In this document: piece by piece, positions 1 through 64,000 of the stretch | How the letters are laid out: every line of letters begins with the position of its first letter | Position numbering within the stretch: the stretch's first letter is position 1 | Assembly: GCA_016200225.1 (NCBI GenBank) | Contig: JACQFD010000005.1 | Location: forward strand, 1 to 64,000 | Length of the DNA: 64,000 nt | Direction of reading: 5' to 3' | Source of the DNA: Planctomycetota bacterium | Lineage (GTDB): Bacteria > Planctomycetota > UBA1135 > JACQFD01 | Notes under the pieces: generated by a model | Seen by the model: the letters and a program-made list of their open reading frames with translations, nothing else | Told to the model about the DNA's origin: nothing | Databases searched by the model: none | Translations under genes and position numbers: made by a program

Positions 1-387
1 GACGAGCGAATCGATGATCTCCTCGTCGGAGTTATTGTGAATATTACGAAAATCGAGGCGGCCCGCGGCGGAATGCTCGGTCAGGTTGCGCAGGTAGCCG
101 AGCTTTTGCGGCGAAATGCCGGCCGCGCGCAGCGCCGCGTCCGACAACGCGGCGAGGCGCTTCGGGGCGACGTCGTCGCGACACGCGGCGCGCAGGCGTC
201 CGAAAATCGTCGCGGCGGCCTTTCCCGACAGTTGTTGATAAACGATCGCGCGAACGAGCGACTCGTAGGGCGCGCACTCGTGCGTTTCGAGGCGACAGGC
301 GCCCACGCGCCCGACCAGCGCCGCCATCGACGGGTCGGCGGCGGCGAGGTGGCGCCGCGCCTTTTCGGCATAGGGAATCATTTTCAT
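1..387 (-). CDS. DNA-3-methyladenine glycosylase II (AlkA-like), N-terminal part, runs off the left edge
   Basis: Base-excision repair glycosylase of the HhH-GPD superfamily that removes alkylated purines. The frame is open for 129 codons from an ATG at 387 to the window edge with no stop. A second ATG at 381 is an equally possible start, and neither has a clear Shine-Dalgarno site. The recognisable signature is LVRAIVYQQLSGKAA (about residues 44-58), the conserved helix of the AlkA/3-methyladenine glycosylase family. It is followed by the start of the region that leads into the helix-hairpin-helix. The catalytic Asp and the HhH itself lie beyond the edge, so activity cannot be judged. The gene diverges from the FAD oxidoreductase at 520, leaving about 130 bp for two promoters. 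Confidence 0.8.
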   Translation of the reverse strand, partial: MKMIPYAEKARRHLAAADPSMAALVGRVGACRLETHECAPYESLVRAIVYQQLSGKAAATIFGRLRAACRDDVAPKRLAALSDAALRAAGISPQKLGYLRNLTEHSAAGRLDFRNIHNNSDEEIIDSLV

Positions 388-519
388 ATTTCGTGAAGAA
401 TACTTACGGACTGTTGGCGGTAACGAGCCAAAGACTTTAGTCTTCTCATGGGGCCGGGCCGAAACGCAGTTCGGCACCCCGCCGGCTCCCTCCTACTTCG
501 CGCAACCACCCACCGACCG

Positions 520-1920
520 ATGCACGTCATTGTTTTGGGCGCCGGCCTCGCCGGACTCTCCTGCGCGTACGAACTCGCAAAGGCGGGGCACAAGGTGAAA
601 CTGCTCGAAAAGGAGAACCACGAAGGCGGCATGGCGGTTTCTTATCAAGTGGGCGAGTTTACAGTTGACCACGGCCCGCACCGTTTTCACAGCCGCGACA
701 AAGAACTGCTCGCGCACGTTCACGAAGTGATGGATAACGATCTCGTCGTGCGCGACCGCGTTTCGCGAATCTATCTAAAAGGACGATTCTTTTATTATCC
801 ATTGCAGGCCGGAAATGTTATAAGAAATCTCCCGACGCATATATTAGTCAAGGCGTTTTTCGATTATCTCGTCGTGCGCGTCAAGAATCGCATCAAACCG
901 ATTCCGGATAATAATTTTCAAAACTGGGTGACGAAGCGTTTTGGCAAAACGCTTTATGATATATTCTTCGGAATGTATACGGAAAAGGCGTGGCACATGC
1001 CGTGCAGCCAGATCAGCGCCGACTGGGCGTCGCAGCGAATATCACAATTAAATCTCTGGGACGCCGTCGTGAAAACGCTGCGCCCGCCGAAAGGCGGCGA
1101 AGTGCGCTCGCTCGTTTCTCAATTCTGGTACCCGCGCGCGGGCGGCATCGGCTCGCTCTCCGCGCATTACGGCGAAAAAATCCGCGCGATGGGCGGCGAA
1201 ATATTATTAAATACGCCCGTCGAAAAATTGTTGCGCGACGGCGAGCGGATCACGGGCGTGGTTTATACAAAAAACGGGACGCGCGTCTCCGAATCCGCCG
1301 ATTATGTGGTTTCGACGGTGCCGCTGCCGCGTTTGATCGAGGCCATGGAACCGGGGCCGCCCGACGACGTCACCGCGGCGATCAGTAAACTTCGATATTT
1401 ATCGATCGTTTTTGTATATTTGGAGGTCGCGCGCCCGATGGTGACGGCCGACCACTGGGTTTATCTGCCCGAGAAACATCTAAAAGTGCACCGAATCTCC
1501 GAATTTAAGAATTTCAGCGAGGAGACGGGCCCGAAGGAGCGCACGATGGTGTGCGCGGAGATTACATGCGTTCCCGGCGACGAAACGTGGAATATGACGC
1601 TCGAGGAAGCCTCCAAAATCGCCGTGCGCGATCTCGAGACCGTCGGATTGTTAAAACCGGGCGAGGCGAAGGGCCGCTATCTGACGCGCGTCCGCTACGC
1701 GTATCCGGTATATGATTTAACATATAAAGAGAATTTACAAAAACTCCTGCGTTTCGTAAAACCCTTCGAAAACCTCGACACGACCGGGCGACAAGGGCTC
1801 TATCGTTATAATAACATGGACCACTCCATCGCGATGGGACGCAAACTCGCGCGCGGACTCATCCGAGGCGTCGACGCGGGAGCGCACGTCGTGGCGACGA
1901 GCGAAGAGTATTTCGGATAA
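520..1920 (+). CDS. FAD-dependent oxidoreductase (amine oxidase/protoporphyrinogen-oxidase-like)
   Basis: Flavoprotein of 466 residues. An N-terminal Rossmann dinucleotide-binding motif GAGLAGLSCAYELAKAG begins at residue 7, followed by the acidic end of strand beta-2 (LLEKE). The segment DHGPHRFHS and the block GKTLYDIFFGMYTEKAW resemble the NAD(P)/FAD oxidoreductases often found in surface-polysaccharide loci, distantly related to UDP-galactopyranose mutase and HemY. The ATG at 520 is preferred because the Rossmann motif starts at once; the in-frame ATG at 448 would add 24 Arg/Pro-rich residues with no fold signal. The methyltransferase gene follows after 21 bp, so the two are probably co-transcribed and may act on the same sugar or lipid substrate. 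The substrate is not known from sequence. Confidence 0.82.
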   Translation: MHVIVLGAGLAGLSCAYELAKAGHKVKLLEKENHEGGMAVSYQVGEFTVDHGPHRFHSRDKELLAHVHEVMDNDLVVRDRVSRIYLKGRFFYYPLQAGNVIRNLPTHILVKAFFDYLVVRVKNRIKPIPDNNFQNWVTKRFGKTLYDIFFGMYTEKAWHMPCSQISADWASQRISQLNLWDAVVKTLRPPKGGEVRSLVSQFWYPRAGGIGSLSAHYGEKIRAMGGEILLNTPVEKLLRDGERITGVVYTKNGTRVSESADYVVSTVPLPRLIEAMEPGPPDDVTAAISKLRYLSIVFVYLEVARPMVTADHWVYLPEKHLKVHRISEFKNFSEETGPKERTMVCAEITCVPGDETWNMTLEEASKIAVRDLETVGLLKPGEAKGRYLTRVRYAYPVYDLTYKENLQKLLRFVKPFENLDTTGRQGLYRYNNMDHSIAMGRKLARGLIRGVDAGAHVVATSEEYFG

Positions 1921-1941
1921 TTTATTTTTACTAAAACTGCC

Positions 1942-2856
1942 ATGTCGACCATTCCCGCGGTGGCGGCGCCCGATCCGGCGGCGATGAAGGAAGTCGCGTG
2001 CGGACTCTGCGGCGGCGATCGTTATCAATTACAGTTCGCGGCGCCGCCGTACCGCGTCGTGCGCTGCGAGAACTGCGGACTCACGTACGTGACGCCGCGG
2101 CGCGAACCGGGCCCGCTGCGGGAAATGTATATTACCGATTATTGGAAATCGACCTCCGCCAAGGATTTTGGCTACACGGATTATTTAAAAGACGAACCGT
2201 TATATTTAAAAACCTGCCGGCGGCGTTTCCCGGTCGTGCGGAGACATTTTAAGCATCCTGGGCGCGTTCTCGACGTCGGCTGCGCCGCCGGATATTTTCT
2301 ATCCGTCGCGAAAGCGAACGGTTGGAATTGCACGGGCGTCGAAGTGTCGCCGCTCGTCGCGAAGTTCGCGCGCGAAAGATATCAATTGGACGTTCGCGAA
2401 GGCGCGCTGACCGAGCAGCATTTCGAGCCGGCGTCGTTCGATTTGATAACACTCTGGGACGTCGTCGAACACCTGCCGGATCCGGTCGCGATTCTGCGCG
2501 AAGCGCGCCGCCTGCTGGCGCCCGGCGGAAAGATACTGATCGAAACGCAGAACGTCCGCTCGCGATTCGCGCGCTGGATGGGGCCGAAATGGCATCATTA
2601 TAAACACGCCGAACACATCTATCATTTCGATCCGGACACGATACAAAAACTGCTCGCCGCCGCCGGTTTCGAAAGGATCGAATGCGGCGCCGCGCGCGGC
2701 GGCAAATACGTATCGTTCGAGTTCGTCATCGAGCGCGCCGCGCGCGTGCATCCGATCATTAGCAAATGCCTTTCGCCGCTCCGGTTTCTCGGCAGGATGT
2801 CGATGTATGTAAATCTCTTCGACGAAATGATCGTCGTGGCGCGGCCCGCGCAATAA
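1942..2856 (+). CDS. Class I SAM-dependent methyltransferase with N-terminal zinc-binding knuckle
   Basis: Methyltransferase of 304 residues. The N-terminus has two CxxC pairs (CGLC near residue 19, CENC near 40) that likely form a zinc ribbon, as in the Methyltransf_23-type proteins of polysaccharide clusters. SAM-binding motif I is VLDVGCAAGYFL (about 110-121) with an acidic motif II residue in GVEVSP. The post-I region DLITLWDVVEHLPDP is typical of the family, and LLAPGGKILIETQN is motif III. It lies directly behind the FAD oxidoreductase and converges on the histidine kinase gene with only 3 bp between the two stops. The leader before the ATG is AT-rich and has no Shine-Dalgarno site. The methyl acceptor is unknown; a sugar or sugar-lipid is an inference from the neighbour. 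Confidence 0.85.
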   Translation: MSTIPAVAAPDPAAMKEVACGLCGGDRYQLQFAAPPYRVVRCENCGLTYVTPRREPGPLREMYITDYWKSTSAKDFGYTDYLKDEPLYLKTCRRRFPVVRRHFKHPGRVLDVGCAAGYFLSVAKANGWNCTGVEVSPLVAKFARERYQLDVREGALTEQHFEPASFDLITLWDVVEHLPDPVAILREARRLLAPGGKILIETQNVRSRFARWMGPKWHHYKHAEHIYHFDPDTIQKLLAAAGFERIECGAARGGKYVSFEFVIERAARVHPIISKCLSPLRFLGRMSMYVNLFDEMIVVARPAQ

Positions 2857-2859
2857 TAT

Positions 2860-5430
2860 TTATCGCGCGACGGAGCCGATCGCTTCGAATAGATCGCGCG
2901 CCTGGATCGGTTTCGCGACGTAGCCGTCCATCCCGGCGGCAAGGCAGCGCGCGCGATCTTCCGCGAGCGCCTGCGCCGTCAATGCAATGATCGGCGTGCG
3001 CCGGCCCGACGCGGCCTCGACGTCGCGGATTCTTTGTGTAGCTTCCATTCCGTCGACTCCGGGCATTTGTATATCCATCAAAATCAGATCGTACACATCT
3101 TTCGAGACGGCGGAGACGGCCTCTTCGCCGCCCTCGACGCAGACGACTTTGTGGCCGGCTTTCATTAATATCTTTTCGGCGACGAGCCGGTTCACGGGAT
3201 TATCGTCGGCCACGAGGATTTGTAAGGATGTCGCCGCGGGCGAATAGAGCGCGGGCAAATTCTCCGCTTCCGCCGCGCCGCAATCGGCGGCTGCTGATAA
3301 TTTAAATTCCAATTCGAAGGAGAATTCGCTGCCGCGGCCCTTTTCGCTCTTTACAGCAATGTCGCCGCCCATTAAATTTACAATTTGTCGCGAAATCGCG
3401 AGGCCGAGCCCGGTGCCGCCGAAACGGCGCGTAATGGATCCGTCGGCCTGCGAAAATGCCTCGAAAATCCTGTCGCGGTTGCCGGGTTCGATGCCGATGC
3501 CCGTGTCGGAAACGCTGAATTTTACTATAATCCGCCCGTCGGCGCCCGCGATCTTCGCGATCGAAATTCGAACGTGTCCTTTATTTGTAAATTTAACGGC
3601 GTTGCCCGCGAGATTTAACAACACCTGGCGCAGCCGCGTGGGATCGCCCGAGACGCGCGCCGGAAAATCGTCGGCGATTTCGAGCTTCAATTCGATCTGT
3701 TTCTTCGCCGCCGCGGGCCTGAGCGTCCGCGCGATCTCGATTCCGATATCCTTTATATTCATCGGAACCTCCTCGAGCGCGAGCCGGTGCACCTCGCCCT
3801 TCGCGAAATCGAGAAGATCGTTTACAATTTGCAACAAATGATACGCCGACGAACGCGCTACATTTAAACATTCAGCCTGCTCCGGATTGAGCGGCGTCTG
3901 CAGCGCGAGATCGACCATGCCCATCACTCCATTCAGCGGCGTGCGGAGTTCGTGGCTCATTTTCGCGAGGAATTCCGATTTGGCGCGCGCCGCGCCCTCG
4001 GCGGCTTCCTTCGCTTGCATCACAGCCGCTTCGAGCACTTTTCTTTCTGTAATATCCACCGCCGAACCGATGCTTCCGAGATAACCGCCATCATTACCAA
4101 AACGCGGCGCGCGATTTTCGAGAAGCCACCGATAGACGCCTTCCTCGCGGCGCAATCGGAACTCGACGCTGACGGAGGTCCGCTCGGTCGCGACGCGCTG
4201 TTCGGCCATGATACATTTCGCGACGTCCTCGGGATGGACTTCGCCGAGCCAGCCGACGCCCTCCTGTTCTTCCTCGGCGCGGCCGGTGAACGCGAGCCAC
4301 GCTTTATTTATGAAGGTCGTGTCGCCCGCCGCGTTCGAGATTCTTATTAATACGGGCGCCGTGTCGGCCATTACTAAGAATTTGCGCTCGCTCTCGCGCG
4401 CGTCGCGCTCGGCGCGCTCGAGCTGGTCGAGCATCGTGTTTACACATACGCCGAAACTCGATAGTTCGTCACCGCCCCCCGTTTCGAGCCGCGAACTCGC
4501 GATCCCGCGTACGCCGATCTGCTTGATTTCGCGGCTCATCCGCGCAATGCGATTCAAAACCAGCCTGCGTAGCACCCAAAGAAATAGTATAATACAAATC
4601 GCGCCGGTCGCGATCGTGGCCGCGCAGAGATATTGTATACATTTTCGAGCCGCCGCCTGTATGGGCCGCTCGAACCGCGCAACCACGGCGGCGACAGGCT
4701 CGCCGTCGAGATCGCGCATTAGTAAAAATCCGCCGAGTTCGTGAATGCACTCGCAAACCCACAGATCCTGATCGTCTACACTCGGCGGTATTTGTACATC
4801 GGCGACGGACATCGTCTCCAATTTCAGTTCCAACAATTCGGAGACCCGCGCGATCTCGGCATCGTCGAACCTACGAAAGAATATACAGATTCCCCGCGGT
4901 TTTTCCGATCGATCGCTTTTTGTAACTTCGTGGGCCGCGAACGACCAGATCGAATCGCCGATTTTGAAGAGTCCAGTCGCGCATTTTTCCTTTGCAATCC
5001 TCGCGGCCATCCGTTCGCGAATCTTCGCGATTGCGGGGGAGAGTTCGGGCAGCGGCTCCTGGATCGCGCCATTTCCGGACTTGCGCGAAACGCCGACAAT
5101 GCCTCCCGCATCGTTAATATAAATGATCTCGCCGAGGCGCATCGAGTCGAGCACCTCCGCCGACATGTCGTTCTTTAAGAATGCAGGATTACTATCATTA
5201 ACGAATCGCCACGCCTCGTCCCACACCGACCAGTCCAAAACCTTGTCGCATAATAAATCCGTTTCATTTACGAACGCTTTGCGCGTCCGCTTCAAGTCCG
5301 TCACGGCGTCGCGCTTCTCGAGTTCGGAAAATCCACTGTTTACAATTGTTGCCGACGCGGCGTAGAGCGCGAGAATCAAGACGCCAAAAATCGACGTCAA
5401 TAGAATCAGGGTCTTCAGGCGCAGGGACAC
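2860..5430 (-). CDS. Hybrid sensor histidine kinase/response regulator (CHASE4-HAMP-PAS-HisKA-HATPase-REC)
   Basis: Membrane-bound two-component hybrid kinase of 856 residues. Order: transmembrane helix about 8-28; CHASE4-like periplasmic sensor about 35-255 (note [13 protein letters not shown] near 65-77); second transmembrane helix about 266-287; HAMP linker about 288-340; PAS domain about 345-465; HisKA with phospho-His 493 in [12 protein letters not shown]; HATPase with N-box around N610, DTGIGI at 642-647 and [10 protein letters not shown] at 671-680; C-terminal receiver with phospho-Asp 786 in [10 protein letters not shown]. All key catalytic residues are present. No separate response regulator or output protein is adjacent, so the phosphorelay target is elsewhere. 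It is divergent from the glycosyltransferase gene at 5487, with a 9-bp inverted repeat between the two starts. Confidence 0.92.
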
Positions 5431-5437
5431 GGCGGGT

Positions 5438-5481
5438 ACCTATCGGAAAATCGGGTCACCCTTCACCAATCGCCGATAGGT
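5438..5481. promoter_or_regulatory. Inverted repeat in the divergent promoter region of the histidine kinase and glycosyltransferase
   Basis: Arms ACCTATCGG (5438-5446) and CCGATAGGT (5473-5481) are exact reverse complements separated by 26 bp. They lie between the two divergent start codons (5430 minus, 5487 plus). The position suits an operator or a paired binding site, but a chance 9-bp match cannot be excluded and no -10/-35 pair is obvious. Confidence 0.3.
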
Positions 5482-5486
5482 GCCCC

Positions 5487-6485
5487 GTGCCACACCGGCT
5501 GCTCACCTTCAACTCGCACGAGAGCTGGATCTTCCAGCTACGCCACCTCGATGCGCGGATCGACATCGTCGACGGCCTTCCGGGGCGCGCGACCGGCCGT
5601 TGGGACACCCGCCAGCGCCCCGTGCCGCCCAACGCCGCGCTCATCGAACTCGGCGACTTCTCGAATCATTATGATTGCGTTCTCGCGCACAACGTGAGCG
5701 ATCTGTTACTTTGCGAAAATCTGCGCGTTCCCAAGATACTTATACTTCACACGACTCTCGAACACCGCGCGCGGCAGGAAAACTCGAGCGTCGAACCCCC
5801 CGCCTTCGCCTCCGCCGTGCGCCGCTATCTGGAGGATCGCCGCGTGCATCCCGTCGCGGGAACGCCCACGAAGGCGCGCTCGTGGAATCTAACCAATCCG
5901 GACGACGCGCTCGGTCTGGCGCTCGATCCGCGCGACTTCGGCCAATTTACCGGCGACCACGCGCGCGGACTCCGCGTCGCCCATCAAATACAACAAAAAT
6001 ACGAAACGCTTTATTATGAATTTCACGAAAACGCGTTCCGCGACCTCCCCGTGCGCGTCGTCGGGCACAACCCCGGAATGCCGGGCGCCGTCCCCGCGCA
6101 AGACTACGAAGAATTGTTAACTTATTATCGAACGCACCGATTCTTCATTCATACGGCCCGGCCCGGCCTCGAAGATGGCTACAATATGGCCTCCGCCGAA
6201 GCCATGGCCGCGGGTATGCCCGTCCTCGGCAATCTCCACCCGACATCCCACGTCGAACACGGTGTCTCCGGCTTCTTAACAAAAACGCCCGACGAACTCG
6301 CGACCCACGCGGAGACACTCCTCAACAACCGCGACCTCGCCCTCTCGATGGGCGCCCGCGCCCGCGACCGCATCCTACAAATCTTCCCCGTCGCCCGATT
6401 CGTCGACCGCCTCGAACACGCCATCAAAACCGCAAAAGCGCAATATGCAAAAGGCCCCCGCGCGCACTCGCCGGCTTCTTCATAA
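5487..6485 (+). CDS. Glycosyltransferase, group 1 (GT4-like C-terminal domain)
   Basis: Protein of about 332 residues with a GT-B C-terminal half. The region with HTARPGLEDGYNMASAEAMA (about 224-243) followed by GMPVLGN and then HGVSGFL is the donor-nucleotide-binding signature of GT4-type enzymes; the conserved acidic residue is the E of ASAEAMA. The N-terminal acceptor domain is short and starts abruptly with HRLLTFNSHESW. I chose the GTG at 5487 because this N-terminus begins a beta strand; an ATG at 5346 would overlap the divergent kinase gene by 85 bp and encode Arg/Ser-rich sequence. It probably acts in surface-glycan synthesis, possibly with the oxidoreductase and methyltransferase at 0.5-2.9 kb. 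Donor and acceptor sugars are unknown. Confidence 0.8.
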   Translation: MPHRLLTFNSHESWIFQLRHLDARIDIVDGLPGRATGRWDTRQRPVPPNAALIELGDFSNHYDCVLAHNVSDLLLCENLRVPKILILHTTLEHRARQENSSVEPPAFASAVRRYLEDRRVHPVAGTPTKARSWNLTNPDDALGLALDPRDFGQFTGDHARGLRVAHQIQQKYETLYYEFHENAFRDLPVRVVGHNPGMPGAVPAQDYEELLTYYRTHRFFIHTARPGLEDGYNMASAEAMAAGMPVLGNLHPTSHVEHGVSGFLTKTPDELATHAETLLNNRDLALSMGARARDRILQIFPVARFVDRLEHAIKTAKAQYAKGPRAHSPASS

Positions 6486-6550
6486 TAGCGTCCGGCCCAT
6501 ATCATATCCAACTCATATAATTAATATCTGATTCTTCTTTATACCCCCCG

Positions 6551-6683
6551 GGGTGTGTGTGGCGGGGTTGGGTCGGGGCGAGTTGCGCAGGCGAATGTAT
6601 AGATATCAAACGCTTCGCGTTTGATATCTATACATTCGCCGAGCACCTGCCGAGCCGCCGACCCAACCCTGCCACACACACCC
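6551..6683. repeat. Large structured palindromic element 1 (nested inverted repeats)
   Basis: A 133-bp nested palindrome. The outer arms 6551-6576 and 6658-6683 (26 nt) are complementary with one mismatch. The inner arms 6591-6613 and 6617-6639 (23 nt) are perfectly complementary around a TTC loop. Between outer and inner arms lie asymmetric shoulders of about 14 and 18 nt. The reverse strand reads GGGTTGGGTCGGCGGCTC, then GTGCTCGGC, then the hairpin, then GCCTGCGCAACTCGC. The same shoulders flank an unrelated hairpin at 38152-38244. It lies in the 288-bp gap between the glycosyltransferase and the secreted protein at 6774. Nothing in it looks coding. It could act as a terminator, recombination site or mobile REP-like unit. 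Confidence 0.85.
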
Positions 6684-6773
6684 AAGCCGCGCGCAGCGCT
6701 TTTTGCGTGCGAGAAACGCGCTCGACGCGCCAAGCAAGGATCAGGCAATCGTTTCACTCAAAGAACCCCATTG

Positions 6774-8474
6774 ATGACAGATCCTTCCATGAAGCACTCT
6801 ATACTTAATATTATCTGTTGTATCGCCTCGCTGGTGATTCTTGCCGCTTCCGCGTTCGCACAAGGAGGAATGCCCGCGCCAACGGTCCCGCCGTTTCCGA
6901 TGACGATTTGCCCGTGTTCGATCGATCTGAGCACGGGACTCGACTCGAATATAATTCCGATCGGACAGGGCATTCCCGAATCGCGTTGGACGATCGTCGG
7001 GCCTCCCGGATCGGGACTCACGGGCGGCATGCCGAGTGCGTGGGGCCAGGCGACGACGCTTGGATGGATGAATCCGGCCGGACTCGGCGCGGGCTGGATC
7101 GGCCCCGATCCGTTCGGATTCGGAAACGGCGCCGTCGGCGTCTATTCGTACTCTATAGTATTCCGCCTCGATTTTTGTAAATGCAGCGATTTTGTGTTAA
7201 ATTTATATTTCGCCGCGGACAATACCGCGACGTTCTTGTTAAATGGCAAACAACTGAACGTCCCGGCGATCGCATCGCCGACTTCTTTCAATTCTCTGAA
7301 CGGTCCGTTTACATTCACCGGACCCTTCGTTTCCGGCAACAACACGCTGACCGTACAGGTAAATAATATCGGCGGCGCGACCGGATTATTTATAAACGCT
7401 ACCGTCGACGGCGCGTGCAAAGGACCGGATCTCGCGTTCAATCTCGCCACGGGCGAAAATTCAAACAATACGCCGATTGCGTACGGCGCCGCGGACACCG
7501 ACTGGATTCTTAGTAACGGCCCCGGCGCCGGTTATCCGCATCCTGCGTACGCGGCCACGCCGGTGCCGGCGTGGGTCGCCGGAGGCCAGCTATCCAACCG
7601 TTGGATCACGCCGTCGAATTGGGGCGGCGGAATTCCGTCGACGGAATCGAACGGCGATTATACATATGCATACGCTTTCACCGGACTCGACCTCGAACTT
7701 TACGATATTACATATGCATCCATCGCTTTCGCGAGCGACAACGAAGTATCGTTTTATATGAACGACAACACCGCGGCGTTCGCGACGGGCGGTCCGAACG
7801 CATTCGGAGCATGGTCGACATCCTTTACAATTCCTCCGGCCGATTTTCAACATGGCCCGAACGTCCTTCGCGCGGTCGTACACAATTCGGGCGGCCCCTC
7901 CGGCCTCCGCGTTCGCGGCTTCGTCGACGCGAATTACAAAAAACATATTAGTATCAACGTCGGCACCGGCACGCTCGGCCCCGACGTCATGCCCACCGGC
8001 ACGTCCTCCGTCGCCGGGCAAGCCGACCCCGACTGGAAACTACTCGTCGGACCTTACTATTCCGCGCAACCGGTTTATTGTACAAAGAAACTCTCCGGAT
8101 GGACTTCCGCGCCCGGCGCGGTCTGGATGAGCCCCGACGGCCAGCTCAATAACATTACAGGCTACGCCGGAAATTATGTTTATGAACTACAATTCAAAGT
8201 CGATCTCGAACATTTCCAGAATTACGCAATTTCATTCTCGTACGCGGCCGATAATTACGTTTCCTTCTCCCTCTACGACTCCAGCGGCGGAATCACTTTC
8301 CTCGGCGGCACGAACACCATTACATCGTTCTCCAGCCTTTCGGGCCCCATCGGATCCCTTGCTCCCTTTCCCAAATCCGGCACGTACCTCATCCGCGCAA
8401 CAGTCTATAACAAAGATTTCTGGACCGCCCTTCTCGTCTCCGGCTCCGTCACCGCCGACAACATCTGCCAATAA
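6774..8474 (+). CDS. Secreted protein with three tandem beta-sandwich repeats
   Basis: Exported protein of 566 residues with an N-terminal signal peptide (hydrophobic ILNIICCIASLVILAASAFA, cleaved after AFA or at Q). The mature part holds three repeats of about 180 residues. Each opens with a strand containing LSTG/LATG/VGTG, followed by a D/R-x-W motif and GP, and contains a core DNxxxFxLNG-like motif (AADNTATFLLNG, ASDNEVSFYMND, AADNYVSFSLYD). This motif pattern resembles galactose-binding-like or PA14-like jelly rolls, so carbohydrate or surface binding is plausible but not shown. The ATG at 6774 is chosen; ATG 6789 gives a more compact signal peptide and is also possible. The gene lies between the palindromic element and a terminator-like hairpin. 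No catalytic motif was recognised. Confidence 0.75.
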   Translation: MTDPSMKHSILNIICCIASLVILAASAFAQGGMPAPTVPPFPMTICPCSIDLSTGLDSNIIPIGQGIPESRWTIVGPPGSGLTGGMPSAWGQATTLGWMNPAGLGAGWIGPDPFGFGNGAVGVYSYSIVFRLDFCKCSDFVLNLYFAADNTATFLLNGKQLNVPAIASPTSFNSLNGPFTFTGPFVSGNNTLTVQVNNIGGATGLFINATVDGACKGPDLAFNLATGENSNNTPIAYGAADTDWILSNGPGAGYPHPAYAATPVPAWVAGGQLSNRWITPSNWGGGIPSTESNGDYTYAYAFTGLDLELYDITYASIAFASDNEVSFYMNDNTAAFATGGPNAFGAWSTSFTIPPADFQHGPNVLRAVVHNSGGPSGLRVRGFVDANYKKHISINVGTGTLGPDVMPTGTSSVAGQADPDWKLLVGPYYSAQPVYCTKKLSGWTSAPGAVWMSPDGQLNNITGYAGNYVYELQFKVDLEHFQNYAISFSYAADNYVSFSLYDSSGGITFLGGTNTITSFSSLSGPIGSLAPFPKSGTYLIRATVYNKDFWTALLVSGSVTADNICQ

Positions 8475-8490
8475 AAGTCCCGCCGCCCCA

Positions 8491-9114
8491 TCAAGGCGCG
8501 CGCAGCGCCTTTTTGGCCATCCCTGTCAACATAATTAATAATAATCCTGTCGCGACTACACCCAGCGCAAGTATCCAATAATGGGCGGAGCCCTTTTCGA
8601 CATTCCCGCTCACCGCGTCGACCACGCTGCGCGCGCCCGCGCCCAGAAAACAATAAAACAAATTCCCGGGCGTTTTCCCGAATAACGTACCGAGCGCGAA
8701 ACGCCCCTGCGAGACGCGCATCATGCTGAATGCATAATTTAATACTCCGTACGGCGCGACGGGCGACAGTCGGCACAGGAATACAAATCGAAACGCATCG
8801 CGGCCGACGGCGCCCTCGATCTCCGCGAGCCGCGGATATCGCAGCATCCAATGTTGAAATCGTTCGCGGCCGAGGCGTTTACCAAGATAAAATGCAACAT
8901 TCGCGGCGAGATTGCCGCCGGCGGTCGCGAGACCAAAGGCCGTCCACGGACCGTAGAGCGCGCCCGCGCCCATCGTGATCCACGCGACCGGCATCGCAAG
9001 CAGCGCGGCGGGGAAATATAGTAATAATACAAATCCGACGCCCCACGCGCCAAGCGTCCCGATCCACTCGAAAATCGCGGGCAGCCAATCGTTCGCAGAC
9101 ACGGCCGCGTTCAA
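8491..9114 (-). CDS. TVP38/TMEM64 (VTT-domain) family membrane protein
   Basis: Integral membrane protein of 207 residues with about five hydrophobic segments. The VTT/SNARE-associated core is clear: GALYGPWTAFGLATAGGNLA (about 51-70), FVFLCRLSPVAPYGVLNY, and the conserved Gly-rich turn FGKTPGNLFYCFLGAG. Bacterial members are linked to lipid scrambling or unknown membrane functions; no specific role can be assigned here. The start is a TTG at 9114, and a GTG at 9102 is a good alternative; no ATG is available upstream of the core. It follows the M28 peptidase gene by 18 bp on the same strand and is probably its operon partner. Confidence 0.85.
   Translation of the reverse strand: MNAAVSANDWLPAIFEWIGTLGAWGVGFVLLLYFPAALLAMPVAWITMGAGALYGPWTAFGLATAGGNLAANVAFYLGKRLGRERFQHWMLRYPRLAEIEGAVGRDAFRFVFLCRLSPVAPYGVLNYAFSMMRVSQGRFALGTLFGKTPGNLFYCFLGAGARSVVDAVSGNVEKGSAHYWILALGVVATGLLLIMLTGMAKKALRAP
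8494..8514. terminator. Intrinsic terminator-like hairpin between convergent genes
   Basis: AGGCGC (8494-8499) and GCGCCT (8505-8510) form a stem followed by a T run (8510-8514). It lies 20 bp after the stop at 8474 and overlaps the last codons of the convergent minus-strand gene. The stem is short, so this is a modest call. Confidence 0.45.
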
Positions 9115-9132
9115 TACAAATCCGTCAAAATA

Positions 9133-10512
9133 TTATAAATCCGCGATCGCCCATAACAGATACGCGATCGCGGCCGCGCCGCGTTCGAGCTCGTCGCGGT
9201 CGATCGCCGCCATCGTGTCGGTTTCGGCGTGGTGAAAATCGAAATAATAGGTCGGTTCCGGAAGAAACTGCCCGCAAAACACGCCTTTTTGTTGTAAAGG
9301 CGAAATGTCCGCGCCGCCGCCGCCGGGCCGCAGGAGATCACATTTCCACGGCGCGAGAGATTGAACGATATTCCTCACCGCGCCGAAGAAAGGTTCTTTT
9401 TGTGTACACGCGAATCCGATCGGATCGAAGCCGCCGCTGTCGGATTCGAGCGCGAAGAAGTGCTTCGAAGGATCGTTCGCCGCCGCGTAAGCCGCGCCGC
9501 CTTTCAGACCGTTCTCTTCGTTAATAAACAAAACGCAACGAATCGTCCGCGCGGGTTTCGCTTTTAGTTGTATTAACAATCGAAGCGCCTCGAGCGAGTG
9601 CGCGCAGCCGGCGCCGTCGTCATGCGCGCCGAAACCCGTGTCCCACGCGTCGAGATGTCCGCCGACAAGAACGATTTCGCCGGGTTTTTCGACTCCGGGG
9701 ATTTCGCCGATCACATTATAAGAATCCACGTCCGGCCCGAATCCACAATCCAATTGTAATTTTATACGAACGGGACCGCGTCCGGCCTTTAACAACGAAT
9801 GCAATTTTCGGGCGCCGACCGTGCTCACGGCCGCCGACGGCGCGACGGGCGTTTTTTCGTCGTCCATGAACGATGTAATTCCGCCCGTGTGCGGATGGTC
9901 GTCGAGTCGCGTCGTCATCGACCGCACGAGCGCCGCCGCCGCTCCGGCCTTCTTCGCTTCGTAGCCGCCGCGTCCGCGCTGATCGACGGCCCCGCTGTAT
10001 GCGTGAAACGGGCTTGGATCTGTAATATCCATCGGCCGGTTGAAAAAGATAATTTTACCTTTCGCCGCGTCGCCGAGATTGTGAAGTTCGTCGAAACTTT
10101 GTACTTCCACGACTTCGGCGGTGATGCCGCCATCGGGCGTCGCGGGGCTGCCGCCGAGCGCGGTGATTCTTAATGTTTCTTCGCCGCCGCCCGTGCCCGA
10201 GATGATCGACGCCGACTCCGAGCGCCGCGTCCACGCGGGAACTTTGACCGGTTCCAAATGTACATTTTGAAATCCCGCATCGCGCATGATTTGAGCTCCC
10301 GCTTCGACCGCTTTGGCCGCGCCATCGGAACCCGAAAGCCGCTTCGTCGCCGTGATTTTAGTTAATATATCAAATGCGCGCGCGTCGTCGCGCGCCGCGG
10401 CGGAGAGACTCGCGAATCGCGCGTCGAGAACCTCGCGCGGCGGCACGCGGTAGACGCGGCATCCGGCCGCCGCGATTACTATAAATATAAACAGCGCCGC
10501 CGGAATTCGCAT
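9133..10512 (-). CDS. M28-family metallopeptidase, predicted lipoprotein (carboxypeptidase Q-like)
   Basis: Zinc aminopeptidase/carboxypeptidase of 459 residues. The N-terminus has a hydrophobic stretch ending in IAAAGC, a good lipobox (cleavage before Cys 18), so the enzyme is probably anchored on the outside. A PA-like insert (about 130-240) precedes the catalytic part. Metal-site motifs are HLDAWDTGFGAHDDGAG (first His/Asp ligands), INEENGL (catalytic Glu pair), ALESDSGG (Asp ligand) and FHHAETDTM (last His). All ligands expected for the di-zinc site are present. Likely role: peptide scavenging or turnover in the envelope. It is preceded after 9 bp by the PpiD/SurA-like gene and followed by the VTT protein, forming a minus-strand cluster. 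Confidence 0.88.
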   Translation of the reverse strand: MRIPAALFIFIVIAAAGCRVYRVPPREVLDARFASLSAAARDDARAFDILTKITATKRLSGSDGAAKAVEAGAQIMRDAGFQNVHLEPVKVPAWTRRSESASIISGTGGGEETLRITALGGSPATPDGGITAEVVEVQSFDELHNLGDAAKGKIIFFNRPMDITDPSPFHAYSGAVDQRGRGGYEAKKAGAAAALVRSMTTRLDDHPHTGGITSFMDDEKTPVAPSAAVSTVGARKLHSLLKAGRGPVRIKLQLDCGFGPDVDSYNVIGEIPGVEKPGEIVLVGGHLDAWDTGFGAHDDGAGCAHSLEALRLLIQLKAKPARTIRCVLFINEENGLKGGAAYAAANDPSKHFFALESDSGGFDPIGFACTQKEPFFGAVRNIVQSLAPWKCDLLRPGGGGADISPLQQKGVFCGQFLPEPTYYFDFHHAETDTMAAIDRDELERGAAAIAYLLWAIADL

Positions 10513-10521
10513 GGCTATCAG

Positions 10522-12459
10522 CTACTCCGACTGTGGAACTTCGCGCTTCGGCACTTCGATCTTGAGCAGTTTTCCGAGCGAAACGGACGACATCGTCTCG
10601 TAACAATTCCGTTCGCGCAGTTCTCTCAAATAACGGTCGCGGAATCGTAAATAATCCGACGGTCCCATCTCCGCTTTCGTGGCTTCCTTGCGGTCGGCGC
10701 AATGGATAATATAATAAACTTTGTTCGACGCGTCGTTGTACGGTCCGCCCACGGCGTCTTTCTTTAGAACGAACGGATCGCGCTGGGCCGCGAGCGCGGG
10801 CGTGCTGCCGCTGTCGCGCTGCATTGCGATGAATCGGACGGGATCCTTTGTATCGGGATGGAGATTGAAAAGCGGGTCCTGCGATAGCGCCTTCGAAATG
10901 GATTCGAGCGACTTGATAACCATTCCCTTGTCTTTCGCGACTCTCGCGAAACGGTCGTCGCCCTGCGCGTCGGCCACCGCTTCTTTAAACAATTGAGCTT
11001 CGTTCTTCGTCTGCTCCCCGGCCTTTTTTTCAACATAATCCGAAATTAACTTTTCGCGGATGTCGGCGACCTCGGGAATCCGCGGTTCGGTGATCCGCTT
11101 CACGCGCGCGATCTCGAGCGCGCTCGCGGAAGCGTGCGCGCTCGGGAGGAAATCGCCCTCTTTTGATGTCTCGAGCGGCGCGATCCACGCCGGCGTTCCG
11201 AAAATTGGAGTATGAATAATATCCGATTCCGTCGCGGGCGCGCCGGAAGTCCAGTATTCGAGACCGTATTTTTCGCCGAAAGTCTTTAAATCAAAATTCG
11301 GGGTCTTGGATGCATCGAATGCATCGGTCAGCACTTTGTCGAGAGCGCGCGCGATTTTTGTTTCTTTCTCGACGCGGTCTTTCGCCTCCTCATATGTATA
11401 AAACTCGGGCGCGGTTTGCGAAGCGGGTCCGCTTTCGGGTTTCGAAGCCACCGGATTGGATGCAATCGGCGCGGACGCGGTCTTTTCCTTTTTGAAGCGT
11501 TCCGCGCGATTCATATCAAAATAAGACTGCGAATCGCTCACGCCGAGAATGATGCCATCGACGATTTTCTTAAATTCAGGGTTCAACGGCGCGTTGACGT
11601 CGCGGATCGCGAGACCCTCGAGTTCGAGTTTCTTCGGATCCTTGTATTTGTTGCGATCCATGTCGCGCAGATCGTCGAGCCATTTCTTCAATTCGTCATT
11701 TGTAATTTTAGCTTTGTCGGCCTCGAGCGCTTTCTTGCGATCTTCCTCCGAGAAAGATACCAATTCGAATTTGAAGCGTTCGTTCAGTTCGCACCATTCC
11801 TTCACGAGGTCGTCGCCCGACGGAATCGGCGTCTGCGCGAGCGCGAAATCCATTGCGCGGCGGAAAAGCAGCGCCTCGCGGAGGCCGAGTTCGAATCCCG
11901 CGGGCGAAATCCCCATCCCACGTTCGCAAAACAATCTGTATTGCACGGCGGATTCGAAACCGCTCTCCACGAATTCTTTCATTTCGGCTTCGCCGACTTC
12001 CATGCCGCGGTCGCGCGCGACGGCGTTGACCATCATGATTTGCATCACTTCGTCATTCTTATCATCCTTTCCTTTCTTTACCAATCCGCCCTTGGGTCGC
12101 GTGATTTGCGACACCCACGAACTCACGCGCATCGCTTGCGAAGTTAATTTTGGAAAAGGATTGGGCTCGCGAAAATTGAAGTTGTTATATGCAATGCGTT
12201 GGAGGCGCGTGATCGGAAACGACGGATCCGGCGCTTCGAAGAACATATTATAAGCGTTGCCCGCGCCGACCCGGTCTTCTTCGGTGAACGCGTACACTTT
12301 GCCGGACGGCAGCGTGATCGTCGTCTCTTTGCCTTTGCCGCGCCCCGTGATCGTTTGTATCAGCGGCCCGGTGATGGTGAACGTAACAAGTCCAAACACG
12401 GCGACCCCGATCATGAAGGGTCCCGAATATAACTTTTTGAAGGATTGAGAAAGAGACAT
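10522..12459 (-). CDS. Membrane-anchored SurA/PpiD-like folding factor without an obvious PPIase domain
   Basis: Protein of 645 residues with an N-terminal cytoplasmic tip and one transmembrane helix (about 12-38, PFMIGVAVFGLVTFTITGP), a topology like PpiD. Residues about 120-215 are helical and resemble a SurA_N chaperone domain; EVMQIMMVNAVARDRGMEVGE and EALLFRRAMDF are the clearest parts. The next section has two further helical repeats with KKLELEGLAIRD and KIARALDKVLTDA. I could not find a parvulin signature, so catalytic isomerase activity is doubtful. The likely role is chaperoning exported proteins, fitting a genome rich in secreted beta proteins. The C-terminus abuts the M28 gene. 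The leader is very AT-rich and contains a TATAAT. Confidence 0.6.
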   Translation of the reverse strand: MSLSQSFKKLYSGPFMIGVAVFGLVTFTITGPLIQTITGRGKGKETTITLPSGKVYAFTEEDRVGAGNAYNMFFEAPDPSFPITRLQRIAYNNFNFREPNPFPKLTSQAMRVSSWVSQITRPKGGLVKKGKDDKNDEVMQIMMVNAVARDRGMEVGEAEMKEFVESGFESAVQYRLFCERGMGISPAGFELGLREALLFRRAMDFALAQTPIPSGDDLVKEWCELNERFKFELVSFSEEDRKKALEADKAKITNDELKKWLDDLRDMDRNKYKDPKKLELEGLAIRDVNAPLNPEFKKIVDGIILGVSDSQSYFDMNRAERFKKEKTASAPIASNPVASKPESGPASQTAPEFYTYEEAKDRVEKETKIARALDKVLTDAFDASKTPNFDLKTFGEKYGLEYWTSGAPATESDIIHTPIFGTPAWIAPLETSKEGDFLPSAHASASALEIARVKRITEPRIPEVADIREKLISDYVEKKAGEQTKNEAQLFKEAVADAQGDDRFARVAKDKGMVIKSLESISKALSQDPLFNLHPDTKDPVRFIAMQRDSGSTPALAAQRDPFVLKKDAVGGPYNDASNKVYYIIHCADRKEATKAEMGPSDYLRFRDRYLRELRERNCYETMSSVSLGKLLKIEVPKREVPQSE

Positions 12460-12509
12460 TGTTCTTTTATTCGATTCGGTGGCTTTGGCGTTGTACGATT
12501 ATTATTTAA

Positions 12510-12515
12510 ATTATA
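12510..12515 (-). promoter_or_regulatory. Candidate -10 box for the PpiD/SurA-like gene
   Basis: Read on the minus strand the hexamer is an exact TATAAT, about 50 bp upstream of the ATG at 12459, within a 99-bp AT-rich gap (12460-12558). No convincing -35 was found, and with so much A/T in this gap chance matches are likely. Confidence 0.3.
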
Positions 12516-12558
12516 CTAATATGCTAATGAACGAATATATTATTATATTTTATATCAA

Positions 12559-13368
12559 TTAGGGTTTTGCGAGTTCTTCGACGGTCGGGAGATCCTTGAG
12601 CGTCGCGAGATTGAACTTATCGAGAAATTCCCGTGTCGTTCCGTACTGAAGCGGACGCCCCGGCACGGGAGCGCGTCCGGTAATTCGAACGAGGCGTTTT
12701 TCAAGCAACATTCTTAACATCGGCCCCGCCTGCACGCCGCGCATGGCCTCGATCTCGCCTTTCGTGACCGGCTGGCGATAGGCAATGATCGCGAGCGTTT
12801 CGAGCGCCGCGCCCGAGAGCCGTTCTTTCTTCTGTTCGCCGCGCAGCGCGCTCACGTATTTCGCGACCGATTCGTCGGTCATATAACGAAAACCGCCTGC
12901 GATCTCGGCGAGTTTGAACGGCACGCCGGCGATTCTTAGTTTTTCGTCGAGTCCCGCGAGCGCCGATCGGATGCGTCCGGGCGATTGTACTAATAACTCG
13001 GAGAGCTTCGACGCGGAGATCGGTTTCGTCGAGGCAAATATGAGCGCCGACGCGATCCGCGCCAATGCATCATCGCTAATATCCGCCGGCAACACCGGCA
13101 TCGGCGTTTCGGGCTCTGCCGCGCTCGCCGCGTCGGGCGTTTCATTATTCGTGGCCGCGTTCGCGTCGCCGGACTCGGAGCCGGCGTTTGTTAACGAATC
13201 GACCTCGCCCGCTTCCGGCGCCATCTGTTGCATTCCATCGTTGCCTTCCGTGTGACCGCCGCCCGCCGTGTAAGCGTCGCCCGCGGCGGCGTCGTCGACG
13301 CGGGGCAGGGACTCATCGCCGCCGTCGATAGAAATCGAATTGGATTTGGATGACTTTTTTCGTGCCAT
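12559..13368 (-). CDS. scpB: SMC-Scp complex subunit ScpB with long N-terminal extension
   Basis: Condensin accessory subunit of 269 residues that, with ScpA and SMC, compacts and segregates the chromosome. The C-terminal 170 residues carry the winged-helix ScpB core: IASALIFASTKPISASKL (about 105-122), GGFRYMT, LSGAALETLAIIAYRQPVTK (the strongest family signature) and GRAPVPGRPLQYGTT. The first 95 residues are low-complexity, rich in Asp, Gly, Ala and Glu with a basic start (MARKKSSKSNS), and have no family counterpart; they look disordered. scpA is not adjacent. The gene lies upstream of the PpiD/SurA-like gene in the same direction. Confidence 0.93.
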   Translation of the reverse strand: MARKKSSKSNSISIDGGDESLPRVDDAAAGDAYTAGGGHTEGNDGMQQMAPEAGEVDSLTNAGSESGDANAATNNETPDAASAAEPETPMPVLPADISDDALARIASALIFASTKPISASKLSELLVQSPGRIRSALAGLDEKLRIAGVPFKLAEIAGGFRYMTDESVAKYVSALRGEQKKERLSGAALETLAIIAYRQPVTKGEIEAMRGVQAGPMLRMLLEKRLVRITGRAPVPGRPLQYGTTREFLDKFNLATLKDLPTVEELAKP

Positions 13369-13455
13369 TCCGGGGCCGAGTTTCGGCCGGCGCGGGGTGA
13401 AATTGAAGCGGGGAAGAGTAACAATCTTCCCGACGATTCGCGACGACGGAGTTCG

Positions 13456-14397
13456 TCAGCGTCCGGCGGGGCGCGTCGCGGGGTTTTCGCCCGCCGCTTT
13501 CAGCGTCCGCGAAAGGACTTTCGAAGGGTACCGCTTCGCGCATTTCCGCATGAACGCCTCGAATTCGTACTTCGAGAGCGGATTTGCGCGGAGTTTCGTC
13601 GAAATTTCGGCGCGCAAGTCATCAAACGGCGCCGTGCGCGCGGCAATCCGATCGAGGACCTTGAAAATATGATAATAATTCTGGCCGTCGCGGATTTCCT
13701 CGATCGGACCGCCGATGACGCCGGCAGGTGTTTGGAAAACCGCGGCGGTGATGGGACTCTCGAACTCGCGGTCGAACGCCGGCAGTTTGCCGCCCTCGGT
13801 TTTGGTTGACGCGATCGATTCGTCGTGGGCGAGGACTTCGAACGCCGCGCCGTCGCGGAGTTTTTGTATACATTCATCCGCTTTCTTTTTGTCGCGCACG
13901 ACGATGTGGCGCGCCACGGCACGGTCCGTCAACGATTGATCATAACGAATCACGAGCGCCGCGAGCCGCGCCTGCCGCGCGAACGCCCGCACGGATTGTT
14001 CATATTCGGCGCGCGTCGTTAACATTTCGTCCTCGAGAAACCGGTCGAGCGCGACCGCGCCGGCGAATTCCGTTTCGACGCGTTTTTGTAACATTTCGAC
14101 GGCGACGCGCACCGCCGGATCCACTTCGTCGTCGCGCACGGCGACATGCAGGCGCCCGGCCTCGGCGCGCACGATCGCGTCGCCCGCGAGTTTTCTTAAT
14201 ATTTCAATTCCGTCGTCGCGAAAATGAAACATCAGGGCGTCGAACGCGTCCGCGGCCGTCACGCGCGCGCCCGCGACCTCGACGACGACGGGATTCGCGT
14301 CCTTCGCAGGCTGCGTCGCCGCGGGGTTCTGTAAAATCGACCCGAATGCGGCCGGAACGAAAAGTAAAATCGCGGCGCGCGTTATATTAGAATTCAT
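13456..14397 (-). CDS. Secreted parvulin-type peptidylprolyl isomerase (PpiC/SurA-like)
   Basis: Protein of 313 residues with a signal peptide (ITRAAILLFVPAAFGSIL). The N-terminal half is helical and resembles SurA_N. The C-terminal half carries a rotamase core: ARHIVVRDKKKADECIQKLR then GAAFEVLAHDES, KTEGGKLPAF, and a final VFQTPAGVIGGPIEE. It probably assists folding of exported proteins. The ATG at 14397 is preferred because the signal peptide follows directly; an upstream ATG at 14478 adds 27 residues that overlap the preceding gene. The stop of that gene (14427) is 29 bp upstream, so the two are likely co-transcribed. Confidence 0.82.
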   Translation of the reverse strand: MNSNITRAAILLFVPAAFGSILQNPAATQPAKDANPVVVEVAGARVTAADAFDALMFHFRDDGIEILRKLAGDAIVRAEAGRLHVAVRDDEVDPAVRVAVEMLQKRVETEFAGAVALDRFLEDEMLTTRAEYEQSVRAFARQARLAALVIRYDQSLTDRAVARHIVVRDKKKADECIQKLRDGAAFEVLAHDESIASTKTEGGKLPAFDREFESPITAAVFQTPAGVIGGPIEEIRDGQNYYHIFKVLDRIAARTAPFDDLRAEISTKLRANPLSKYEFEAFMRKCAKRYPSKVLSRTLKAAGENPATRPAGR

Positions 14398-14426
14398 CGG
14401 CGCCGAATTTTCGTCATATATACCGA

Positions 14427-15971
14427 TCAACGATAATCGATCAACCGCTCGAATCCGATGCCGTGGCACGTGGGGCAATCGGCGTACGAAACGCTCGATT
14501 GTTGCGGCTGATTATTGTTATTATTACGATTGCCGCCGCTTCCGACCGTGACGCCGCCCGGCGCCGAAGATCCCGACGTGACAGGGAGCTGGCCCTGCCC
14601 GCCGCAACCGACGCACGGACGCGCCGTAAATATCATATCCTGCATTTCGCCGCCGAATTCTACAAATGTCGAAAGCAGGAATTGTTCACGTTCGAACGCG
14701 GTCGCGACGACTTGCCACCATTCGTCGGCCGGATCGAGCTGTTTTTGATTTATATTCTGCGGCGCCTGGGCTTTTTGTAGCATCGCCTGCAGCTTCTTCG
14801 CCATCGCGTCGAGTTCGGGATTCGATTTTCCGGCCGCGCCGGTCTTCGCGCCGATCATATTACTAACATTCTTCTTGGCTCCGTCCTTGCCGAGGACAAA
14901 CGTGCCGCGGCCGTAGCCGACGTGATCGAGTTTCGCGCGCTTGCCCCGGTCTTTCCAGAGCGACGCCACGTCCTGTTCTGTAATCTCCTTGAAATCGTTT
15001 TGTAATGTTTTCAAAACGGAGGCGAGGATGTCTTTGCGCACTTCGCCTCCGCGCGCATACGAACGCGCGTCGTCGAGCGCGATTTTCCGATCGACGGCTT
15101 TCACGCGGAGCACCGTGCGCGCCGCCCGATGATAAGCGATCCAGACTTTGTCGATTTGATAAATGTGCTTTGCTTCGGCGATATTTTTCTTACGTTTCTC
15201 GACGTCGGTGCGCGTCGTCGCGGACGATTTCGGGAACTTCGCCGCGAATTCGGTACACATCATGATCGCTTTGTCGAAATGCCGCTGGCTTCGCTGCGAT
15301 TCGAGTTCCTGTAAATAATCAATTTCGTCCTGTCGCGCTTTTTTCTCCTCGAGATGTTTTAACAATTCGACAAGCTCATGCGCATGAAAATTCGGGTCGA
15401 TTTTCTTGACTTCATTTGCGTGTTGAATCGCGCGTCCGAAATCGTCGACCTGTTCGAGATAGCGCGCGAGATCGAGATTCCCCTCCGCCGTCGTCGCGTC
15501 GATCGTACTGAGTTTATCGTTATAAAGCTCGTCTTTTGTATAAACCTCGAGCGCGGGAACGCGCACGCGCCCGGGCGCGCCCGAAAGGATCGAACGGGCA
15601 TAACTCAGCGTGCTTTTGGAATCCTTTAATACAATTTGATCGTTCGTTTGCGAAACGACGCGGCCGACGCGTTTCGTGCCGTCGGCGAGCGTCAGCTCGT
15701 CGGCGTCGACGAGCACTTCCTCCTCCCGGTCATAAATATAACCGAGACGCGTGCGGAGCGACCGCTCGAACGGCGGCGCGAGCTGGCTCCAGCGCAAATG
15801 TACCAATCCCCCGTTGTCGAGCCGCTTGATGTCGAGCGCGTCTTCGTCGTGCGAGGAGATTTCGCCAACCAGAATTTCGCCGTCGCGCATCGGAAAAAAA
15901 TCGCCCGCGCCCTGCGGCGCCTGCGCCAATGCAAAGAATGCGGCCAGCGTGTTTAATAGTATCGGAATCAT
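14427..15971 (-). CDS. Secreted protein with SH3-like N-terminal region, helical middle and C-terminal CxxCxG knuckles
   Basis: Protein of 514 residues; function not recognised. A signal peptide (IPILLNTLAAFFALAQ) is followed by two short beta modules (DGEILVGEISSHDEDALDI and LADGTKRVGRVVSQTNDQIV) of the kind that report how a residue pair is remodelled in many planctomycete exported proteins. The middle is helical and TPR-like (about 170-300). Near the C-terminus, CVGCGGQGQLP and, after a Gly/Ser/Asn linker of about 35 residues, CPTCHGIGF form two CxxCxGxG-type knuckles like half of a DnaJ zinc module. The linker is rich in Asn and Gly. It is followed by the PpiC-like gene, so a shared role in envelope protein folding is an inference. 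Confidence 0.65.
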   Translation of the reverse strand: MIPILLNTLAAFFALAQAPQGAGDFFPMRDGEILVGEISSHDEDALDIKRLDNGGLVHLRWSQLAPPFERSLRTRLGYIYDREEEVLVDADELTLADGTKRVGRVVSQTNDQIVLKDSKSTLSYARSILSGAPGRVRVPALEVYTKDELYNDKLSTIDATTAEGNLDLARYLEQVDDFGRAIQHANEVKKIDPNFHAHELVELLKHLEEKKARQDEIDYLQELESQRSQRHFDKAIMMCTEFAAKFPKSSATTRTDVEKRKKNIAEAKHIYQIDKVWIAYHRAARTVLRVKAVDRKIALDDARSYARGGEVRKDILASVLKTLQNDFKEITEQDVASLWKDRGKRAKLDHVGYGRGTFVLGKDGAKKNVSNMIGAKTGAAGKSNPELDAMAKKLQAMLQKAQAPQNINQKQLDPADEWWQVVATAFEREQFLLSTFVEFGGEMQDMIFTARPCVGCGGQGQLPVTSGSSAPGGVTVGSGGNRNNNNNQPQQSSVSYADCPTCHGIGFERLIDYR

Positions 15972-16053
15972 TGGATTTATACTACAAATTGAAAAACGAT
16001 TTTTCGGATATTGTTAAATAGATTCGATCTTGTAATTATTAATTATATTGAAA

Positions 16054-16527
16054 TTACGGCTTCTTGACCGGATGGCGATATTCATATTCGACGCGGGCGG
16101 TGAACGGCGCGGCGCGCTCCAAGATGGTGCGAAATTCCTCCGTCTTGGATTCGCCGCGTTCGTGCCACTGGATTTGTATCGTTGCAAAATACTCGCCCTC
16201 GACCGTCGGGTTCTTTTTTAAATCCACGACCGCGTTCAAACGCGGGTGGTCGGGCACGGACATCTCGATGTGATTCGACGGCTCGCTCGTGGAACCGTCG
16301 ACGTTGTATTTAAATGCCGTCGCGCGCAACGCGGCGACCACCTGATTCGCCGCCAGCGAGGATTCGTTTCGCCGCTCGGAAGTTCGCTGCAGCGCCGCTC
16401 CGAACATTAACAATCCGAGAATGCTGCTCACGCCCACGACCAAAATTCCCATGGCCACGAGGACTTCGATGAGCGTAAAGCCCGACGCGCGCGCGTTTCG
16501 AATGGAGCGAAGTCTAGCGGAGATCAT
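16054..16527 (-). CDS. GspI/PilV-like pseudopilin
   Basis: Minor pseudopilin of 157 residues. The N-terminus has a prepilin leader ending in Gly followed by FTLIEVLVAMGILVVGVSS, the class III signal processed by prepilin peptidase with Glu at +5. The C-terminal part is a small beta domain (IQIQWHERGES) as in GspI. The ATG at 16527 gives a leader of about 16 residues; it overlaps the end of the upstream GspJ-like gene by 14 bp, which suggests translational coupling. It is the last gene of the pseudopilin operon; an 82-bp AT-rich gap separates it from the CxxCxG protein at 15971. Confidence 0.82.
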   Translation of the reverse strand: MISARLRSIRNARASGFTLIEVLVAMGILVVGVSSILGLLMFGAALQRTSERRNESSLAANQVVAALRATAFKYNVDGSTSEPSNHIEMSVPDHPRLNAVVDLKKNPTVEGEYFATIQIQWHERGESKTEEFRTILERAAPFTARVEYEYRHPVKKP

Positions 16528-17671
16528 AGGTGTCGGCGTCGCGCGCGATGTCGAGCGGCACGTCCATAGTAAACAAACGCCCCGAGAGAACGGAGGTTCC
16601 GGCTTTGTGCGCGGTCGCGTGCGAACCAAGAATGGCGCGCGCTCGGATTCGAAGCATGCGCGGCGCCGCCTCGGACACTTCCATCCATTCGCCGCCGATC
16701 TTGACCCAATCACCGGACGCGACGTTGAGCGGCAGCGGATCGTCGAGCGGCATTGCCGTCACTTTCGCGTCAATTTCCTCGGCGAGCCGCACGACGCGGC
16801 GATCGGCATCCTCGCGCGCGAGAACGAGCTGCGCGCGCGCGCTGCGCGGAAAGACGCGGTCGCGCGGCACGGAAGCGCGTTCGATCGTAAATGTAAATTT
16901 ACCTAAACCCGTGGCTTTCGGATTGCTAAACATCGTGCGCGTCGAATCCCAGACGGATTCGGGTCCGCCGCCGTCGCGCGGGCGCTCGAAGGATTGTGTA
17001 AATTGCGAAGCGAGCGCGACGCCAAAATATAAAACTCCGCCGATGACGTCGCCGGCGTTGGCCGGATCGTTAAATCCTTTTTTCGGTTGATTAAAATAAT
17101 CTTTCGTGAATATCGTATATTTTCCGCTCTCGTCGTCGGCGAGAACGGCGACGGGACGGACGGCGCGTTTTAATAATAACAATCCCGGTTCGCGCGCGGC
17201 GGGATCGGCCGCGGGCGCCCACGCGACTTCGATAAAACCGGCGTTCCCCGAGGGCGCGGCTGCGGTGCCCGCGGCCCCGGGATTCGCGGAGCCGGGCGCC
17301 GCGGAAGTTCCTCCCGGCGCGGCGGGCATGCTCGCGCGATTCGCGAAACCGCCGCGCAATCTTGCATTGTCGGCGCGATTCGCAGTTCTAACAAATCGGA
17401 CGCGGCAGACGTGGTTGGGCTCGCCCGGCGTCGGCAAATCGCCGTAATCGACGACAAATTTCGAATCTACAGATCCATCGGCAAGCCATAAATCGTGACG
17501 TAACAGATCGAGCGCCGCGCGCGAGCGTTCGTCGAGATCGCGCGAATCGTCGGAGACTTTCCAGAGTTGAATTCCGTCCTGCAGCAGGCGGATCGCCATG
17601 AATGTGAATGCTATCAATATCGCCATCGTGACGAGCAATTCGATGAGCGTGAGTCCGCGGCGGGAGTTCAA
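16514..17671 (-). CDS. GspJ-like pseudopilin, TTG start coupled to the upstream stop
   Basis: Minor pseudopilin of 385 residues. The predicted leader is a short MNSRRG, then LTLIELLVTMAILIAFTFM. A GAGGAG Shine-Dalgarno sequence lies just upstream of a TTG at 17671, and the TTG overlaps the TGA stop of the giant GspK-like gene (TTGA), a clear coupling arrangement. An ATG at 17752 would add 27 charged residues and deepen the overlap to 85 bp. The family is usually about 200 residues; here the beta domain is enlarged and contains a Gly/Ala/Pro-rich insert (about 120-145). It likely sits in the pseudopilus tip complex with the GspI- and GspK-like proteins. Confidence 0.8.
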   Translation of the reverse strand: MNSRRGLTLIELLVTMAILIAFTFMAIRLLQDGIQLWKVSDDSRDLDERSRAALDLLRHDLWLADGSVDSKFVVDYGDLPTPGEPNHVCRVRFVRTANRADNARLRGGFANRASMPAAPGGTSAAPGSANPGAAGTAAAPSGNAGFIEVAWAPAADPAAREPGLLLLKRAVRPVAVLADDESGKYTIFTKDYFNQPKKGFNDPANAGDVIGGVLYFGVALASQFTQSFERPRDGGGPESVWDSTRTMFSNPKATGLGKFTFTIERASVPRDRVFPRSARAQLVLAREDADRRVVRLAEEIDAKVTAMPLDDPLPLNVASGDWVKIGGEWMEVSEAAPRMLRIRARAILGSHATAHKAGTSVLSGRLFTMDVPLDIARDADTYDLR

Positions 17672-20600
17672 CGCGTCTCCTCTTTCTTTAGTATCTTCGT
17701 CGCGCCGAACCGCTCGGAGGCGATCGCGCGGAGTTTCGGCGTCGATTTCCACGCGTCGTTGCGAACTGTAACATTCTCGATCGGCGCGTCGATCGGCGAA
17801 AACGAGCCGATTCCATAACGAACGCCGAAGCGCAATTCCAACCGTTCGCCGAGGCGGCCGATCGCCGTCGGATTCTTATCATCCTTCGGAGTTGTAAAAA
17901 GCCAGAGCCCGTCGCTCTTGTTCGCCTGCGCGGTCCACGGCGAGCGCGCGTCGAGCCGCGCGAGGCATTCGAGGGAAACGCCCGCGAGCGGCAATTCTTC
18001 CTCCCAATACACGCGGCGGTAGAACGCCGATTCCATGCGTTCGTCCATTTGTATATAATGCAATTCGGGTTCGTCGGCGCCGAGAACCCAGCGATCCCAA
18101 TAACGATACGGAAAACGGAAAATGATTTCGCCCGACGAATGCGCGGCCGGAACGGATCCGTAGCGTCCGCGGAAAATGCCGTTGCCTTTTTGTTTTAAAG
18201 ATACCGACGTCGAATTCGGATCGAAAACCGTCGCCTCGGCGTCGTCGTTGAATTCCGGCATCGAGAACGCGCCGCCGTCCTGCCGGGTGTAATGTATCAA
18301 TTCGCTGCCGATCAGTAACGTTCCGTCGCCGGAAAAACCGGTGGCGTCCTCGAACGGAATGCGCGAAACGCCGGGCGTGACGCCGCCCGCGAGTTGCGTG
18401 ACCACCAAATGATCCAAATAAACCGCCGTCTCGTGCGATCCGTGCGAACTCGGTTTCGTGCCGAGCAAGCCGCGGCCATTCGCGGCGACGGTTACAGTTC
18501 CGCTCGCGCCGTCGAAACTGTCATATCCGATCAACTCGTCGCCGATCATAAAGATTCCCGCGTCCTTCGGAAGGGTGCCCGCGGCCTGTCCCGCGATCGT
18601 CTTCGCCCCGGCGGGCAGCGCGACGGCGCTCGCGACGGGATTCGACGAGGGATTGCCCGGAACTGTAAGAACCACGGGATTTAACAAAAACGTCTTCGCC
18701 GTGGCGTTAAACGGTTGATCGACGATGAATTTCGCGAGCGAGATCTGGCCGAAGTTCGCAAAGGGAGTCGTAAATTCCACTTCGTCGATCGTTCCGGTGA
18801 CTTCGTCGCCCGGCCCGTCGAACCGCCCGCCCACCGACACCGTCGACGCGGTCGACGGAAGTTCGCCGGAGGGCGTTTTAACAATTCTCCAGAAGTTTCT
18901 GGAGTCTTCGAATTGTAATACTCCGCCCGGCGGCAGCATTTCCGAAAATGTCACGCTCGTCTGGCCGATCGGAACGGGTCCGGGAATGCGCTCCTTCGGC
19001 GCGATCCAGAGGATATTCTGCGTATACGGATCCGTCCAGTTCGCCGTTAAATACAGATCGAAAATCGCAAATGTAACATCCTGCGGAAACATATAACGGA
19101 AGCGGTCGCCGCGCCCGGGGCGCCCCGCGAACACGGATCCGTAGTATGTGCGGAAGCACGGAATCACTTCCGTGGAATTGAAGTGATCGCGCGAATATGT
19201 ATTATGCGTTCCGCGGAAATTGAGGCCCTGGCCCGTCGTGGCGTTCGGCGTCATTTCGTTGCCCGCGATGGTTTTTGCCAATATCGCGATGCCTTTTGGC
19301 GGCGGATCGCCCATTTTGAACGGCGACACCAGATACGTGTCGCAGCCGGGCGGCGGACTCGGTATTGTTAAATTAGCAAAAGTTACGACGAACGGCGGAT
19401 TGTACGGCGGCACCGGATTCGGAGCGATCTGCGGCTGTCCCGCCGTCACGAGACGCGCGGCATCCCATCGGTTGCCGTCGAAACGACACAATTCGCCGTT
19501 ATAAATTGTATCGTAATTGAACCATTCCGTCGTCGAATCGAGACCGACTCCCGACGCGCCGAGTTCTATCAATTGCGCGGCCATCACCGGATCCGTCGGC
19601 GTCGGCGTTTCGTAGTTTCCGCCCGACGTGCCGATCGAGCAGGGAACGACGAACGTCCACAATTGATAAGCGTTGTTCTGATGTTTTTGCGGAATGTCCG
19701 TCTGCCAATCGAACACGAACCCGTGGTTTGCAAAGTATTTCGTCGGCTGTTGTTCGCGCGTGACGTTTGTTAATGTATCGGTTCCGCTGACGCCTCCGTA
19801 ATGTATCACTTCGGCGCCGAACATCGGACTTTTCTTAACGGTCACCAACCCTCCCCCGGGCCCCTGTAATTGAAACATTACGGCGTATCCCCCCGCCGTG
19901 GAGAATCCTTTAATAAATTCCGTGTCGCAACTACTCGGCGAGCCGCCGCCGGTGTTGGGCTCCATCACGTCGAGCGGTTGGAGTTTTAGCGTTGGAATTG
20001 CGATGGACGATTCGACGCCCTTGCCGATGCGGAACGGAACGCCGCCCGCCGGCGGAGCGACGATGAGATCCGTAAACCACGGCCCCGACTGAAATCGCGA
20101 AACGTGCGCCGCGCTGAATTTACCGAGCGGAGCCTTCAATTGACCGCCGCCTTGAAACACGTCATGCATCAATTTGCACGCGTAACCGTAGAATTCGACC
20201 GTGTCGCCGCCTTTGTGCTCGGTCATATAACTTAAATTCGAATTGATATAAGAAGTTCCCCGCGCGCCGCGCCCGCCCGTGTACGAAGCCGGCACGTCGC
20301 CCGTCGGCCGCGCGGTCGTGAATCCTTTTCCGCTCTTACCTGTATATTCGACCAACTCGGCGCCGATTTTTAATACTCCATATCCGGGAAAATGATCCGT
20401 CGACTCGACGGGAATTTCGGAATAATCGGGGATCTGCGCAAGCGTCGGAAGATCGCCCGTGAGGCGCGTCGCGAGCGTGCGTTTGCCGCGCGGAACGCCG
20501 TCGACGAATAATGCAAAATCCGTCGGGCCCGATCCTTTAAATGCCAAAGCGAAATGATACCAAAAATTCGGTTTCAGATTGGACGCCGGATAGCGGATTT

Positions 20601-22674
20601 CGTTGCGCGCGGCGCCCGCGACGTTCTGCGCATCGTTTGTATCCTCGCCGCCCGTGTCGCGGATCCGCGCCACGAGATCGCCCTTTTCGATCATTAATGA
20701 AATTCGATCGCGGACGGCGCTCGTCGCGCCGCCCATGTCGAAAATCGTCCCGGTGACATTGTTTGTATCCCAGCGGACCCAGCCTGAAATGCTGCCGGGG
20801 AATACATAATTAGGATCCTTCAGCGCGAACGCGGACGGCGCCGCGATCGCGCTGCCGCGCCACGGCCCGAGCGTGCGAACGTCGTGCCCTTCGAGCGTCA
20901 GATCGGTGTCGAAATGCAATGATAACGGATCGGGGAACGCGTTGCGCGACGGCGAAAGCTGCGCCCAGGATTTCGCCGGATCGTCGGATTGTATAAATGG
21001 GAACGAATCGCCCAATTGTTGCAATGCGTTAATATAAGCCTTCAACCGCGACGGCGGATTCGTGCTGCCGTCGAACAGACTCGAATTATAAGGATACGTC
21101 ATCCAACCCGCGGCGCGGCGGTTCAATCTAAATAATTCGTCGAATTCGACCTGCCGCGCGACGGCGCGCAGACCGACGTCGTTCTTGTCGCGCGCCTGCG
21201 CGTGCACTTCCGCGACGGATTCAATCTCGGCGCGGCCGCGCTCGGCGCCGGATTTTGCATTGATCGAAACGCCCGTGTGAATTCTGTAGCGGCTGCCGCC
21301 GGAGAAAGAGAACGGCACCGTCGAATATTTAAGTCCGCGGTCGCAACTGTGTTCGGCATTCCTAAAGATAGCGTCGAGGTGCTGCGTTTTTATAGTTGTA
21401 TCTTTGAGCAGCGGAACGAGCACGTTTTCGACGAGGTCCTGCCAGCCGCGCACGGGTTTTTCTTTAATTTTAGCGGCAACTTTCCGCGCGACCTCGCGGT
21501 CGAGCGGTTCGGGCGTTCCCGCGCGCTCGATGTCGAGACCGGTGAGCAATTCTTCCAACAATTCCGCGGACACCGAATTAATATGAACCGGCGATGGCAC
21601 GAGAAATTGCACCGTCGCGCCGAACGCGATCGCGTTCTTCGTAAACGGCTCCTCCAGCACGACGCCTTTGTTGCCGTTCGCGACGACGAGTCCGTAATCG
21701 ACGCCCTCGGGAGTTGTTATTTTAACCGTTGTGCCGACGCCCAGATAACGGCCGCTGTCGCACTGAAATGAACGATTCGCTCCGTCCGCGATGAGCGGCG
21801 TCGTGATGCGCCGCGCGACCGACCACTCCTCGTGGCCGAAGTGCTCGCCGAACACGGTCAATTTATCTTTAACTTTACGAATATCCTCCGCGACGATCGG
21901 CGGACAATTCGGCGGATCCATCCGGACGCGCGCGAGTTCTTCGATACTAATATAAGGGTGGAACTCGCCAGGCACGGCGCGAATCCGGTGTTTCGCCACG
22001 GCGTGCGCGCGCGCGTCGATCACGGGCGTTCCCGAACGGTAGTCTACAGATGCTTCGTACGGCCCCGCCGATCCCGACATCAACTGGCGCGTGCAATCCG
22101 TGAATTTGCCGCCTTTTTTCAATTGATATTGTATCAATTCGCCGCGGATCCAAAGACAACCGTTCTTTTCGGGGAACGCGTCGGCGTTGTCGACGGAAAT
22201 TTCGGCCGCGTCTTTCTTCAAATCCTCGGCGAGGAACGCATGACCGAACGCGATGGCGAGCGCGTAGGGCGAGGCCGCGTTGACATCGATTCGGTTTTGT
22301 TCCAATTCGGCGGACGCGGAGACAATTACATTTTCGAAATTCCGCATCGAATACAATTCGGGCGGCGTCGACAGTGTTTTCTTAACTTCGTCCTCGGTGT
22401 CGTAATACGGCGTCGCGTCGAGTTCGGGTTCGGTATCCTCGAGACGGCGCATGAGGGCCGCGGTGGCCGCGTCGGCTTCGATGCGGGCGCGCACGTCGCC
22501 CGTGCGCGCGACGCTCGAACGCGACGACATGCGCGTTGTTAATAAAAACGGCGTCGCGATCGCTAACAATGCGACGAGCACGACGATCGACAGGATCAGC
22601 GCGTAGCCGTCCTCGTTCTTTCGCGCGCCGCGGATTGTTTTATTTACAATTCGGAAATTACTTGGAAGTTCCAT
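17668..22674 (-). CDS. Giant GspK/PilX-like pseudopilin with LamG and repeated beta modules
   Basis: Protein of 1668 residues, about five times a normal GspK. The N-terminus (GYALILSIVVLVALLAIATP, about 23-42) is the hydrophobic helix of GspK/PilX proteins, and the following section (NRIDVNAASPYALA) matches the GspK 'N-x-N-x-A' region. A LamG-like concanavalin fold is visible around residues 640-760 (GWVRWDTNN, WYHFALAFKGSG, LFVDGVPRGKRTLA). A short module of the type GxLxIGxELIxY followed by a Gly/Arg-rich stretch and a His recurs at least five times (for example CLWIRGELIQYQ, VLKIGAELVEYTG, TLLIGSELIHYTR, IFMIGDELIGYDS). It probably displays a large tip domain, so adhesion or substrate recognition is inferred. 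It overlaps the genes on both sides. Confidence 0.72.
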   Translation of the reverse strand: MELPSNFRIVNKTIRGARKNEDGYALILSIVVLVALLAIATPFLLTTRMSSRSSVARTGDVRARIEADAATAALMRRLEDTEPELDATPYYDTEDEVKKTLSTPPELYSMRNFENVIVSASAELEQNRIDVNAASPYALAIAFGHAFLAEDLKKDAAEISVDNADAFPEKNGCLWIRGELIQYQLKKGGKFTDCTRQLMSGSAGPYEASVDYRSGTPVIDARAHAVAKHRIRAVPGEFHPYISIEELARVRMDPPNCPPIVAEDIRKVKDKLTVFGEHFGHEEWSVARRITTPLIADGANRSFQCDSGRYLGVGTTVKITTPEGVDYGLVVANGNKGVVLEEPFTKNAIAFGATVQFLVPSPVHINSVSAELLEELLTGLDIERAGTPEPLDREVARKVAAKIKEKPVRGWQDLVENVLVPLLKDTTIKTQHLDAIFRNAEHSCDRGLKYSTVPFSFSGGSRYRIHTGVSINAKSGAERGRAEIESVAEVHAQARDKNDVGLRAVARQVEFDELFRLNRRAAGWMTYPYNSSLFDGSTNPPSRLKAYINALQQLGDSFPFIQSDDPAKSWAQLSPSRNAFPDPLSLHFDTDLTLEGHDVRTLGPWRGSAIAAPSAFALKDPNYVFPGSISGWVRWDTNNVTGTIFDMGGATSAVRDRISLMIEKGDLVARIRDTGGEDTNDAQNVAGAARNEIRYPASNLKPNFWYHFALAFKGSGPTDFALFVDGVPRGKRTLATRLTGDLPTLAQIPDYSEIPVESTDHFPGYGVLKIGAELVEYTGKSGKGFTTARPTGDVPASYTGGRGARGTSYINSNLSYMTEHKGGDTVEFYGYACKLMHDVFQGGGQLKAPLGKFSAAHVSRFQSGPWFTDLIVAPPAGGVPFRIGKGVESSIAIPTLKLQPLDVMEPNTGGGSPSSCDTEFIKGFSTAGGYAVMFQLQGPGGGLVTVKKSPMFGAEVIHYGGVSGTDTLTNVTREQQPTKYFANHGFVFDWQTDIPQKHQNNAYQLWTFVVPCSIGTSGGNYETPTPTDPVMAAQLIELGASGVGLDSTTEWFNYDTIYNGELCRFDGNRWDAARLVTAGQPQIAPNPVPPYNPPFVVTFANLTIPSPPPGCDTYLVSPFKMGDPPPKGIAILAKTIAGNEMTPNATTGQGLNFRGTHNTYSRDHFNSTEVIPCFRTYYGSVFAGRPGRGDRFRYMFPQDVTFAIFDLYLTANWTDPYTQNILWIAPKERIPGPVPIGQTSVTFSEMLPPGGVLQFEDSRNFWRIVKTPSGELPSTASTVSVGGRFDGPGDEVTGTIDEVEFTTPFANFGQISLAKFIVDQPFNATAKTFLLNPVVLTVPGNPSSNPVASAVALPAGAKTIAGQAAGTLPKDAGIFMIGDELIGYDSFDGASGTVTVAANGRGLLGTKPSSHGSHETAVYLDHLVVTQLAGGVTPGVSRIPFEDATGFSGDGTLLIGSELIHYTRQDGGAFSMPEFNDDAEATVFDPNSTSVSLKQKGNGIFRGRYGSVPAAHSSGEIIFRFPYRYWDRWVLGADEPELHYIQMDERMESAFYRRVYWEEELPLAGVSLECLARLDARSPWTAQANKSDGLWLFTTPKDDKNPTAIGRLGERLELRFGVRYGIGSFSPIDAPIENVTVRNDAWKSTPKLRAIASERFGATKILKKEETR

Positions 22675-23710
22675 AAACCCCCACTGTCACGATTTTTTTA
22701 ACATTTTCGGGAAACAGGAGCGGAACCGAAACCGGCGACGGATGCCACGCCGGATCGAGCCGCCCGTCGGGGAGGAAATGCACGGAAAGTTCGCCTGTGA
22801 AATCGAAGCTCACGTCTTTTGGTAGCTTCACCCCTTCGCCCGGTGACACGAATCCGAGCTTTACGCCGTCGAGTCTCCCCATGAACCGCCCCGATTTGTC
22901 GCCGAACTCGAGCGGCGCACGGTCGCGCGCGACCGGTTCGCGCCCTTTTGTAAAGCGCGTCGCGAGCGGAATTCCGTCGACATACAAAACGAGCGCGACG
23001 CGATCGTATACAAATCCGACGCGCGCCCACTGGCGCTCCAGCACGACGCCCGGCGCGGAAGTCGCGAGGAGCGATCCCGCCGGTTTGCCTTCGGGCGTTT
23101 CGTCCTCGGCGAGCTGGACCTCCGCCTCGACCGATCCGTCGGCCGAAATGGAAAGCCGGAATTGATTGGAACGTTTTAGTAAATTTCCGGAAACCGGTTT
23201 GTCAATATACACATCGGCTTCGACGGCGACGCCGTTCGAAAATACATATACGGCGTTTCCTCCGAGGTCGGAGATCGCGTGGTCTCCCGCTTTATTTAAA
23301 TATAACGCTCCGCCGACGCGCCCGTCGGATCCGACCGTCGCGCCGTTCAGATGCGCTTCGAGTTCGAACGCGCCCTTCGACGTCGTGTTGGTTTTTGTAG
23401 TTTTTCCGTCGGCGGCGTCCTCGAACTGCCAGTGGCCGAACGGTTTTACGGACAAATCATACAATTTCAAATCGGGCGCGCTGCAGACGACCGTCACCGG
23501 CAATCCCGATGCGATCGCGGCCTCGCGCGAGGCGCGCAGCGCGTTGCGGACGAGCGACACGGCGCCGAACTTCGCAACGTTTAATTTACCAAAAACACCG
23601 ACGCCGATGCCCATCAGAATTCCAAGGATCGCCATGACGGTAAGCAACTCGATGAGCGTGAAGCCGCCCGCCCGCGGCGATTTCGTTGTTTGTTGCTTGA
23701 GGCTGCCCAT
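22658..23710 (-). CDS. GspH/FimT-like pseudopilin fused to a LamG/concanavalin-like domain
   Basis: Protein of 350 residues. The leader ends in Gly and is followed by FTLIELLTVMAILGILMGIGVGV, a canonical type III prepilin signal. FGAVSLVRNALRASREAAIA is the GspH/FimT helix. From about residue 90 to 310 a LamG-like beta sandwich is inserted (HWQFEDAADG, GALYLNKAGDHAI, ARVGFVYDRVALVLYVDG, GRLDGVKLGF), which is not part of usual GspH proteins. The end is a short beta domain. The 3' end overlaps the start of the giant GspK-like gene by 17 bp. A lectin-like domain on a pseudopilin suggests binding of glycans by the filament tip (inference). Confidence 0.8.
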   Translation of the reverse strand: MGSLKQQTTKSPRAGGFTLIELLTVMAILGILMGIGVGVFGKLNVAKFGAVSLVRNALRASREAAIASGLPVTVVCSAPDLKLYDLSVKPFGHWQFEDAADGKTTKTNTTSKGAFELEAHLNGATVGSDGRVGGALYLNKAGDHAISDLGGNAVYVFSNGVAVEADVYIDKPVSGNLLKRSNQFRLSISADGSVEAEVQLAEDETPEGKPAGSLLATSAPGVVLERQWARVGFVYDRVALVLYVDGIPLATRFTKGREPVARDRAPLEFGDKSGRFMGRLDGVKLGFVSPGEGVKLPKDVSFDFTGELSVHFLPDGRLDPAWHPSPVSVPLLFPENVKKIVTVGVYGTSK

Positions 23711-23745
23711 GCCCGGCGGGATCGTTGGACTTGTGATCGGGTTGA

Positions 23746-24378
23746 TTAATTATTTCCGGTTATCAAAATATCGTCGTCGGTCCCGAACACTCCGTCCCAG
23801 CCGGCCGAAATTAGTTGATAACTCCCGGGCGCGCGAAATGTCTTTGTATCGGGATCGACAACGGCGGAAACGAGCTGTTCCTCGTATTCTTTGCTTCCAT
23901 GCCGCTTGGCCACGACGGATTGTTTCTTTCCATAACTCCTGCGATTGAAATAAACGATCGGATTCTTCCATTTGTCGCTTACTTCATATGCGTCTTGTTT
24001 CGCATATTTTGTAATTTTCTTGTTAAATTTGTCGTCGTCGGTATTGATCAATTCCTCCTCGGCGGGGACGTCCGCGGAACCCCGGCCGCCATTGGTCGAG
24101 TTCAATTGCGCCACCAGCGCTTCGATGCCAATGTTGGTTTCGTTTCCCGTCGTCGCGCCCAATTTGGAAAAGTTATCGAGCGGAAAGTCTCCATCGGCCA
24201 ACTCCAGACCGAGGGTCTTCGCCTTCAAACCATCCATGATGCCTTTCGTGGCAAACTCCTCCGCCGATTTTTGAAACTTACTATAACTGACAACCCCCAG
24301 AACGGCGAGAATTGCAATAATCGCCATCACCGCCAGCAGTTCGATCAGCGTAAAACCCGCATTATTGTAAGTTCGCAT
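23746..24378 (-). CDS. gspG: Major pseudopilin GspG
   Basis: Major pseudopilin of 210 residues. The ATG at 24378 yields an eight-residue leader MRTYNNAG, then FTLIELLAVMAIIAILAVLGVV with Glu at +5, and SYSKFQKSAEEFATKGIMD. The C-terminus DKWKNPIVYFNR plus SAGWDGVFGTDDDI is the GspG calcium-binding loop. The usual length is about 140 residues; the insert between about 85 and 140 is longer here. A TTG four codons upstream is the alternative start. It forms the shaft of the pseudopilus with the GspH-, I-, J- and K-like proteins encoded downstream. Confidence 0.9.
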   Translation of the reverse strand: MRTYNNAGFTLIELLAVMAIIAILAVLGVVSYSKFQKSAEEFATKGIMDGLKAKTLGLELADGDFPLDNFSKLGATTGNETNIGIEALVAQLNSTNGGRGSADVPAEEELINTDDDKFNKKITKYAKQDAYEVSDKWKNPIVYFNRRSYGKKQSVVAKRHGSKEYEEQLVSAVVDPDTKTFRAPGSYQLISAGWDGVFGTDDDILITGNN

Positions 24379-24424
24379 CGTATTCGTCAAGTAGCCTCGT
24401 GGCGCGCCGGTGTTTCGTTAAATA

Positions 24425-27232
24425 TTAAGGATTTTCGCGCGTCACGACTTTGATGGTGTCGATCGAGACGGAAACGGGGCTGCCCGTGTCGCCGGAGGTC
24501 TCGACGCCGAGGTCGTACATGCCGTTGCGCTCCCGGGGAAACTTAATATCCGATTTTACAATTTGATTATCGATAATGACGCGGCCGAGCGGCGCCGAAT
24601 CGTCGTCGCTGACCTCGATGCGGACGGTGACGACTTTGTCGACGGGCCACTGGAATGGAATTTCGATTTCCTGTTTTCCTTCGAAAACGCGCGCGTTTCG
24701 GAGGCGGATTTTCACCGGCGTCGAACCGTCGATTCGTTTCTTTTCGCGTACGATGGCGATCTCGAAATCGAGTTCGGCGTTGTCCCTTCCCTTGAACGCC
24801 CGAAGATACGTTATGACGTCCACGCGGTTTTCGGCCGGCGTTTTGCCGGCGGGCTGGACATTGAGCGTCGCTTCGAGAGAACAATACGAAACGCATTTGA
24901 TCGTACTACAATTAATCCCCGAAATGCCAGCGTTGCCGAATTCTCCCTCGATTCTCGCTTCGCCCATCACGTCCTTGACGTCGACGCCGGGCACGTGAAT
25001 TAGAGTCCAGTTGTTATTTCCGAGCACGATGCGCTCGAACGTGTCGACCCACTCTTGTTTGTGATCGTGGATGCTAATTTTTTGCAGTGTTTCGATCGCA
25101 TACGTTTTGAAACGATCGCCGTCGGCGCGCGAATCGCGTACGGTGCCGAATTCGCGGTTCATCGCCATGGTGTTGTCGTCCATGTATTCGCAAAGCGCCT
25201 GGCCGATGCGCGCGACCGGATTGTCGCGGTCGATGCGCAGCGCCGTGATAAATGTATCTTTCGCGCGGCGCGTCTGCTGCCATAACAATAAATTCAGTCC
25301 GCGAAGCGCGAAAAGGTTCGCATTCTTGACGTCGAATTCGGCGGCTTTCGCATAATAACGATCCGCCGCTTCATACAAATCCTGCGCGGCGGCGAGCAGT
25401 CCCATTTCCATGAGCGGTTCGACGAATCCGAGATCGGCCATGACCGCGAATTTTTGATCTTCGCGCGCCGCCTCGCTTTCGCCCGCGTCGCGCCGCAACC
25501 GCCCGCGAAGATAATGCGCATAGGCGTCGGTCGGATCGTTTTGGAGCGCGCGCTCGATCGTCGCCATCGCCTCGTCGCGGTGATCTGTAACAATATACAA
25601 AAACGCCAGCGCCGAGAGCGGCCGTACGTCGCGGACGGGATCGAGTCCGATCGCCGCCTCGAAATCCGCCTTCGCGCCCGGGTAGTCCTTGGAAGCTAAT
25701 TTTAATATTCCGCGCGCGAGCAGCGCGCCCGCCGCGGGTTTCGCCGCGATCGTTGCATTTAACAATTCCATCGCCGGCGCCGTTTGTTTGTTCAACATCA
25801 TCACCACGGCCGAGCCCGTCGCCGCGACGCCGTCGTTCGGATCGGCGTTGCGCGCTTTTTCGAACAATTCGCCCGCCGACGCGATATTACCGATCGCCAA
25901 CTGCGCCTCGGCGAGCCGTCGCCGGATCCGCGCGCGAATCGTCGCGTCGCCGACGCCCGTCGGTTCATTACGAAACGACGCGTCGAGCGCCGAGGCCGCC
26001 TCGTTCGCGCGGCCCTGCAGAAGATAAAATTCGCCGAGGACGAGCTTCGGAAGATAATTACTCGAATCCAGCGTCGCCGCGCGCTCCAAACTCAGCTGCG
26101 CGTCTTTATCCAAATGCAACCGCCGCTCGAGTTCGGCGCGCGCCACCCACGCCTCCGGGTTCGCGCGGAAATCGCCCTCGGTCATCGAACGATACAATTT
26201 CCACGCGTCTTCATAATGATAATTCGCCTCGTGCCAGCGGCCGAGCGCGAGTTGATTCGCGGGATCCTGCGGCGCGAGTTCGACGGCTTTCTTCAATTGC
26301 CGACCCGATTCCTCGATCGCGAACGGCTCGTCGTCGCCGAGCGAGAGGCACCAGAGTCCGAATTCGCGAATCTTGGATTCGTTGCCCGCGCCCCATATTA
26401 CTTTTCTTTTCTTAATTTCAATATCGTTACGAATCGTTTTCGCCAATTGATACGAAATCACGTCGGCGCGCTGGCGCGTGAGCGGCTTGCCGAAGGCTCT
26501 TCCGCTGATTTTATCGTAAATCTGAAATACGATCGCCTCGTCGTCCTTGATCTCATATTTCTTCGGATTCAAAATCCGCCCCCACATCAGCGGCGCTTCC
26601 TTAAGATTCAACCGATCATAACGTTTCGCGAGAGTCTCTTCGTCGAGCTGCGCCTGCGCGGCCTGTTCGGCGGCCTGTTCCGCGGCGGACTTCGGCGCGG
26701 CCGCCGGATTCTGCGTCGTGGGATTTTGAGCGCCGGGACTTTGCGTCGTCGCGTTTTGTGTATATTGCGCCGTCGATGGATTTGTAGGATTCGGCGATTC
26801 CGCGTTGCTCTGTTCGGCGGCGGATTTCGCCGCTGCCGCGGCCTCCGCGAAATCAAACTTATCGACGCGCGCGGGCATTCGAAGATACAAATGCCAGAGG
26901 CGCATGCCGGGCGCGGGCGTGGTCGGCGGCATCAGCCACTCGACGCTGTCGGGCGAAGGCGGCGGCAGCGCGGGGCCGAGTTGTAACTTTGGCAGCGGAT
27001 GCGAGTCCGTGGGCGCCGTGAACAGATCGCGTTTGCTTTTGTCCGGTCCCGGGACGGTCAACGTCGGAAATTGTGTAATATCCGGCACGCGCTGGGCGGC
27101 GACCTTCCGATCTTTCTTCGGCCACGTGATCGATTGGACCGGGTCGTTCAACGCCGCATACAATTGCCAGCCGAGCAGGCCGGTGAGACCAAGTGTAATA
27201 ATAAAAATAACCTGTTCGCGACGCATGGCCAT
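24425..27232 (-). CDS. Membrane-anchored TPR protein in the GspC/PilP position of the pseudopilin operon
   Basis: Protein of 935 residues. One transmembrane helix (about 8-28, VIFIITLGLTGLLGWQL) is followed by a Pro-rich stretch with RDLFTAP, reminiscent of the linker of PilP/GspC proteins. Residues about 125-180 are low-complexity Asn/Thr/Gln/Pro/Ala. A long run of TPR-like repeats follows (about 295-690; examples ALGRWHEANYHYEDAWKLYR, GEFYLLQGRANEAASALDAS, AHYLRGRLRRDAGESEAARE). The C-terminal 200 residues are a beta sandwich that may bind a ligand. The stop codon and the start of GspG are about 46 bp apart, and it starts 5 bp after the PilO-like gene. It probably links the inner-membrane assembly to another partner. 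Confidence 0.6.
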   Translation of the reverse strand: MAMRREQVIFIITLGLTGLLGWQLYAALNDPVQSITWPKKDRKVAAQRVPDITQFPTLTVPGPDKSKRDLFTAPTDSHPLPKLQLGPALPPPSPDSVEWLMPPTTPAPGMRLWHLYLRMPARVDKFDFAEAAAAAKSAAEQSNAESPNPTNPSTAQYTQNATTQSPGAQNPTTQNPAAAPKSAAEQAAEQAAQAQLDEETLAKRYDRLNLKEAPLMWGRILNPKKYEIKDDEAIVFQIYDKISGRAFGKPLTRQRADVISYQLAKTIRNDIEIKKRKVIWGAGNESKIREFGLWCLSLGDDEPFAIEESGRQLKKAVELAPQDPANQLALGRWHEANYHYEDAWKLYRSMTEGDFRANPEAWVARAELERRLHLDKDAQLSLERAATLDSSNYLPKLVLGEFYLLQGRANEAASALDASFRNEPTGVGDATIRARIRRRLAEAQLAIGNIASAGELFEKARNADPNDGVAATGSAVVMMLNKQTAPAMELLNATIAAKPAAGALLARGILKLASKDYPGAKADFEAAIGLDPVRDVRPLSALAFLYIVTDHRDEAMATIERALQNDPTDAYAHYLRGRLRRDAGESEAAREDQKFAVMADLGFVEPLMEMGLLAAAQDLYEAADRYYAKAAEFDVKNANLFALRGLNLLLWQQTRRAKDTFITALRIDRDNPVARIGQALCEYMDDNTMAMNREFGTVRDSRADGDRFKTYAIETLQKISIHDHKQEWVDTFERIVLGNNNWTLIHVPGVDVKDVMGEARIEGEFGNAGISGINCSTIKCVSYCSLEATLNVQPAGKTPAENRVDVITYLRAFKGRDNAELDFEIAIVREKKRIDGSTPVKIRLRNARVFEGKQEIEIPFQWPVDKVVTVRIEVSDDDSAPLGRVIIDNQIVKSDIKFPRERNGMYDLGVETSGDTGSPVSVSIDTIKVVTRENP

Positions 27233-27236
27233 GGCG

Positions 27237-28019
27237 CTACTCCTTCACCTCGATGGCGGCGAATTTTATCTGTATATGCACGAGACTCTCGCCGCGGCCC
27301 GCGCGCCCGGACGAGCCGGCGTCGCGCACGTCCGAACTGAATTCGTCGATCGTGAGCGGCGGATTCGAAGCCTGCGTCAATTCGATCATTGCCGACAGCG
27401 CGCGCGAATTTGCTTCAATTTCGAATTCAACTTTAACTTCGTCGCGAATATAAGAATCTTCGCGGCCCGCGAACTGCGCGTCGGCGGCGACCGTGATTTT
27501 CTTAATTTCGCGAACGCCGGCGCCGATCGCACACTCGATCACGCGGTCGGCGAGATCGAGGCCGCGCAGCGTCCGGCGGATGTCCTCGGCCTGCGTCGGC
27601 GAGCGGTCGGGAACGCCGCAATTATCGCATATATCAATTCCGCGCGACCGCGCGTCGTCGAGGCGTTTTTCGCGAAATCGCGACGCGATATCTAAATATT
27701 GATTCTGGGGCGAAGCGCCGCCGTCCTTCAATTGGAATTCGGCCCGCGACACGAATGCGAGCTTCGCGGTGAGCGCCTTGATCGATTGATTCAGTTTCTC
27801 CTCCTGCGCCTTCGCTTCGTCGAGGTTCTTTTGCGAAAAATAATCCTCTTTGTTTACTTTGGATTTGTCGCTGCCGATTTCGTGCGCCGCCACGCGAATG
27901 TCATCCCACACATAGGCGTCGATGACGGTATATCCGGTGACGAATACCGCGCCGCCGACGAACGCTCCGAGGAGGAATCGTTTGTTTTCCTGAAGAAAAT
28001 TATTTAGATCGAAGGCCAC
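27237..28019 (-). CDS. PilO/GspM-like inner-membrane assembly protein
   Basis: Protein of 260 residues with one N-terminal transmembrane helix (RFLLGAFVGGAVFVTGYTVI, about 14-33) and then a coiled coil (about 65-90) and an alpha/beta region that contains ISG-like secondary structure (EVKVEFEIEANSRALSAMIE). This matches PilO/GspM in size and layout, though identity is by position and architecture rather than a clear motif. CDNCGV near 127 is a short Cys pair of unknown meaning. The start is a GTG (28019). The next gene begins 4 bp after its stop. Confidence 0.65.
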   Translation of the reverse strand: MAFDLNNFLQENKRFLLGAFVGGAVFVTGYTVIDAYVWDDIRVAAHEIGSDKSKVNKEDYFSQKNLDEAKAQEEKLNQSIKALTAKLAFVSRAEFQLKDGGASPQNQYLDIASRFREKRLDDARSRGIDICDNCGVPDRSPTQAEDIRRTLRGLDLADRVIECAIGAGVREIKKITVAADAQFAGREDSYIRDEVKVEFEIEANSRALSAMIELTQASNPPLTIDEFSSDVRDAGSSGRAGRGESLVHIQIKFAAIEVKE

Positions 28020-28060
28020 TGGATTCGTTTCTTATGATTATTTATTAGTATTAACTATTT

Positions 28061-29740
28061 TTATTGTTTTTGTTCGGCGGCGTCCGCCGCGGCGACGGGC
28101 ACGAGATTGACGAACAATTCGAAATCGAAACCCTTCGCGCTCGGCGTCGGATTCTGGACGGGCTGCGCTCCCATCATTTGCGCGAGTTCCGTCGTGAACT
28201 TCGAGAACGAAACATTAATTTGAGCGTCGCTCTGGCGCCCGCGGCCCTTGACATAAACGATCGGACGCTTCAAATCCGTCGCGCCGAGCTGCGGATGGGC
28301 CGTGTCTTTGTCGACTTTTAATTGTAATTTAGTAATCCAGAACTCGGGCGGCAGTTTGAGGCGCATCGCTCGGTCCATCGCGAGAATCGAGGCGCCCGTC
28401 GCGGCGCGAAGTTCGAGTTCGGTCGCGGCGTCGGCGAGCGAGGCGATTTTACCTTTAATTTCGCGCGACGAATCGCCGACGAGCTTGACGGCTTTTTCAT
28501 TTATATCCGCGCGTTTCTTGACTTCGCGGTGCACATCGTTGGCGATGCCGCGCGCGTCGCCCGCGAGCGACTGGCCGATGGCGAATTCGGCGCCGAGATA
28601 AACTGTAGCGAGCGCGCCGGCGGCGACGAGCCACGACGTGCGCTCGGCAAAACGGCGTTTCTTAGCGATCGCCGCGGGCAGAATATCGAGGCGGTAGAGC
28701 GCCGAATCCGACGACGCCAGCGCGAGGCCGATCGACACGACCGCTTCATACTTATCCCGCTCGAGCGCGGCGCGCTCCTCGGGCGGCATCGAGCCGAGTT
28801 CGAGCGATTCGAGCGGATCGAACGGCGTGATTTTCCAGCCGGTCGCGGCCGATAAATATTCGCAGAATCCTATCAATCGCGATCCGCCGCCGCATATGAG
28901 CGCACGCGTGATCCGCAGATCGGGCAGTTTTAATTGCGCTTTTGCGAGCGTCGCCGTGGATTGTAATAAAGACGCGAACTGGCCGGCCGGGCCGAGCAGC
29001 GCTTTTGTTACTTTCTCCTCCTGCGGCGAATCATAACGATTCTGCTGGTGCGGCGCGAGATTGACGAATTCGCGTTTCATCGTCTCGGCCTCGTCGGCGT
29101 CGCACTGGAATCGTTGCGAAATCGCGTCGGTGAACAACCGGCCGCCGCCCGAAATGTTGCGCGCGTACGCGAGATCGGGCCCGAGCACGATCGCGACGTC
29201 GGTGTTTTCGTCGCCGATGTTCGCTAATAAAACGCCGTCGTCGCGGACAGTCCCTAATTTTAAGAATGCGTCGTAGAGCGCGACGGCGTTCGGCGTGAAC
29301 GAACCCACCGAACCGCCCGTTCCTTTCAAGGAGGCAACTGTAGTCTCGAGCGCCTCGTTGCGCGCGAGCGCCACGAGAACGGTGTCGTCGCCGGTGACGC
29401 TCGGCGGAATCGGTAATAAATTAAAATCCGAGGCGAGATTGCCGCCGGCCTGCTGCGCGAGTTCGTCGATCTCGAACTTCATTAAGTTTCGAAGCTGCGA
29501 ATCGGTGAGCCGCGGCACCTGCGAGAATCGCAAAATCGTATCTTTTCCGGTGATGCCGAGGCGCGCCATTTTCGCGGACAGTCTCGACTCTCTTAACAAT
29601 TGCGCAAGCGCGTCGGCGGGGCGCTCCGCGTGTTCTTTTGTAATATAACGAATCGGAACGAACGAGGAGCCCTTCCGGCGGCCCTGAAGGACGCGGATGG
29701 CCCGTGTTCCGAGATCGATTCCAGTTACATTCGACGCCAC
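28061..29740 (-). CDS. pilM: PilM-PilN fusion (GspL-like assembly protein)
   Basis: Protein of 559 residues combining two pilus assembly partners. The N-terminal actin/FtsA-like ATPase part (about 1-330) starts with IDLGTRAIRVLQG and contains VLLANIGDENTDVAIV, FTDAISQRF and ALICGGGSRLIGF, the phosphate and adenosine motifs of PilM. A transmembrane helix (about 375-392, SWLVAAGALATVYLGAEF) is followed by a coiled coil and a C-terminal ferredoxin-like domain like PilN. Such fusion resembles GspL in type II secretion systems. The start is GTG at 29740. It precedes the PilO-like gene and follows the FHA gene, so the whole assembly platform and pseudopilins share one transcription direction. Confidence 0.85.
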   Translation of the reverse strand: MASNVTGIDLGTRAIRVLQGRRKGSSFVPIRYITKEHAERPADALAQLLRESRLSAKMARLGITGKDTILRFSQVPRLTDSQLRNLMKFEIDELAQQAGGNLASDFNLLPIPPSVTGDDTVLVALARNEALETTVASLKGTGGSVGSFTPNAVALYDAFLKLGTVRDDGVLLANIGDENTDVAIVLGPDLAYARNISGGGRLFTDAISQRFQCDADEAETMKREFVNLAPHQQNRYDSPQEEKVTKALLGPAGQFASLLQSTATLAKAQLKLPDLRITRALICGGGSRLIGFCEYLSAATGWKITPFDPLESLELGSMPPEERAALERDKYEAVVSIGLALASSDSALYRLDILPAAIAKKRRFAERTSWLVAAGALATVYLGAEFAIGQSLAGDARGIANDVHREVKKRADINEKAVKLVGDSSREIKGKIASLADAATELELRAATGASILAMDRAMRLKLPPEFWITKLQLKVDKDTAHPQLGATDLKRPIVYVKGRGRQSDAQINVSFSKFTTELAQMMGAQPVQNPTPSAKGFDFELFVNLVPVAAADAAEQKQ

Positions 29741-29783
29741 GCTTCGTTTACCTCGTTATGGATCGTTGCCATTGACCGATTTG

Positions 29784-32123
29784 TTATTTATTTCCCGGTT
29801 GTTCGCCGCCGGGCTTGGCGTCGCCCGGTTTGACCTTTCCTGCGGCGGAGTAGTTTTTCTTAATATATTCGCGAATGTATCCGCTCAAATCGTGGGCGTT
29901 CGCGGCGTCGAATGCCGTCGAAATCGTTTGTAATCGAAGCGCGTCGCGCTCCCCCCGCTCCGATTCGGCGGCGACGAGCGCCGTTTCGACACTGGCGATG
30001 GCGGCTTTCGCGCGTTCCGCGACATCGGTGCCGACATAAAGATTCGCGAGGTCCGTGCCCATGCGGCGCGCTTCGCGGAACGCCTCGGGAATCTTAAAGA
30101 ACTCGGCGTCGGCGACGCGACGCTCGATCTCGGCCGCCTCCTTTTGACCTTGCGCCAGTTGTTCGCTGAACTTCGTTTCATTCCGTTCGACGAGCGCGCG
30201 CTCGAACGGAAATTCATCGAGGATCTGCGCGCGAAGGCGGATCGCTTCGCCGTATTTCTTTAGTTTCTGCGCCGATTCGGCGGACTGTTCGAGTTCGAGC
30301 GCACGGCGTTTCTCCGCGTCGAACGAATACTGGATTTGTATATTTAACGATCCGGGGAGCTCCATTTCGATCCGGATACCGCCGGATTCGGGAACGGCTT
30401 TCACGGCGCATGGCGGATCGAATGTGAATCGCAAACGCGTGCCTTCCTCTCCGGCGACGATCGAGGCGCATGCCGGTTCTGTAAATTCGCCGCGGTAGCG
30501 GCCGGTTGTTTTGCTGCCGCGGACGACCAATTCGGTGGCGAACGCGCGCTCGACGGTCCAGACGAGCGCCGCGGGAACCGCGCCCTGATATTTGTAATGA
30601 TACAAAACGGACGTGTCGCCCGCATCGATCGTTAAATTTACTTTTCCGCCCTTGCCGTCGGGCGAACAGAGCGTCCAAGCGTCGCCTTCGCCGCGTCCCG
30701 CCGCGAACGCGCGGCTGCGCGCGGCGCCGGGCGCGCCGATCAGAATACCCATCGACCCGACGAGATTGCGATCGATCCGGTGAATCCGGCCGTCGATCGG
30801 ATCGCGCTCGAATTCGAATTCTTTCTTAATCATCGGCGGCTCGGCCGGAGGATTCTCGGATATAACAATTTCCGCGTCGTCGAACCACGCCGCTCCGCCG
30901 TCGCCCATGGCGACGACCGAGAGCGCCGCCTGATCGAAACCCGACGGCACGCGCGCCGTTCCGCCAATCTTTACAAACGCGTTCGCGCCCGATTCGAGAA
31001 CCGCGCCGCAGCGCACCGAGCGCGCGCCCGTCTCTCCTTTTTGTTTAAATATCAATTGGACCGCTCCGACCGGTTTTGTACTCATCGCCTGCACGGCGAA
31101 TTGAAGCGTCTGGCCCGACGACACGCGCATGAAATCTGTCGTCGCTCGCGCGTACGCGCCGCCCTCGAGCTTTGCCTCGACTCCGCGCGCGCCGCTCGCG
31201 GATTTTTTTGTCGTAAGCCCGAATCCCGACGCCGCGAGACTCTCGGGTTCGAGAGATGCGTCGCGGAAATTCCATCGCGCGCCTTTCTGTTGCTCCGCGT
31301 CCGCGTCGATTTCGAAATTCGACGCCGAACCAATCAATAAATTGCCCGCGACGACGGGCGGTTTCTTTACCGCCGGACCGCCGCTCTCTTTTTGTGAATA
31401 AAAAACGACGCCGGCTCCCGCCAATAATAATATTGCGCCGGCGCCGCCTCCGATCGTTAGCAATCGTCCGCGCTTCGCCTGCGCCGCCGCCGCCACGCGC
31501 GCGCGTTCGAGCGTCTCCGCGTCGGCGACAACTGTAGCTTCATCGCCCGTGGCGACCATTTCCCTCGATGACGTCAAAACGCCCATCGCCGACGCCGCCG
31601 CCGCTTTCATAACAATTGTGGAGTCCATTCCCGCCGACGCTCCCGCGCGCGGCCGTGGTTTTTGCGGCGCCTGCGGTTCGTCCTCGACAAATTCGAGACC
31701 GGACGAGGTCGATTTTACAGTTTGCGGCGGAACCGATTTGATGGTTTGAGGCTGCGGCGCGGCATCGGGTTCTTCGAGCGAGATTTCCTCGGCCGCGGAA
31801 CCGCCCGCCGGACTCGCGCCGCCGGTTTCGACCTCGAGAACGATCGCTACAGATCCGAGCGCAAAATTCGCCCCCGATTTTAGCGTTGTCGGAAGTGTAA
31901 TTTTCTCGCCGTTGACAAACGTACCATTCGTGCTTCCGCAATCGCGAAGCAACCAGCCGTCGGCGGTTCGCAACAATTCACAATGGGCGCCGGACACGGA
32001 GGCATCCTGCAAAACGAGCGAGTTTCCGGGCTTGCGGCCGACCGTGAACCGGTCGCCGGACAGCGAAACTCGCTCGCCTGCGCGCGAGCCTCCTTCGATT
32101 TTAAGTACGAATCGCTCCGGCAT
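29784..32123 (-). CDS. FHA-domain membrane protein with large extracytoplasmic part
   Basis: Protein of 779 residues. The N-terminal FHA domain (about 1-100) is complete: FTVGRKPGNSLVLQ, SGAHCELL and CGSTNGTFVNGE contain the phosphothreonine-binding Arg, Ser, His and Asn residues. A low-complexity linker (about 100-215) leads to one transmembrane helix (about 228-248, GGGAGAILLLAGAGVVFY). The outside part holds a beta sandwich (about 265-415), a second beta region, and a C-terminal helical section. The FHA domain reads phosphothreonine, so regulation of the pilus-like system by Ser/Thr kinases such as those at 40-46 kb is an inference. It is the first gene of the operon; the 244 bp upstream must hold its promoter. 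Confidence 0.82.
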   Translation of the reverse strand: MPERFVLKIEGGSRAGERVSLSGDRFTVGRKPGNSLVLQDASVSGAHCELLRTADGWLLRDCGSTNGTFVNGEKITLPTTLKSGANFALGSVAIVLEVETGGASPAGGSAAEEISLEEPDAAPQPQTIKSVPPQTVKSTSSGLEFVEDEPQAPQKPRPRAGASAGMDSTIVMKAAAASAMGVLTSSREMVATGDEATVVADAETLERARVAAAAQAKRGRLLTIGGGAGAILLLAGAGVVFYSQKESGGPAVKKPPVVAGNLLIGSASNFEIDADAEQQKGARWNFRDASLEPESLAASGFGLTTKKSASGARGVEAKLEGGAYARATTDFMRVSSGQTLQFAVQAMSTKPVGAVQLIFKQKGETGARSVRCGAVLESGANAFVKIGGTARVPSGFDQAALSVVAMGDGGAAWFDDAEIVISENPPAEPPMIKKEFEFERDPIDGRIHRIDRNLVGSMGILIGAPGAARSRAFAAGRGEGDAWTLCSPDGKGGKVNLTIDAGDTSVLYHYKYQGAVPAALVWTVERAFATELVVRGSKTTGRYRGEFTEPACASIVAGEEGTRLRFTFDPPCAVKAVPESGGIRIEMELPGSLNIQIQYSFDAEKRRALELEQSAESAQKLKKYGEAIRLRAQILDEFPFERALVERNETKFSEQLAQGQKEAAEIERRVADAEFFKIPEAFREARRMGTDLANLYVGTDVAERAKAAIASVETALVAAESERGERDALRLQTISTAFDAANAHDLSGYIREYIKKNYSAAGKVKPGDAKPGGEQPGNK

Positions 32124-32367
32124 TCGATGGCGTATGGATGTTCGCGGAGAAACGGAGAGTTGTGAGAATTAAGATTGTTGACGCGCGCACGTATTAGCGG
32201 CCCGCTGGAAACGCCGACGTCGCGCGGGATCGTAACACGACCCCGCGTCGCCAGTATCCGCAGGTTTGATGTGGCGTCGGGGCGTGTTGATTGTTAATAA
32301 AAGAGACGGCGCGGACAGATATCATTGCGAGGTTCGACGCCGCGATTCATTACAGCGCGCACCCACC

Positions 32368-33084
32368 ATGGTCGACCGATTTTTTCTGCCGCAGGACGCC
32401 GAACCCCGTCGGGGAACGGTCACGCTTGACGCCGACGAAAGCGAACACGCGACGCGAACGCGACGATTACAAGCGGGCGCGGCCGTTGAATTACTGGATG
32501 GAAATGGCTGCGTCGCCCACGGAGTGATCGTTCGAGCATCGCGGTCGGCCTGCGTCGTTGAAATTAACAATGTCGTTCAGTTGCACCGCGATCAACCGAT
32601 CACGCACCTCGCGGTTTCCGTCCCCCGCGGACCGCGCATGGACCATCTCGTCGACGCCTGCGCCCAGCTCGGCGTCGCGACGATCGCACCGGTTATCTTC
32701 GAACGTTCCGTTTCCGCGCGCGAGGACGTTTCGCCGGCGCGCTTCGACAGATGGAACCGGATTGCCCGCGAAGCCGCCAAACAATCCGGCGAACCGTTTA
32801 CCGTCCGGCTCGAAGAAATTGTAACATTCGAGCGATTCTTACAATCGACCGCGAACGGCCGCCGCATGTTGTTACATCCCGAGCCGGACGCTCCCAAGCT
32901 CGCGTCGGCGCTTCCGCCGCCGTCCGAAAGTTTACAAATCGTCGTCGGCCCCGAAGGCGGACTCGCGCCCGGCGAATTCGGACGGGCGAGCGCGTCCGAT
33001 CTGTGTATTGTACAATTGGGCCGCGGTTTATTAAGGATCGAAATGGCCGCCGTCGCCGCCTGCGCCATCGCGCGGCTGCGGTAG
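32368..33084 (+). CDS. rsmE: 16S rRNA (uracil1498-N3)-methyltransferase RsmE
   Basis: SPOUT-class methyltransferase of 238 residues that modifies U1498 of 16S rRNA. The N-terminal PUA-like domain contains SEHATRTRRLQAGAAVELLDG. The C-terminal SPOUT knot has IVVGPEGGLAPGEF and VQLGRGLLRIEMAAVAA, the two SAM-binding loops (GPEGG and the LGxxxLRxExA block). In most RsmE proteins the latter reads LGxRILRxETA; here LGRGLLRIEMA keeps the pattern. The ATG at 32368 starts directly with the PUA domain; an earlier in-frame start at 32266 would add 34 residues without homology. It is convergent with radC. Confidence 0.93.
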   Translation: MVDRFFLPQDAEPRRGTVTLDADESEHATRTRRLQAGAAVELLDGNGCVAHGVIVRASRSACVVEINNVVQLHRDQPITHLAVSVPRGPRMDHLVDACAQLGVATIAPVIFERSVSAREDVSPARFDRWNRIAREAAKQSGEPFTVRLEEIVTFERFLQSTANGRRMLLHPEPDAPKLASALPPPSESLQIVVGPEGGLAPGEFGRASASDLCIVQLGRGLLRIEMAAVAACAIARLR

Positions 33085-33100
33085 CGGGGCCGGCGGGGCG

Positions 33101-33808
33101 TCAACTTGTATTTGTAGTATTTCCTTCGTGGTTCATGTACCCCCGTTCCAGAAAAGAGAAGTATCGGTCGTCGCCGACAATGCAATGATCGAGGAGCGGA
33201 ATGCCGACGAGCGCGCCCGTTTCGCGCAGACGTGATGTGACCGCCAGATCCTCCGCGCTTGGCGACGGGTCGCCGCTCGGATGATTATGAACCACGAGGA
33301 CGCTCGCGGCGCCAATGCGCAAGGCCGGGCCGAAGACCTCGCGCGGATGCACGACCGCCGCGTTGAGCGTTCCCTCCGAAACGCGCTCTTCGCGGATGGG
33401 TCGATTGCGGCCATCGAGATAAATAGCAAAGAACACTTCCTTTCGCGCGCCAAGGAAACGGTTTCGAAAGCGATCAAACAGATCGGATCCGCCGCGAATT
33501 CGAGGGAACCCTTCGACCGTACTTCGCGCTGCGCGCCGTCCTAGAGCAAACGCAGCTTTCAACGAAGCGGCTCCGGCCGCCCCCGTCCGTCCGCGCTTCA
33601 CAAGTTCCCAAGCGTCCGCGATCTGTAGTCCTCGGATGCTACCGAAGGTATCGAGTAAGTCTCGGGCGACCGACAGCGCGGGTCGCGCCGCCACCGAACC
33701 GACAACAAGCGCCACGCACTCGTCGTCGGCAAGGTCGTCCTCGCCAAAGATCAGTATCTTTTCGCGCGGCCGGTCGTGGATCGCGCGTTGCCGAATATTC
33801 GTTTCCAC
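33101..33808 (-). CDS. radC: RadC-family JAB/MPN-domain protein
   Basis: Protein of about 235 residues. The N-terminal UPF0758 helix-hairpin-helix region (DDECVALVVGSV, LLDTFGSIRGLQ) precedes the JAB1/MPN-like metal-binding domain. Its key pattern is present: EVFFAIYLDGRNRPIREERVSEG with the catalytic Glu, then HPREVFGPAL, HNHPSGDPSPSAEDLAVT (His-x-His and Asp ligands) and LDHCIVGDDRYFSF. The biochemical role of RadC is unresolved in general. The GTG at 33808 gives the family's normal length; a longer version starting near 34009 would overlap the divergent metzincin gene. It is convergent with rsmE (16 bp between the stops). Confidence 0.9.
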   Translation of the reverse strand: METNIRQRAIHDRPREKILIFGEDDLADDECVALVVGSVAARPALSVARDLLDTFGSIRGLQIADAWELVKRGRTGAAGAASLKAAFALGRRAARSTVEGFPRIRGGSDLFDRFRNRFLGARKEVFFAIYLDGRNRPIREERVSEGTLNAAVVHPREVFGPALRIGAASVLVVHNHPSGDPSPSAEDLAVTSRLRETGALVGIPLLDHCIVGDDRYFSFLERGYMNHEGNTTNTS

Positions 33809-33995
33809 ATCATTAGATGCGCGCAATTCGGTGTTCGGGGCGGCAATTCGCGCTCTTGCAGGTGACGCTGCGACAGAAATGACGCGCGAATTCGCGACGA
33901 ATCTGTCACAAAACCCCCTCCCCAGATCCACGGACCCTGCGTTAGCATCGAAGAAGCGCAACCGGCAAGCCCCCAACCCCTGCGGTCCGCGCGCA

Positions 33996-36900
33996 ATGGA
34001 GTTTGGCATGCACCCTGCCTATTTTTATAAATTGCCCTCGCTCTGGGTTCCGTTTTTTATTGCTCTTTTCGTTAGTATCGGTCTGGCGCAGGCTCCGTGC
34101 CGCGTGTCTCTCGATGGCACATGTCAGGACATGATCATCGGCGAAACGCAAGTCCTGAACGTCGTCGCGCGGCCGCAGGGCGGCACATTTCAATGGACGG
34201 CGACCGCCGGGGGAAACCTCATTTCGCCGAATTCAAGCACGGATCCGACATTTGTATTCGACGCGGTCGACTCCGGATTTGTAGTCCTGTCGTGCACGTA
34301 CACGACGTCGCTCGGGTGCAACGCGACGATTAGTTGTTCATTTAGAATATACCGCGACAGCGACGGCGACGGCATTCCCGATCCGTACGACGACTGCCCG
34401 TATCTTTATGATCCCGATCAGCAGGATTCCGACGGCGACGGCGTTCCCGATATTTGCGAACCGGCGGCGAATTGTGTCATCTCGGATCTCATACTCATGC
34501 AGGCGAGTTCCGATATCAGCTTCGCCACGGTGGAAAACACGGGGCTTGTCGGCGACACGTTCGGCTATGAATTATATCAATCGGGATTTGGAACATTCAT
34601 CGACATCGATCACATTTCGGGAAATGTAACATTAAATCCCGGCGACGTCGCGGACATCCCTTATTTATTTACAGCCCAGCCCGGCGCGCCCGAAGGCGTC
34701 GCGGAATTTACATTTGTCGTCACGAGTTCCGCCGGAAAAATCGTCACGCAGTGCATCGCTTTGATCGCCGTGCTCGCGGCGCCGCCGCCGCCTCCCGCGT
34801 GCAAAGTCGATATCATCGTTCACACGCCGAAAGTCATCAACGGCGCGGAACCGGCGGTTCTCGATAATAAAGAGGACGACCCCGGCGTCACGACGTTTTT
34901 GAATAACGACAACGATAATCATAATGAAAATTACGATCTCGGCGAGGACGACATGCAGGTCGACGGCGAGAACGAAATGGTCAAGACCGTTCTGCGCATC
35001 CAGCCGCCGACGCTCAACGCGGGAAATCTTAAATTAAAAGCGACGAAGGGCGATACGAACATTTTCATATGGAAGAAAGCCAACAAAGTCGAAAAATTCG
35101 CCAACACGACAAATATTACAATTCCGGTCAACACATTGGTAAAGTCCGCCGATAACAAATGGCTCGAGACGACCGTATGGGTCGAGGGCATCGTTCCGCA
35201 CAATGCGCCGCTCGGCACGGTGCTCGAGTTAAGTTACGATCAGGACGCGTCGTGCAAGGACACGGCGTCGATTACCGTCATGGGCGTCAAGACCATGAAC
35301 TGGCTTGGTAACAAAAACGGCTACACGCCCGGGTCGAATGCATTCAATAGCGATACGCTCGATTCATCCGATCCTAATTTTCCGGCGGGCGCGCTGAAGA
35401 CTTTCGCGGTTTTCCCGGACGGCCGTTCGAAAGACGTCACGGGCGTCGCGACGGATGCGCCCGATAAAGTTAATGATAAAGTAAAACTCGAGGTCGAACT
35501 CACGTGCGCGCCGCCGGAGAAATTCGATCTGTATGTTCGCGCGCTCGATATCGACGATCCGTCGACCGAGACGGGATTCATCGATCCGAACGATGCGGGC
35601 GGCGGTGGAAATTACAGCGGCACGCTCGGCAACGTCGTTTCGGGAGGAACGTTAAATTATGATGTTGACGAGGACAACCGCGGCCGCGTCGATGGCAAAA
35701 AAGCCGGCAAACTGACCGGACAAAATGCCCAGGGCGTCGCAAAAATGACCTACGCGGCGGGCGCGACAAAACAAACGATCGAATTTCAAGTATCGCAATT
35801 CCCGGGCGATAATTATCGAGTCGCCGCGCACATCGATCGTAAGTTTTTGGAGGAATTGCGGAATCTCGATCAGACCGACGGGCTTGAAATCGTGCATCCC
35901 GACACGGCGGATCTATTCTCCGGCGATCCCATTCCGTACGGACTTCCATACAGTTCGCACGTGCTGACCGTCTGGAGAATGTTACACGTGGAACGCGATT
36001 CGATGAAAGCGCTTACGGAGGCGCAAAATCAAGCTTCGGGCGCCATCGAGGCGATCAACGGAGGCACCAATGTTTTCACGATCGCGAGCACCGGCGTAAT
36101 TATGAATGGTAATCTCGAGCCCGCGCTCGATTTTACAGATAAATCGCCCGCGCCCGGACGATTCGAGAAAGGTAAAATGATAAGTCTGGCGCAGTTGGCC
36201 ACCGCGTTCGACATCGCCTCGAACAACGGCACATCCTTTACAATGAAAGCGGCCGTCCAGCCGCCGTGCGCGCTCAGCAAGGGCGCCGCGAACGCAGTCT
36301 CGAAAGTTACAGATCTATCGTTCAACGCGGGCAACGGAAAAAGCACCGTGACCGTCACCGGGCCGCTGACGGCGAACCAGTTTAACGACGGAACGATCAC
36401 CATCGGAATGCAAGCGTTCAACGTCGAATCGAACACGGCGACGACCGTTTTGTTAAAAGGAAAAGCGACGCTCGATTTTATTGCAGTCGACGACGACACG
36501 GCCGGTCTGCTGCCCGAGCCCAACCTCGCCAACACGGGACACATGATCGAAGCGTACTCGGGAGCCTACATCTGGCCCGTGTTCGACGGAGGCGGCAAGA
36601 GCGGCGCGGATACTAAAGATGCCAACGCCGCGCCCAATGTCCCGAAGATCGAGAATCTCGCGACGTACGTCGCCGAAATTCAAGGATTCTTTAAAATCGA
36701 TTCGGGCGCCAATGAAAAAGATCCGTTCTGGGTCGTGTACGCGCTCAGTTGTTATCAATACTCTTATCTTGAAGACGTCGATCCGTTCGACCCCGAGAAT
36801 GGAACCGGCGGCATCGTCCCCGGCGGCACGCTGAGTGCTAATAATCTCGCGAAGGGCGGATCGGGTTGCACGGTCAATCTCGAGACGGTCGACGATCGGT

Positions 36901-37112
36901 TGAACAAGGCCAACGATCCCGCCGACAAGGCCGACGCGGGCCTCGAAGCCCGCATCGTCGCCCATGAAATCGGACATCAATTCGGACTTGCTCACAATAC
37001 GGGCGTCATGCTTTCGAGCCAACAGAAGGGCCCCGACGTCGGACAGCCGTTCCAATTTAGCAACAAGGACAAGAACCTGCTCCGGTCGCACAAGAAGAGC
37101 CCGGGACAATAA
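33996..37112 (+). CDS. Secreted metzincin-like metalloprotease with thrombospondin type 3 repeats
   Basis: Exported protein of 1038 residues. A signal peptide (LPSLWVPFFIALFVSIGLAQA) is followed by a short Ig-like beta domain, then thrombospondin type 3 repeats (about 120-156: DSDGDGIPDPYDDCP and DSDGDGVPDICEP), which bind calcium. Large beta-rich sections follow. Near the C-terminus is HEIGHQFGLAH (990-1000), the full HExxHxxGxxH zinc site of metzincins, with a nearby VML that may serve as the Met-turn. The family usually places the Met-turn further on, so that point is uncertain. The ATG at 33996 or 34008 both give a signal peptide. The 187-bp gap upstream is shared with radC. Substrate unknown; polymer or host-protein degradation is possible. 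Confidence 0.75.
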   Translation: MEFGMHPAYFYKLPSLWVPFFIALFVSIGLAQAPCRVSLDGTCQDMIIGETQVLNVVARPQGGTFQWTATAGGNLISPNSSTDPTFVFDAVDSGFVVLSCTYTTSLGCNATISCSFRIYRDSDGDGIPDPYDDCPYLYDPDQQDSDGDGVPDICEPAANCVISDLILMQASSDISFATVENTGLVGDTFGYELYQSGFGTFIDIDHISGNVTLNPGDVADIPYLFTAQPGAPEGVAEFTFVVTSSAGKIVTQCIALIAVLAAPPPPPACKVDIIVHTPKVINGAEPAVLDNKEDDPGVTTFLNNDNDNHNENYDLGEDDMQVDGENEMVKTVLRIQPPTLNAGNLKLKATKGDTNIFIWKKANKVEKFANTTNITIPVNTLVKSADNKWLETTVWVEGIVPHNAPLGTVLELSYDQDASCKDTASITVMGVKTMNWLGNKNGYTPGSNAFNSDTLDSSDPNFPAGALKTFAVFPDGRSKDVTGVATDAPDKVNDKVKLEVELTCAPPEKFDLYVRALDIDDPSTETGFIDPNDAGGGGNYSGTLGNVVSGGTLNYDVDEDNRGRVDGKKAGKLTGQNAQGVAKMTYAAGATKQTIEFQVSQFPGDNYRVAAHIDRKFLEELRNLDQTDGLEIVHPDTADLFSGDPIPYGLPYSSHVLTVWRMLHVERDSMKALTEAQNQASGAIEAINGGTNVFTIASTGVIMNGNLEPALDFTDKSPAPGRFEKGKMISLAQLATAFDIASNNGTSFTMKAAVQPPCALSKGAANAVSKVTDLSFNAGNGKSTVTVTGPLTANQFNDGTITIGMQAFNVESNTATTVLLKGKATLDFIAVDDDTAGLLPEPNLANTGHMIEAYSGAYIWPVFDGGGKSGADTKDANAAPNVPKIENLATYVAEIQGFFKIDSGANEKDPFWVVYALSCYQYSYLEDVDPFDPENGTGGIVPGGTLSANNLAKGGSGCTVNLETVDDRLNKANDPADKADAGLEARIVAHEIGHQFGLAHNTGVMLSSQQKGPDVGQPFQFSNKDKNLLRSHKKSPGQ

Positions 37113-37180
37113 TCGGTTGTATATAAACAATAGGTTTTAATTACCAAATCAAATACTAAATAACACAAACTACGAATAAA

Positions 37181-38017
37181 ATGATAACTCTCCGCAACAC
37201 ATTCATTTCCGCCGCGCTCCTCGCGACGGCGGCGGCACAATCCGGCGGCGGCGCGCCCCAGTCAAAACCGTTCCCCGGCCTTCGGCTCGAAGTTAAGATT
37301 CAGACCGCGACGTTTTCGCCGATGGAACCCATCGACGTCGACGTCGCGATCATCAACGAAACGACCTCGGCGATCCGCGACGTTCCGATTCTGACCACGG
37401 TTAATGATAATATTACATTCGATTTAACCTATCGCGGAACCCCCCTCGCGATCGGCCAGGCCGTGGCCCGCGGACCCGAAAAGGAAAATTCCGCGCTCAC
37501 GCTCGAACTCGGCTCTCGCGCCCGTTCGAATGGTAAATTTACATTACTTTACGACTGGGACACCGGCGCCTTCCCGTTTACAAAAGCCGGCGAATACTCG
37601 GTCCGCCTGACGGCCCACTCCACCGACAAGCAACGCGCGGTCGTCTCCAACGTCGCGTCGTTCGCCATCACGGATATCGCCGAGTCGACGCGCCTCGAAC
37701 TTCAAGAGCTTCATGCGACGGAAGCTTATCAATATTCCATCGCTCCCGAGCGCATTCTTAGCGATCGCGAGGCCGCTCTCAAAGTTAAGAACTTGATCGC
37801 ATTCAGGACCGCCCACCCGGCTTCGCCGCACATTACGGAGTTCCCATTCATCGTCGCTCTATACTACGATTTCAAAGCGTCCGTGACCCACGGCGAGGAC
37901 GAAGTCGTTGTTAAAGAATCGGCGCGATTGAGAGATCAGTATCTTAAGGAATATATTACCAATCGCCGCGGAAGACACTTGGCCGAAGCTCAGGGAATCG
38001 CAGAAACTCGTAAGTAA
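37181..38017 (+). CDS. Secreted beta-sandwich protein of unknown function
   Basis: Protein of 278 residues with a signal peptide (ISAALLATAAAQS) and an Ig-like N-terminal half: RLEVKIQTATFSPMEPIDVDV, EYSVRLTAHSTD. This resembles the BsuPI/CARDB style of beta sandwich seen in exported proteins, but I do not recognise a specific family. The C-terminal half (about 165-278) is helical and contains HITEFPFIVALYYDF. The leader before its ATG (37113-37180) is AT-rich without a Shine-Dalgarno site. It follows the metzincin in the same direction after 68 bp and could be its operon partner. The stop codon is directly followed by the repeat mosaic at 38.02-38.65 kb. Confidence 0.62.
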   Translation: MITLRNTFISAALLATAAAQSGGGAPQSKPFPGLRLEVKIQTATFSPMEPIDVDVAIINETTSAIRDVPILTTVNDNITFDLTYRGTPLAIGQAVARGPEKENSALTLELGSRARSNGKFTLLYDWDTGAFPFTKAGEYSVRLTAHSTDKQRAVVSNVASFAITDIAESTRLELQELHATEAYQYSIAPERILSDREAALKVKNLIAFRTAHPASPHITEFPFIVALYYDFKASVTHGEDEVVVKESARLRDQYLKEYITNRRGRHLAEAQGIAETRK

Positions 38018-38022
38018 AAATT

Positions 38023-38132
38023 GCTCTGGCGCCGCTGGGCGCTTGCGCTGCGCACGCCGCGTGCCCTACGCGGGGTAGCGCTCTCGCGCCGCTGGGCGCT
38101 TGCGCTGCGCGCGCCGCGAGCCCTACGCGGGC
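38023..38132. repeat. Two-copy 53-nt tandem repeat
   Basis: Copies at 38023-38075 and 38080-38132 (period 57) agree except for a few substitutions. Each contains GCCGCTGGGCGCTTGCGCTG followed by CGCCGCG and CCCTACGCGGG. The repeats are not in a gene. The second copy runs directly into palindromic element 2. Confidence 0.8.
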
Positions 38133-38151
38133 GGCGAGTTGTGCGCTCGAC

Positions 38152-38244
38152 GGGTTGGGTCGGCGGCTCAGACAAGTGCTCGGCAATAGTAAGAATGTCG
38201 GCCGCGACGCGGCCGACATTCTTACTATTGCCTGCGCAACTCGC
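38152..38244. repeat. Structured palindromic element 2, shoulders shared with element 1
   Basis: The stem arms 38182-38206 and 38208-38232 (25 nt) are perfectly complementary with one central base. The left shoulder 38152-38181 reads GGGTTGGGTCGGCGGCTC, a short variable part, and GTGCTC before the stem, and the right shoulder ends GCCTGCGCAACTCGC. Both shoulders match the reverse strand of element 1 (6551-6683) almost base for base. The stems have no similarity. Unlike element 1 there are no outer complementary arms, so the two are members of one family with different states. Confidence 0.85.
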
Positions 38245-38473
38245 AGGCGGTCGCGCGACACGCGTGTGGCCGCGCTTGCGCGGGCACGCGCGCGCCGCGA
38301 CGGCCGAGCAGCCGCGCGTATATTAGTGTTCGGTGCCATCGTTAGTACTGGCGGGCGGCTGGTCCGTGGCGCAAGACAGCGGCGGCGAAGGCGACGCCCC
38401 GTCGCGTCGAGCGTGTGCCACGCGCTTTGGTGTCAGTCGCGACAGGGCGTGGCCGGAGCATCGCCGCTGCGCC

Positions 38474-38620
38474 GCGCCGCGGAGCCCGCCGCACGCCTCG
38501 GCCTATTTGATATTACTCCTAATCGATAATTATGCTGACCTGACACATGAGGTGAGCGCGCCGCGGAGCCCGCCGCCCGCCTCGGCCTATTTGATATCAC
38601 TTGTAATCGATGATCATGCT
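38474..38620. repeat. Two-copy 63-nt direct repeat
   Basis: Copies at 38474-38536 and 38558-38620 (spacing 84) align without gaps and differ at about seven positions. Each joins a GC-rich part (GCGCCGCGGAGCCCGCCGC) to an AT-rich part (CCTATTTGATAT, ATCGAT, ATGCT). The second copy ends just before the convergent gene's stop codon region. Confidence 0.8.
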
Positions 38621-38652
38621 AAATGAAAAAAATGGACCCGCCCCATTTTCAT

Positions 38653-39954
38653 TTATTTCTTCATTCGCTCAACAATTGCGACTGCGATGGCGCGCGCCAT
38701 GATTTTGTTGCCCTCTTCCCCAAAATGACAATTATCGATATAAATTTCGTTCGCGTTTCCCTTGAATATTCCCGTCAGATCATAATAATTCTCGCCGCCG
38801 CTTTTCAGCTCGCCGCCGGCTTTCCGTAATAATGGATAGCCCATGTGAACACCGGTCAAATACGATTCCGGCGCGCTTCCGACTTCCTTTTCGTGTGCTG
38901 TCATTACTTTTCCTTCCGGATCGTGCAGCGTCGGTTGAAGAAAATGAAAATATAAGATTCCGTCGGCGTCGCAGACGGCGCGAATCATCCGGGATCCCGC
39001 CGTCCATGCGCGAATCGACGTGTCGATGACGGCCGCTGAACTTTTGTCGAATTCGGGGCCGCTCACAGCCGCGTCGCGTTCGCCTTTTGTTAATTCCTTC
39101 AAATAGGCGTCGACGTCGAGCGCGTTTTCGCGATCCAGTTTGCTGACGCGAGCGATTGCAATATTTCCGAGAATCGCGCTGTAATATAAATGATTCTCGA
39201 TCGCGCTGCGCGCGATTTCGGCGGCGTTCGCGCGCCGCTCGCGCGCGAGGTCGAGCCACTTTCGCAGACGCGGCTCCAAACGCTGGTGCGACGCGTGCGG
39301 GCCCCAGTGCGTCAGCGACGGGTACACGGGATGCGCGTCGTTCATCGCGTTATTCATTCCGAGCGCGACTTCGTTAAAACCGTCAATATTAATCACCGCG
39401 TCCGGTCTGCATCCGAGCGATAATAAATAAGTGAGCGAATTTAACTGTTGCGGCTGCTTGAATCCTCCACGCCCCTGCGGCAGCAGCGTGGCTTTGCGTC
39501 CGCCGAGAGCCGGGCTTCGATCCAATAAATCCTTCAATTCGTCGCCAGCGAGTAAATTAAACATTCCGGCGACGGAACCGCCGACGATGAGAATCTTATA
39601 TTCCTCCGACGCTGCTTTCGTCCCGAAATAACTAATGATATCGTTTGTATATTTCAGATATCCGACGTTGTCGATCGCGAAATACGGATGCAGAACCTCC
39701 GTGTTATCGTTAAGAATCGGCGAACTCGCGGCCCGGGAAAATTCGCCCGCCGGAATCCGGTTTTCCATCTGCGACACGAGCCGCTGCATGACATCTTTCG
39801 CGCGCCAGACGCTGTATCCGTCGCCCGAGACGGCGAGATATCCGCGATAGATCAAGTCGGCCGCGACGAAGCAAAGCGGCATCATTAAGATCTGAAATCC
39901 GATGAATCGCAGCCATCGGTATTTTCGGTTTCGCGGTTTTGTTTCGGTTGCCAT
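38653..39954 (-). CDS. Membrane-anchored SGNH/GDSL-hydrolase-like protein
   Basis: Protein of 433 residues with one N-terminal transmembrane helix (about 17-36, FIGFQILMMPLCFVAADLIY). The following domain has SGNH-like blocks: ILIVGGSVAGMF (block I, Ser of the GGS turn), NIDGFNEVALG (block III, Asn), and near the end DNCHFGEEGNKIMA (the Asp/His of block V). This is consistent with an esterase or acyltransferase of the SGNH superfamily facing the periplasm, possibly acting on surface polysaccharides. The overall similarity is patchy, so the call is tentative. The ATG at 39954 is chosen over 39975 because the extra seven residues contribute nothing. It diverges from kinase 1, with 188 bp between them. 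Confidence 0.62.
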   Translation of the reverse strand: MATETKPRNRKYRWLRFIGFQILMMPLCFVAADLIYRGYLAVSGDGYSVWRAKDVMQRLVSQMENRIPAGEFSRAASSPILNDNTEVLHPYFAIDNVGYLKYTNDIISYFGTKAASEEYKILIVGGSVAGMFNLLAGDELKDLLDRSPALGGRKATLLPQGRGGFKQPQQLNSLTYLLSLGCRPDAVINIDGFNEVALGMNNAMNDAHPVYPSLTHWGPHASHQRLEPRLRKWLDLARERRANAAEIARSAIENHLYYSAILGNIAIARVSKLDRENALDVDAYLKELTKGERDAAVSGPEFDKSSAAVIDTSIRAWTAGSRMIRAVCDADGILYFHFLQPTLHDPEGKVMTAHEKEVGSAPESYLTGVHMGYPLLRKAGGELKSGGENYYDLTGIFKGNANEIYIDNCHFGEEGNKIMARAIAVAIVERMKK

Positions 39955-40069
39955 GGTCCGCCGCCGGTCGATCATACGCCCGATCCGAGTTCGCTTCCCG
40001 CGCGAGGAAACTTCATGTGTCGGCGCCGAATGCGCCGCGTCTCCAAAATACGCGAACCGTGCGGACTTA

Positions 40070-40078
40070 TGTTATAAT
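40070..40078 (+). promoter_or_regulatory. Extended -10 promoter for kinase 1
   Basis: The sequence TGTTATAAT contains an exact TATAAT (40073-40078) with the extended TGn motif at the correct spacing, 65 bp upstream of the kinase ATG at 40143. No strong -35 was found, as is usual for extended -10 promoters. It would start transcription at about 40085. Confidence 0.5.
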
Positions 40079-40142
40079 CGTCCGCTCAGCCCGAGTCCGA
40101 CGCATGGCGACGTAGCCGTCCACGCCACAACAAATCCAAACC

Positions 40143-42716
40143 ATGTCCGCCGACGATTCCACAATCCAGCCTTCGTCGCGCGCGCTTGAAGTGTTTTCCA
40201 ACTTCCTCACGGAAGTCGAAACTGGCCATCCGGCGAGTTTCACGAAGCTCCTCGCGCGCCATCCGGAACTCGCTGACGAACTTCGGAAACTGAACGGACC
40301 GGGTGCGCCCACGGAACCGGGCGGCGTGCTCGCCATGGGGTCGACGCAGCGATTAGTAAACTCGCTGCGCGAAAAAGTAACGTCGAGCCATCGTTATCTT
40401 GTGCGCGGCGAAGTCGGACGCGGCGCGATGGGTATTATTTATCGGGTTTGGGATCGGGAAATCCGGCGGCACATTGCCATGAAAGTGTTGCGTCCGGCGG
40501 TCGATAAGGACATTCACGCCGGCAATTCGGAAGCCGAGCAGATGCGTCTCGCTCGTTTTCTCGACGAGGCGCAGATCACTGGCCAGCTCGACCATGCGAG
40601 CATCGTTCCGCTGCACGAACTCGGCATGGACGACAAAGGCCGCGTTTTCTTTACAATGAAGCTCGTCCGCGGCGGAGATCTGAAATCGGTATTTGATAAT
40701 TTACATAAAGGCGAGGACGGATGGACGCTCAACGCGGCCGTGCAAGTGTTACAAAGGGTCTGCGAGGCCATCGCGTTCGCGCATGCAAAAGGAGTGATTC
40801 ACCGCGATTTGAAGCCTTCGAATATCATGGTCGGCCCCTTCGGCGAAGTGTATGTCATGGACTGGGGTCTCGCGCGCTCGCTCGACCGGGCGGATTTGCA
40901 CGATGTTCGCCTTCAGGATCGATCGTCGGCGGAACTGACCGCCGTGACGACGACGCGCGGCATCGAGCGGATGGACGATGGCGATACGCCGTTATTAACA
41001 ATGGACGGATCCGTCGTCGGCACGCCGGCCTACATTCCGCCCGAGCAGGCGATCGGCCGCGTCGATCAGATCGGTCCGCGCTCCGACGTCTATTCGCTCG
41101 GCGCGATGTTGTATCATTTGCTCGCGGGCCACATTCCGTATGTGCGCAAGGGCGCGACGATGTCGCAATATACATTATTAAGTCTGGTAATGAGCGGGCC
41201 GCCGCCGCCGGTCGCCGAAGAGAATACAAATATTCCGCGCGAACTCGCGGCTATTTGTGAAAAAGCGATGGCGCGCGACATCGACGCGCGCTACGCCAAC
41301 GCGTCCGACCTCGCCGCGGATCTCGCGGCGTTTCTGGAGCGCCGGCCGGTCGCCGCGCAGACGCCGACGTTCGCTTATATATTAAAACTCGCCGTCGAGC
41401 GCAACCGCGGAATCTTTATGACCGCGGCGGCCGGATTATTGTTACTTGTCGTTTCGACCGTCTGGTTTTTGTTTCATTTGTCGGCCGAGCGCGACAAGAC
41501 CGCGCGCCTCGCCGACGCCTCGTCCGCGAGGGCGCTGCTCGCCGAGTTGCGCGATCTGCGCCCGCTCTCCGCGGCCAATATTCGGGAAACCGAACGATGG
41601 CTTCAACGCGCCGATTTATTATTTACGAGGGAATCCGACTATCTTGAACATTCGGGCGGATCGCTCGCGCCGCTCGACGACGACGAAGTTACAAAACTGC
41701 GCGGCCGGATCGCGACGCTTCGGGCGTCGCGCGCGGAGATCGCGACGAATCTCAATATTGCCAAAAACCTGCGCGCCGAGAGCGTCGATCGCGAACAAAC
41801 GGCGTGGAACGCGGCGATCGAATCGATTGTAAAGAATCCGAAATATAACGGTCTTCGACTTTCGCCGCAGACCGGACTTGTTCCGCTCGGCGCGGACGCG
41901 CACAGCGGATTGTATGAATTCTGGTGCATGCCGACGGGCGAGCGGCCGCGGCTCGACGCCGCTTCGGGTAAATTATTCAATCCGCGATCCGGAATTGTAT
42001 TTGTACTATTGCCGGGCGGCGAATTCGACATGGGCTCGCCGGAAGACGAGGAGGGGCATCTACCCAACGAAGACGTCGCGCGCCGGGCGGTCCGGCCGTT
42101 CTTTATAAGTAAATTCGAAACGACGCAGGCACAATGGATGCAACTGATGGGCGACAATCCTTCCGAATTCGCGGCGGGCACGACGTACAAGGAACAATCG
42201 TTTACGGAAGCCCATCCCGTCGAGAGTGTGACGTGGGACGACGCGCGCAAATGTACAAATCGCGCGGATCTGCGCCTTCCGACCGAAACCGAATGGGAAT
42301 ATGCGTGCCGCGCGGGCTCGACGACGCCCTACCCGTGGGGCGAAGATTACAATTGTCTGCGCGCCCGCGAAAACACTCTCGACGGCGGCGTTCCCCCGTC
42401 GCTTCCCGGCGAAACGCGCGTGCCGTGGAACGACGGATATATATTCCACGCTCCCGCCGGCTCGTTCGCGCCGAATGGATTCGGATTATTCGATATGCTC
42501 GGCAACGTCGCCGAATGGTGCGACAGCCCGTTTTGTGATAATTACAAATCCGACAAGCCCGACGCGCATTTCATTAAATTTAAGACTTTTCGCGGAGGAA
42601 GTTGGTTTCTCTCGCCGACACGCAACGTCTGCCGCAGCGCGTTTCGTCAATACAGTCTGCCGAATACAGCGAATAAAACGCTGGGGTTTCGCGCGGCGAG
42701 GTCGGTGGATCCGTAA
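40143..42716 (+). CDS. Ser/Thr protein kinase receptor with C-terminal FGE/sulfatase-modifying-factor-like domain (kinase 1)
   Basis: Transmembrane kinase of 857 residues. N-terminal helical region 1-80; kinase domain about 85-400 with Gly loop GEVGRGAMG (89-97), Lys114 (AMKV), HRDLKPSN (220-227), DWG (240-242, in place of DFG) and PPEQ (299-302). The transmembrane helix is 424-446 and a coiled coil follows. The extracytoplasmic C-terminus (about 617-857) is an FGE-sulfatase-like fold with LPGGEFDMGS, LPTETEWEYACRAG, GNVAEWC and FRGGSW. Only one cysteine remains where true FGE has the active-site pair (C830 in NVCRSAFR), so a binding rather than oxidase role is likely. PASTA domains, usual in this kinase class, are absent but occur as a separate gene at 42724. 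It is paralogous to kinase 2. Confidence 0.9.
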   Translation: MSADDSTIQPSSRALEVFSNFLTEVETGHPASFTKLLARHPELADELRKLNGPGAPTEPGGVLAMGSTQRLVNSLREKVTSSHRYLVRGEVGRGAMGIIYRVWDREIRRHIAMKVLRPAVDKDIHAGNSEAEQMRLARFLDEAQITGQLDHASIVPLHELGMDDKGRVFFTMKLVRGGDLKSVFDNLHKGEDGWTLNAAVQVLQRVCEAIAFAHAKGVIHRDLKPSNIMVGPFGEVYVMDWGLARSLDRADLHDVRLQDRSSAELTAVTTTRGIERMDDGDTPLLTMDGSVVGTPAYIPPEQAIGRVDQIGPRSDVYSLGAMLYHLLAGHIPYVRKGATMSQYTLLSLVMSGPPPPVAEENTNIPRELAAICEKAMARDIDARYANASDLAADLAAFLERRPVAAQTPTFAYILKLAVERNRGIFMTAAAGLLLLVVSTVWFLFHLSAERDKTARLADASSARALLAELRDLRPLSAANIRETERWLQRADLLFTRESDYLEHSGGSLAPLDDDEVTKLRGRIATLRASRAEIATNLNIAKNLRAESVDREQTAWNAAIESIVKNPKYNGLRLSPQTGLVPLGADAHSGLYEFWCMPTGERPRLDAASGKLFNPRSGIVFVLLPGGEFDMGSPEDEEGHLPNEDVARRAVRPFFISKFETTQAQWMQLMGDNPSEFAAGTTYKEQSFTEAHPVESVTWDDARKCTNRADLRLPTETEWEYACRAGSTTPYPWGEDYNCLRARENTLDGGVPPSLPGETRVPWNDGYIFHAPAGSFAPNGFGLFDMLGNVAEWCDSPFCDNYKSDKPDAHFIKFKTFRGGSWFLSPTRNVCRSAFRQYSLPNTANKTLGFRAARSVDP

Positions 42717-42723
42717 ATTTATA

Positions 42724-43017
42724 TTACGGATCCGTCAAAACCACGGATACTAACGATCCTATATCCACCATATCGCCCGCCGGGGTGCATTGATTCTTAA
42801 CTTTTCGACTGTCCGGTTTCGGACGCGGCTGGGGGACGCCGCCGCAGGTTAATACAATTTGAAATACCAATTGGCGGATGGAGAGCAGCGCCGCCGCGTC
42901 GTCGGCGGTCATGCCGTTCAAGTTGGGGACGGCGACCTGCGCGACCGACCCGACCCGCGCCGCTGATTTGGCTGTGTTCTTGACTGTGTTTTTGTTGTTG
43001 GCCACGGCGACATTCAA
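42724..43017 (-). CDS. Small single-PASTA-domain protein convergent with kinase 1
   Basis: Protein of 97 residues starting with a TTG (no ATG or GTG is available before an in-frame stop at about 43053). The core VPNLNGMTADDAAALLSI, then QCTPAGDMVDIGSLVSVVL, is a PASTA domain, the muropeptide-sensing module that normally forms the outer part of PknB-type kinases. No signal peptide is visible, so whether it is exported is unclear. Its stop lies 8 bp from the stop of kinase 1, and kinase 2 starts 64 bp beyond its own start. It is thus enclosed between two kinase genes that themselves lack PASTA. The function as a soluble ligand-sensing partner is an inference. Confidence 0.55.
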   Translation of the reverse strand: MNVAVANNKNTVKNTAKSAARVGSVAQVAVPNLNGMTADDAAALLSIRQLVFQIVLTCGGVPQPRPKPDSRKVKNQCTPAGDMVDIGSLVSVVLTDP

Positions 43018-43080
43018 CCCGCGTGCGTTCGGTCCCGCAAGGTGGCGGGTTCAGTCTTGTGCGAAATCCCGTTTATTCAA

Positions 43081-45825
43081 ATGTCCACGAACCCATCACC
43101 TGTCGGTTTCGAGCCTTCCAGGGAGTCCTTGGAACTCTTCGCCGACCATTTGGCACGCGATGGCGCGGGCACCGCGGAGTCCTATGAAACATTTTGTCTG
43201 CTCTACGCGGAACGCGCCGACGAATTGCAACAACTTCGCGACGAATGGGAATATTTAAAACCGCTGAAGCAAGCGCTGCGAACGAAAGCCGAGTTTTTAC
43301 AGTTGCTGATTCATTTATATCAACCGCCGGTCGACGCGGATCCCGGCGACGCGCCCGCGCACGACGCGGGCGACGATTTATTAGAAGTGCTGCTTGCGCG
43401 CGGAAATACTACAGGTAAATATCGTTTTCGCGGGCGCATCGAAACGGGCGGCATGGGCGTCGTGTGGCGCGTTTGGGATCGCGAAACGCGCCGCAATCTC
43501 GCGATGAAAATGATGAAACAACCGACGACGCGGCTGCGCCGTCAGGACAGCGATCCCGGACAATATTTACAAGTGCGCCGGTTTCTCGACGAGGCGCAAA
43601 TCACGGGACAACTCGATCACCCCGGCGTCGTGCCCGTGCACGAAATCGGCGTCGACGCGTCGGGCCGCGTTTTCTTTACAATGAAAATCGTCCGCGGCCG
43701 CGATCTGAAACATATTATCGAAGACGCGTTTCACGGGCGCGACGGCTGGACGCTGCGAAAAATTATACAAATCATGGTCCGCGTCTGCGAAACGATGGCT
43801 TACGCGCACCAAAAAAACGTGATCCATCGCGATCTCAAGCCGGGCAACATCATGGTCGGCCGATTCGGCGAAGTTTTTGTCATGGATTGGGGCGTCGCCC
43901 GCGTTCTGAGCAGTCCCGATTTACATGATTTGCGAATCCGCGAGAATGCACAGATCGAACATTCTACAATTCAATCCTCGCGGCGCGACATCCGCGAATC
44001 GGACCCCGATTCTCCATTATTAACGATGGACGGCTCCGTGCTCGGCACGCCCGCCTACATGTCGCCCGAACAGGCGATGGGATTGTTAGAATCGGTCGGT
44101 CCGCGCTCGGATATCTATTCGATCGGCGCGATATTGTATCATTTGCTGACGGGGCACATGCCGTACGTTCCCCACGGCGCGCGCATGGGCCACCGCACGC
44201 TGCTCGGCCTCGTCATTCAGGGGCCGCCGCTGCCGATCCGCGCGGAGAGCAACGATGCGCCGCCGCCGCTCGTCGCGATTTGTGAAAAAGCGATGGCGCG
44301 CGATCCGGAGCATCGTTTCGATTCGTTCGAGGAACTCGCCGCCGATCTCACCGCGTGGCTCGAGTCGCGGCCGATCATTGCAAAACCCCCGTCGGCGAGA
44401 GAAACCGTCGTATTGTTTATCCGGCGCAACCGGGCGCTTTTTGGAACGTCGGCGGCCGCGGCATCATTATTATTGAGTTCGGCGCTGGTTTTTGTATGGA
44501 ATCTCGACCGCGAAGTGCGCGCAAAATCGCTCGCGATGCGGGAAACGCAGTCGTATCGCGACGGTCTCGTCGCGCGGCGATTATTAAGAATCCTCGAGAA
44601 CGATTTGCGTCCGCTGATGCCGCGCGAAATCGCATCGACGGCCGCGTGGCTCGAAGCATCGGCGGCCGTGCTCGCGCGGCTCGAAATGCACCGGCTCGAA
44701 TATAAACAATCGGGCGCGGCGTCGCCGTTTGGCGCCGAATTGAAAGAAGTCGTGGCGACGCTCGAAGCTCTGGAAGCGGGGAGGCCGCGCGCCGGGGAAT
44801 TATATCAACTCGCTTTGACGGCGCGCGAACGCAGCGTCGATCGTTATCGAAAGGAATGGGACGCCGCGTGCGCGGACGTCGCCGCGTCGGAATTATATCA
44901 TCACCTCGCACTGCCTCCTCAGACCGGTCTCGTGCCGATTCGTAAAGATTCGATCTCCAGACTCTGGGAATTCTGGGTCGTCGACAGCGGCGCGCGGCCG
45001 GAGTGGAGCGACGCGACACAACATTACAAATTGCGCGACGACAGCGGCATTGTTTTAGTATTATTGCCGGGCGGCCCGTTCGACCGCGGTCAAGTCGGCT
45101 CAGCCGACGCGACGCGCGACGGCGAAAACGGAGGCGCTCCGGCTTTCGAAGACGAGGGAATCGCGCATTGCAACCTCGCGCCGTTTTTTATAAGTAAATT
45201 CGAGACCACGCAGGGCCAGTGGATCCGGCTTTTTACCACCAATCCGTCCTTGAAACACGCGCACGATGCGAATCCGGATTTGAAGTTCTATCTTACAAAT
45301 CCGGTCGAATCGATCGATTGGCATTGCGCCGGCCGTTACGCACGCGCGTTCGGATGCGCGCTGCCGACGGAATCGCAGTGGGAATACGCGGCGCGCTCCG
45401 GCTCCGCGAATGTTTACTATTTTGGCGCCGCCGCGGACGATTGTTATAAATACGAAAACATCGCCGACCGCGAACTCGGCCTCCTCGACGCGAGTTTCGC
45501 CGCGCAGACCGAGGACGCGCCGTCGGACGGATATCCGTTCCACGCGCCGGTCGGTTCGTTTCGTTCTAACAATTTCGGCCTCTTCGATATGTTAGGAAAC
45601 GTCGCCGAGTGGTGCGCCGACGATTACGTCGCGAAACTTCCCGATTCCATCCAATCCCCGGACGGATTGGTAACATCGGTCGATTCGAAGAAAAAATCCG
45701 CCCGCGGCGGCAGCTGGCATTCGATCCCTCTCTACGCACGTTGCGCGCAGCGCCGTTTTTGGGCGCCGGACTATAAGAATTTCAACATGGGCTTCCGCAT
45801 CGCGCGCCCGATCGATTTGGAATAG
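43081..45825 (+). CDS. Ser/Thr protein kinase receptor with C-terminal FGE-like domain (kinase 2)
   Basis: Protein of 914 residues, colinear with kinase 1. The kinase domain runs from about 112 to 430 with Gly loop GRIETGGMG, Lys143 (AMKM), HRDLKPGN (249-256), DWG (269-271) and SPEQ (328-331). The transmembrane helix is about 452-473. A helical stretch then leads to the FGE-like domain (about 665-914: LPGGPFDRG, LPTESQWEYAARSG, GNVAEWC, ARGGSW, YARCAQRRFW). As in kinase 1 only one of the two FGE cysteines is recognisable. The ATG at 43081 is preferred to the one at 43042. The two kinases arose by duplication and differ mainly in loops and linkers. A second PASTA gene is convergent with it. 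Confidence 0.9.
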   Translation: MSTNPSPVGFEPSRESLELFADHLARDGAGTAESYETFCLLYAERADELQQLRDEWEYLKPLKQALRTKAEFLQLLIHLYQPPVDADPGDAPAHDAGDDLLEVLLARGNTTGKYRFRGRIETGGMGVVWRVWDRETRRNLAMKMMKQPTTRLRRQDSDPGQYLQVRRFLDEAQITGQLDHPGVVPVHEIGVDASGRVFFTMKIVRGRDLKHIIEDAFHGRDGWTLRKIIQIMVRVCETMAYAHQKNVIHRDLKPGNIMVGRFGEVFVMDWGVARVLSSPDLHDLRIRENAQIEHSTIQSSRRDIRESDPDSPLLTMDGSVLGTPAYMSPEQAMGLLESVGPRSDIYSIGAILYHLLTGHMPYVPHGARMGHRTLLGLVIQGPPLPIRAESNDAPPPLVAICEKAMARDPEHRFDSFEELAADLTAWLESRPIIAKPPSARETVVLFIRRNRALFGTSAAAASLLLSSALVFVWNLDREVRAKSLAMRETQSYRDGLVARRLLRILENDLRPLMPREIASTAAWLEASAAVLARLEMHRLEYKQSGAASPFGAELKEVVATLEALEAGRPRAGELYQLALTARERSVDRYRKEWDAACADVAASELYHHLALPPQTGLVPIRKDSISRLWEFWVVDSGARPEWSDATQHYKLRDDSGIVLVLLPGGPFDRGQVGSADATRDGENGGAPAFEDEGIAHCNLAPFFISKFETTQGQWIRLFTTNPSLKHAHDANPDLKFYLTNPVESIDWHCAGRYARAFGCALPTESQWEYAARSGSANVYYFGAAADDCYKYENIADRELGLLDASFAAQTEDAPSDGYPFHAPVGSFRSNNFGLFDMLGNVAEWCADDYVAKLPDSIQSPDGLVTSVDSKKKSARGGSWHSIPLYARCAQRRFWAPDYKNFNMGFRIARPIDLE

Positions 45826-45834
45826 TAATTTTAA

Positions 45835-46521
45835 CTATTCCTCTTCCTCCTTTTTCCGCACCGCGGTCGCGACGAAAATTGCGGCCGCGGCGGCCGCCGC
45901 GCCAACGCCCATTCCGAGCCAGAACGACGATCCGGGTCCCGGCGGCGTGCTTCCGGAAACTTCAATAACAATATCCACGACGTCGCCGATCGGACGCCGC
46001 GTTCCTTTGGCCGGCGTCTGGCTGCCCTTCTTTACAGTTCCTGTATAATCGACCGAAGGGACGAGCGACGCGTCGGCCGACGCCGATTCCGTTTCTTTTT
46101 TCTTTACTATAAATCGGCCGGCGCGCAGCGCGCGATCGACGGCGGTACCGACGTTCATCGGCGTCGTTCCGTCGTCCATCGTTTCCAAATCCGGCACGAT
46201 CGCGGTTGTAATAATATTAAATTGTACCGTCGTCGAAACTGTCGTCGCCGCGTCCTTCGGCACGGATTGCCATATAACAAAATCGGTCGTGACGCCCGGC
46301 GCGGGCACCGCCGTTCCGGTATCGTTATCTTTGGCCGTGTGCGTCGCCGTGAAACCCGCGGCCGTGAGCGCCGCGAACGCCTGCCTCGACGAGAGGCCCG
46401 TCAGGTCCACCATGGGACGCGTTTCTTCGGCGCGCGCAATTCCGCAAAATCCCAAAACGGCAATGAAGATCCACGCACCGAGTGCTGCGCGCAGAATGCG
46501 ATTTGCTGACGGGTCTTCCAT
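45835..46521 (-). CDS. Exported two-PASTA membrane protein convergent with kinase 2
   Basis: Protein of 228 residues with an N-terminal signal peptide (AALGAWIFIAVLGFCGIARA), two PASTA-like repeats (about 35-105: VDLTGLSSRQAFAALTAAGF, WQSVPKDAATTVS; about 108-190: VPDLETMDDG, GSQTPAKGTRRPIGDVVDIV), and a C-terminal transmembrane helix (about 200-218) with a KKEEEE tail. It is therefore predicted to sit in the envelope with the PASTA part outside. It ends 9 bp from the stop of kinase 2, repeating the arrangement of kinase 1 and the 97-residue PASTA gene. A split receptor made of a PASTA sensor and a kinase is an inference from context. Confidence 0.72.
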   Translation of the reverse strand: MEDPSANRILRAALGAWIFIAVLGFCGIARAEETRPMVDLTGLSSRQAFAALTAAGFTATHTAKDNDTGTAVPAPGVTTDFVIWQSVPKDAATTVSTTVQFNIITTAIVPDLETMDDGTTPMNVGTAVDRALRAGRFIVKKKETESASADASLVPSVDYTGTVKKGSQTPAKGTRRPIGDVVDIVIEVSGSTPPGPGSSFWLGMGVGAAAAAAAIFVATAVRKKEEEE

Positions 46522-46608
46522 GGGCGCATCGTAGCGAAACCCGCCCCTTTTGAAGGGTCAAAACGTCGAATTCGCCTCGGCGCATGTATTATTTGATGAC
46601 ACCACGCC

Positions 46609-46977
46609 ATGCGAACCTTTCTCCGCTCCAAGATCCACAACGCCACCGTCACGGAGGCCAACGTGCACTACGTCGGCTCCGTCACTGTCGACGAAGAATT
46701 GATGATTTACGCGGACATCGCGGAGTTCGAAAAAGTGCTCGTCGTCAACAACGCGAACGGTGCGCGCCTCGAAACCTATGTGATCAAGGGCGGCCGCGGG
46801 ACGGGCGTGATCGGAATGAACGGAGCCGCCGCGCACTTGATGAAGAATGGCGATCAAGTGATTATTATGAGTTTCGAAACCGCCGCGGCCGCGCCCGTGC
46901 CCAAATGCATCCTCGTCGACAAAAATAATAAATTCGTCAAGTATCTCGTCGAGCGCGCCGGACAGTCCGTTTGTTAA
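46609..46977 (+). CDS. panD: Aspartate 1-decarboxylase (PanD)
   Basis: Pyruvoyl enzyme of 122 residues that makes beta-alanine for pantothenate and CoA synthesis. The proenzyme cleavage site is GSVTVD, with Ser25 becoming the pyruvoyl group after self-cleavage at Gly24-Ser25. Lys9 ([11 protein letters not shown]), Tyr58-Val-Ile (TYVIKG) and [16 protein letters not shown] complete the family pattern, and length is normal. The gene is divergent from the two-PASTA protein and stands alone; no other pantothenate gene is in the window. Confidence 0.95.
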
Positions 46978-47041
46978 TGACCGGTTTGTTAACGATAGAG
47001 TTTTATTAATATTATGATCGGCGGAACGCGCGACCGGCGCG

Positions 47042-48466
47042 TCATTTAATGTATCCCAACCGCCGGAGTTCGTTCAGAGTCTCCTCGTCCAATTTAAAGT
47101 CTTCATGACTTCCGCCGGCGCTTCCGCCGAGCGAATCCCACAAACGGCGCGCGACGCGAAGCGCGTCGTCGAGCGTGACGGCGTTTTTGTTAGATTCCAA
47201 TTCGACCGGTTTTTTCTCCAGCGGATCCGCGCGGAGGTCGAAGGCGCGCTTGATTTCGTGTTCGCCGCGAGTCCACGCGATTAATTTTGCATTTTCCGTT
47301 CGCGCCGCGAATCCGGAGATCGCCTCGCGCGCGTCGAGCGTCGCGAAAACGACGCGTCGCTCCGCCTCGGGATCGTTGCCGAAAATCGACGCGAGGCGGG
47401 ACTCGCCTTCGACGTCGGACGGCGCCGGAAAACCTAACAGATCGAGAATCGTCGGCACGAGATCGATCGAACCTATCAAAAACGGAGCGCGCGCGCCGCC
47501 GCGTGCTCCCTTCGGCAGCCGGATCGCGAGCGGAACGTGCATGATTTCGTCATATAACGTTTCGTGTTGATATTTGCCGTGTTCGCCGAATTCTTCGCCG
47601 TGGTCGGATGTAAATATAATAATCGCATTATCATAAAAACCCTTCGCGCGCAGCGCGTCGAGCAGCACGCCCATCGAACGATCCATTTTTTCGACGGCAA
47701 AATCGTAACATGCGCGGAGACAGGCGCGGTCGTTATCTGTAAATTGAGCGAAGTTCTCGAAAAGCGTCGCGGCCGCCGCCGTGAAATCCCAGTCGCCGCT
47801 CTTTTGGAAGAATTTTTTCATCCGGCCCGGCACGACCGAACCCGGAAATTTCGCCGCGAAACGATCGATCTGCGCGGGCGGCATCGGATACGGCGCGTGC
47901 GTATCGTAAGTATGAAAAAAGAAAAATCCGGGTTTTCCCGGTTCGAGTTCCTCGAACCAGCGGATCACGTCGGGAACGCGTTTCCCCGAACCGGTCGTGA
48001 TTCCTTTGAAATGATCGAATCCCCGGTCGAAACCGAGAACATTTGTAACATATCCGCCGTCCGTTTCGGCGGCGGTTCTGTAACCTTCGCGCTTCAACCG
48101 CTCCGCAAGCGTCGGAATCGCTTCCGGAATCCGATGCGGCGCGCCTTTTATAAAATTTAACACTCCGTGTACGGGAACGGCCATTCCCGTGAGCATCGAC
48201 GCGTGCGACGCGCCCGTGTCGTTCGCCGACGACATCGCACGGTCGAATACAATACTTTCCTTCGCGAGCGCGTCGAGATTGGGCGTTTTTACAGTTGTCG
48301 ATCCCATGAAACCAAGCGCGTCGGCGCGCAACGTGTCGACGGATATTAATAATACATTCGCGCCGGGAAAGCGCGCTGCCGACGTCCCGCGATTTTTTAT
48401 ATAATACAAAAATCCGCCGGCGACAAGCGCGGCCAAAACGGCGGGAATCGCGAGGCGGCGAATCAT
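47042..48466 (-). CDS. Sulfatase/alkaline-phosphatase superfamily hydrolase without the FGly motif (copy 1)
   Basis: Protein of 474 residues with an N-terminal hydrophobic anchor (about 6-23). The alkaline-phosphatase-like fold is clear: VLLISVDTLRADALG with metal-binding Asp, and later IIIFTSDHGEEFGEHG with the Asp/His pair. The segment expected to carry the Cys/Ser-x-Pro-x-Arg formylglycine motif instead reads NDTGASHASMLTG, so the enzyme lacks the modified residue and may use Thr or act as a phospho- or sulfotransferase-like hydrolase. That substitution is common in sulfatase-like proteins with the SHASMLTG box. A DUF-like tail follows. It follows copy 2 in the same direction, 10 bp apart. 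Confidence 0.83.
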   Translation of the reverse strand: MIRRLAIPAVLAALVAGGFLYYIKNRGTSAARFPGANVLLISVDTLRADALGFMGSTTVKTPNLDALAKESIVFDRAMSSANDTGASHASMLTGMAVPVHGVLNFIKGAPHRIPEAIPTLAERLKREGYRTAAETDGGYVTNVLGFDRGFDHFKGITTGSGKRVPDVIRWFEELEPGKPGFFFFHTYDTHAPYPMPPAQIDRFAAKFPGSVVPGRMKKFFQKSGDWDFTAAAATLFENFAQFTDNDRACLRACYDFAVEKMDRSMGVLLDALRAKGFYDNAIIIFTSDHGEEFGEHGKYQHETLYDEIMHVPLAIRLPKGARGGARAPFLIGSIDLVPTILDLLGFPAPSDVEGESRLASIFGNDPEAERRVVFATLDAREAISGFAARTENAKLIAWTRGEHEIKRAFDLRADPLEKKPVELESNKNAVTLDDALRVARRLWDSLGGSAGGSHEDFKLDEETLNELRRLGYIK

Positions 48467-48476
48467 AAAGTTCCGA

Positions 48477-49970
48477 TTATTTAAAATAACCGATGCCGCG
48501 GAGCGTTCGCGATTCTTCGTCGGTCACCTCCACGATTGTGGGGCCGTTCGGAAGGAATTTCGCGCGCAGCGCCTTCCAACGCTCGATCGAAACTTGCAGC
48601 GCGTCGACGAGACGCCGCTCCCCTTCGGCGCCTTTGCCCGCGAGATTCGAAGCCTCGAGAGGATCGCGTACGATTTCGTAGTATTCAACGATCGGCGCGG
48701 GACGAGTCGCGGTCTCCGATTCGACGCGCGGCGTTTTTTCTATAATTTTAGCGTCGCGCGATCGCACGGCGAAACCTTCGGGGATGCGATCGGGCCGACC
48801 CATGTACCAATTTACAAATGCGAACTCGTCGGCGACGTGGCCCTTTTCGATTTCGGCGGCGGCGGATCTTCCCTCGAAAGTGTTGTTATGTTTAATTTTT
48901 AATAAATCCAGTATGGTCGGCGTCAGATTCACCGATGGAAACGTCTCCGGCACGCGCGTCCCCGCGAGGCGCGCGCCCGGAAGCCGGATCACGAGCGGAA
49001 CGCGCAGGCATTCGTCATAAACATTCTTGTGCGAATCGACGCCGTGTTCGAAAAATGCCTCGCCGTGATCGGACGTGATCACGATCAGCGAGTTGTCATA
49101 AAGTCCGCGGTTCTTCAGCATCTTAAGAATCTCCCCAAGTTCCGCGTCGGCGCAGGTCACCGCCGAATTGTATAATGTATGCAACAATTTCTGGTCGACC
49201 GGCGATTTCGCGCGCGCGCCGTTCATTTGTCCTATCAATTCCTCGAAATGCGAATCCGACCTCAGGGCGTCGCGCGGCTCGAGGTGCGCGGCGAGGCGCG
49301 CGGCCTGTCCGAACTGGCCGTTGTAATTATTAAGAATCTGCCCGATTCTCGTTTTTTCCGCGCGATACGGCGCGTGGGTGCGATACGTGTGCAGGAATAG
49401 AAAGAACGGCTTGTCGTCGCAGTGGTCGAGGAATCCCTCGATATCCGGAAGTTTTTCCACAAATCCGGTCGGTTCCGCGAGGAATATATCAAATCCTCGG
49501 TTGAAACCGGCCGTGTGAATCACCTGTCCGCTGTCGGTGAAGCCGGCGCTGTAGTATCCGTTTTGTTGTAATATTTCGCCGATGGTGGGAATCGATTTGG
49601 GAATCGCGGTGGTCTGCGATCTTACAATTGCGGTTCCGTGTACATAAGGCGAATAGCCCGTCAGCATCGTCGCGTGCGACGCGGACGTGAAATGCGTCGG
49701 CGCGATTGCGGTGTCGAAGCGGATGCCCTCGTCGCCCACTTGTAACATATTCGGCGTCTGCCCCGGCCGGGCGCCGAATCCCGAAACCGCATCCGCGCGC
49801 AGCGTGTCAATCGAAACGAGGATGAGCGGTACCGGCCCCGACGGAGAGCCTCCGGGCGCGGCTCGTCGAACCGTTCCGCCGTGGTGATGATAATAAAACC
49901 ACCCGCCCGCGCCCGCGGCCAGAGCGAGAGCGATGCCGAAGATCGCGCTGCGGGTCATGGAGGCGGACAT
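48477..49970 (-). CDS. Sulfatase/alkaline-phosphatase superfamily hydrolase without the FGly motif (copy 2)
   Basis: Protein of 497 residues, paralogous to copy 1. A membrane anchor (IFGIALALAAGAGGWFYYHHH) is followed by LILVSIDTLRADAVS and, later, LIVITSDHGEAFFEHG. The box THFTSASHATMLTG again lacks the cysteine and proline needed for formylglycine. The ATG at 49970 is preferred over an upstream GTG at 49988. Copies 1 and 2 form an operon with the carboxypeptidase-regulatory-like gene at 50004-51713. They are near two kinases with FGE-like domains, but those domains are unlikely to act on proteins without the target cysteine. Confidence 0.83.
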   Translation of the reverse strand: MSASMTRSAIFGIALALAAGAGGWFYYHHHGGTVRRAAPGGSPSGPVPLILVSIDTLRADAVSGFGARPGQTPNMLQVGDEGIRFDTAIAPTHFTSASHATMLTGYSPYVHGTAIVRSQTTAIPKSIPTIGEILQQNGYYSAGFTDSGQVIHTAGFNRGFDIFLAEPTGFVEKLPDIEGFLDHCDDKPFFLFLHTYRTHAPYRAEKTRIGQILNNYNGQFGQAARLAAHLEPRDALRSDSHFEELIGQMNGARAKSPVDQKLLHTLYNSAVTCADAELGEILKMLKNRGLYDNSLIVITSDHGEAFFEHGVDSHKNVYDECLRVPLVIRLPGARLAGTRVPETFPSVNLTPTILDLLKIKHNNTFEGRSAAAEIEKGHVADEFAFVNWYMGRPDRIPEGFAVRSRDAKIIEKTPRVESETATRPAPIVEYYEIVRDPLEASNLAGKGAEGERRLVDALQVSIERWKALRAKFLPNGPTIVEVTDEESRTLRGIGYFK

Positions 49971-50003
49971 GCTCTTCGAGCGTCCCACATTCCCGCCCCG
50001 CCG

Positions 50004-51713
50004 TCAATTACTTAAATAAATATCGAAGCCTTTTAAACGCTCATTCGAGTGGAGAACCACTCGTTTTTTCTCGAGAGTCGAGCCGAAATTAGGCATGTGA
50101 ACGTTTACGTCGTAGGTGCCCGGCCGCACGCTCTCGAAATGATAATGTCCGTCGCGGTCGGTACTGTTATAAATGAGCGGACGACTCTTCGATTCGGGCG
50201 CGGATATATCGGTTATATAAACGGTCCGGCCGGCATACGGGCGGAACGCGCCGCTCGCCGTGGTCAACTCCGTATCCTTAATAAAACATTTGCCCTCGAT
50301 ACTGCACGGTTTCTGAATCCGAACCTCGACGGGGCCCACGTCCTCCGTTCCAGTCGCTACAAAGGGCGCCGATTCCACGTAAATACAACCGCCCGACTCG
50401 ACGCTTGCAAAGTATTTGCCGGGGCCGATTTTGCCATAATTAAATTTAACGATGCCGCCGTCCAGAATCTCCGGTTTTTCGAGATACGCGGGCGGCAGCG
50501 CCGCGCCGTCGACGCCGCCCGCTTCGCGCCGCGGCGACTCCGCGGCGGCGATCTCGTCGTTCGCGCGCCGGCGGTGCAGATGGATCGACACGGGCGATTC
50601 GAACGGCATACCCGTCTCGTCGTCGACGAGTCGAATCGTTAATTTACCTTTACGCGGCGCATCGGCGATCCGGATCGAAACCGGCCCGTCGCCCGGCGCG
50701 TGCGTGGCGCCACCGATATAACAATTACTCGAATTGTAAATTTCGACGTCGCCGGCGCCGGCGAGCGGCATGCCGCGGACGATGAAACTCCCGTCCGACC
50801 GCGTGCCGCCTCCGATGACGCTCCCCGACTCGGTGACGCCGACGACGCGGAACGGTCCGGGCGATTTGCCGTCGGATCTGTAAATTTTACCTTTAATGGC
50901 CCGGCCGCGCGTGATTCTAAACTCCAGATCCTGCTCGCCCGTCGACGGACCGACCTGCAGTTCCTCGACGTCGGGCGCCGACTCGCCGTCGACGATTATT
51001 AATGATATAATTCCCTGCGGAAGATTTGTAATTTCAAATTGTCCGTCCGCTCCGATGTTCGAAAATCCATAACCGCCTTCCATCGAAAACGCGTTGACGT
51101 AGCCGGAGACGACCGGTTCTCCGGATGTGTAGCGAATGTGACCGTTCAACGCGGCCGCTTTTACCAATTCGACGTCGCCGAGTTCGGCACGGTCGGAATT
51201 CCGCGCGAGTTCGCCGGGAAGGAAAGCCGCGACGCCGTATTCTTTGCAAACGAATTGTATCGGATTCTCCGGATCGATTTGTAATGTTCGCGGCAGGGCT
51301 CGTCCGTCGGCGCCGGTCGTCATCGTCGCGATTCTCGCGTCGCGTTTCTCCTCGGGCGCCGCGTTCGGCGGCCACTGGCGCACGTCGATTTGTACATTCG
51401 CCGCCGGAACCCGCAGCGATGCCATGAATCGCGCGGTGATCGTGAGCGGTTTTGTAATATTACCTTTTGCCGACGTCGGCGCGGGCCGGCGCGCGATCGC
51501 GGGTTTGCGCGACGCGCGGTTCGGCCTCGACCCAGGCAGAGATCCAATGGTCGCGTCGTCCGGCGCGGACGCGTCGAGCCCGGAATCGGATCCGTCGTAA
51601 CGCTCCCACGTGAACCATAATAAAAACAGCATGTCCGTCGCGAGAAACGCGCAGAGCGCGAACCATTGTGCGCGCGAAAGACGCCGGGGCCGGCCGGACA
51701 GTTCGTACATCAT
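50004..51713 (-). CDS. Membrane protein with carboxypeptidase-regulatory-like repeats
   Basis: Protein of about 569 residues. A transmembrane helix (FALCAFLATDMLFLLWFTW, about 14-33) is followed by a Pro/Ser/Ala-rich linker and at least four beta-sandwich repeats resembling the CarboxypepD_reg fold (for example LNGHIRYTSGEPVVSGYVNA, KGKIYRSDGKSPGPFRVVG, and the end GHYHFESVRPGTYDVNVHMP). The N-terminus faces the cytoplasm. Such proteins are envelope components of unknown role. I chose the ATG at 51713; a TTG at 51812 adds 33 residues and cannot be ruled out. It is the first gene of the group that includes the two sulfatase-like genes. Confidence 0.7.
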   Translation of the reverse strand: MMYELSGRPRRLSRAQWFALCAFLATDMLFLLWFTWERYDGSDSGLDASAPDDATIGSLPGSRPNRASRKPAIARRPAPTSAKGNITKPLTITARFMASLRVPAANVQIDVRQWPPNAAPEEKRDARIATMTTGADGRALPRTLQIDPENPIQFVCKEYGVAAFLPGELARNSDRAELGDVELVKAAALNGHIRYTSGEPVVSGYVNAFSMEGGYGFSNIGADGQFEITNLPQGIISLIIVDGESAPDVEELQVGPSTGEQDLEFRITRGRAIKGKIYRSDGKSPGPFRVVGVTESGSVIGGGTRSDGSFIVRGMPLAGAGDVEIYNSSNCYIGGATHAPGDGPVSIRIADAPRKGKLTIRLVDDETGMPFESPVSIHLHRRRANDEIAAAESPRREAGGVDGAALPPAYLEKPEILDGGIVKFNYGKIGPGKYFASVESGGCIYVESAPFVATGTEDVGPVEVRIQKPCSIEGKCFIKDTELTTASGAFRPYAGRTVYITDISAPESKSRPLIYNSTDRDGHYHFESVRPGTYDVNVHMPNFGSTLEKKRVVLHSNERLKGFDIYLSN

Positions 51714-51902
51714 GCGGAGTGACGCGAACCGCGTGGGCGGGTTCGCGAATTTCGATTGTAGCGGAATCGGTGCCGGCGGCGCATGATTCGAGTCGTTCGA
51801 ATTTGTTGACAATCATTTTGCGGCGTTAACATTTAATTCCAAAATGCGTCGGGATCCGCCGGGTGATTACTCGATCGCAGGACACCGTCGCCGTCTCACT
51901 TG

Positions 51903-52778
51903 ATGACTGCCTCTATACGAATACGCCGCAAGCAAATCTGGCGGGTCGCTCCGGGCGCTCCGCTCGCGGGCGAACTGCGCCGCGTCGTGCGCGAGGAAAT
52001 CGACCGGCTTGCGGGCGTTGCAAAGGACGCAAACACCGCCCTGGCCGTGCATCGGATACGTCAATCGTTAAAAAGGCTCCGCGCGTTGAACCGGCTGCTG
52101 CGCGGGGCCGCCGGCGAAAAATATTATAAATCGTTGAATGTAAAACTACGCAATCTCGGGCGCGCGCTCGGCGGCGCGCGCGACGCGGGAGTCCTGCTGC
52201 GGATATTTCAACAATTGAGCGGCGCGGGAGACCGTTCGCCCGCGTTGCGAAAATTGCTCGAACGGCGCGCGCGCGCCGAGGAAAAAGCGGCCGAGCGATC
52301 TGTAGATTCGATCGCGCTCGAAATGTTAGTTATACAAAAGGAATGGACCCGGCGGCTGGCCGGCGACGGTGCCGCGATCGCGCCCGCGCGCGCCGTGCGA
52401 AATGCAATGAAACGGGCGCGCAAACAGTATAAAACGGCGGCGGCGAGTCTCGCGCCCGGCGAACTCCACGAACTGCGCAAACGCGTCAAGATCGCGCGGT
52501 CGCAAATGGAGTTATTGGTAAATATTGTAAAACCGCCGTCCGCGGCCGCGGTCGGCCTGTGGCTTCGGACCATGGAGCGGCTTTCGGACGCGCTCGGCGA
52601 CTGCCACGACATCCGCGTCTTCGTCGACTCACTTGCGCGCATCGGCGGCGCGGACTTCCCGCCGCGACTTCTTGCCGCCGCGCGCCGCCGCGAGAAGCAA
52701 CTCATACGACAGTCTTTGAAACTGGCGGGCGAAGCCCTTGCGTTCGACGCCGCGGCGACTCTACAACTTGGCGAATGA
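51903..52778 (+). CDS. CHAD-domain protein
   Basis: Protein of 291 residues that is almost entirely a CHAD (conserved histidine alpha-helical) domain: ALAVHRIRQSLKRLRALNRL (about 48-67), GRALGGARDAGVLL, LHELRKRVKIARSQMELL, and SDALGDCHDIRVF. CHAD domains bind inorganic polyphosphate through conserved His and basic residues, so a polyphosphate-binding role is likely. No CYTH phosphatase domain is fused or adjacent. The ATG at 51903 is preceded immediately by an in-frame TTG that is less likely. The gene is divergent from the carboxypeptidase-regulatory-like gene. Confidence 0.9.
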   Translation: MTASIRIRRKQIWRVAPGAPLAGELRRVVREEIDRLAGVAKDANTALAVHRIRQSLKRLRALNRLLRGAAGEKYYKSLNVKLRNLGRALGGARDAGVLLRIFQQLSGAGDRSPALRKLLERRARAEEKAAERSVDSIALEMLVIQKEWTRRLAGDGAAIAPARAVRNAMKRARKQYKTAAASLAPGELHELRKRVKIARSQMELLVNIVKPPSAAAVGLWLRTMERLSDALGDCHDIRVFVDSLARIGGADFPPRLLAAARRREKQLIRQSLKLAGEALAFDAAATLQLGE

Positions 52779-52811
52779 TCGACGCGCGAGACGACACGAA
52801 TTGAACGGACC

Positions 52812-53054
52812 ATGCGACCCCGTTACCGATGCAAACAATGCGACGCGCTGCTGATCGGCGGCGCGTCCAATAATACAAATGAATCGTATTGGTGGTATTT
52901 CGTATGGGGAGAATTTCTCGGGATCTTGCTACTCTTTTGGATGATCGTCGCGGCGTGGGAATATATATTTAAGATTAAACGCAAATGTCCGCGTTGCGGC
53001 AGCCGGGATGTCGTACTCGAGCCGCGGCGCTCATCGAAACCGAAAACGGGTTAA
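52812..53054 (+). CDS. Small zinc-ribbon protein with one transmembrane helix
   Basis: Protein of 80 residues. Two CxxC pairs (CKQC at 7-10 and CPRC at about 59-62) flank a hydrophobic helix (GEFLGILLLFWMIVAAWEYIF, about 33-53). The pairs could form one zinc site if the ends meet in the cytoplasm on either side of a hairpin, or two half-sites. I do not recognise the family. It follows the CHAD gene by 33 bp in the same direction and may be co-transcribed. Confidence 0.55.
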   Translation: MRPRYRCKQCDALLIGGASNNTNESYWWYFVWGEFLGILLLFWMIVAAWEYIFKIKRKCPRCGSRDVVLEPRRSSKPKTG

Positions 53055-53081
53055 TTTTCGATGCGCCGCGGTCGTTCATGA

Positions 53082-54011
53082 TCATTTGTTCGGGAGAATT
53101 GTAATGCTGAGTCCCTTGGACGAACTCAGGCCTTGCGGAAGTGAATTACAGTTGGGCCAGTACCAGATCGACTGCGCAAAATAAGTCTGTCCGATGATGG
53201 ACGGATTATTAGGAATCTCCGCCTGAGCCTGCGCATCGCCGGATTCGTCGCTGTAGAAATCGATCGCGGAGATGAAAACCGATTGAAACAGATCCACATG
53301 GAGCAGGAATCCTAAGAAAAACGGATCGCTGCCGGCGACGTCCGCGGCGTCGCCGACAATACCGAGTCCAAGCGACGACGGCGGCGTGTTCGTGCCGGTT
53401 ATAATAAATGACCGCGTCCCGACTTTCGGCAGGTTGCCCGCGCCGATTCCCTCGACGCCCGTGCAGCCGGGTGTGCCGATGCCGTAGGTCGACAGCGCGG
53501 CGGTGTATAACAATCCGCCGGACAGTGTGTCGGAGCCGAGACTCGTTGTTACTGTAACATCGAGGTAACCGGGCGCGGCCGCCGGCGCCGCGAATTTGGC
53601 GACGGTATCCGAAACGAGCGTCACTCCCGACGCCGGTGTGTTGCCTACATTTACCGCGAGCGAACCGCCGACGCCGTATTTATTAAAATTGAGGCCGGAA
53701 ACTGTTATCGACGCCTCGCCCGTAACCGGCGAAAAGTCGGGCGTTACGCCGAAGACGACGGGTCCGTTCGTCGGCTGCGGATCGACGAGCGGAAGAAAAC
53801 CCAATTCAAAACTAAAATTATTCGAATTGATTGCAACACTGCTGCCAATTGAAATATTAGCGAACTGCGCGAACGCGGGCGAACTGTTGCCTCCCGCTTC
53901 GCATACGAGTTCGAATGCGTCCAATTGATAGTTCGCGCTTTGCGCAGCCTGCGGGAAGGCAGGCTGCGCGAGCAGGGTCAACAACAGAAGCGAAGTTGTA
54001 ATTTGTAACAT
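53082..54011 (-). CDS. Secreted IPT/TIG protein with YGxGTPGC signature (copy 1)
   Basis: Protein of 309 residues with a signal peptide (LLLLTLLAQPAFPQ). The N-terminal quarter contains ANYQLDAFELVCEAGG, then a TIG/IPT Ig-like domain (VVFGVTPDFSPVTGEASI to the end of the beta sandwich near 165), then a C-terminal domain introduced by YGIGTPGCTG (about 176-185). This signature recurs in planctomycete exported proteins. The start codon overlaps the stop of the fibre-like gene (TAATG), so the pair is translationally coupled. The paralogue at 62894 has the same domain order and the same coupling. The role is unknown; surface structure or attachment is likely. Confidence 0.75.
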   Translation of the reverse strand: MLQITTSLLLLTLLAQPAFPQAAQSANYQLDAFELVCEAGGNSSPAFAQFANISIGSSVAINSNNFSFELGFLPLVDPQPTNGPVVFGVTPDFSPVTGEASITVSGLNFNKYGVGGSLAVNVGNTPASGVTLVSDTVAKFAAPAAAPGYLDVTVTTSLGSDTLSGGLLYTAALSTYGIGTPGCTGVEGIGAGNLPKVGTRSFIITGTNTPPSSLGLGIVGDAADVAGSDPFFLGFLLHVDLFQSVFISAIDFYSDESGDAQAQAEIPNNPSIIGQTYFAQSIWYWPNCNSLPQGLSSSKGLSITILPNK

Positions 54012-57000
54012 TATCGTCCTCCGCGAGTGGGCGTTGCGGGAGTCGAAGCCTTCGGTCGCGCTTCGACGACTGGCGAACCGGGAACGCGTTCCGTCTTGAG
54101 ATCGCGCAGACGCCAGCCAAGTTTGGCGGCCGTCTGTTCGTTGGGCGTTCCGTCGGGGTTGAGCGTACCGTTCTCGATCAGTAGTTTACGAATGTCTTCC
54201 GGATACTGCGTCCCGAAGGCCACGCCGCGCGCCTTGGGCACATAGTGTACGTTCTCTTCAATGGCCTTGTGATCCGAGTACCCGCGGCGCACGCCATTTA
54301 CGAAGTAGTCAAAGTCAACATCGTTCTTGGAGCGGATAATGATCTTGTCGAGACTCTTGGAGTCAACCCAGAGTGTCGTTGGTGCTCCAACGGGAACGGC
54401 CATGACCGTGAGTCCCTTGGCTTCGGAGACCATCCTGAAGTCTTCGGGTACTACAATTTCGGCAACGCCATTCTTTGTGCGCGACGATCCGCGGAAGTAT
54501 GTACCCGACTCGTTGCCTTCGAGACATACATAGCGGATCTCCTTCGACGGGTCCACTGGATGTGGTTGGACGAAGGATTTCGTGCCGGTGACTTCGAGTT
54601 TGCCAAAGAACCGCCCGGCGGCATAACCGGCACCGGATCCAGCCGACTCGCCGATGACTCCGGCACCGATGCCCAACGCCGCAGTGCCACCGTTGTAGCC
54701 GAAGATTCCCGCCGAAAAAGGATCTGTTCCATCGGTCCAGATGTCGCCTTCGACACCCTCTTCGAAATCGGTTCCATTGTTAGTAACCGTGTTGTAGCCC
54801 AAGAGAGCGGCGCCTCCCGTCCAGTCAGCTTCGCCTTTAATCGCGGTCTGGCCCCTGGCAAACAGTCCTGTGGAGTTGGGCGACGCATTGTCGGCATAGA
54901 TACCGGTCGTGAAACCGCTCGTCGCGGAGTTGTACGTCCACAGTGCAAACGAATCAGGCGACTCTGTCCGGAAGAACCCGGCCGGACTCGTGCCTGTGGT
55001 GAGAAAGTGTTCACCGAACAACGCGATACTACCGATACCGTCGGATTCCGCGTAGATGGCGTTTCCACTCCCCGTCGATCCTGTGTTGTACGCCGCGATT
55101 GTGTTCGCACCGCCGTTGGACACTTCGGCGAAGACAGCCCATGCGTCGAGTGCCGAGTTGAATACATGGAGCGCCGCGCTCCCGCTGGTACTCGCGACGA
55201 TCTGGGCCGAGTCGCCCGGGCCAGAGGTGAGCTCGGTTCGAAATGCACAGTCCGAAGGGTTCACGCTAGTGCCTGTAACACGCACTACACCTGTCGAACT
55301 ACCGGCACCCGTCAGCGGATTGGCAAGATCCACGGCGCCAATGCTGTGGTCGATGACCTCTGAAGTACCCACCGAGTTGGCTCCCGGAGTGCCGCCTCCC
55401 GCAGGTGTCGTCCAAGTTACGCTGCCGCCGTTGAATGTGGGAACCTGGCCGTTCGACGCGCCCGATGAATTTAATTTATCGAGCGTGACCGAATTCGTTT
55501 GAATCTTACCGTTGTCCACGGAACCCGTTCCGAGCATTCCGTTCGTGATGACACCATTGGGTATTGTTAGGACACCAAAAGGAACGGTACTGTTCGGCAG
55601 AAGGCCGCCGAGGGAATTGTAGAATTCCGGGCTCAGATCGAATGAATTGATCGATCCATCCTGAACCTTGCTCGAATCGATGGAGTTCGGGGCGATCATG
55701 GTGCCCAAGACGACGCCAGGCGGAACGATGAGCTTGCTCCAGTCGATCGTACTATTCGGAAGCAGACCCGGCAAATTTAAGAAAAACTGCGGACTGCAAT
55801 CGTTCGTTCCGATCGTTCCGTCTTGAATCCTGCCGGTATCGATAGCGTTCGGCGCGATCATGGGACCCAGAATGCTCGCCGGCGGAACTGTTAATTTACT
55901 CCAATCGATGGATCCGTCGGGCAGGAACGTCGGAAAGTTAATGAAGAATTGCGGACTGCAGTCGTTCGTTTCGATCGTTCCATTCTTAATATTATTCGTG
56001 CCGACCGAATCCGGCGCGAGTTTGGTATCGTCGATCGTCTGCGGCATGATGAAACCGCCGGGAAGCTTGTTGGGATCGAGATAGTCGAGAACGGACTTGA
56101 CGCCCGCCGAGAGTTTGGGTTTGTCAATACTGCCGTCCTCGACTTTGTCGCCATTCAAAGAATTGGGTATAATAAATCCTCCGGGAAGCGATCCATTCTT
56201 TAGATAGTCGAAGTAAACTTTAACAATCGAAGATAGTTGTGGCATATCGATCGCGCCGCCTTGAACTTTGTCTCCGGTGATTGTGTTGGGTTGAAAAACC
56301 GTGCCAGGTGTCGTGCCGGGAAGCAACCAAATCCCTTGAAGGAACGGCGGCTGATTCGGCGGAGTCTGTTCCGCGATTCCAGGAAGAAATCCGGGGACGG
56401 CGCTCTGCGGCGGAAGTGTAAAATTAAATATGAATTGTCCCGGCACGAATGGCGCCGCGTCCTGAGCTTTGTTGCCAAATAAATTGTCTATGAAATCATC
56501 CGTGACTTTATCATGGGTAATGACGCCTTCCATAATATTATCATCGTCGATGGACTGCGGCGCAAGCTGGAGTGGTCCAATTGAGTTCGGGGCGATCTTG
56601 CCGGAAGTGACGGCGCCGGCCTGAATCGCCGCCTCGTCCACCGCCCCAATGCCGATTTTATTCGTAGTCACCGCGCCATCCGCGAGATCTGTTTCATTGA
56701 CCGCGCCGGGTTCGATCTTGTTTCTCGTTACGGCGCCGTCTGCTAACTTTCCGGACGTCACCGCGCCGTCCGACAGTTTCCCAGTTGTAATAGCGCCATC
56801 GGCGATGTCGGTCTCGTTGACCGCTCCGGCGGCGATCTTGTTGCGTGTCACGGAGTAGTCGGCGATCTTTACTGTATTTACAGATCCGTCCGCGAGCTTC
56901 GGCGTCGTCACGGCGCCATCCGCAATATCGGTTTCATTGACGGCGCCGGGCGCCAGTTTGTTGCGCGTCACGGATCCGTCGGCGATCTTATTTGTTGTAA

Positions 57001-57814
57001 CCGCGCTGTCCGCGACGGCATCGTTCGTCACCGCGCCGTTGGAAATACTATCCTGCTGCACGGAGCCGGACAGGATTTTGTCATGGTTCACCGACCCGCG
57101 TCCGAGTTTCGTTAGTGAAACCGCGCCGTCGATAATATTCGTACTTGTAACCGAATCGTTGGCGAGTTTCGGATTTGTTATAGATCCGTCCGCAAGCTTC
57201 GCCGATGTAACAGATCCGTCCGCGAGCGCCCCGCCGCCGACGGCGCCGCTGGCGAGCTTGTCCGACGTCACCGACTGCGCGGCAAGTTTACTGTTCGTGA
57301 CGGCGCCCGATCCCAATTTGGCGGCGCTGACGGCCGCGTCTTTAATGTGAGTACTGTCGATGGTATTCGGCGCGATTGTGGTCGTCGAGTCGATCGAGTC
57401 TACTTTTCCGGCGCGCTGCGCGAATGGAACGGACGCGACCTGGCGTCGGGGCGTCATTTCCTGATCGTCATTGACTTTGAACGCGAGATAGCGCGGGCCG
57501 CTGTCGAATAAATTGTTAGGAACCGGACTTGTCGATCCTAGAAGTAAATTAACCACTCCGTTGATTGCCGTCACTGTCTGCGTTTCTGTATAGAGCGCCG
57601 TACCGCCCGTCTGCGCGTCGTAGACGGTCACTTGCAGCGTGATGGAGCCCACGACCGGCGATCCGCCTGCGTTCGAGAGTTTTCCCTGCAGATGAATCAA
57701 TTGTGGAACCGACTGCGCAACCGCCTGCGTCGGGGTACTCAAGGTCCAGATTCCAACAGTTGCAAGACTTAAGAAACGAAGTTGCGACGCGAGTGGTCGA
57801 GGGAAAATGCGCAT
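54011..57814 (-). CDS. Fibre-like secreted protein with decapeptide repeats
   Basis: Protein of 1267 residues with a signal peptide (FLSLATVGIWTLSTPTQAVAQ). An N-terminal beta domain (about 35-135, with YDAQTGGTALYTETQT) precedes 30 consecutive decapeptides (residues 141-440), then about four longer repeats of 45 residues around LPNSTIDWSKLIVPPG and VQDGSIN, then a C-terminal beta-rich region resembling phage-tail-fibre/trimeric adhesin folds and ending in a compact domain (YVCLEGNESGTYFRGSS, GLTVMAVPVG, DYFVNGVRRGY). The ATG at 57814 is preferred; upstream ATGs at 58093 and 58006 would overlap the divergent MazG gene. Codon choice changes near 55440: repeat part AT-codon-rich, C-terminal part not. 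It is likely a trimeric surface fibre. Confidence 0.78.
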   Translation of the reverse strand: MRIFPRPLASQLRFLSLATVGIWTLSTPTQAVAQSVPQLIHLQGKLSNAGGSPVVGSITLQVTVYDAQTGGTALYTETQTVTAINGVVNLLLGSTSPVPNNLFDSGPRYLAFKVNDDQEMTPRRQVASVPFAQRAGKVDSIDSTTTIAPNTIDSTHIKDAAVSAAKLGSGAVTNSKLAAQSVTSDKLASGAVGGGALADGSVTSAKLADGSITNPKLANDSVTSTNIIDGAVSLTKLGRGSVNHDKILSGSVQQDSISNGAVTNDAVADSAVTTNKIADGSVTRNKLAPGAVNETDIADGAVTTPKLADGSVNTVKIADYSVTRNKIAAGAVNETDIADGAITTGKLSDGAVTSGKLADGAVTRNKIEPGAVNETDLADGAVTTNKIGIGAVDEAAIQAGAVTSGKIAPNSIGPLQLAPQSIDDDNIMEGVITHDKVTDDFIDNLFGNKAQDAAPFVPGQFIFNFTLPPQSAVPGFLPGIAEQTPPNQPPFLQGIWLLPGTTPGTVFQPNTITGDKVQGGAIDMPQLSSIVKVYFDYLKNGSLPGGFIIPNSLNGDKVEDGSIDKPKLSAGVKSVLDYLDPNKLPGGFIMPQTIDDTKLAPDSVGTNNIKNGTIETNDCSPQFFINFPTFLPDGSIDWSKLTVPPASILGPMIAPNAIDTGRIQDGTIGTNDCSPQFFLNLPGLLPNSTIDWSKLIVPPGVVLGTMIAPNSIDSSKVQDGSINSFDLSPEFYNSLGGLLPNSTVPFGVLTIPNGVITNGMLGTGSVDNGKIQTNSVTLDKLNSSGASNGQVPTFNGGSVTWTTPAGGGTPGANSVGTSEVIDHSIGAVDLANPLTGAGSSTGVVRVTGTSVNPSDCAFRTELTSGPGDSAQIVASTSGSAALHVFNSALDAWAVFAEVSNGGANTIAAYNTGSTGSGNAIYAESDGIGSIALFGEHFLTTGTSPAGFFRTESPDSFALWTYNSATSGFTTGIYADNASPNSTGLFARGQTAIKGEADWTGGAALLGYNTVTNNGTDFEEGVEGDIWTDGTDPFSAGIFGYNGGTAALGIGAGVIGESAGSGAGYAAGRFFGKLEVTGTKSFVQPHPVDPSKEIRYVCLEGNESGTYFRGSSRTKNGVAEIVVPEDFRMVSEAKGLTVMAVPVGAPTTLWVDSKSLDKIIIRSKNDVDFDYFVNGVRRGYSDHKAIEENVHYVPKARGVAFGTQYPEDIRKLLIENGTLNPDGTPNEQTAAKLGWRLRDLKTERVPGSPVVEARPKASTPATPTRGGR
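56495..57394 (-). repeat. Thirty in-register decapeptide repeats inside the fibre-like gene
   Basis: Residues 141-440 form 30 blocks of exactly 10 residues with consensus (A/S)VTxxKLADG, for example SVTSAKLADG, AVNETDIADG and AVTRNKIEPG. The DNA period is 30 bp but synonymous sites differ, so selection is on the protein. Such repeats suggest a regular beta-solenoid or triple-beta-helix shaft. Confidence 0.9.
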
Positions 57815-58034
57815 GGGGTTTGTGCTCCGATGAAGTCGCGCGGGACAACCTGCCCTCGCGCATCTCTTCCAGAACGATGCCCATGGAATCCGGGGACGCG
57901 GAAAACGAACGACCTTGTTAAGATCCCGCGAACCCGGCACTTGTTTACAAGCTTTCGCGGGTCGTGCAATTGAACCGGAAGCGCAACGAACCTTGGACTC
58001 ATTCATAATCAACCCGGATCGAATTTTATTATAA

Positions 58035-58403
58035 ATGGAACCGACATCGAACAACTCCAGCGCGTTCACGCATCTCCGCGACTCGTTGCGCAAATTTGCC
58101 GCCGAACGCGAATGGGATCAGTTTCATTCGCCCAAGAATCTCGCATCGGCGCTGGCCGTCGAGTCCGGAGAGTTGTTGGAACACTTTCAGTGGCTGACCG
58201 AAGAAGAGTCGAGAAGACTGTCAATAGAAAAGCGAGAAAAAGTACGCGAGGAAATGGCCGATGTTTTGTTATACCTTGTCCGACTCGCGGACAAGCTCGA
58301 CGCGGATCTCATCGAAGATGCCACGCGAAAAATCGAATCAAATGCCCGGAAATATCCGATCGAAAAAGCGCGGGGAACCCATCGAAAGTACACGGAGTTA
58401 TAA
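58035..58403 (+). CDS. MazG-type nucleotide pyrophosphohydrolase
   Basis: Protein of 122 residues of the all-alpha NTP pyrophosphohydrolase superfamily, close to dCTPase/RS21-C6-like MazG. The metal-binding helices are visible in AVESGELLEHFQWL (ExxE) and REEMADVLLYLVRLAD (ExxD). WDQFHSPKNLA is the helix that opens the family. It likely hydrolyses a deoxynucleoside or modified NTP. The ATG at 58035 is 221 bp from the divergent fibre-like gene. The DUF2075 gene follows after 6 bp, so the two form an operon. The same pair is known in many genomes, but I cannot confirm that here. Confidence 0.88.
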   Translation: MEPTSNNSSAFTHLRDSLRKFAAEREWDQFHSPKNLASALAVESGELLEHFQWLTEEESRRLSIEKREKVREEMADVLLYLVRLADKLDADLIEDATRKIESNARKYPIEKARGTHRKYTEL

Positions 58404-58409
58404 ATAACA

Positions 58410-60374
58410 ATGAGACTCTACTCGGGCATGTCGCAGGATTTCATTCGCGAAACAACACGGAACCAAATCGCAGAGCAGCTTCGAACGGCATTCTTCGATT
58501 ATTATAGATATCAACCGGCTCCAAGCGAAGTTCATTCCTGGCGCAACTCCCTGCGCGCGATGAAAGATGTGATGCAAGAATCCGCGTTGCTGGACCACGG
58601 CGTCTTTCTGGAATATCAACTTCCACTCAACTCGAGGCGCATCGATTGCATGCTTTGCGGACACGACGCCGCGGATGCGGAACAGGCCGTCATTGTGGAA
58701 TTGAAGCAATGGGACAAATGTGAAGCATCGGACGCCGATAAATTAGTTAGCAGTTGGGTGGGCGGCGGCCGGCGGGAATTATTACATCCATCGGTGCAAG
58801 TGGGACAGTACCGCCAGTATCTCGCGGACACACACTCCGCATTCAACGAGGGACAACCGCCCGTCGGCCTCTCCGCCTGCGCGTATCTTCACAATTATTT
58901 CCCGGTTGAGGAAGATCCGATACTCGCGCCGAAGTTTAATGATGTCATCCGCGAGAACCCGCTTTTCGATGCAAATAGTCCGGTGGCGCTCGGATCGTTT
59001 CTCCAACCCCGACTGGAGGCCGCGGGAGGCAAATCCGTATTGCAACGAATCGACGAGGGCCGATTCCGGCAGAGTCGAAAACTCATGGATCATGTCGCAA
59101 ATGCTATCAAATCCCATTCGCCGTGGATTTTGCTCGACGAACAATTGGTTGTTTATGAAAGTATTCGCGCCGCCGCGAAACTAAATTTATCCGGAAGTCG
59201 CAAGAGAGTAGTCATTGTTCGCGGAGGTCCTGGAACCGGGAAATCCGTCCTTGCCATAAACCTCATGGCGGACCTTCTCCGGGCGGGAAAAAATGCTCAG
59301 TATGCGACCGGTTCAAAAGCATTTACAGAAACGCTCTGGAGCATCATGGGTTCGCGGTCGAGAGCGAATTTTAAGTATTTTAATAGTTATGGACAGGCAG
59401 AACCCGGAGAAATTGATGTATTAATTTGCGACGAGTCCCACAGAATCCGAAAAACGAGCAATAACCGATTTACGCGAAAAGAATTTAGATCGGAGCAACC
59501 TCAAATTCGCGAGATATTGGACGCGGCGAAAGTATCAGTGTTCTTCATCGATGATCGCCAGTGTGTGCGTCCGGACGAGACGGGCTCCAGTGCATACATC
59601 CGCGAGCATGCCGAATCCGCGGGCGCCGAGACATCGGAGTATGAACTCGAAGCGCAATTTCGATGTTCAGGTTCCGACGGATTTGTTAATTGGATCGACA
59701 ACACACTCGGAATCCGGCGCACCGCCAATGTGATTTGGGATGGAGTCGATGGTTTCGATTTTCAAATTGTTGTTTCGCCGGGTGCACTCGATTCTGCGAT
59801 TCGCAAACGCGCCGCGAATGGCGAGACGGCACGTCTGGCCGCGGGATTTTGCTGGCCATGGTCGGATCCAAAATCGGATGGAACACTTGAATCAGATGTA
59901 GTCATTGGAAGTTTCGTTCGCCCGTGGAATGCCAAGTCCGGAAAATTTAAATTGGCTCCAAACATACCGAAAGAGTCGTTGTGGGCGACAGTTCCCTCGG
60001 GAATTGAACAAATAGGATGCGTATACACAATTCAGGGCTTCGAACTCGATTATGTCGGCATCATCTGGGGCCCCGATCTTAAGTATGATTTCGACAGTCA
60101 ATCATGGATCGGAGACAAGACGAAATCCGCGGACAGCTCCGTCAAGCGTTCGAAAGATCGATTCGTCGATTATGTAAAAAATACTTATCGCGTCCTGCTC
60201 TCGCGCGGCATGAAGGGCTGCTATGTCCATTTCCTCGACAAGGACACCGAACGATTTGTTAGAAGCCGAATGGAATCGAGACCAACGTCAGGTCAAAAAT
60301 CGCCGCTCGATTCGTATCCCGTGCCCGATGCGGTTATTGACAAAGTGGCGGAGAAGCCGCGAGAGAGGGATTAA
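58410..60374 (+). CDS. PD-(D/E)xK nuclease fused to DUF2075/Schlafen-group-3-like ATPase
   Basis: Protein of 654 residues. The N-terminal part has a nuclease-like pattern: Asp79 in RRIDCML and Glu97-Leu-Lys99 in VIVELKQWD, matching D...ExK of PD-(D/E)xK enzymes. From about residue 255 it is a DUF2075 helicase-like ATPase: Walker A GGPGTGKS (272-279), Walker B DVLICDE (336-342), motif III-like FFIDDRQCVRPDE (about 378-390), an arginine-rich QFRCSGSD, and near the end YTIQGFELDYVGIIWG and YRVLLSRGMKG. A MazG partner upstream and a tRNA fragment downstream suggest an anti-phage role (inference). Base composition is less GC-skewed than in neighbouring genes. Confidence 0.85.
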   Translation: MRLYSGMSQDFIRETTRNQIAEQLRTAFFDYYRYQPAPSEVHSWRNSLRAMKDVMQESALLDHGVFLEYQLPLNSRRIDCMLCGHDAADAEQAVIVELKQWDKCEASDADKLVSSWVGGGRRELLHPSVQVGQYRQYLADTHSAFNEGQPPVGLSACAYLHNYFPVEEDPILAPKFNDVIRENPLFDANSPVALGSFLQPRLEAAGGKSVLQRIDEGRFRQSRKLMDHVANAIKSHSPWILLDEQLVVYESIRAAAKLNLSGSRKRVVIVRGGPGTGKSVLAINLMADLLRAGKNAQYATGSKAFTETLWSIMGSRSRANFKYFNSYGQAEPGEIDVLICDESHRIRKTSNNRFTRKEFRSEQPQIREILDAAKVSVFFIDDRQCVRPDETGSSAYIREHAESAGAETSEYELEAQFRCSGSDGFVNWIDNTLGIRRTANVIWDGVDGFDFQIVVSPGALDSAIRKRAANGETARLAAGFCWPWSDPKSDGTLESDVVIGSFVRPWNAKSGKFKLAPNIPKESLWATVPSGIEQIGCVYTIQGFELDYVGIIWGPDLKYDFDSQSWIGDKTKSADSSVKRSKDRFVDYVKNTYRVLLSRGMKGCYVHFLDKDTERFVRSRMESRPTSGQKSPLDSYPVPDAVIDKVAEKPRERD

Positions 60375-60404
60375 TATCGCAAAATATATATTATCATCTG
60401 GCAT

Positions 60405-60426
60405 GCGGCTTTTTTTGTAAAGCCGC
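60405..60426. terminator. Stem-loop downstream of the DUF2075 gene
   Basis: GCGGCTTT (60405-60412) and AAAGCCGC (60419-60426) form a perfect 8-bp stem with loop TTTTGT. It begins 31 bp after the stop at 60374. The T run is inside the loop rather than after the stem, so it is not a textbook intrinsic terminator. Confidence 0.45.
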
Positions 60427-60582
60427 GGATCCTTCAACCCATCGAAACGACGCACACGACGACAACGAAATCATTCAGTTTCTGTTGAATCGAATCCGGG
60501 CAATCAGCCAACGTCTGAATTACTCCTGAAATCTCCTTGTTACATTCCTGTTTAATCTTTAATTCTGAGAGTCGCGGCGCTC

Positions 60583-60632
60583 GGTGGCGTGGGAAGGACT
60601 CGAACCTGTGACCGCCGGGTCACGGTCCAGTC
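60583..60632 (-). pseudogene. tRNA 3'-half-like fragment
   Basis: Read on the minus strand it contains GGTTCGAGTCC, the T-loop consensus, followed by TTCCCACGCCACC as a possible acceptor end. Upstream is a possible anticodon arm (GACCG ... CGGTC). No matching 5' half with GGCGTGGG is found in the 100 nt beyond, and two T-stem pairs are broken. It therefore looks like a remnant, for example an attachment-site duplication of a tRNA 3' end, rather than a working gene. The anticodon cannot be assigned. Confidence 0.4.
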
Positions 60633-60917
60633 ATAAAATCTCTCCCGGCGCGGATGAAAACCGCGGAGAAAGCCCTTGCCAAAGTAATACAGTCGAATTG
60701 AAGAAAGAGATTTCGATCGGAACTGTTGCGTCTTCGTGAAGTCGCCAAAACGTCGAAGGCTTGCTAACAGTAGCCCATGGCAAGAACCATCCGAACACAT
60801 TTACCGCGGGCTCGTAATGACTCTCGACGCGCCGATGTACACTTGATCGGTCTCGCGATGCTTCATCGCCAGGATCTGATCTAGCGCGAATCAAAACTCA
60901 CTGATTCGAGGACACCC

Positions 60918-62138
60918 ATGCCGAACACCCTCCGCATTTCCGTGCTGTTTTTTCTGTTCGCAACCAGCGCTTCGGCCCAAGCGGTTTATGTCGTCGCGCC
61001 GGTGCCCGGCCCCGGTGTCTTCTCGACGGACATCCAGCCCGCGATCAACGCGGCCGTCAACGGCGACCTCGTACTTGTTAAGGCCGGCGCCTATTCGGGC
61101 TTCACCATCGACGCGAAGGGCGTCTCCGTCGTCGCCGACGCGGGCGCGAACGTCGTCGCGAACGGCCTCGTGTTTGTGAGCAACATCTCCGCATCGCAGT
61201 CCACGCTGCTCCAGGGTCTCACGCTCAAAGGTGACACCTCCTCGCCGGCGGTCATACTCCTGAACAATCCGGGCGCCATCTGGATTGAATCGTGCAATGT
61301 GACCGGCAGCACGCAGAACCCCTCGGGGCTTGTCGGAGTCCAGATCAGTACATGCCCGTCTGTCGTGATTCAACGCTGCGTCATGACGGGCGGCAGCGGC
61401 ATCACCGGCGGCACGACGTGTAAGGGCGCGCCCGGTCTACACGTCGCAAACTCGACGGTTACTGTAGGCGACTCGACGTGCAGCGGCGGCAGCGGAGCCA
61501 CTCCACTCACCACGGGGCCAAACGCGGGATTGGGCGCGGCCGGTATGCGCGTACTGAGCAGCACCACCGTTTTTGCCTCTGGTACGACCTTTAAGGGCGG
61601 CAACGGCGCACCGCCCGCGCTGCCGCAGTTTCCCGGCGGCAGCCCCGGCTCGGGAATCAGCACGGACGGCGCCGTCACATCGCTTGAGTGCACGATCACT
61701 TCCGGACACGGATCTCCCAACTTTCCCCCGCCTCCTCCGGTTGTGACCTTCGGCAGCGGCTCCTATCAGGCCCTGCCCGGCGTTGCGCGACATTTCGCAA
61801 CGACTTCGCCGGTGCGAGAAGGCCAGACAACGACGATCACGGCAGGCGGTGTCGCCGGCGAACTCACGGGCTTTCTATTTTCGACGTCGCCCGGACCCGT
61901 CGAGCTGATGCTTCCGTTCGAGGGCACACTCGTGCTACCGGGCGGTAACGCCGACTGGTTTGCGCTCGGCGCGATCCCCGCGGGCGGCACGCTGTCGACG
62001 CCAGTCGTCGTGCCGAACCTTCCGCCGACGGTGCAGTCGACGATTTTCTGGTGCCAGTCGGTGTCTTTCGACGCACAGTTCAGCTACATCCTGATCGGTC
62101 CCGCGTCGGCGGTCGTCGTGCTCGACTCGACGCTTTAA
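60918..62138 (+). CDS. Secreted right-handed beta-helix protein
   Basis: Protein of 406 residues with a signal peptide (ISVLFFLFATSASA). The body repeats a parallel beta-helix pattern: FSTDIQPAINAAVNGDLVLV, a typical first coil, then TIDAKGVSVVADAGANVVA, STLLQGLTLKGD, IWIESCNVTGS, VVIQRCVMTGG, LHVANSTVTVG. After a Gly/Pro-rich stretch, the C-terminal third (about 280-406) is a different beta domain with PIREGQTTTITAGG-like start. A polysaccharide-active or binding role is usual for this fold but no catalytic residues were identified. A GAGGA site precedes the ATG. It has few of the AT-rich codons common elsewhere in the window. Confidence 0.75.
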   Translation: MPNTLRISVLFFLFATSASAQAVYVVAPVPGPGVFSTDIQPAINAAVNGDLVLVKAGAYSGFTIDAKGVSVVADAGANVVANGLVFVSNISASQSTLLQGLTLKGDTSSPAVILLNNPGAIWIESCNVTGSTQNPSGLVGVQISTCPSVVIQRCVMTGGSGITGGTTCKGAPGLHVANSTVTVGDSTCSGGSGATPLTTGPNAGLGAAGMRVLSSTTVFASGTTFKGGNGAPPALPQFPGGSPGSGISTDGAVTSLECTITSGHGSPNFPPPPPVVTFGSGSYQALPGVARHFATTSPVREGQTTTITAGGVAGELTGFLFSTSPGPVELMLPFEGTLVLPGGNADWFALGAIPAGGTLSTPVVVPNLPPTVQSTIFWCQSVSFDAQFSYILIGPASAVVVLDSTL

Positions 62139-62195
62139 CGAAGGATTTCGCCGCACTTCTGGCCGATCCGCAGACTTACAATCTTTCGTGAGAAA

Positions 62196-62375
62196 GGAGG
62201 GCCATTAGCCCGCATAATTCATGAATTCCACGAATTTGACCGCGCATTGTGTAGTGAACTGCTTCGTTTCTCCTCGGACGAGACCCTACCGGGTCGCGCC
62301 GTCGTCGCGCCTCGCATTTCGCTGCACACTGCCGGCCATCTTCATAGACTTCATGAATAATGCGGGTTAGCCTCC
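62196..62375. mobile_element. MITE-like element with 25-30 bp terminal inverted repeats
   Basis: The left end GGAGG plus GCCATTAGCCCGCATAATTC and ATGAA (62196-62225) and the right end (62350-62375; reverse strand GGAGGCTAACCCGCATTATT and CATGAA) are inverted repeats with a 3-bp gap and two substitutions. The 180-bp element has no open frame for a transposase. It therefore looks like a miniature inverted-repeat element or an IS remnant mobilised in trans. The family cannot be named from sequence alone. It lies upstream of the small gene at 62420. Confidence 0.6.
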
Positions 62376-62419
62376 CCATGAAAGAGCTTCGTTTATTGTA
62401 GTTATATCATAGGAGACCG

Positions 62420-62752
62420 ATGTCGTATCGGCGTGTGGAATGCATTCGCTTACGAGATCCCCGACGTCCCAAGGCGCGGCTGTTCGCCCGTGAACTGGTG
62501 CAAGTGTATCGCGGTCGCCTCGGCGTCGTGATCGCGATGCGGGCGGCGCTCGGCGCTAGCGGATTTAAACCATTCGTCGAAGATAAGTTAACCAAAATCA
62601 TCGATCCATTCATCACGGGCGGAAACGCGCTGGAAGTTATATTACTCGCGCCGCGCGAGGACGGGCCGGCGATTCGCAAGTGGTTCAATGACATGGAAGG
62701 AACCCCCGGGTCGGGACGAACTGGATCCGGAAGCGCGAAGGAAGGCAATTGA
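62420..62752 (+). CDS. Small protein of unknown function with strong ribosome-binding site
   Basis: Protein of 110 residues with an exact AGGAG four bases before the ATG, unusual in this window. The compact alpha/beta sequence (RPKARLFARELVQVYRGRLG, FVEDKLTKIIDPFITGGNA, LEVILLAPREDGPAIRKWF) has a faint HPr-like pattern but no phospho-His, so no function is assigned. The last 20 residues are Gly/Ser/Thr-rich, where the frame overlaps the start of the next reading frame at 62688. A frameshift between the two cannot be excluded. It follows the MITE-like element by 44 bp. Confidence 0.5.
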   Translation: MSYRRVECIRLRDPRRPKARLFARELVQVYRGRLGVVIAMRAALGASGFKPFVEDKLTKIIDPFITGGNALEVILLAPREDGPAIRKWFNDMEGTPGSGRTGSGSAKEGN

Positions 62753-62990
62753 TAAATTGGAAAAACTCGGCGAGCGCATAAGATGGTCGGCGACATATTT
62801 CCTTCCGCCAGTCGGAGTTTTTGTTGGCTTGAAATATTTCGCGGACGTTTCGGAAGTCGGCGCGCGCGATGGTAGTGGCTTGGGGCGGGAAAATCAGGGT
62901 GTGATCGTGATCGACAGTCCGCGTGAAGAACTTAAATTATATTGGGTGTTCATTACACAAGCCGATTCGACCCAGAGAACCTGTGCATAG
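62688..62990 (+). CDS. Possible small membrane protein overlapping the previous gene
   Basis: Possible product of 100 residues starting at an ATG inside the 62420 gene (+1 frame, 65-bp overlap). The N-terminal half looks like a real protein: DELDPEARRKAIDKLEKLGE is a charged helix, followed by one transmembrane-like segment WSATYFLPPVGVFVGLKYF. From about residue 65 the frame runs antisense to the end of the IPT/TIG gene at 62894, where it has no coding character, so the true C-terminus is in doubt. A frameshift in a C5 run at about 62705 could join it to the 62420 protein. Confidence 0.35.
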   Translation: MTWKEPPGRDELDPEARRKAIDKLEKLGERIRWSATYFLPPVGVFVGLKYFADVSEVGARDGSGLGRENQGVIVIDSPREELKLYWVFITQADSTQRTCA

Positions 62991-63823
62991 TACACATGAC
63001 CGATCAGTGAATTATCATTTGGAATCGCGACCGTCGCATAGCCGGTGGCGGTGGCATCGCTGACGATGTCAAAACTAATGATTTCCGTTGCGGCAAACAG
63101 GTTTAAATGTAACAGAACTCCAAGTCCAAATGGATCCGATCCGGGCACGTCCGCCGCATTCGCCACGAGACAAACTCCCAAAGAACTCAGCGGCGCGCTC
63201 GTGCATGTAATGGTAAATTGTGCATTACCAATATTCGGACACGACGTGGCATTTACAGTTTCGGGACCCGCGCAGCCGGGTGTGCCCGTGCCATAGGCGG
63301 AAAGATCGCCGCTGAACGTGTAGGCGCCGGCCGCGATATCCGAGCCAAAATTGCTGGCAACTTGAACATTCACAATGCCGCTCGGGCCCGCGGGTGACAC
63401 GCAGTTGAGCAGCGTGTCGGAGGATACAGATACGCCCGTGGCGAAATTTGATCCAAACTTAACATTCACCGATGGGCCGGCGCCGAATTTATTAAAATTA
63501 AGTCCGGTAATGGTGACGGGCGCTCCGCCCGAAGCGGGTCCGCAGCCCGGTGCAACGCCGAAGATTACAGGCGCATTGGTAGGTTCGGGATCGCAGGCTT
63601 CAAGGAATCCAAGCGCTAGATGAAAGTTGGTTGTATAGATTTCCGCGCCGGAGAATGGCTGGGCCGAGAGAAACGATGAATAATTTAACGAACATTCGCC
63701 GCCGCCGCCGCCTGCCATGCAGTCATCCAGCAATTGATAATTTGGGCTCGACGCCAGCTGCGCCGCGGCCACGGCCGGCAGCAGGCAGACTCCAAGCATC
63801 GAGAATGGAGTTGGAAATCTCAT
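62894..63823 (-). CDS. Secreted IPT/TIG protein with YGxGTPGC signature (copy 2)
   Basis: Protein of 309 residues with a signal peptide (LGVCLLPAVAAA), paralogous to the protein at 53082 in length and order. It has an N-terminal ANYQLLDDC-like segment (Cys-rich CMAGGGGGECSL), a TIG/IPT domain (VIFGVAPGCGPASGGAPVTI) and a C-terminal domain introduced by YGTGTPGCAG (about 177-186). Its ATG overlaps the TGA of the gene entering from the right edge (ATGA), the same coupling as in the first pair. Cys residues are more numerous than in copy 1. Function unknown. Confidence 0.75.
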   Translation of the reverse strand: MRFPTPFSMLGVCLLPAVAAAQLASSPNYQLLDDCMAGGGGGECSLNYSSFLSAQPFSGAEIYTTNFHLALGFLEACDPEPTNAPVIFGVAPGCGPASGGAPVTITGLNFNKFGAGPSVNVKFGSNFATGVSVSSDTLLNCVSPAGPSGIVNVQVASNFGSDIAAGAYTFSGDLSAYGTGTPGCAGPETVNATSCPNIGNAQFTITCTSAPLSSLGVCLVANAADVPGSDPFGLGVLLHLNLFAATEIISFDIVSDATATGYATVAIPNDNSLIGHVYYAQVLWVESACVMNTQYNLSSSRGLSITITP

Positions 63824-64000
63824 TTTCGCACTCCCGACATCTGTTGCATTTTGGCGGTCTCATCCGCTTGACGCTGCAATTCCGACGGCGCGACCCATCC
63901 CGGGGGCGCGGTGATGAGACCACCGGAAATTTGCGCGCGAACGAGAGACTCGGCGTGCGGGTCGGTCCATGGATCCTTCAAGTCCCATCCAAGGCGAAAG
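63820..64000 (-). CDS. C-terminal end of a gene upstream of IPT/TIG copy 2, runs off the right edge
   Basis: The last 60 codons are open to the window edge and end in TGA overlapping the IPT/TIG start codon. The tail contains FRLGWDLKDPWTDPHAESLV and ends QQMSGVRK. The fibre-like protein at 54011 has KLGWRLRDLK near its own end and the same position upstream of an IPT/TIG gene. This suggests, but does not prove, that this is a second fibre-like protein. Nothing more can be said from 60 codons. Confidence 0.6.
   Translation of the reverse strand, partial: FRLGWDLKDPWTDPHAESLVRAQISGGLITAPPGWVAPSELQRQADETAKMQQMSGVRK

Follow-up and report, generated by a model that had tools for sequence, protein, structure and literature searches.

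The window analysed here, the whole 64,000-nt stretch of planctomycete DNA, contains a palindromic element at positions 6551-6683 and a second one near 38 kb. An earlier note on this DNA reported that the two elements share their shoulder sequences and that the stems between these shoulders are perfectly paired and wholly different. How might the shoulders of a hairpin and the pairing of its stem be preserved without preserving the sequence of the stem itself? We consider it rather probable that the two hairpins are copies of an interspersed palindromic element that is mobile and non-autonomous, similar in kind to REP and RPE elements, in which a conserved core is combined with exchangeable stems.

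Two palindromic elements in the window

The features of the two elements, and of a repeat that flanks the second, are as follows.

6551..6577, + strand: element 1, left lower arm, which pairs with 6657-6683
6578..6589, + strand: element 1, 5′ core strand GCGAGTTGCGCA
6590..6640, + strand: element 1, variable upper hairpin with a 24-bp perfect stem and a 3-nt loop
6640..6655, + strand: element 1, 3′ core strand CGAGCACCTGCCGAGC, a variant of CGAGSACNTGTYYGAGC
6657..6683, + strand: element 1, right lower arm
38023..38135, + strand: flanking GC-rich repeat units (GCTCTGGCGCCGC...), found ahead of many copies
38140..38165, − strand: element 2, the one lower arm that is left, its partner being lost
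38166..38182, − strand: element 2, 3′ core strand, which reads CGAGCACTTGTCTGAGC on the − strand
38182..38232, − strand: element 2, variable upper hairpin with a 25-bp perfect stem and a 1-nt loop
38233..38244, − strand: element 2, 5′ core strand, GCGAGTTGCGCA on the − strand; truncated past 38244

The palindromes reported earlier are real. The outer arms of element 1 (6551-6576/6658-6683, 26 nt) are 96% complementary, and its inner arms (6590-6613/6617-6640) are 100% complementary around a 3-nt loop, with a length of 24 nt instead of the 23 nt given before. The hairpin arms of element 2 (38182-38206/38208-38232, 25 nt) are 100% complementary around a 1-nt loop. These three are the top inverted repeats within 120 nt in the 64-kb window. 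The long shoulder GGGTTGGGTCGGCGGCTC occurs at exactly two sites in the window when up to 3 mismatches are allowed (0.09 expected). The shoulder GCCTGCGCAACTCGC has two exact copies in the window, and its count at 3 mismatches is not above chance.

The description of the stems as wholly different goes too far, since across the whole family intermediate stems connect several copies, although the two window stems cannot be aligned end to end. The inner stems of both window elements are perfect, whereas the genome copies L002, L007, L008 and L020 have imperfect stems.

Element 2 is truncated, and an unrelated repeat stands in place of its right lower arm after 38244. GC-rich interspersed modules are present at 38023-38135 and 38245-38420 (GCTCTGGCGCCGC units; GTTAGTACTGGCGGGCGG...; GACAGCGGCGGCGAAGGCGACGCC...). 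The units at 38023..38135 begin immediately past the stop codon of a gene that ends at 38017, and elsewhere in the home genome such a unit often starts right at the stop codon of the neighbouring gene. Modules from the window also recur at contig ends and next to both subfamilies of the element (see below), forming a mosaic around it.

A conserved internal loop between two variable helices

Each shoulder forms one strand of a single internal loop (GCGAGTTSCGCA ... CGAGSAC(N)TGTYYGAGC), which has a helix on either side. On the GCGAGTT... strand, the order of the parts is lower helix, core GCGAGUUSCGCA, upper helix with its apical loop, core CGAGSAC(N)UGUYYGAGC, and the other side of the lower helix. 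The element is ~100-130 nt long, and its core consists of 28 nearly invariant letters. A short inner helix within the core is formed by GU(U)SC, which pairs with GSAC around a one-base bulge. A G-C pair of this inner helix is swapped to C-G between two subfamilies.

Both helices exhibit extensive covariation. When 23 copies from the home genome are aligned, 96.5% of the cells are paired, and 151 two-sided changes are present compared with 57 after shuffling; in slid controls of this alignment, pairing falls to 26-44%. An alignment of 30 copies from mixed phyla has 148 two-sided cells over the whole structure, compared with 65 for shuffled and 41-82 for slid controls. In the lower helix of these 30 copies, 12 of the 14 pairs vary, all of them with two-sided changes. 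Where the core faces the lower helix, tandem G-A pairs (5′ GC-GA, 3′ GA-GC) could form beside a 5-nt bulge, an arrangement that by analogy would resemble a kink-turn.

Distribution of the family

The earlier note argued that the idea of an element family would fail if the shoulders were confined to the two window sites, or if other copies had non-palindromic cores. Neither condition was borne out: a large family was found, and the idea was not refuted. In the 5.3-Mb draft of the home genome, both shoulders separated by a free gap match nine times (0 for the reversed pattern), and the right shoulder by itself has 24 exact copies. About 19 further copies belong to a second subfamily (GGCTGCGGAACTCGC), such that the copies in this genome fall into two subfamilies. 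A covariance model finds ~40 copies there, several of them at contig ends. One truncated copy (L015, G000:C11:26373) is located directly behind a tRNA-like gene.

Among 60 relatives of the order, the same sequence was found in none, save for two weak matches (G017 L159 and G001 L160) that have the loop, but not the stems, in common with the home family. Each is a lone, diverged copy from another family of the order, and its stems are longer than, or unlike, those of the home copies. A lineage-specific repeat was first suggested by the shoulder-exact search, which covered the 60 relatives and placed the repeat in the home genome only; this was overturned by a search with the loop alone.

The latter search used a pattern limited to the two core strands and covered bacteria and archaea with one genome for each species. 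It matched at least 114 stretches, whereas a rough estimate of chance matches is about two. Carriers listed are Adlercreutzia/Enterorhabdus, other Coriobacteriia, Singulisphaera MAGs, Latescibacterota and Eisenbacteria, in addition to Myxococcales (Myxococcota) including Plesiocystis, Omnitrophota, Phycisphaerales and others. Nine genomes together contain 203 core matches and 0 for the reversed pattern. The 3′ core strand is present 42 times in A. caecimuris B7, 35 times in A. hattorii, 59 times in a Singulisphaera MAG, 28 times in the home genome, 17 times in a complete Latescibacterota chromosome, and 10 times each in Plesiocystis and a Myxococcales MAG; its reversed pattern gave 0 in every genome counted. 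The six high-copy genomes counted have 10-59 scattered copies each, and the lineages that carry the element are patchy. Conservation also extends to features that the pattern did not impose. The S-S pair is invariably C-G (125 of 125), AGC comes next in 120 of 125, and the upper helix starts, directly after the 5′ core, with G in all 125.

The two-part core pattern has 0 matches in viral contigs, and a similarity search of phage and plasmid collections gave no real match. Eight viral contigs (L322-L329) match the 16-nt 3′ core strand, which is the 3′ half alone. With Rfam 15 at a permissive threshold, nothing scored above the gathering score, and the sub-threshold hits were chance hairpin matches and one tRNA only. 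A full-text literature search for the core strings returned nothing relevant. This hairpin family, which ranges from planctomycetes to gut actinobacteria, apparently is undescribed.

Stem pairing, assortment and replacement

The left lower arms pair far better with their own right arms than with those of other copies, with scores of 28.4 versus 11.8 in A. caecimuris and 31.7 versus 11.4 in A. hattorii. Furthermore, three classes of lower arms and several classes of upper hairpins can be distinguished, and nearly all combinations of the two occur.

Stems also differ at a single orthologous site upstream of der. The lower arms there differ between L381 and L383 (der 96.7% identical), each being paired to its own partner, and the upper hairpins differ among L380, L382, L383 and L384. 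With so little divergence between L381 and L383, independent point mutations are implausible, and the difference requires either replacement by another copy or coupled copying. Thus, stem replacement is observed at an orthologous Adlercreutzia site within ~3% flanking divergence. On a finer scale, compensated changes are present between the nearly identical copies L006, L017 and L021.

Some copies are arranged in unusual ways. In the nested copies L232 and L257 (Coriobacteriaceae RUG13125), a whole element is located within the upper stem of another, and the arms are repeated. Inverted, REPIN-like pairs whose starts are ~90-710 nt apart are found at L201, L211, L231, L275 and L360-L364, and tandem same-strand pairs are found at L367, L372 and L373 (Singulisphaera and Plesiocystis).

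Placement, presence and absence

Gene context was assigned with a codon model, because open reading frames alone give too much noise at high GC content. The majority of copies lie between genes. When the element is read on the GCGAGTT strand, the neighbouring gene on its 3′ side is directed towards it in 82 of 112 cases, with the stop codon at a median distance of ~70-130 nt. The same gene neighbourhood of the element is kept in several Adlercreutzia species, and in several other Adlercreutzia genes the core is in frame and encodes an ASSA...EDCLSE peptide.

Presence and absence were compared at the der loci of Eggerthellaceae. Between plsY and gpsA, L380, L382, L384, L385 and L386 carry an element. 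L381 and L383, whose der protein is 96-98% identical to that of L380, have none at this site, nor do the more distant L387-L392. In L381 and L383, the empty site looks like the product of a deletion across AAGG repeats. A further element, upstream of der, is in frame within the preceding gene in L380-L384 and L386. It is absent in L385, though the der sequences of L385 and L386 are 96.0% identical. Comparison of empty and filled sites at these loci revealed no clear target-site duplication, a check that the earlier note had proposed, and no gain event at these loci is polarized beyond doubt.

Strand bias of non-Watson-Crick pairs

Isolated non-Watson-Crick pairs in the middle of the lower helix, read on the GCGAGTT strand, include 29 distinct cases of G-U and 8 of A-C (p ~7.5e-4), a count in which neither kind was favoured in scoring and which is uncorrected for shared descent. 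The raw counts for the same region are 132 and 20. In agreement with this bias, the opposite strand of the home alignment shows A-C but no G-U cells. The upper helix has no such bias. The outcome depends on scoring choices: before the restriction to the middle of the helix the counts were 161 G-U and 116 A-C, and whole-arm counts for Adlercreutzia are nearly even because the loose arm ends are included. The bias in the lower helix suggests that one folded single strand, either RNA or ssDNA, is the working form of the element.

Proposed mechanism and alternatives

In our reading, the conserved identity of the element resides in its two-strand core, consisting of the internal loop and the short inner helix GU(U)SC/GSAC. 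The lower and upper helices that flank this core are free in sequence provided that they pair. Most likely, some enzyme recognizes the core once a single strand that carries it, either RNA or ssDNA of the form GCGAGUUSCGCA...CGAGSACNUGUYYGAGC, has folded. If the core is recognized in this form, then only copies that fold could spread. Moreover, because the helix sequence would not be read, stems could drift with compensation, and whole stem cassettes could be exchanged between copies through recombination or conversion. Insertions persist mostly just downstream of genes, with some in frame inside genes.

Among the three ideas offered in the earlier note, a REP-like mobile unit with a replaceable hairpin comes closest to this proposal. 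It agrees with the existence of a family, the different stems under one core, their free assortment and the presence/absence pattern, but no nearby tyrosine transposase and no clear target-site duplication accompany the element. We also put forward, as a tentative extension, that the family may represent a cross-phylum, SINE-like class of mobile RNA or ssDNA. Its members would be moved in trans by an enzyme that reads only the two-strand internal-loop core, and the helices would be free, copy-specific and continually exchanged cassettes.

It is doubtful, though conceivable, that these hairpins are instead structured RNAs that serve the host, such as 3′ UTR elements with a protein-binding core that stabilize or end transcripts, and that they were amplified by duplication rather than by transposition. 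The invariant core, strong covariation and strand bias are what such an RNA would exhibit, and its position ~70 nt from gene ends and the neighbourhood conserved in several Adlercreutzia species would fit as well. However, a host function does not readily explain 10-59 scattered copies per genome in patchy lineages, presence and absence among species that are 96-98% identical in der, in-frame copies in unrelated proteins, or inverted and nested copies. In addition, when the mismatches are read in the mRNA sense of the nearest gene, A-C predominates over G-U.

The conserved loop, the assortment of cassettes and the excess of G-U over A-C would be left unexplained if the stems were kept perfect and renewed solely by a process at the DNA level, such as template switching or the correction of one arm against the other, and their structure were under no selection. 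Some stems also carry uncorrected mismatches. We therefore regard this explanation as improbable, even though it would be compatible with long perfect stems having 1-3 nt loops, with the compensated changes in the nearly identical L006, L017 and L021, and with the nesting in L232/L257. The earlier suggestion of stem renewal purely by DNA template switching likewise leaves the strand bias unaccounted for.

Candidate mobilizing enzymes

A mobile element that encodes no enzyme would be moved in trans, and three enzyme families were examined. Y1_Tnp (RAYT) is absent from the carriers G063, G064, G066, G067 and G070, RVT_1 (reverse transcriptase) from G063, G065 and G077, and Transposase_20 (IS110) from G064, G065, G071, G076 and G077; these absences carry less weight where genomes are drafts, and G063 and G067 are complete or nearly so. 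Since each family is missing in some carriers, none of the three can be the general mobilizer.

It is very improbable, then, that the hairpins are REP/REPIN-type elements moved by RAYT, a Y1 HUH transposase. They do resemble REPs in being palindromic and extragenic, in forming inverted pairs in places, and in being targeted by the IS110/IS1111 family (PMC1525189). Nevertheless, Y1_Tnp is missing from three carriers, the Singulisphaera MAG with 59 copies, A. caecimuris B7 with 42 and the complete Latescibacterota chromosome with 17, and the only Y1_Tnp gene of the home genome has no core beside it. The nearby tyrosine transposase sought by the earlier note thus amounts to one distant gene in the home genome, and the enzyme is absent from several carriers.

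Comparison with known elements

To our knowledge, the copies of known bacterial interspersed palindromes have their stem sequence in common and are mostly confined to related bacteria. What is new in the present family is a loop core common to distant phyla, with both helices free and stems that move between copies. The combination of a conserved loop and disposable stems separates what a mobilizer would read from what merely must fold. The core also provides a simple search key for many copies, and the family constitutes a natural experiment on the renewal of long perfect palindromes in genomes.

MITEs are recognized by terminal repeats common to all copies and by target duplication. Both they and the hairpins are short, non-coding, dispersed and presumably moved in trans, but the arms of the hairpins differ from copy to copy and no clear target duplication was seen. 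The attC sites of integrons are folded single-strand sites in which conserved unpaired bases accompany a variable terminal hairpin. Despite this likeness, and although IS1111 members also target attC (PMC11187229), the hairpins can hardly be sites of this kind with a hairpin exchanged by integrase, because the copies are single and dispersed with no cassette arrays, and their lower arms vary as well.

Like REP, BIME and REPIN sequences, the hairpins are dispersed, extragenic, palindromic and multi-copy, form inverted pairs and are located at gene ends. They differ in their length of ~100-130 nt, in having two helices around a cross-phylum core and copy-specific stems, and in that several carriers lack RAYT; the single Y1_Tnp gene of the home genome is not flanked by the elements. 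Rickettsia palindromic elements (RPE) are palindromes of ~100-200 bp, some of which are in frame inside unrelated genes (PMC10969869). Palindromy and in-frame insertion into protein genes are common to both. Compared with the published description of RPEs, the present elements are mostly intergenic, their stems are not conserved between copies, and one core is found in several phyla.

IS1111-type insertions in the core

Among the contig ends of the home genome, 18 are ends of an IS1111-type insertion, ten of them left and eight right. All 18 are located at the same position of the core (CTCRRAC | AAGTSCTCG), which this insertion sequence uses as its landing site. The family of IS1111-type insertion sequences is known to be RNA-guided. 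The guest has 12-bp subterminal repeats (ATGAGAAGGCCG/CGGCCTTCTCAT), extended by 7 bp on the left and 3 bp on the right, which fits the published IS1111 definition of 11-13 bp subterminal repeats with extensions of these lengths (PMC11187229). Only the N-terminus of its transposase is assembled, and the visible start MKHSTPFYTIGIDLGKNMSHVCVLDR (IGIDLGKN), judged by eye, is like that of a DEDD transposase. The PF01548 profile has no match in the home draft assembly, and the 26-aa transposase fragment, a short query, has no PDB match.

The targeting of the core parallels that of REPs, into which members of the IS110/IS1111 family insert (PMC1525189, PMC11187229); IS621, ISPa11 and ISPpu9, for instance, are found in REP sequences (PMC1525189). 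The core is thus an additional natural target for IS1111-type elements. Although the guests have the subterminal repeats, extensions and apparent DEDD-type start of the IS1111 group (IS110 family), they interrupt the core and are dispensable for the hairpin family. The IS110 loci of other carriers lack core halves at their flanks that would clearly indicate an insertion. At two contig ends of the home genome (L060, G000:C7 start; L059, G000:C24 end), IS1111-type right ends are found with the hairpin, or the hairpin and an arm, cleanly deleted beside the core.

Follow-up and report, generated by a model that had tools for sequence, protein, structure and literature searches.

A MazG-like gene and a nuclease-helicase gene as a candidate two-gene immune cassette in a Planctomycetota bacterium

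We propose that two adjacent genes in the genome of a Planctomycetota bacterium make up a horizontally moving two-gene immune cassette, where the nuclease-helicase senses phage DNA and the MazG-type enzyme depletes dCTP or modified dCTP, a reading to which we give about an even chance of being correct. As predicted from the sequences, the pair probably helps cells to resist viruses. Defence is favoured because the pairing is recurrent, the transfer is patchy and crosses phyla, relatives are carried on plasmids and phages, and defence genes lie beside relatives, as presented below.

The two genes and their predicted proteins

The window, by which we mean the whole stretch of 64,000 nucleotides that was analysed, comprises bases 1-64000 of a contig of 66501 bases (C19) in a genome of 5.3 Mb and 40 contigs. 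As described in the initial annotation, the two open reading frames are located at 58035-58403 and 58410-60374, share the + strand and are separated by 6 bp.

The first gene (58035-58403, + strand) encodes a MazG-like NTP pyrophosphohydrolase of 122 aa and of the dCTPP1 type. Its assignment to MazG in the initial annotation is confirmed by two Pfam families, with PF12643 (1.1e-16) scoring 61.3 bits against a cut-off of 27 bits and PF03819 scoring 24.8 bits against 22 bits. Among solved structures, its closest relatives are dCTP pyrophosphatase 1 / RS21-C6 (2.8e-23), from which we infer dCTP or modified dCTP as the putative substrate. The ExxE...ExxD catalytic motif is intact (E43, E46, E73 and D76), with the four residues being putative metal ligands. 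Among 40 linked MazG proteins, F21, R25, W27, H31, K34, E43, E46, E73, D76 and K99 are kept in all 40 and W53 in 37; when aligned to dCTPP1, the conserved positions presumably fall on its catalytic and base-binding pocket. A second MazG-like gene is present in the genome at C8:1059-1391, with 41% identity.

The second gene (58410-60374, + strand) encodes a nuclease-helicase fusion of 654 aa of the SLFN-g3 family, formerly DUF2075 (PF09848, 4.6e-86), for which the structure model m0ab4045d5050 has a mean pLDDT of 88.5. Its residues 1-235 (58410-59114, + strand) were modelled separately (me97614219c64, pLDDT 95.0), and the nuclease-like N-terminus of the initial annotation is borne out, with the model showing a PD-(D/E)xK fold. 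The modelled core has the order alpha-beta-beta-beta-alpha-beta, formed by helix 38-57, strands 64-70, 77-85 and 91-99, helix 127-141 and strand 153-160. Of the 80 related loci, 77 gave full-length rows for the alignment and three with broken or short ORFs were left out. In all 77 aligned relatives D79 in the motif R77-x-D79 (codon at 58644-58646, + strand) and E97 and K99 in E97-L-K99 (58698-58706, + strand) are invariant, so that the nuclease residues pointed out before hold and no loss of D, E or K is seen in close homologues. Moreover, beyond these residues a further motif, Q130-x3-Y134 (58797-58811, + strand), has both Q130 and Y134 in 77 of 77 relatives; we take it to resemble that of RecB-type nucleases.

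Among the matches listed, the top structural neighbours of the N-terminal domain found by VIA-align are PD-(D/E)xK-type nucleases at modest scores, namely Can2 (8q41, Z 8.9), VC1899 (Z 8.4), Cdn1 (Z 8.4) and Card1 (Z 7.0). Foldseek with this domain alone returned nothing at E≤0.001, and a sequence profile of the domain found no solved relative. Since the structural scores are modest and Foldseek was empty, the PD-(D/E)xK assignment rests on the fold together with the invariant motif. Based on the model, residues 1-235 are a PD-(D/E)xK nuclease domain with predicted metal-dependent activity. It is noted that no Pfam match to the N-terminal Schlafen core occurs at E≤1, with the region being modelled as PD-(D/E)xK instead.

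Residues 236-624 (59115-60281, + strand) form an SF1 helicase/SLFN-g3 domain according to both Foldseek (DSH9, 3.4e-11; SLFN11, 6.4e-11; RecD2, 7.1e-11) and VIA (UvrD, Z 21.8; SLFN11, Z 20.0; RecD2, Z 18.9). PF09848 is passed with 289.7 bits against a cut-off of 24 bits. Walker A is G272-S279 (GGPGTGKS; 59223-59246, + strand), where G272, P274, G275, G277 and K278 are invariant in the alignment, and Walker B/DExH is D341-E-S-H344 (59430-59441, + strand), where D341, E342 and H344 are invariant. This agrees with the earlier description of a DUF2075/Schlafen-group-3 ATPase with intact Walker motifs. The same genome holds a second gene of the SLFN-g3 helicase family at about 106400-108260 of contig C12 (L103:8404-10260); it is split into two ORFs and is probably broken, and no MazG gene beside it is seen in the ORF list.

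The locus, its flanks and its mobility

Compared with 126 ORFs of the genome, the nuclease-helicase gene has a GC content of 0.515 and a GC3 of 0.537 versus means of 0.577 and 0.659, with only 2.4% of the ORFs being as low by GC and 0.8% by GC3. The MazG gene is less deviant, with 4% of the ORFs as low by GC and 10% by GC3. Codon usage is only mildly unusual against the same ORFs (6% for the nuclease-helicase gene and 33% for the MazG gene). The differing base composition reported initially therefore stands for GC and GC3, mainly in the second gene, while codon usage deviates only mildly.

The flanks agree with the earlier description in part. Two IPT/TIG proteins of 309 aa, at 53082-54011 and 62894-63823, are paralogues with 44% identity and flank the region, so the IPT half of the proposed duplicated fibre/IPT pairs is present on both sides; next to the IPT gene on the right, no further fibre gene was found, and the nearest gene there encodes a protein of 406 aa that weakly matches a beta-helix family. 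On the left, 54011-58012 is taken up by a very long fibre-like gene that is rich in repeats, has no Pfam match and is divergent from the cassette. The tRNA 3'-like fragment placed near 60590 did not hold, with no match by ARAGORN and no match to the Rfam tRNA family up to E=1. A second copy of the fragment is absent from the genome when searched with up to 3 mismatches, and no direct repeats of at least 12 bases flank the gene pair. A tRNA-anchored island is thus rejected as unsupported, because the tRNA match, the second genome copy and the flanking repeat are all lacking. A hairpin at 60400-60432 (+ strand) is a possible transcript end, its fold of -15.6 kcal/mol being not significant (z -1.19), and the scan for promoters and terminators gave no signal above shuffles.

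The relatives give evidence of mobility. The nearest kin of the large protein are from a Rokubacterium (71% identity) and a Chromatiales bacterium (69%), and since these two belong to two different phyla, the pair moves horizontally. Within the phylum of the window, the large protein occurs in 8 of 294 sampled genomes and, besides the window's own copy, is at most 40% identical; it is absent from the 20 genomes of the same order that were listed. Plasmids account for 23 of the records with relatives, and phages for 4. In Microcystis phage Mwe-JY31 the genes for a TPR protein, a Pfam-confirmed MazG and the nuclease-helicase follow one another, and on an IMG/VR contig a divergent MazG-like ORF, judged by eye, lies beside a relative of the large protein. 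The pair is a horizontally mobile unit common to distant bacteria and archaea.

Recurrence of the pair, partner variants and defence neighbours

A MazG ORF lies at most 200 bp from the helicase gene in 35 of the 80 related loci, which span several bacterial and archaeal phyla. In these linked loci the two genes share the strand in 31 of 35, MazG is upstream in 31, the spacing is at most 20 bp in 18, and about half have a spacing of a few bases or a 4 bp overlap. The counts were taken over all ORFs rather than gene calls, because the gene caller hid some MazG genes. From 35 MazG matches in 30 of the relatives' genomes (about 164 Mb, the genomes being not randomly drawn), about 0.02 chance pairs would be expected in 80 loci versus the 35 observed. 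Moreover, the identities of the two proteins correlate with r=0.60 over 41 gene pairs, and none of 2000 permutations is as high. On the tree (81 rows, 78 labelled) the linked state changes at least 20 times, which implies that the association was gained or lost many times. The pairing of MazG with the nuclease-helicase is not a matter of chance. Three Hymenobacteraceae loci have two copies of the helicase gene in tandem, with MazG lying directly before the second. Two loci (L088 and L092) were dropped as paired loci, the MazG genes of those genomes being on other contigs. Within the phylum of the window, MazG of this type is found in 66 of 294 genomes and only the window copy adjoins a helicase gene, so that, of the 8 genes for the large protein in this phylum, one is paired with MazG.

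In the other 45 of the 80 loci no MazG lies at 200 bp or less, with several of the contigs ending nearby. This bears on an explanation that we consider rather unlikely, in which immunity is the work of the nuclease-helicase by itself and MazG is a common but optional passenger, or a housecleaning enzyme that shields the host from damaged or toxic nucleotides set free as the nuclease degrades DNA. Such a role would agree with these unpaired relatives, with the Actinobacterial relatives of the large protein, which are often solitary or in tandem, and with the PADLOC model PDC-S41, a one-protein candidate. It does not sit well, however, with the fact that about half of the linked loci have closely spaced or overlapping genes, with the co-variation and the repeated re-pairing of the two proteins, or with the replacement of MazG by another nucleotide enzyme in Chloroflexi.

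That replacement is seen in two Chloroflexi without MazG (L039 and L044), where the gene that follows and overlaps the helicase gene encodes, in L039, a 5'-deoxynucleotidase (PF06941). In L044:8566-13566, and also in L039, overlapping or abutting genes stand in a row for a PARG-like protein, a protein of no assigned family, the nuclease-helicase, the 5'-deoxynucleotidase (scanned in L039) and a GIY-YIG nuclease. These loci, which are two and near-identical, suggest that nucleotide-attacking partners are exchangeable between MazG and 5'-deoxynucleotidase. A TPR protein of 663-691 aa (about 670 aa) occurs in 8 of 96 clustered loci (L008, L020, L021, L022, L047, L048, L095 and L099), in most of them directly upstream of MazG, and is a possible third member of the cassette. 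Note also that a family of 218-318 aa proteins is found near the helicase gene in L016, L018, L025, L031, L056 and L068, adjacent to it in four, with the L025 member having an HNH_2 match.

For the 39 other ORFs of the window, the best 25 of 35 PADLOC models point to no specific defence neighbour; the matches are dominated by the PD-T4-6, mads and Mokosh models and arise from two proteins, which we take to be kinase-type. A local defence island around the window copy is unsupported, since these PADLOC matches are mostly to generic models. With no defence neighbour standing out within the window, the defence reading rests on the relatives.

On a Priestia plasmid the pair sits between ABC-three-component and restriction genes; a MutT gene is also near this pair. 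The surroundings of other plasmid relatives include restriction genes, BREX brxL about 8 kb away, type I-E CRISPR genes and DruA about 6 kb away. In all, 11 of the 23 plasmid records were inspected, some of which have no clear defence genes and others no annotation. At L006, the nearest kin, the next genes are for a WYL/WCX regulator and a DUF6036/HTH pair, and at L007 no recognised defence family was found in the six neighbours scanned. About half of the BrxR-family WYL regulators are reported to co-localise with defence systems (PMC9122601). With PADLOC at E≤1e-15, 37+167 models were matched over 225 neighbour proteins in 19 paired loci versus 30+21 over 236 control proteins in 19 stretches, a trend only, because the counts are of models and one protein may match many. 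Among the first 25 models of each list, the paired loci gave Dpd, Druantia, Septu, DarG, SoFic, PD-Lambda-1 and type IV restriction, and the control stretches gave matches including HEC-01. Co-occurrence with defence genes is therefore seen as a trend beside relatives, in PADLOC and on plasmids, and not as a specific neighbour in the window itself. In an Acidobacteria relative, a TIR-domain gene (L015:8649-9731) is located upstream of the nuclease-helicase gene.

The same neighbourhoods weigh against a second explanation, that the pair is a horizontally spreading module for DNA repair or nucleotide-pool maintenance rather than an immune system. The helicase folds of RecD2, UvrD and Dna2-like type, the role in dNTP homeostasis described for human DCTPP1 (PMC7162842) and the MutT gene near the Priestia pair are consistent with it, but the very patchy distribution, the carriage on plasmids and phages and the nearby defence genes are not, and we consider it improbable.

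Proposed mechanism and comparison with known systems

In the immune cassette that we propose, the SF1 Schlafen-type helicase domain would engage abnormal DNA of the replicating phage, such as single strands, free ends and forks, and its ATP-driven movement would feed or license the N-terminal PD-(D/E)xK nuclease, leading to a cut. MazG, being of the dCTPP1 type, would split dCTP or 5-modified dCTP into dCMP and pyrophosphate, and the loss of dCTP would starve phage synthesis and slow the repair of the cut DNA. The enzyme activities, the substrates, the DNA trigger, the cooperation of the two proteins and the phage target are here what we infer. As a DNA-reading helicase governing a nuclease (Hachiman, Hna and Nhi) and dNTP depletion are both established plans of defence, the simplest reading joins the two.

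In a variant that we hold to be quite improbable, MazG would destroy the 5-modified dCTP that some phages make for shielding their DNA, so that new phage DNA made with plain cytosine stays cleavable by the nuclease-helicase. If this is true, the cassette would counter the modification of phage DNA, a Schlafen-family motor would cut DNA in bacteria and archaea, and the partners would be exchangeable. It is very unlikely that MazG is instead a regulator, destroying a nucleotide by which the nuclease-helicase is activated or inhibited, for although Clover offers a precedent (PMC12265719) and the operon arrangement agrees with it, the cassette has no nucleotide synthase.

Several known or candidate systems resemble the proposed cassette in part. 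PDC-S41, where we take the S to mean single, is a one-protein PADLOC model of 657 positions which the window protein matches with 1e-20 in three stretches, with the N-terminal region being the best-matching stretch in some relatives; it differs in that the score is low (71.6 bits, no cut-off being given) and its name includes no MazG partner. No paper under that name was found in the open PMC literature. The window protein is like Nhi/AbiO in having nuclease and helicase in one chain, and its helicase region matches with 8.8e-11 and 2.6e-11, but the match is confined to about residues 241-419 and the nuclease part is unmatched. The published account of Nhi, a nuclease-helicase encoded by one gene and linked to the phage SSB, does not mention MazG (PMC12904381). 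Hna is an anti-phage protein that, as here, has a helicase and a PD-(D/E)xK nuclease on a single chain (PMC13381803); however, its helicase is SF2 and its nuclease C-terminal, whereas the window protein is SF1-like with an N-terminal nuclease, and thus does not have the Hna architecture. In Hachiman HamAB a DNA-sensing helicase controls a nuclease (PMC12278908), but there the two are separate chains, and the abstract names no nucleotide enzyme.

SLFN11, a eukaryotic group III Schlafen, belongs to the same helicase family (Z 20.0, profile E 0.0016). Schlafens have an N-terminal RNase core, in the place of which the window protein has the PD-(D/E)xK domain.

On the side of nucleotide depletion, the dCTP deaminase defence attacks the dNTP pool. 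The pool is likewise attacked by dGTPase and by Clover, but these defences use an HD dNTPase or a deaminase rather than MazG and have no nuclease-helicase. In Clover, nucleotide signals are reported to control the dNTPase in the attack on the pool (PMC12265719). DefensePredictor places MazG among unvalidated predicted defence domains (2026; PMC13092281, section 8); the text consulted states no partner of MazG, and DUF2075 and Schlafen are absent from its main text. Nuclease-helicase defences and nucleotide-depleting defences are thus each known, and for their pairing as found here we found no account in the open PMC literature.

Finally, the pair offers a precise test, involving few residues, of the role of MazG enzymes in immunity, which stands as an unvalidated prediction (PMC13092281). 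If confirmed, this compact mobile pair would combine a nuclease-helicase and nucleotide depletion in one unit, with the helicase belonging to a family common to the human antiviral Schlafens.
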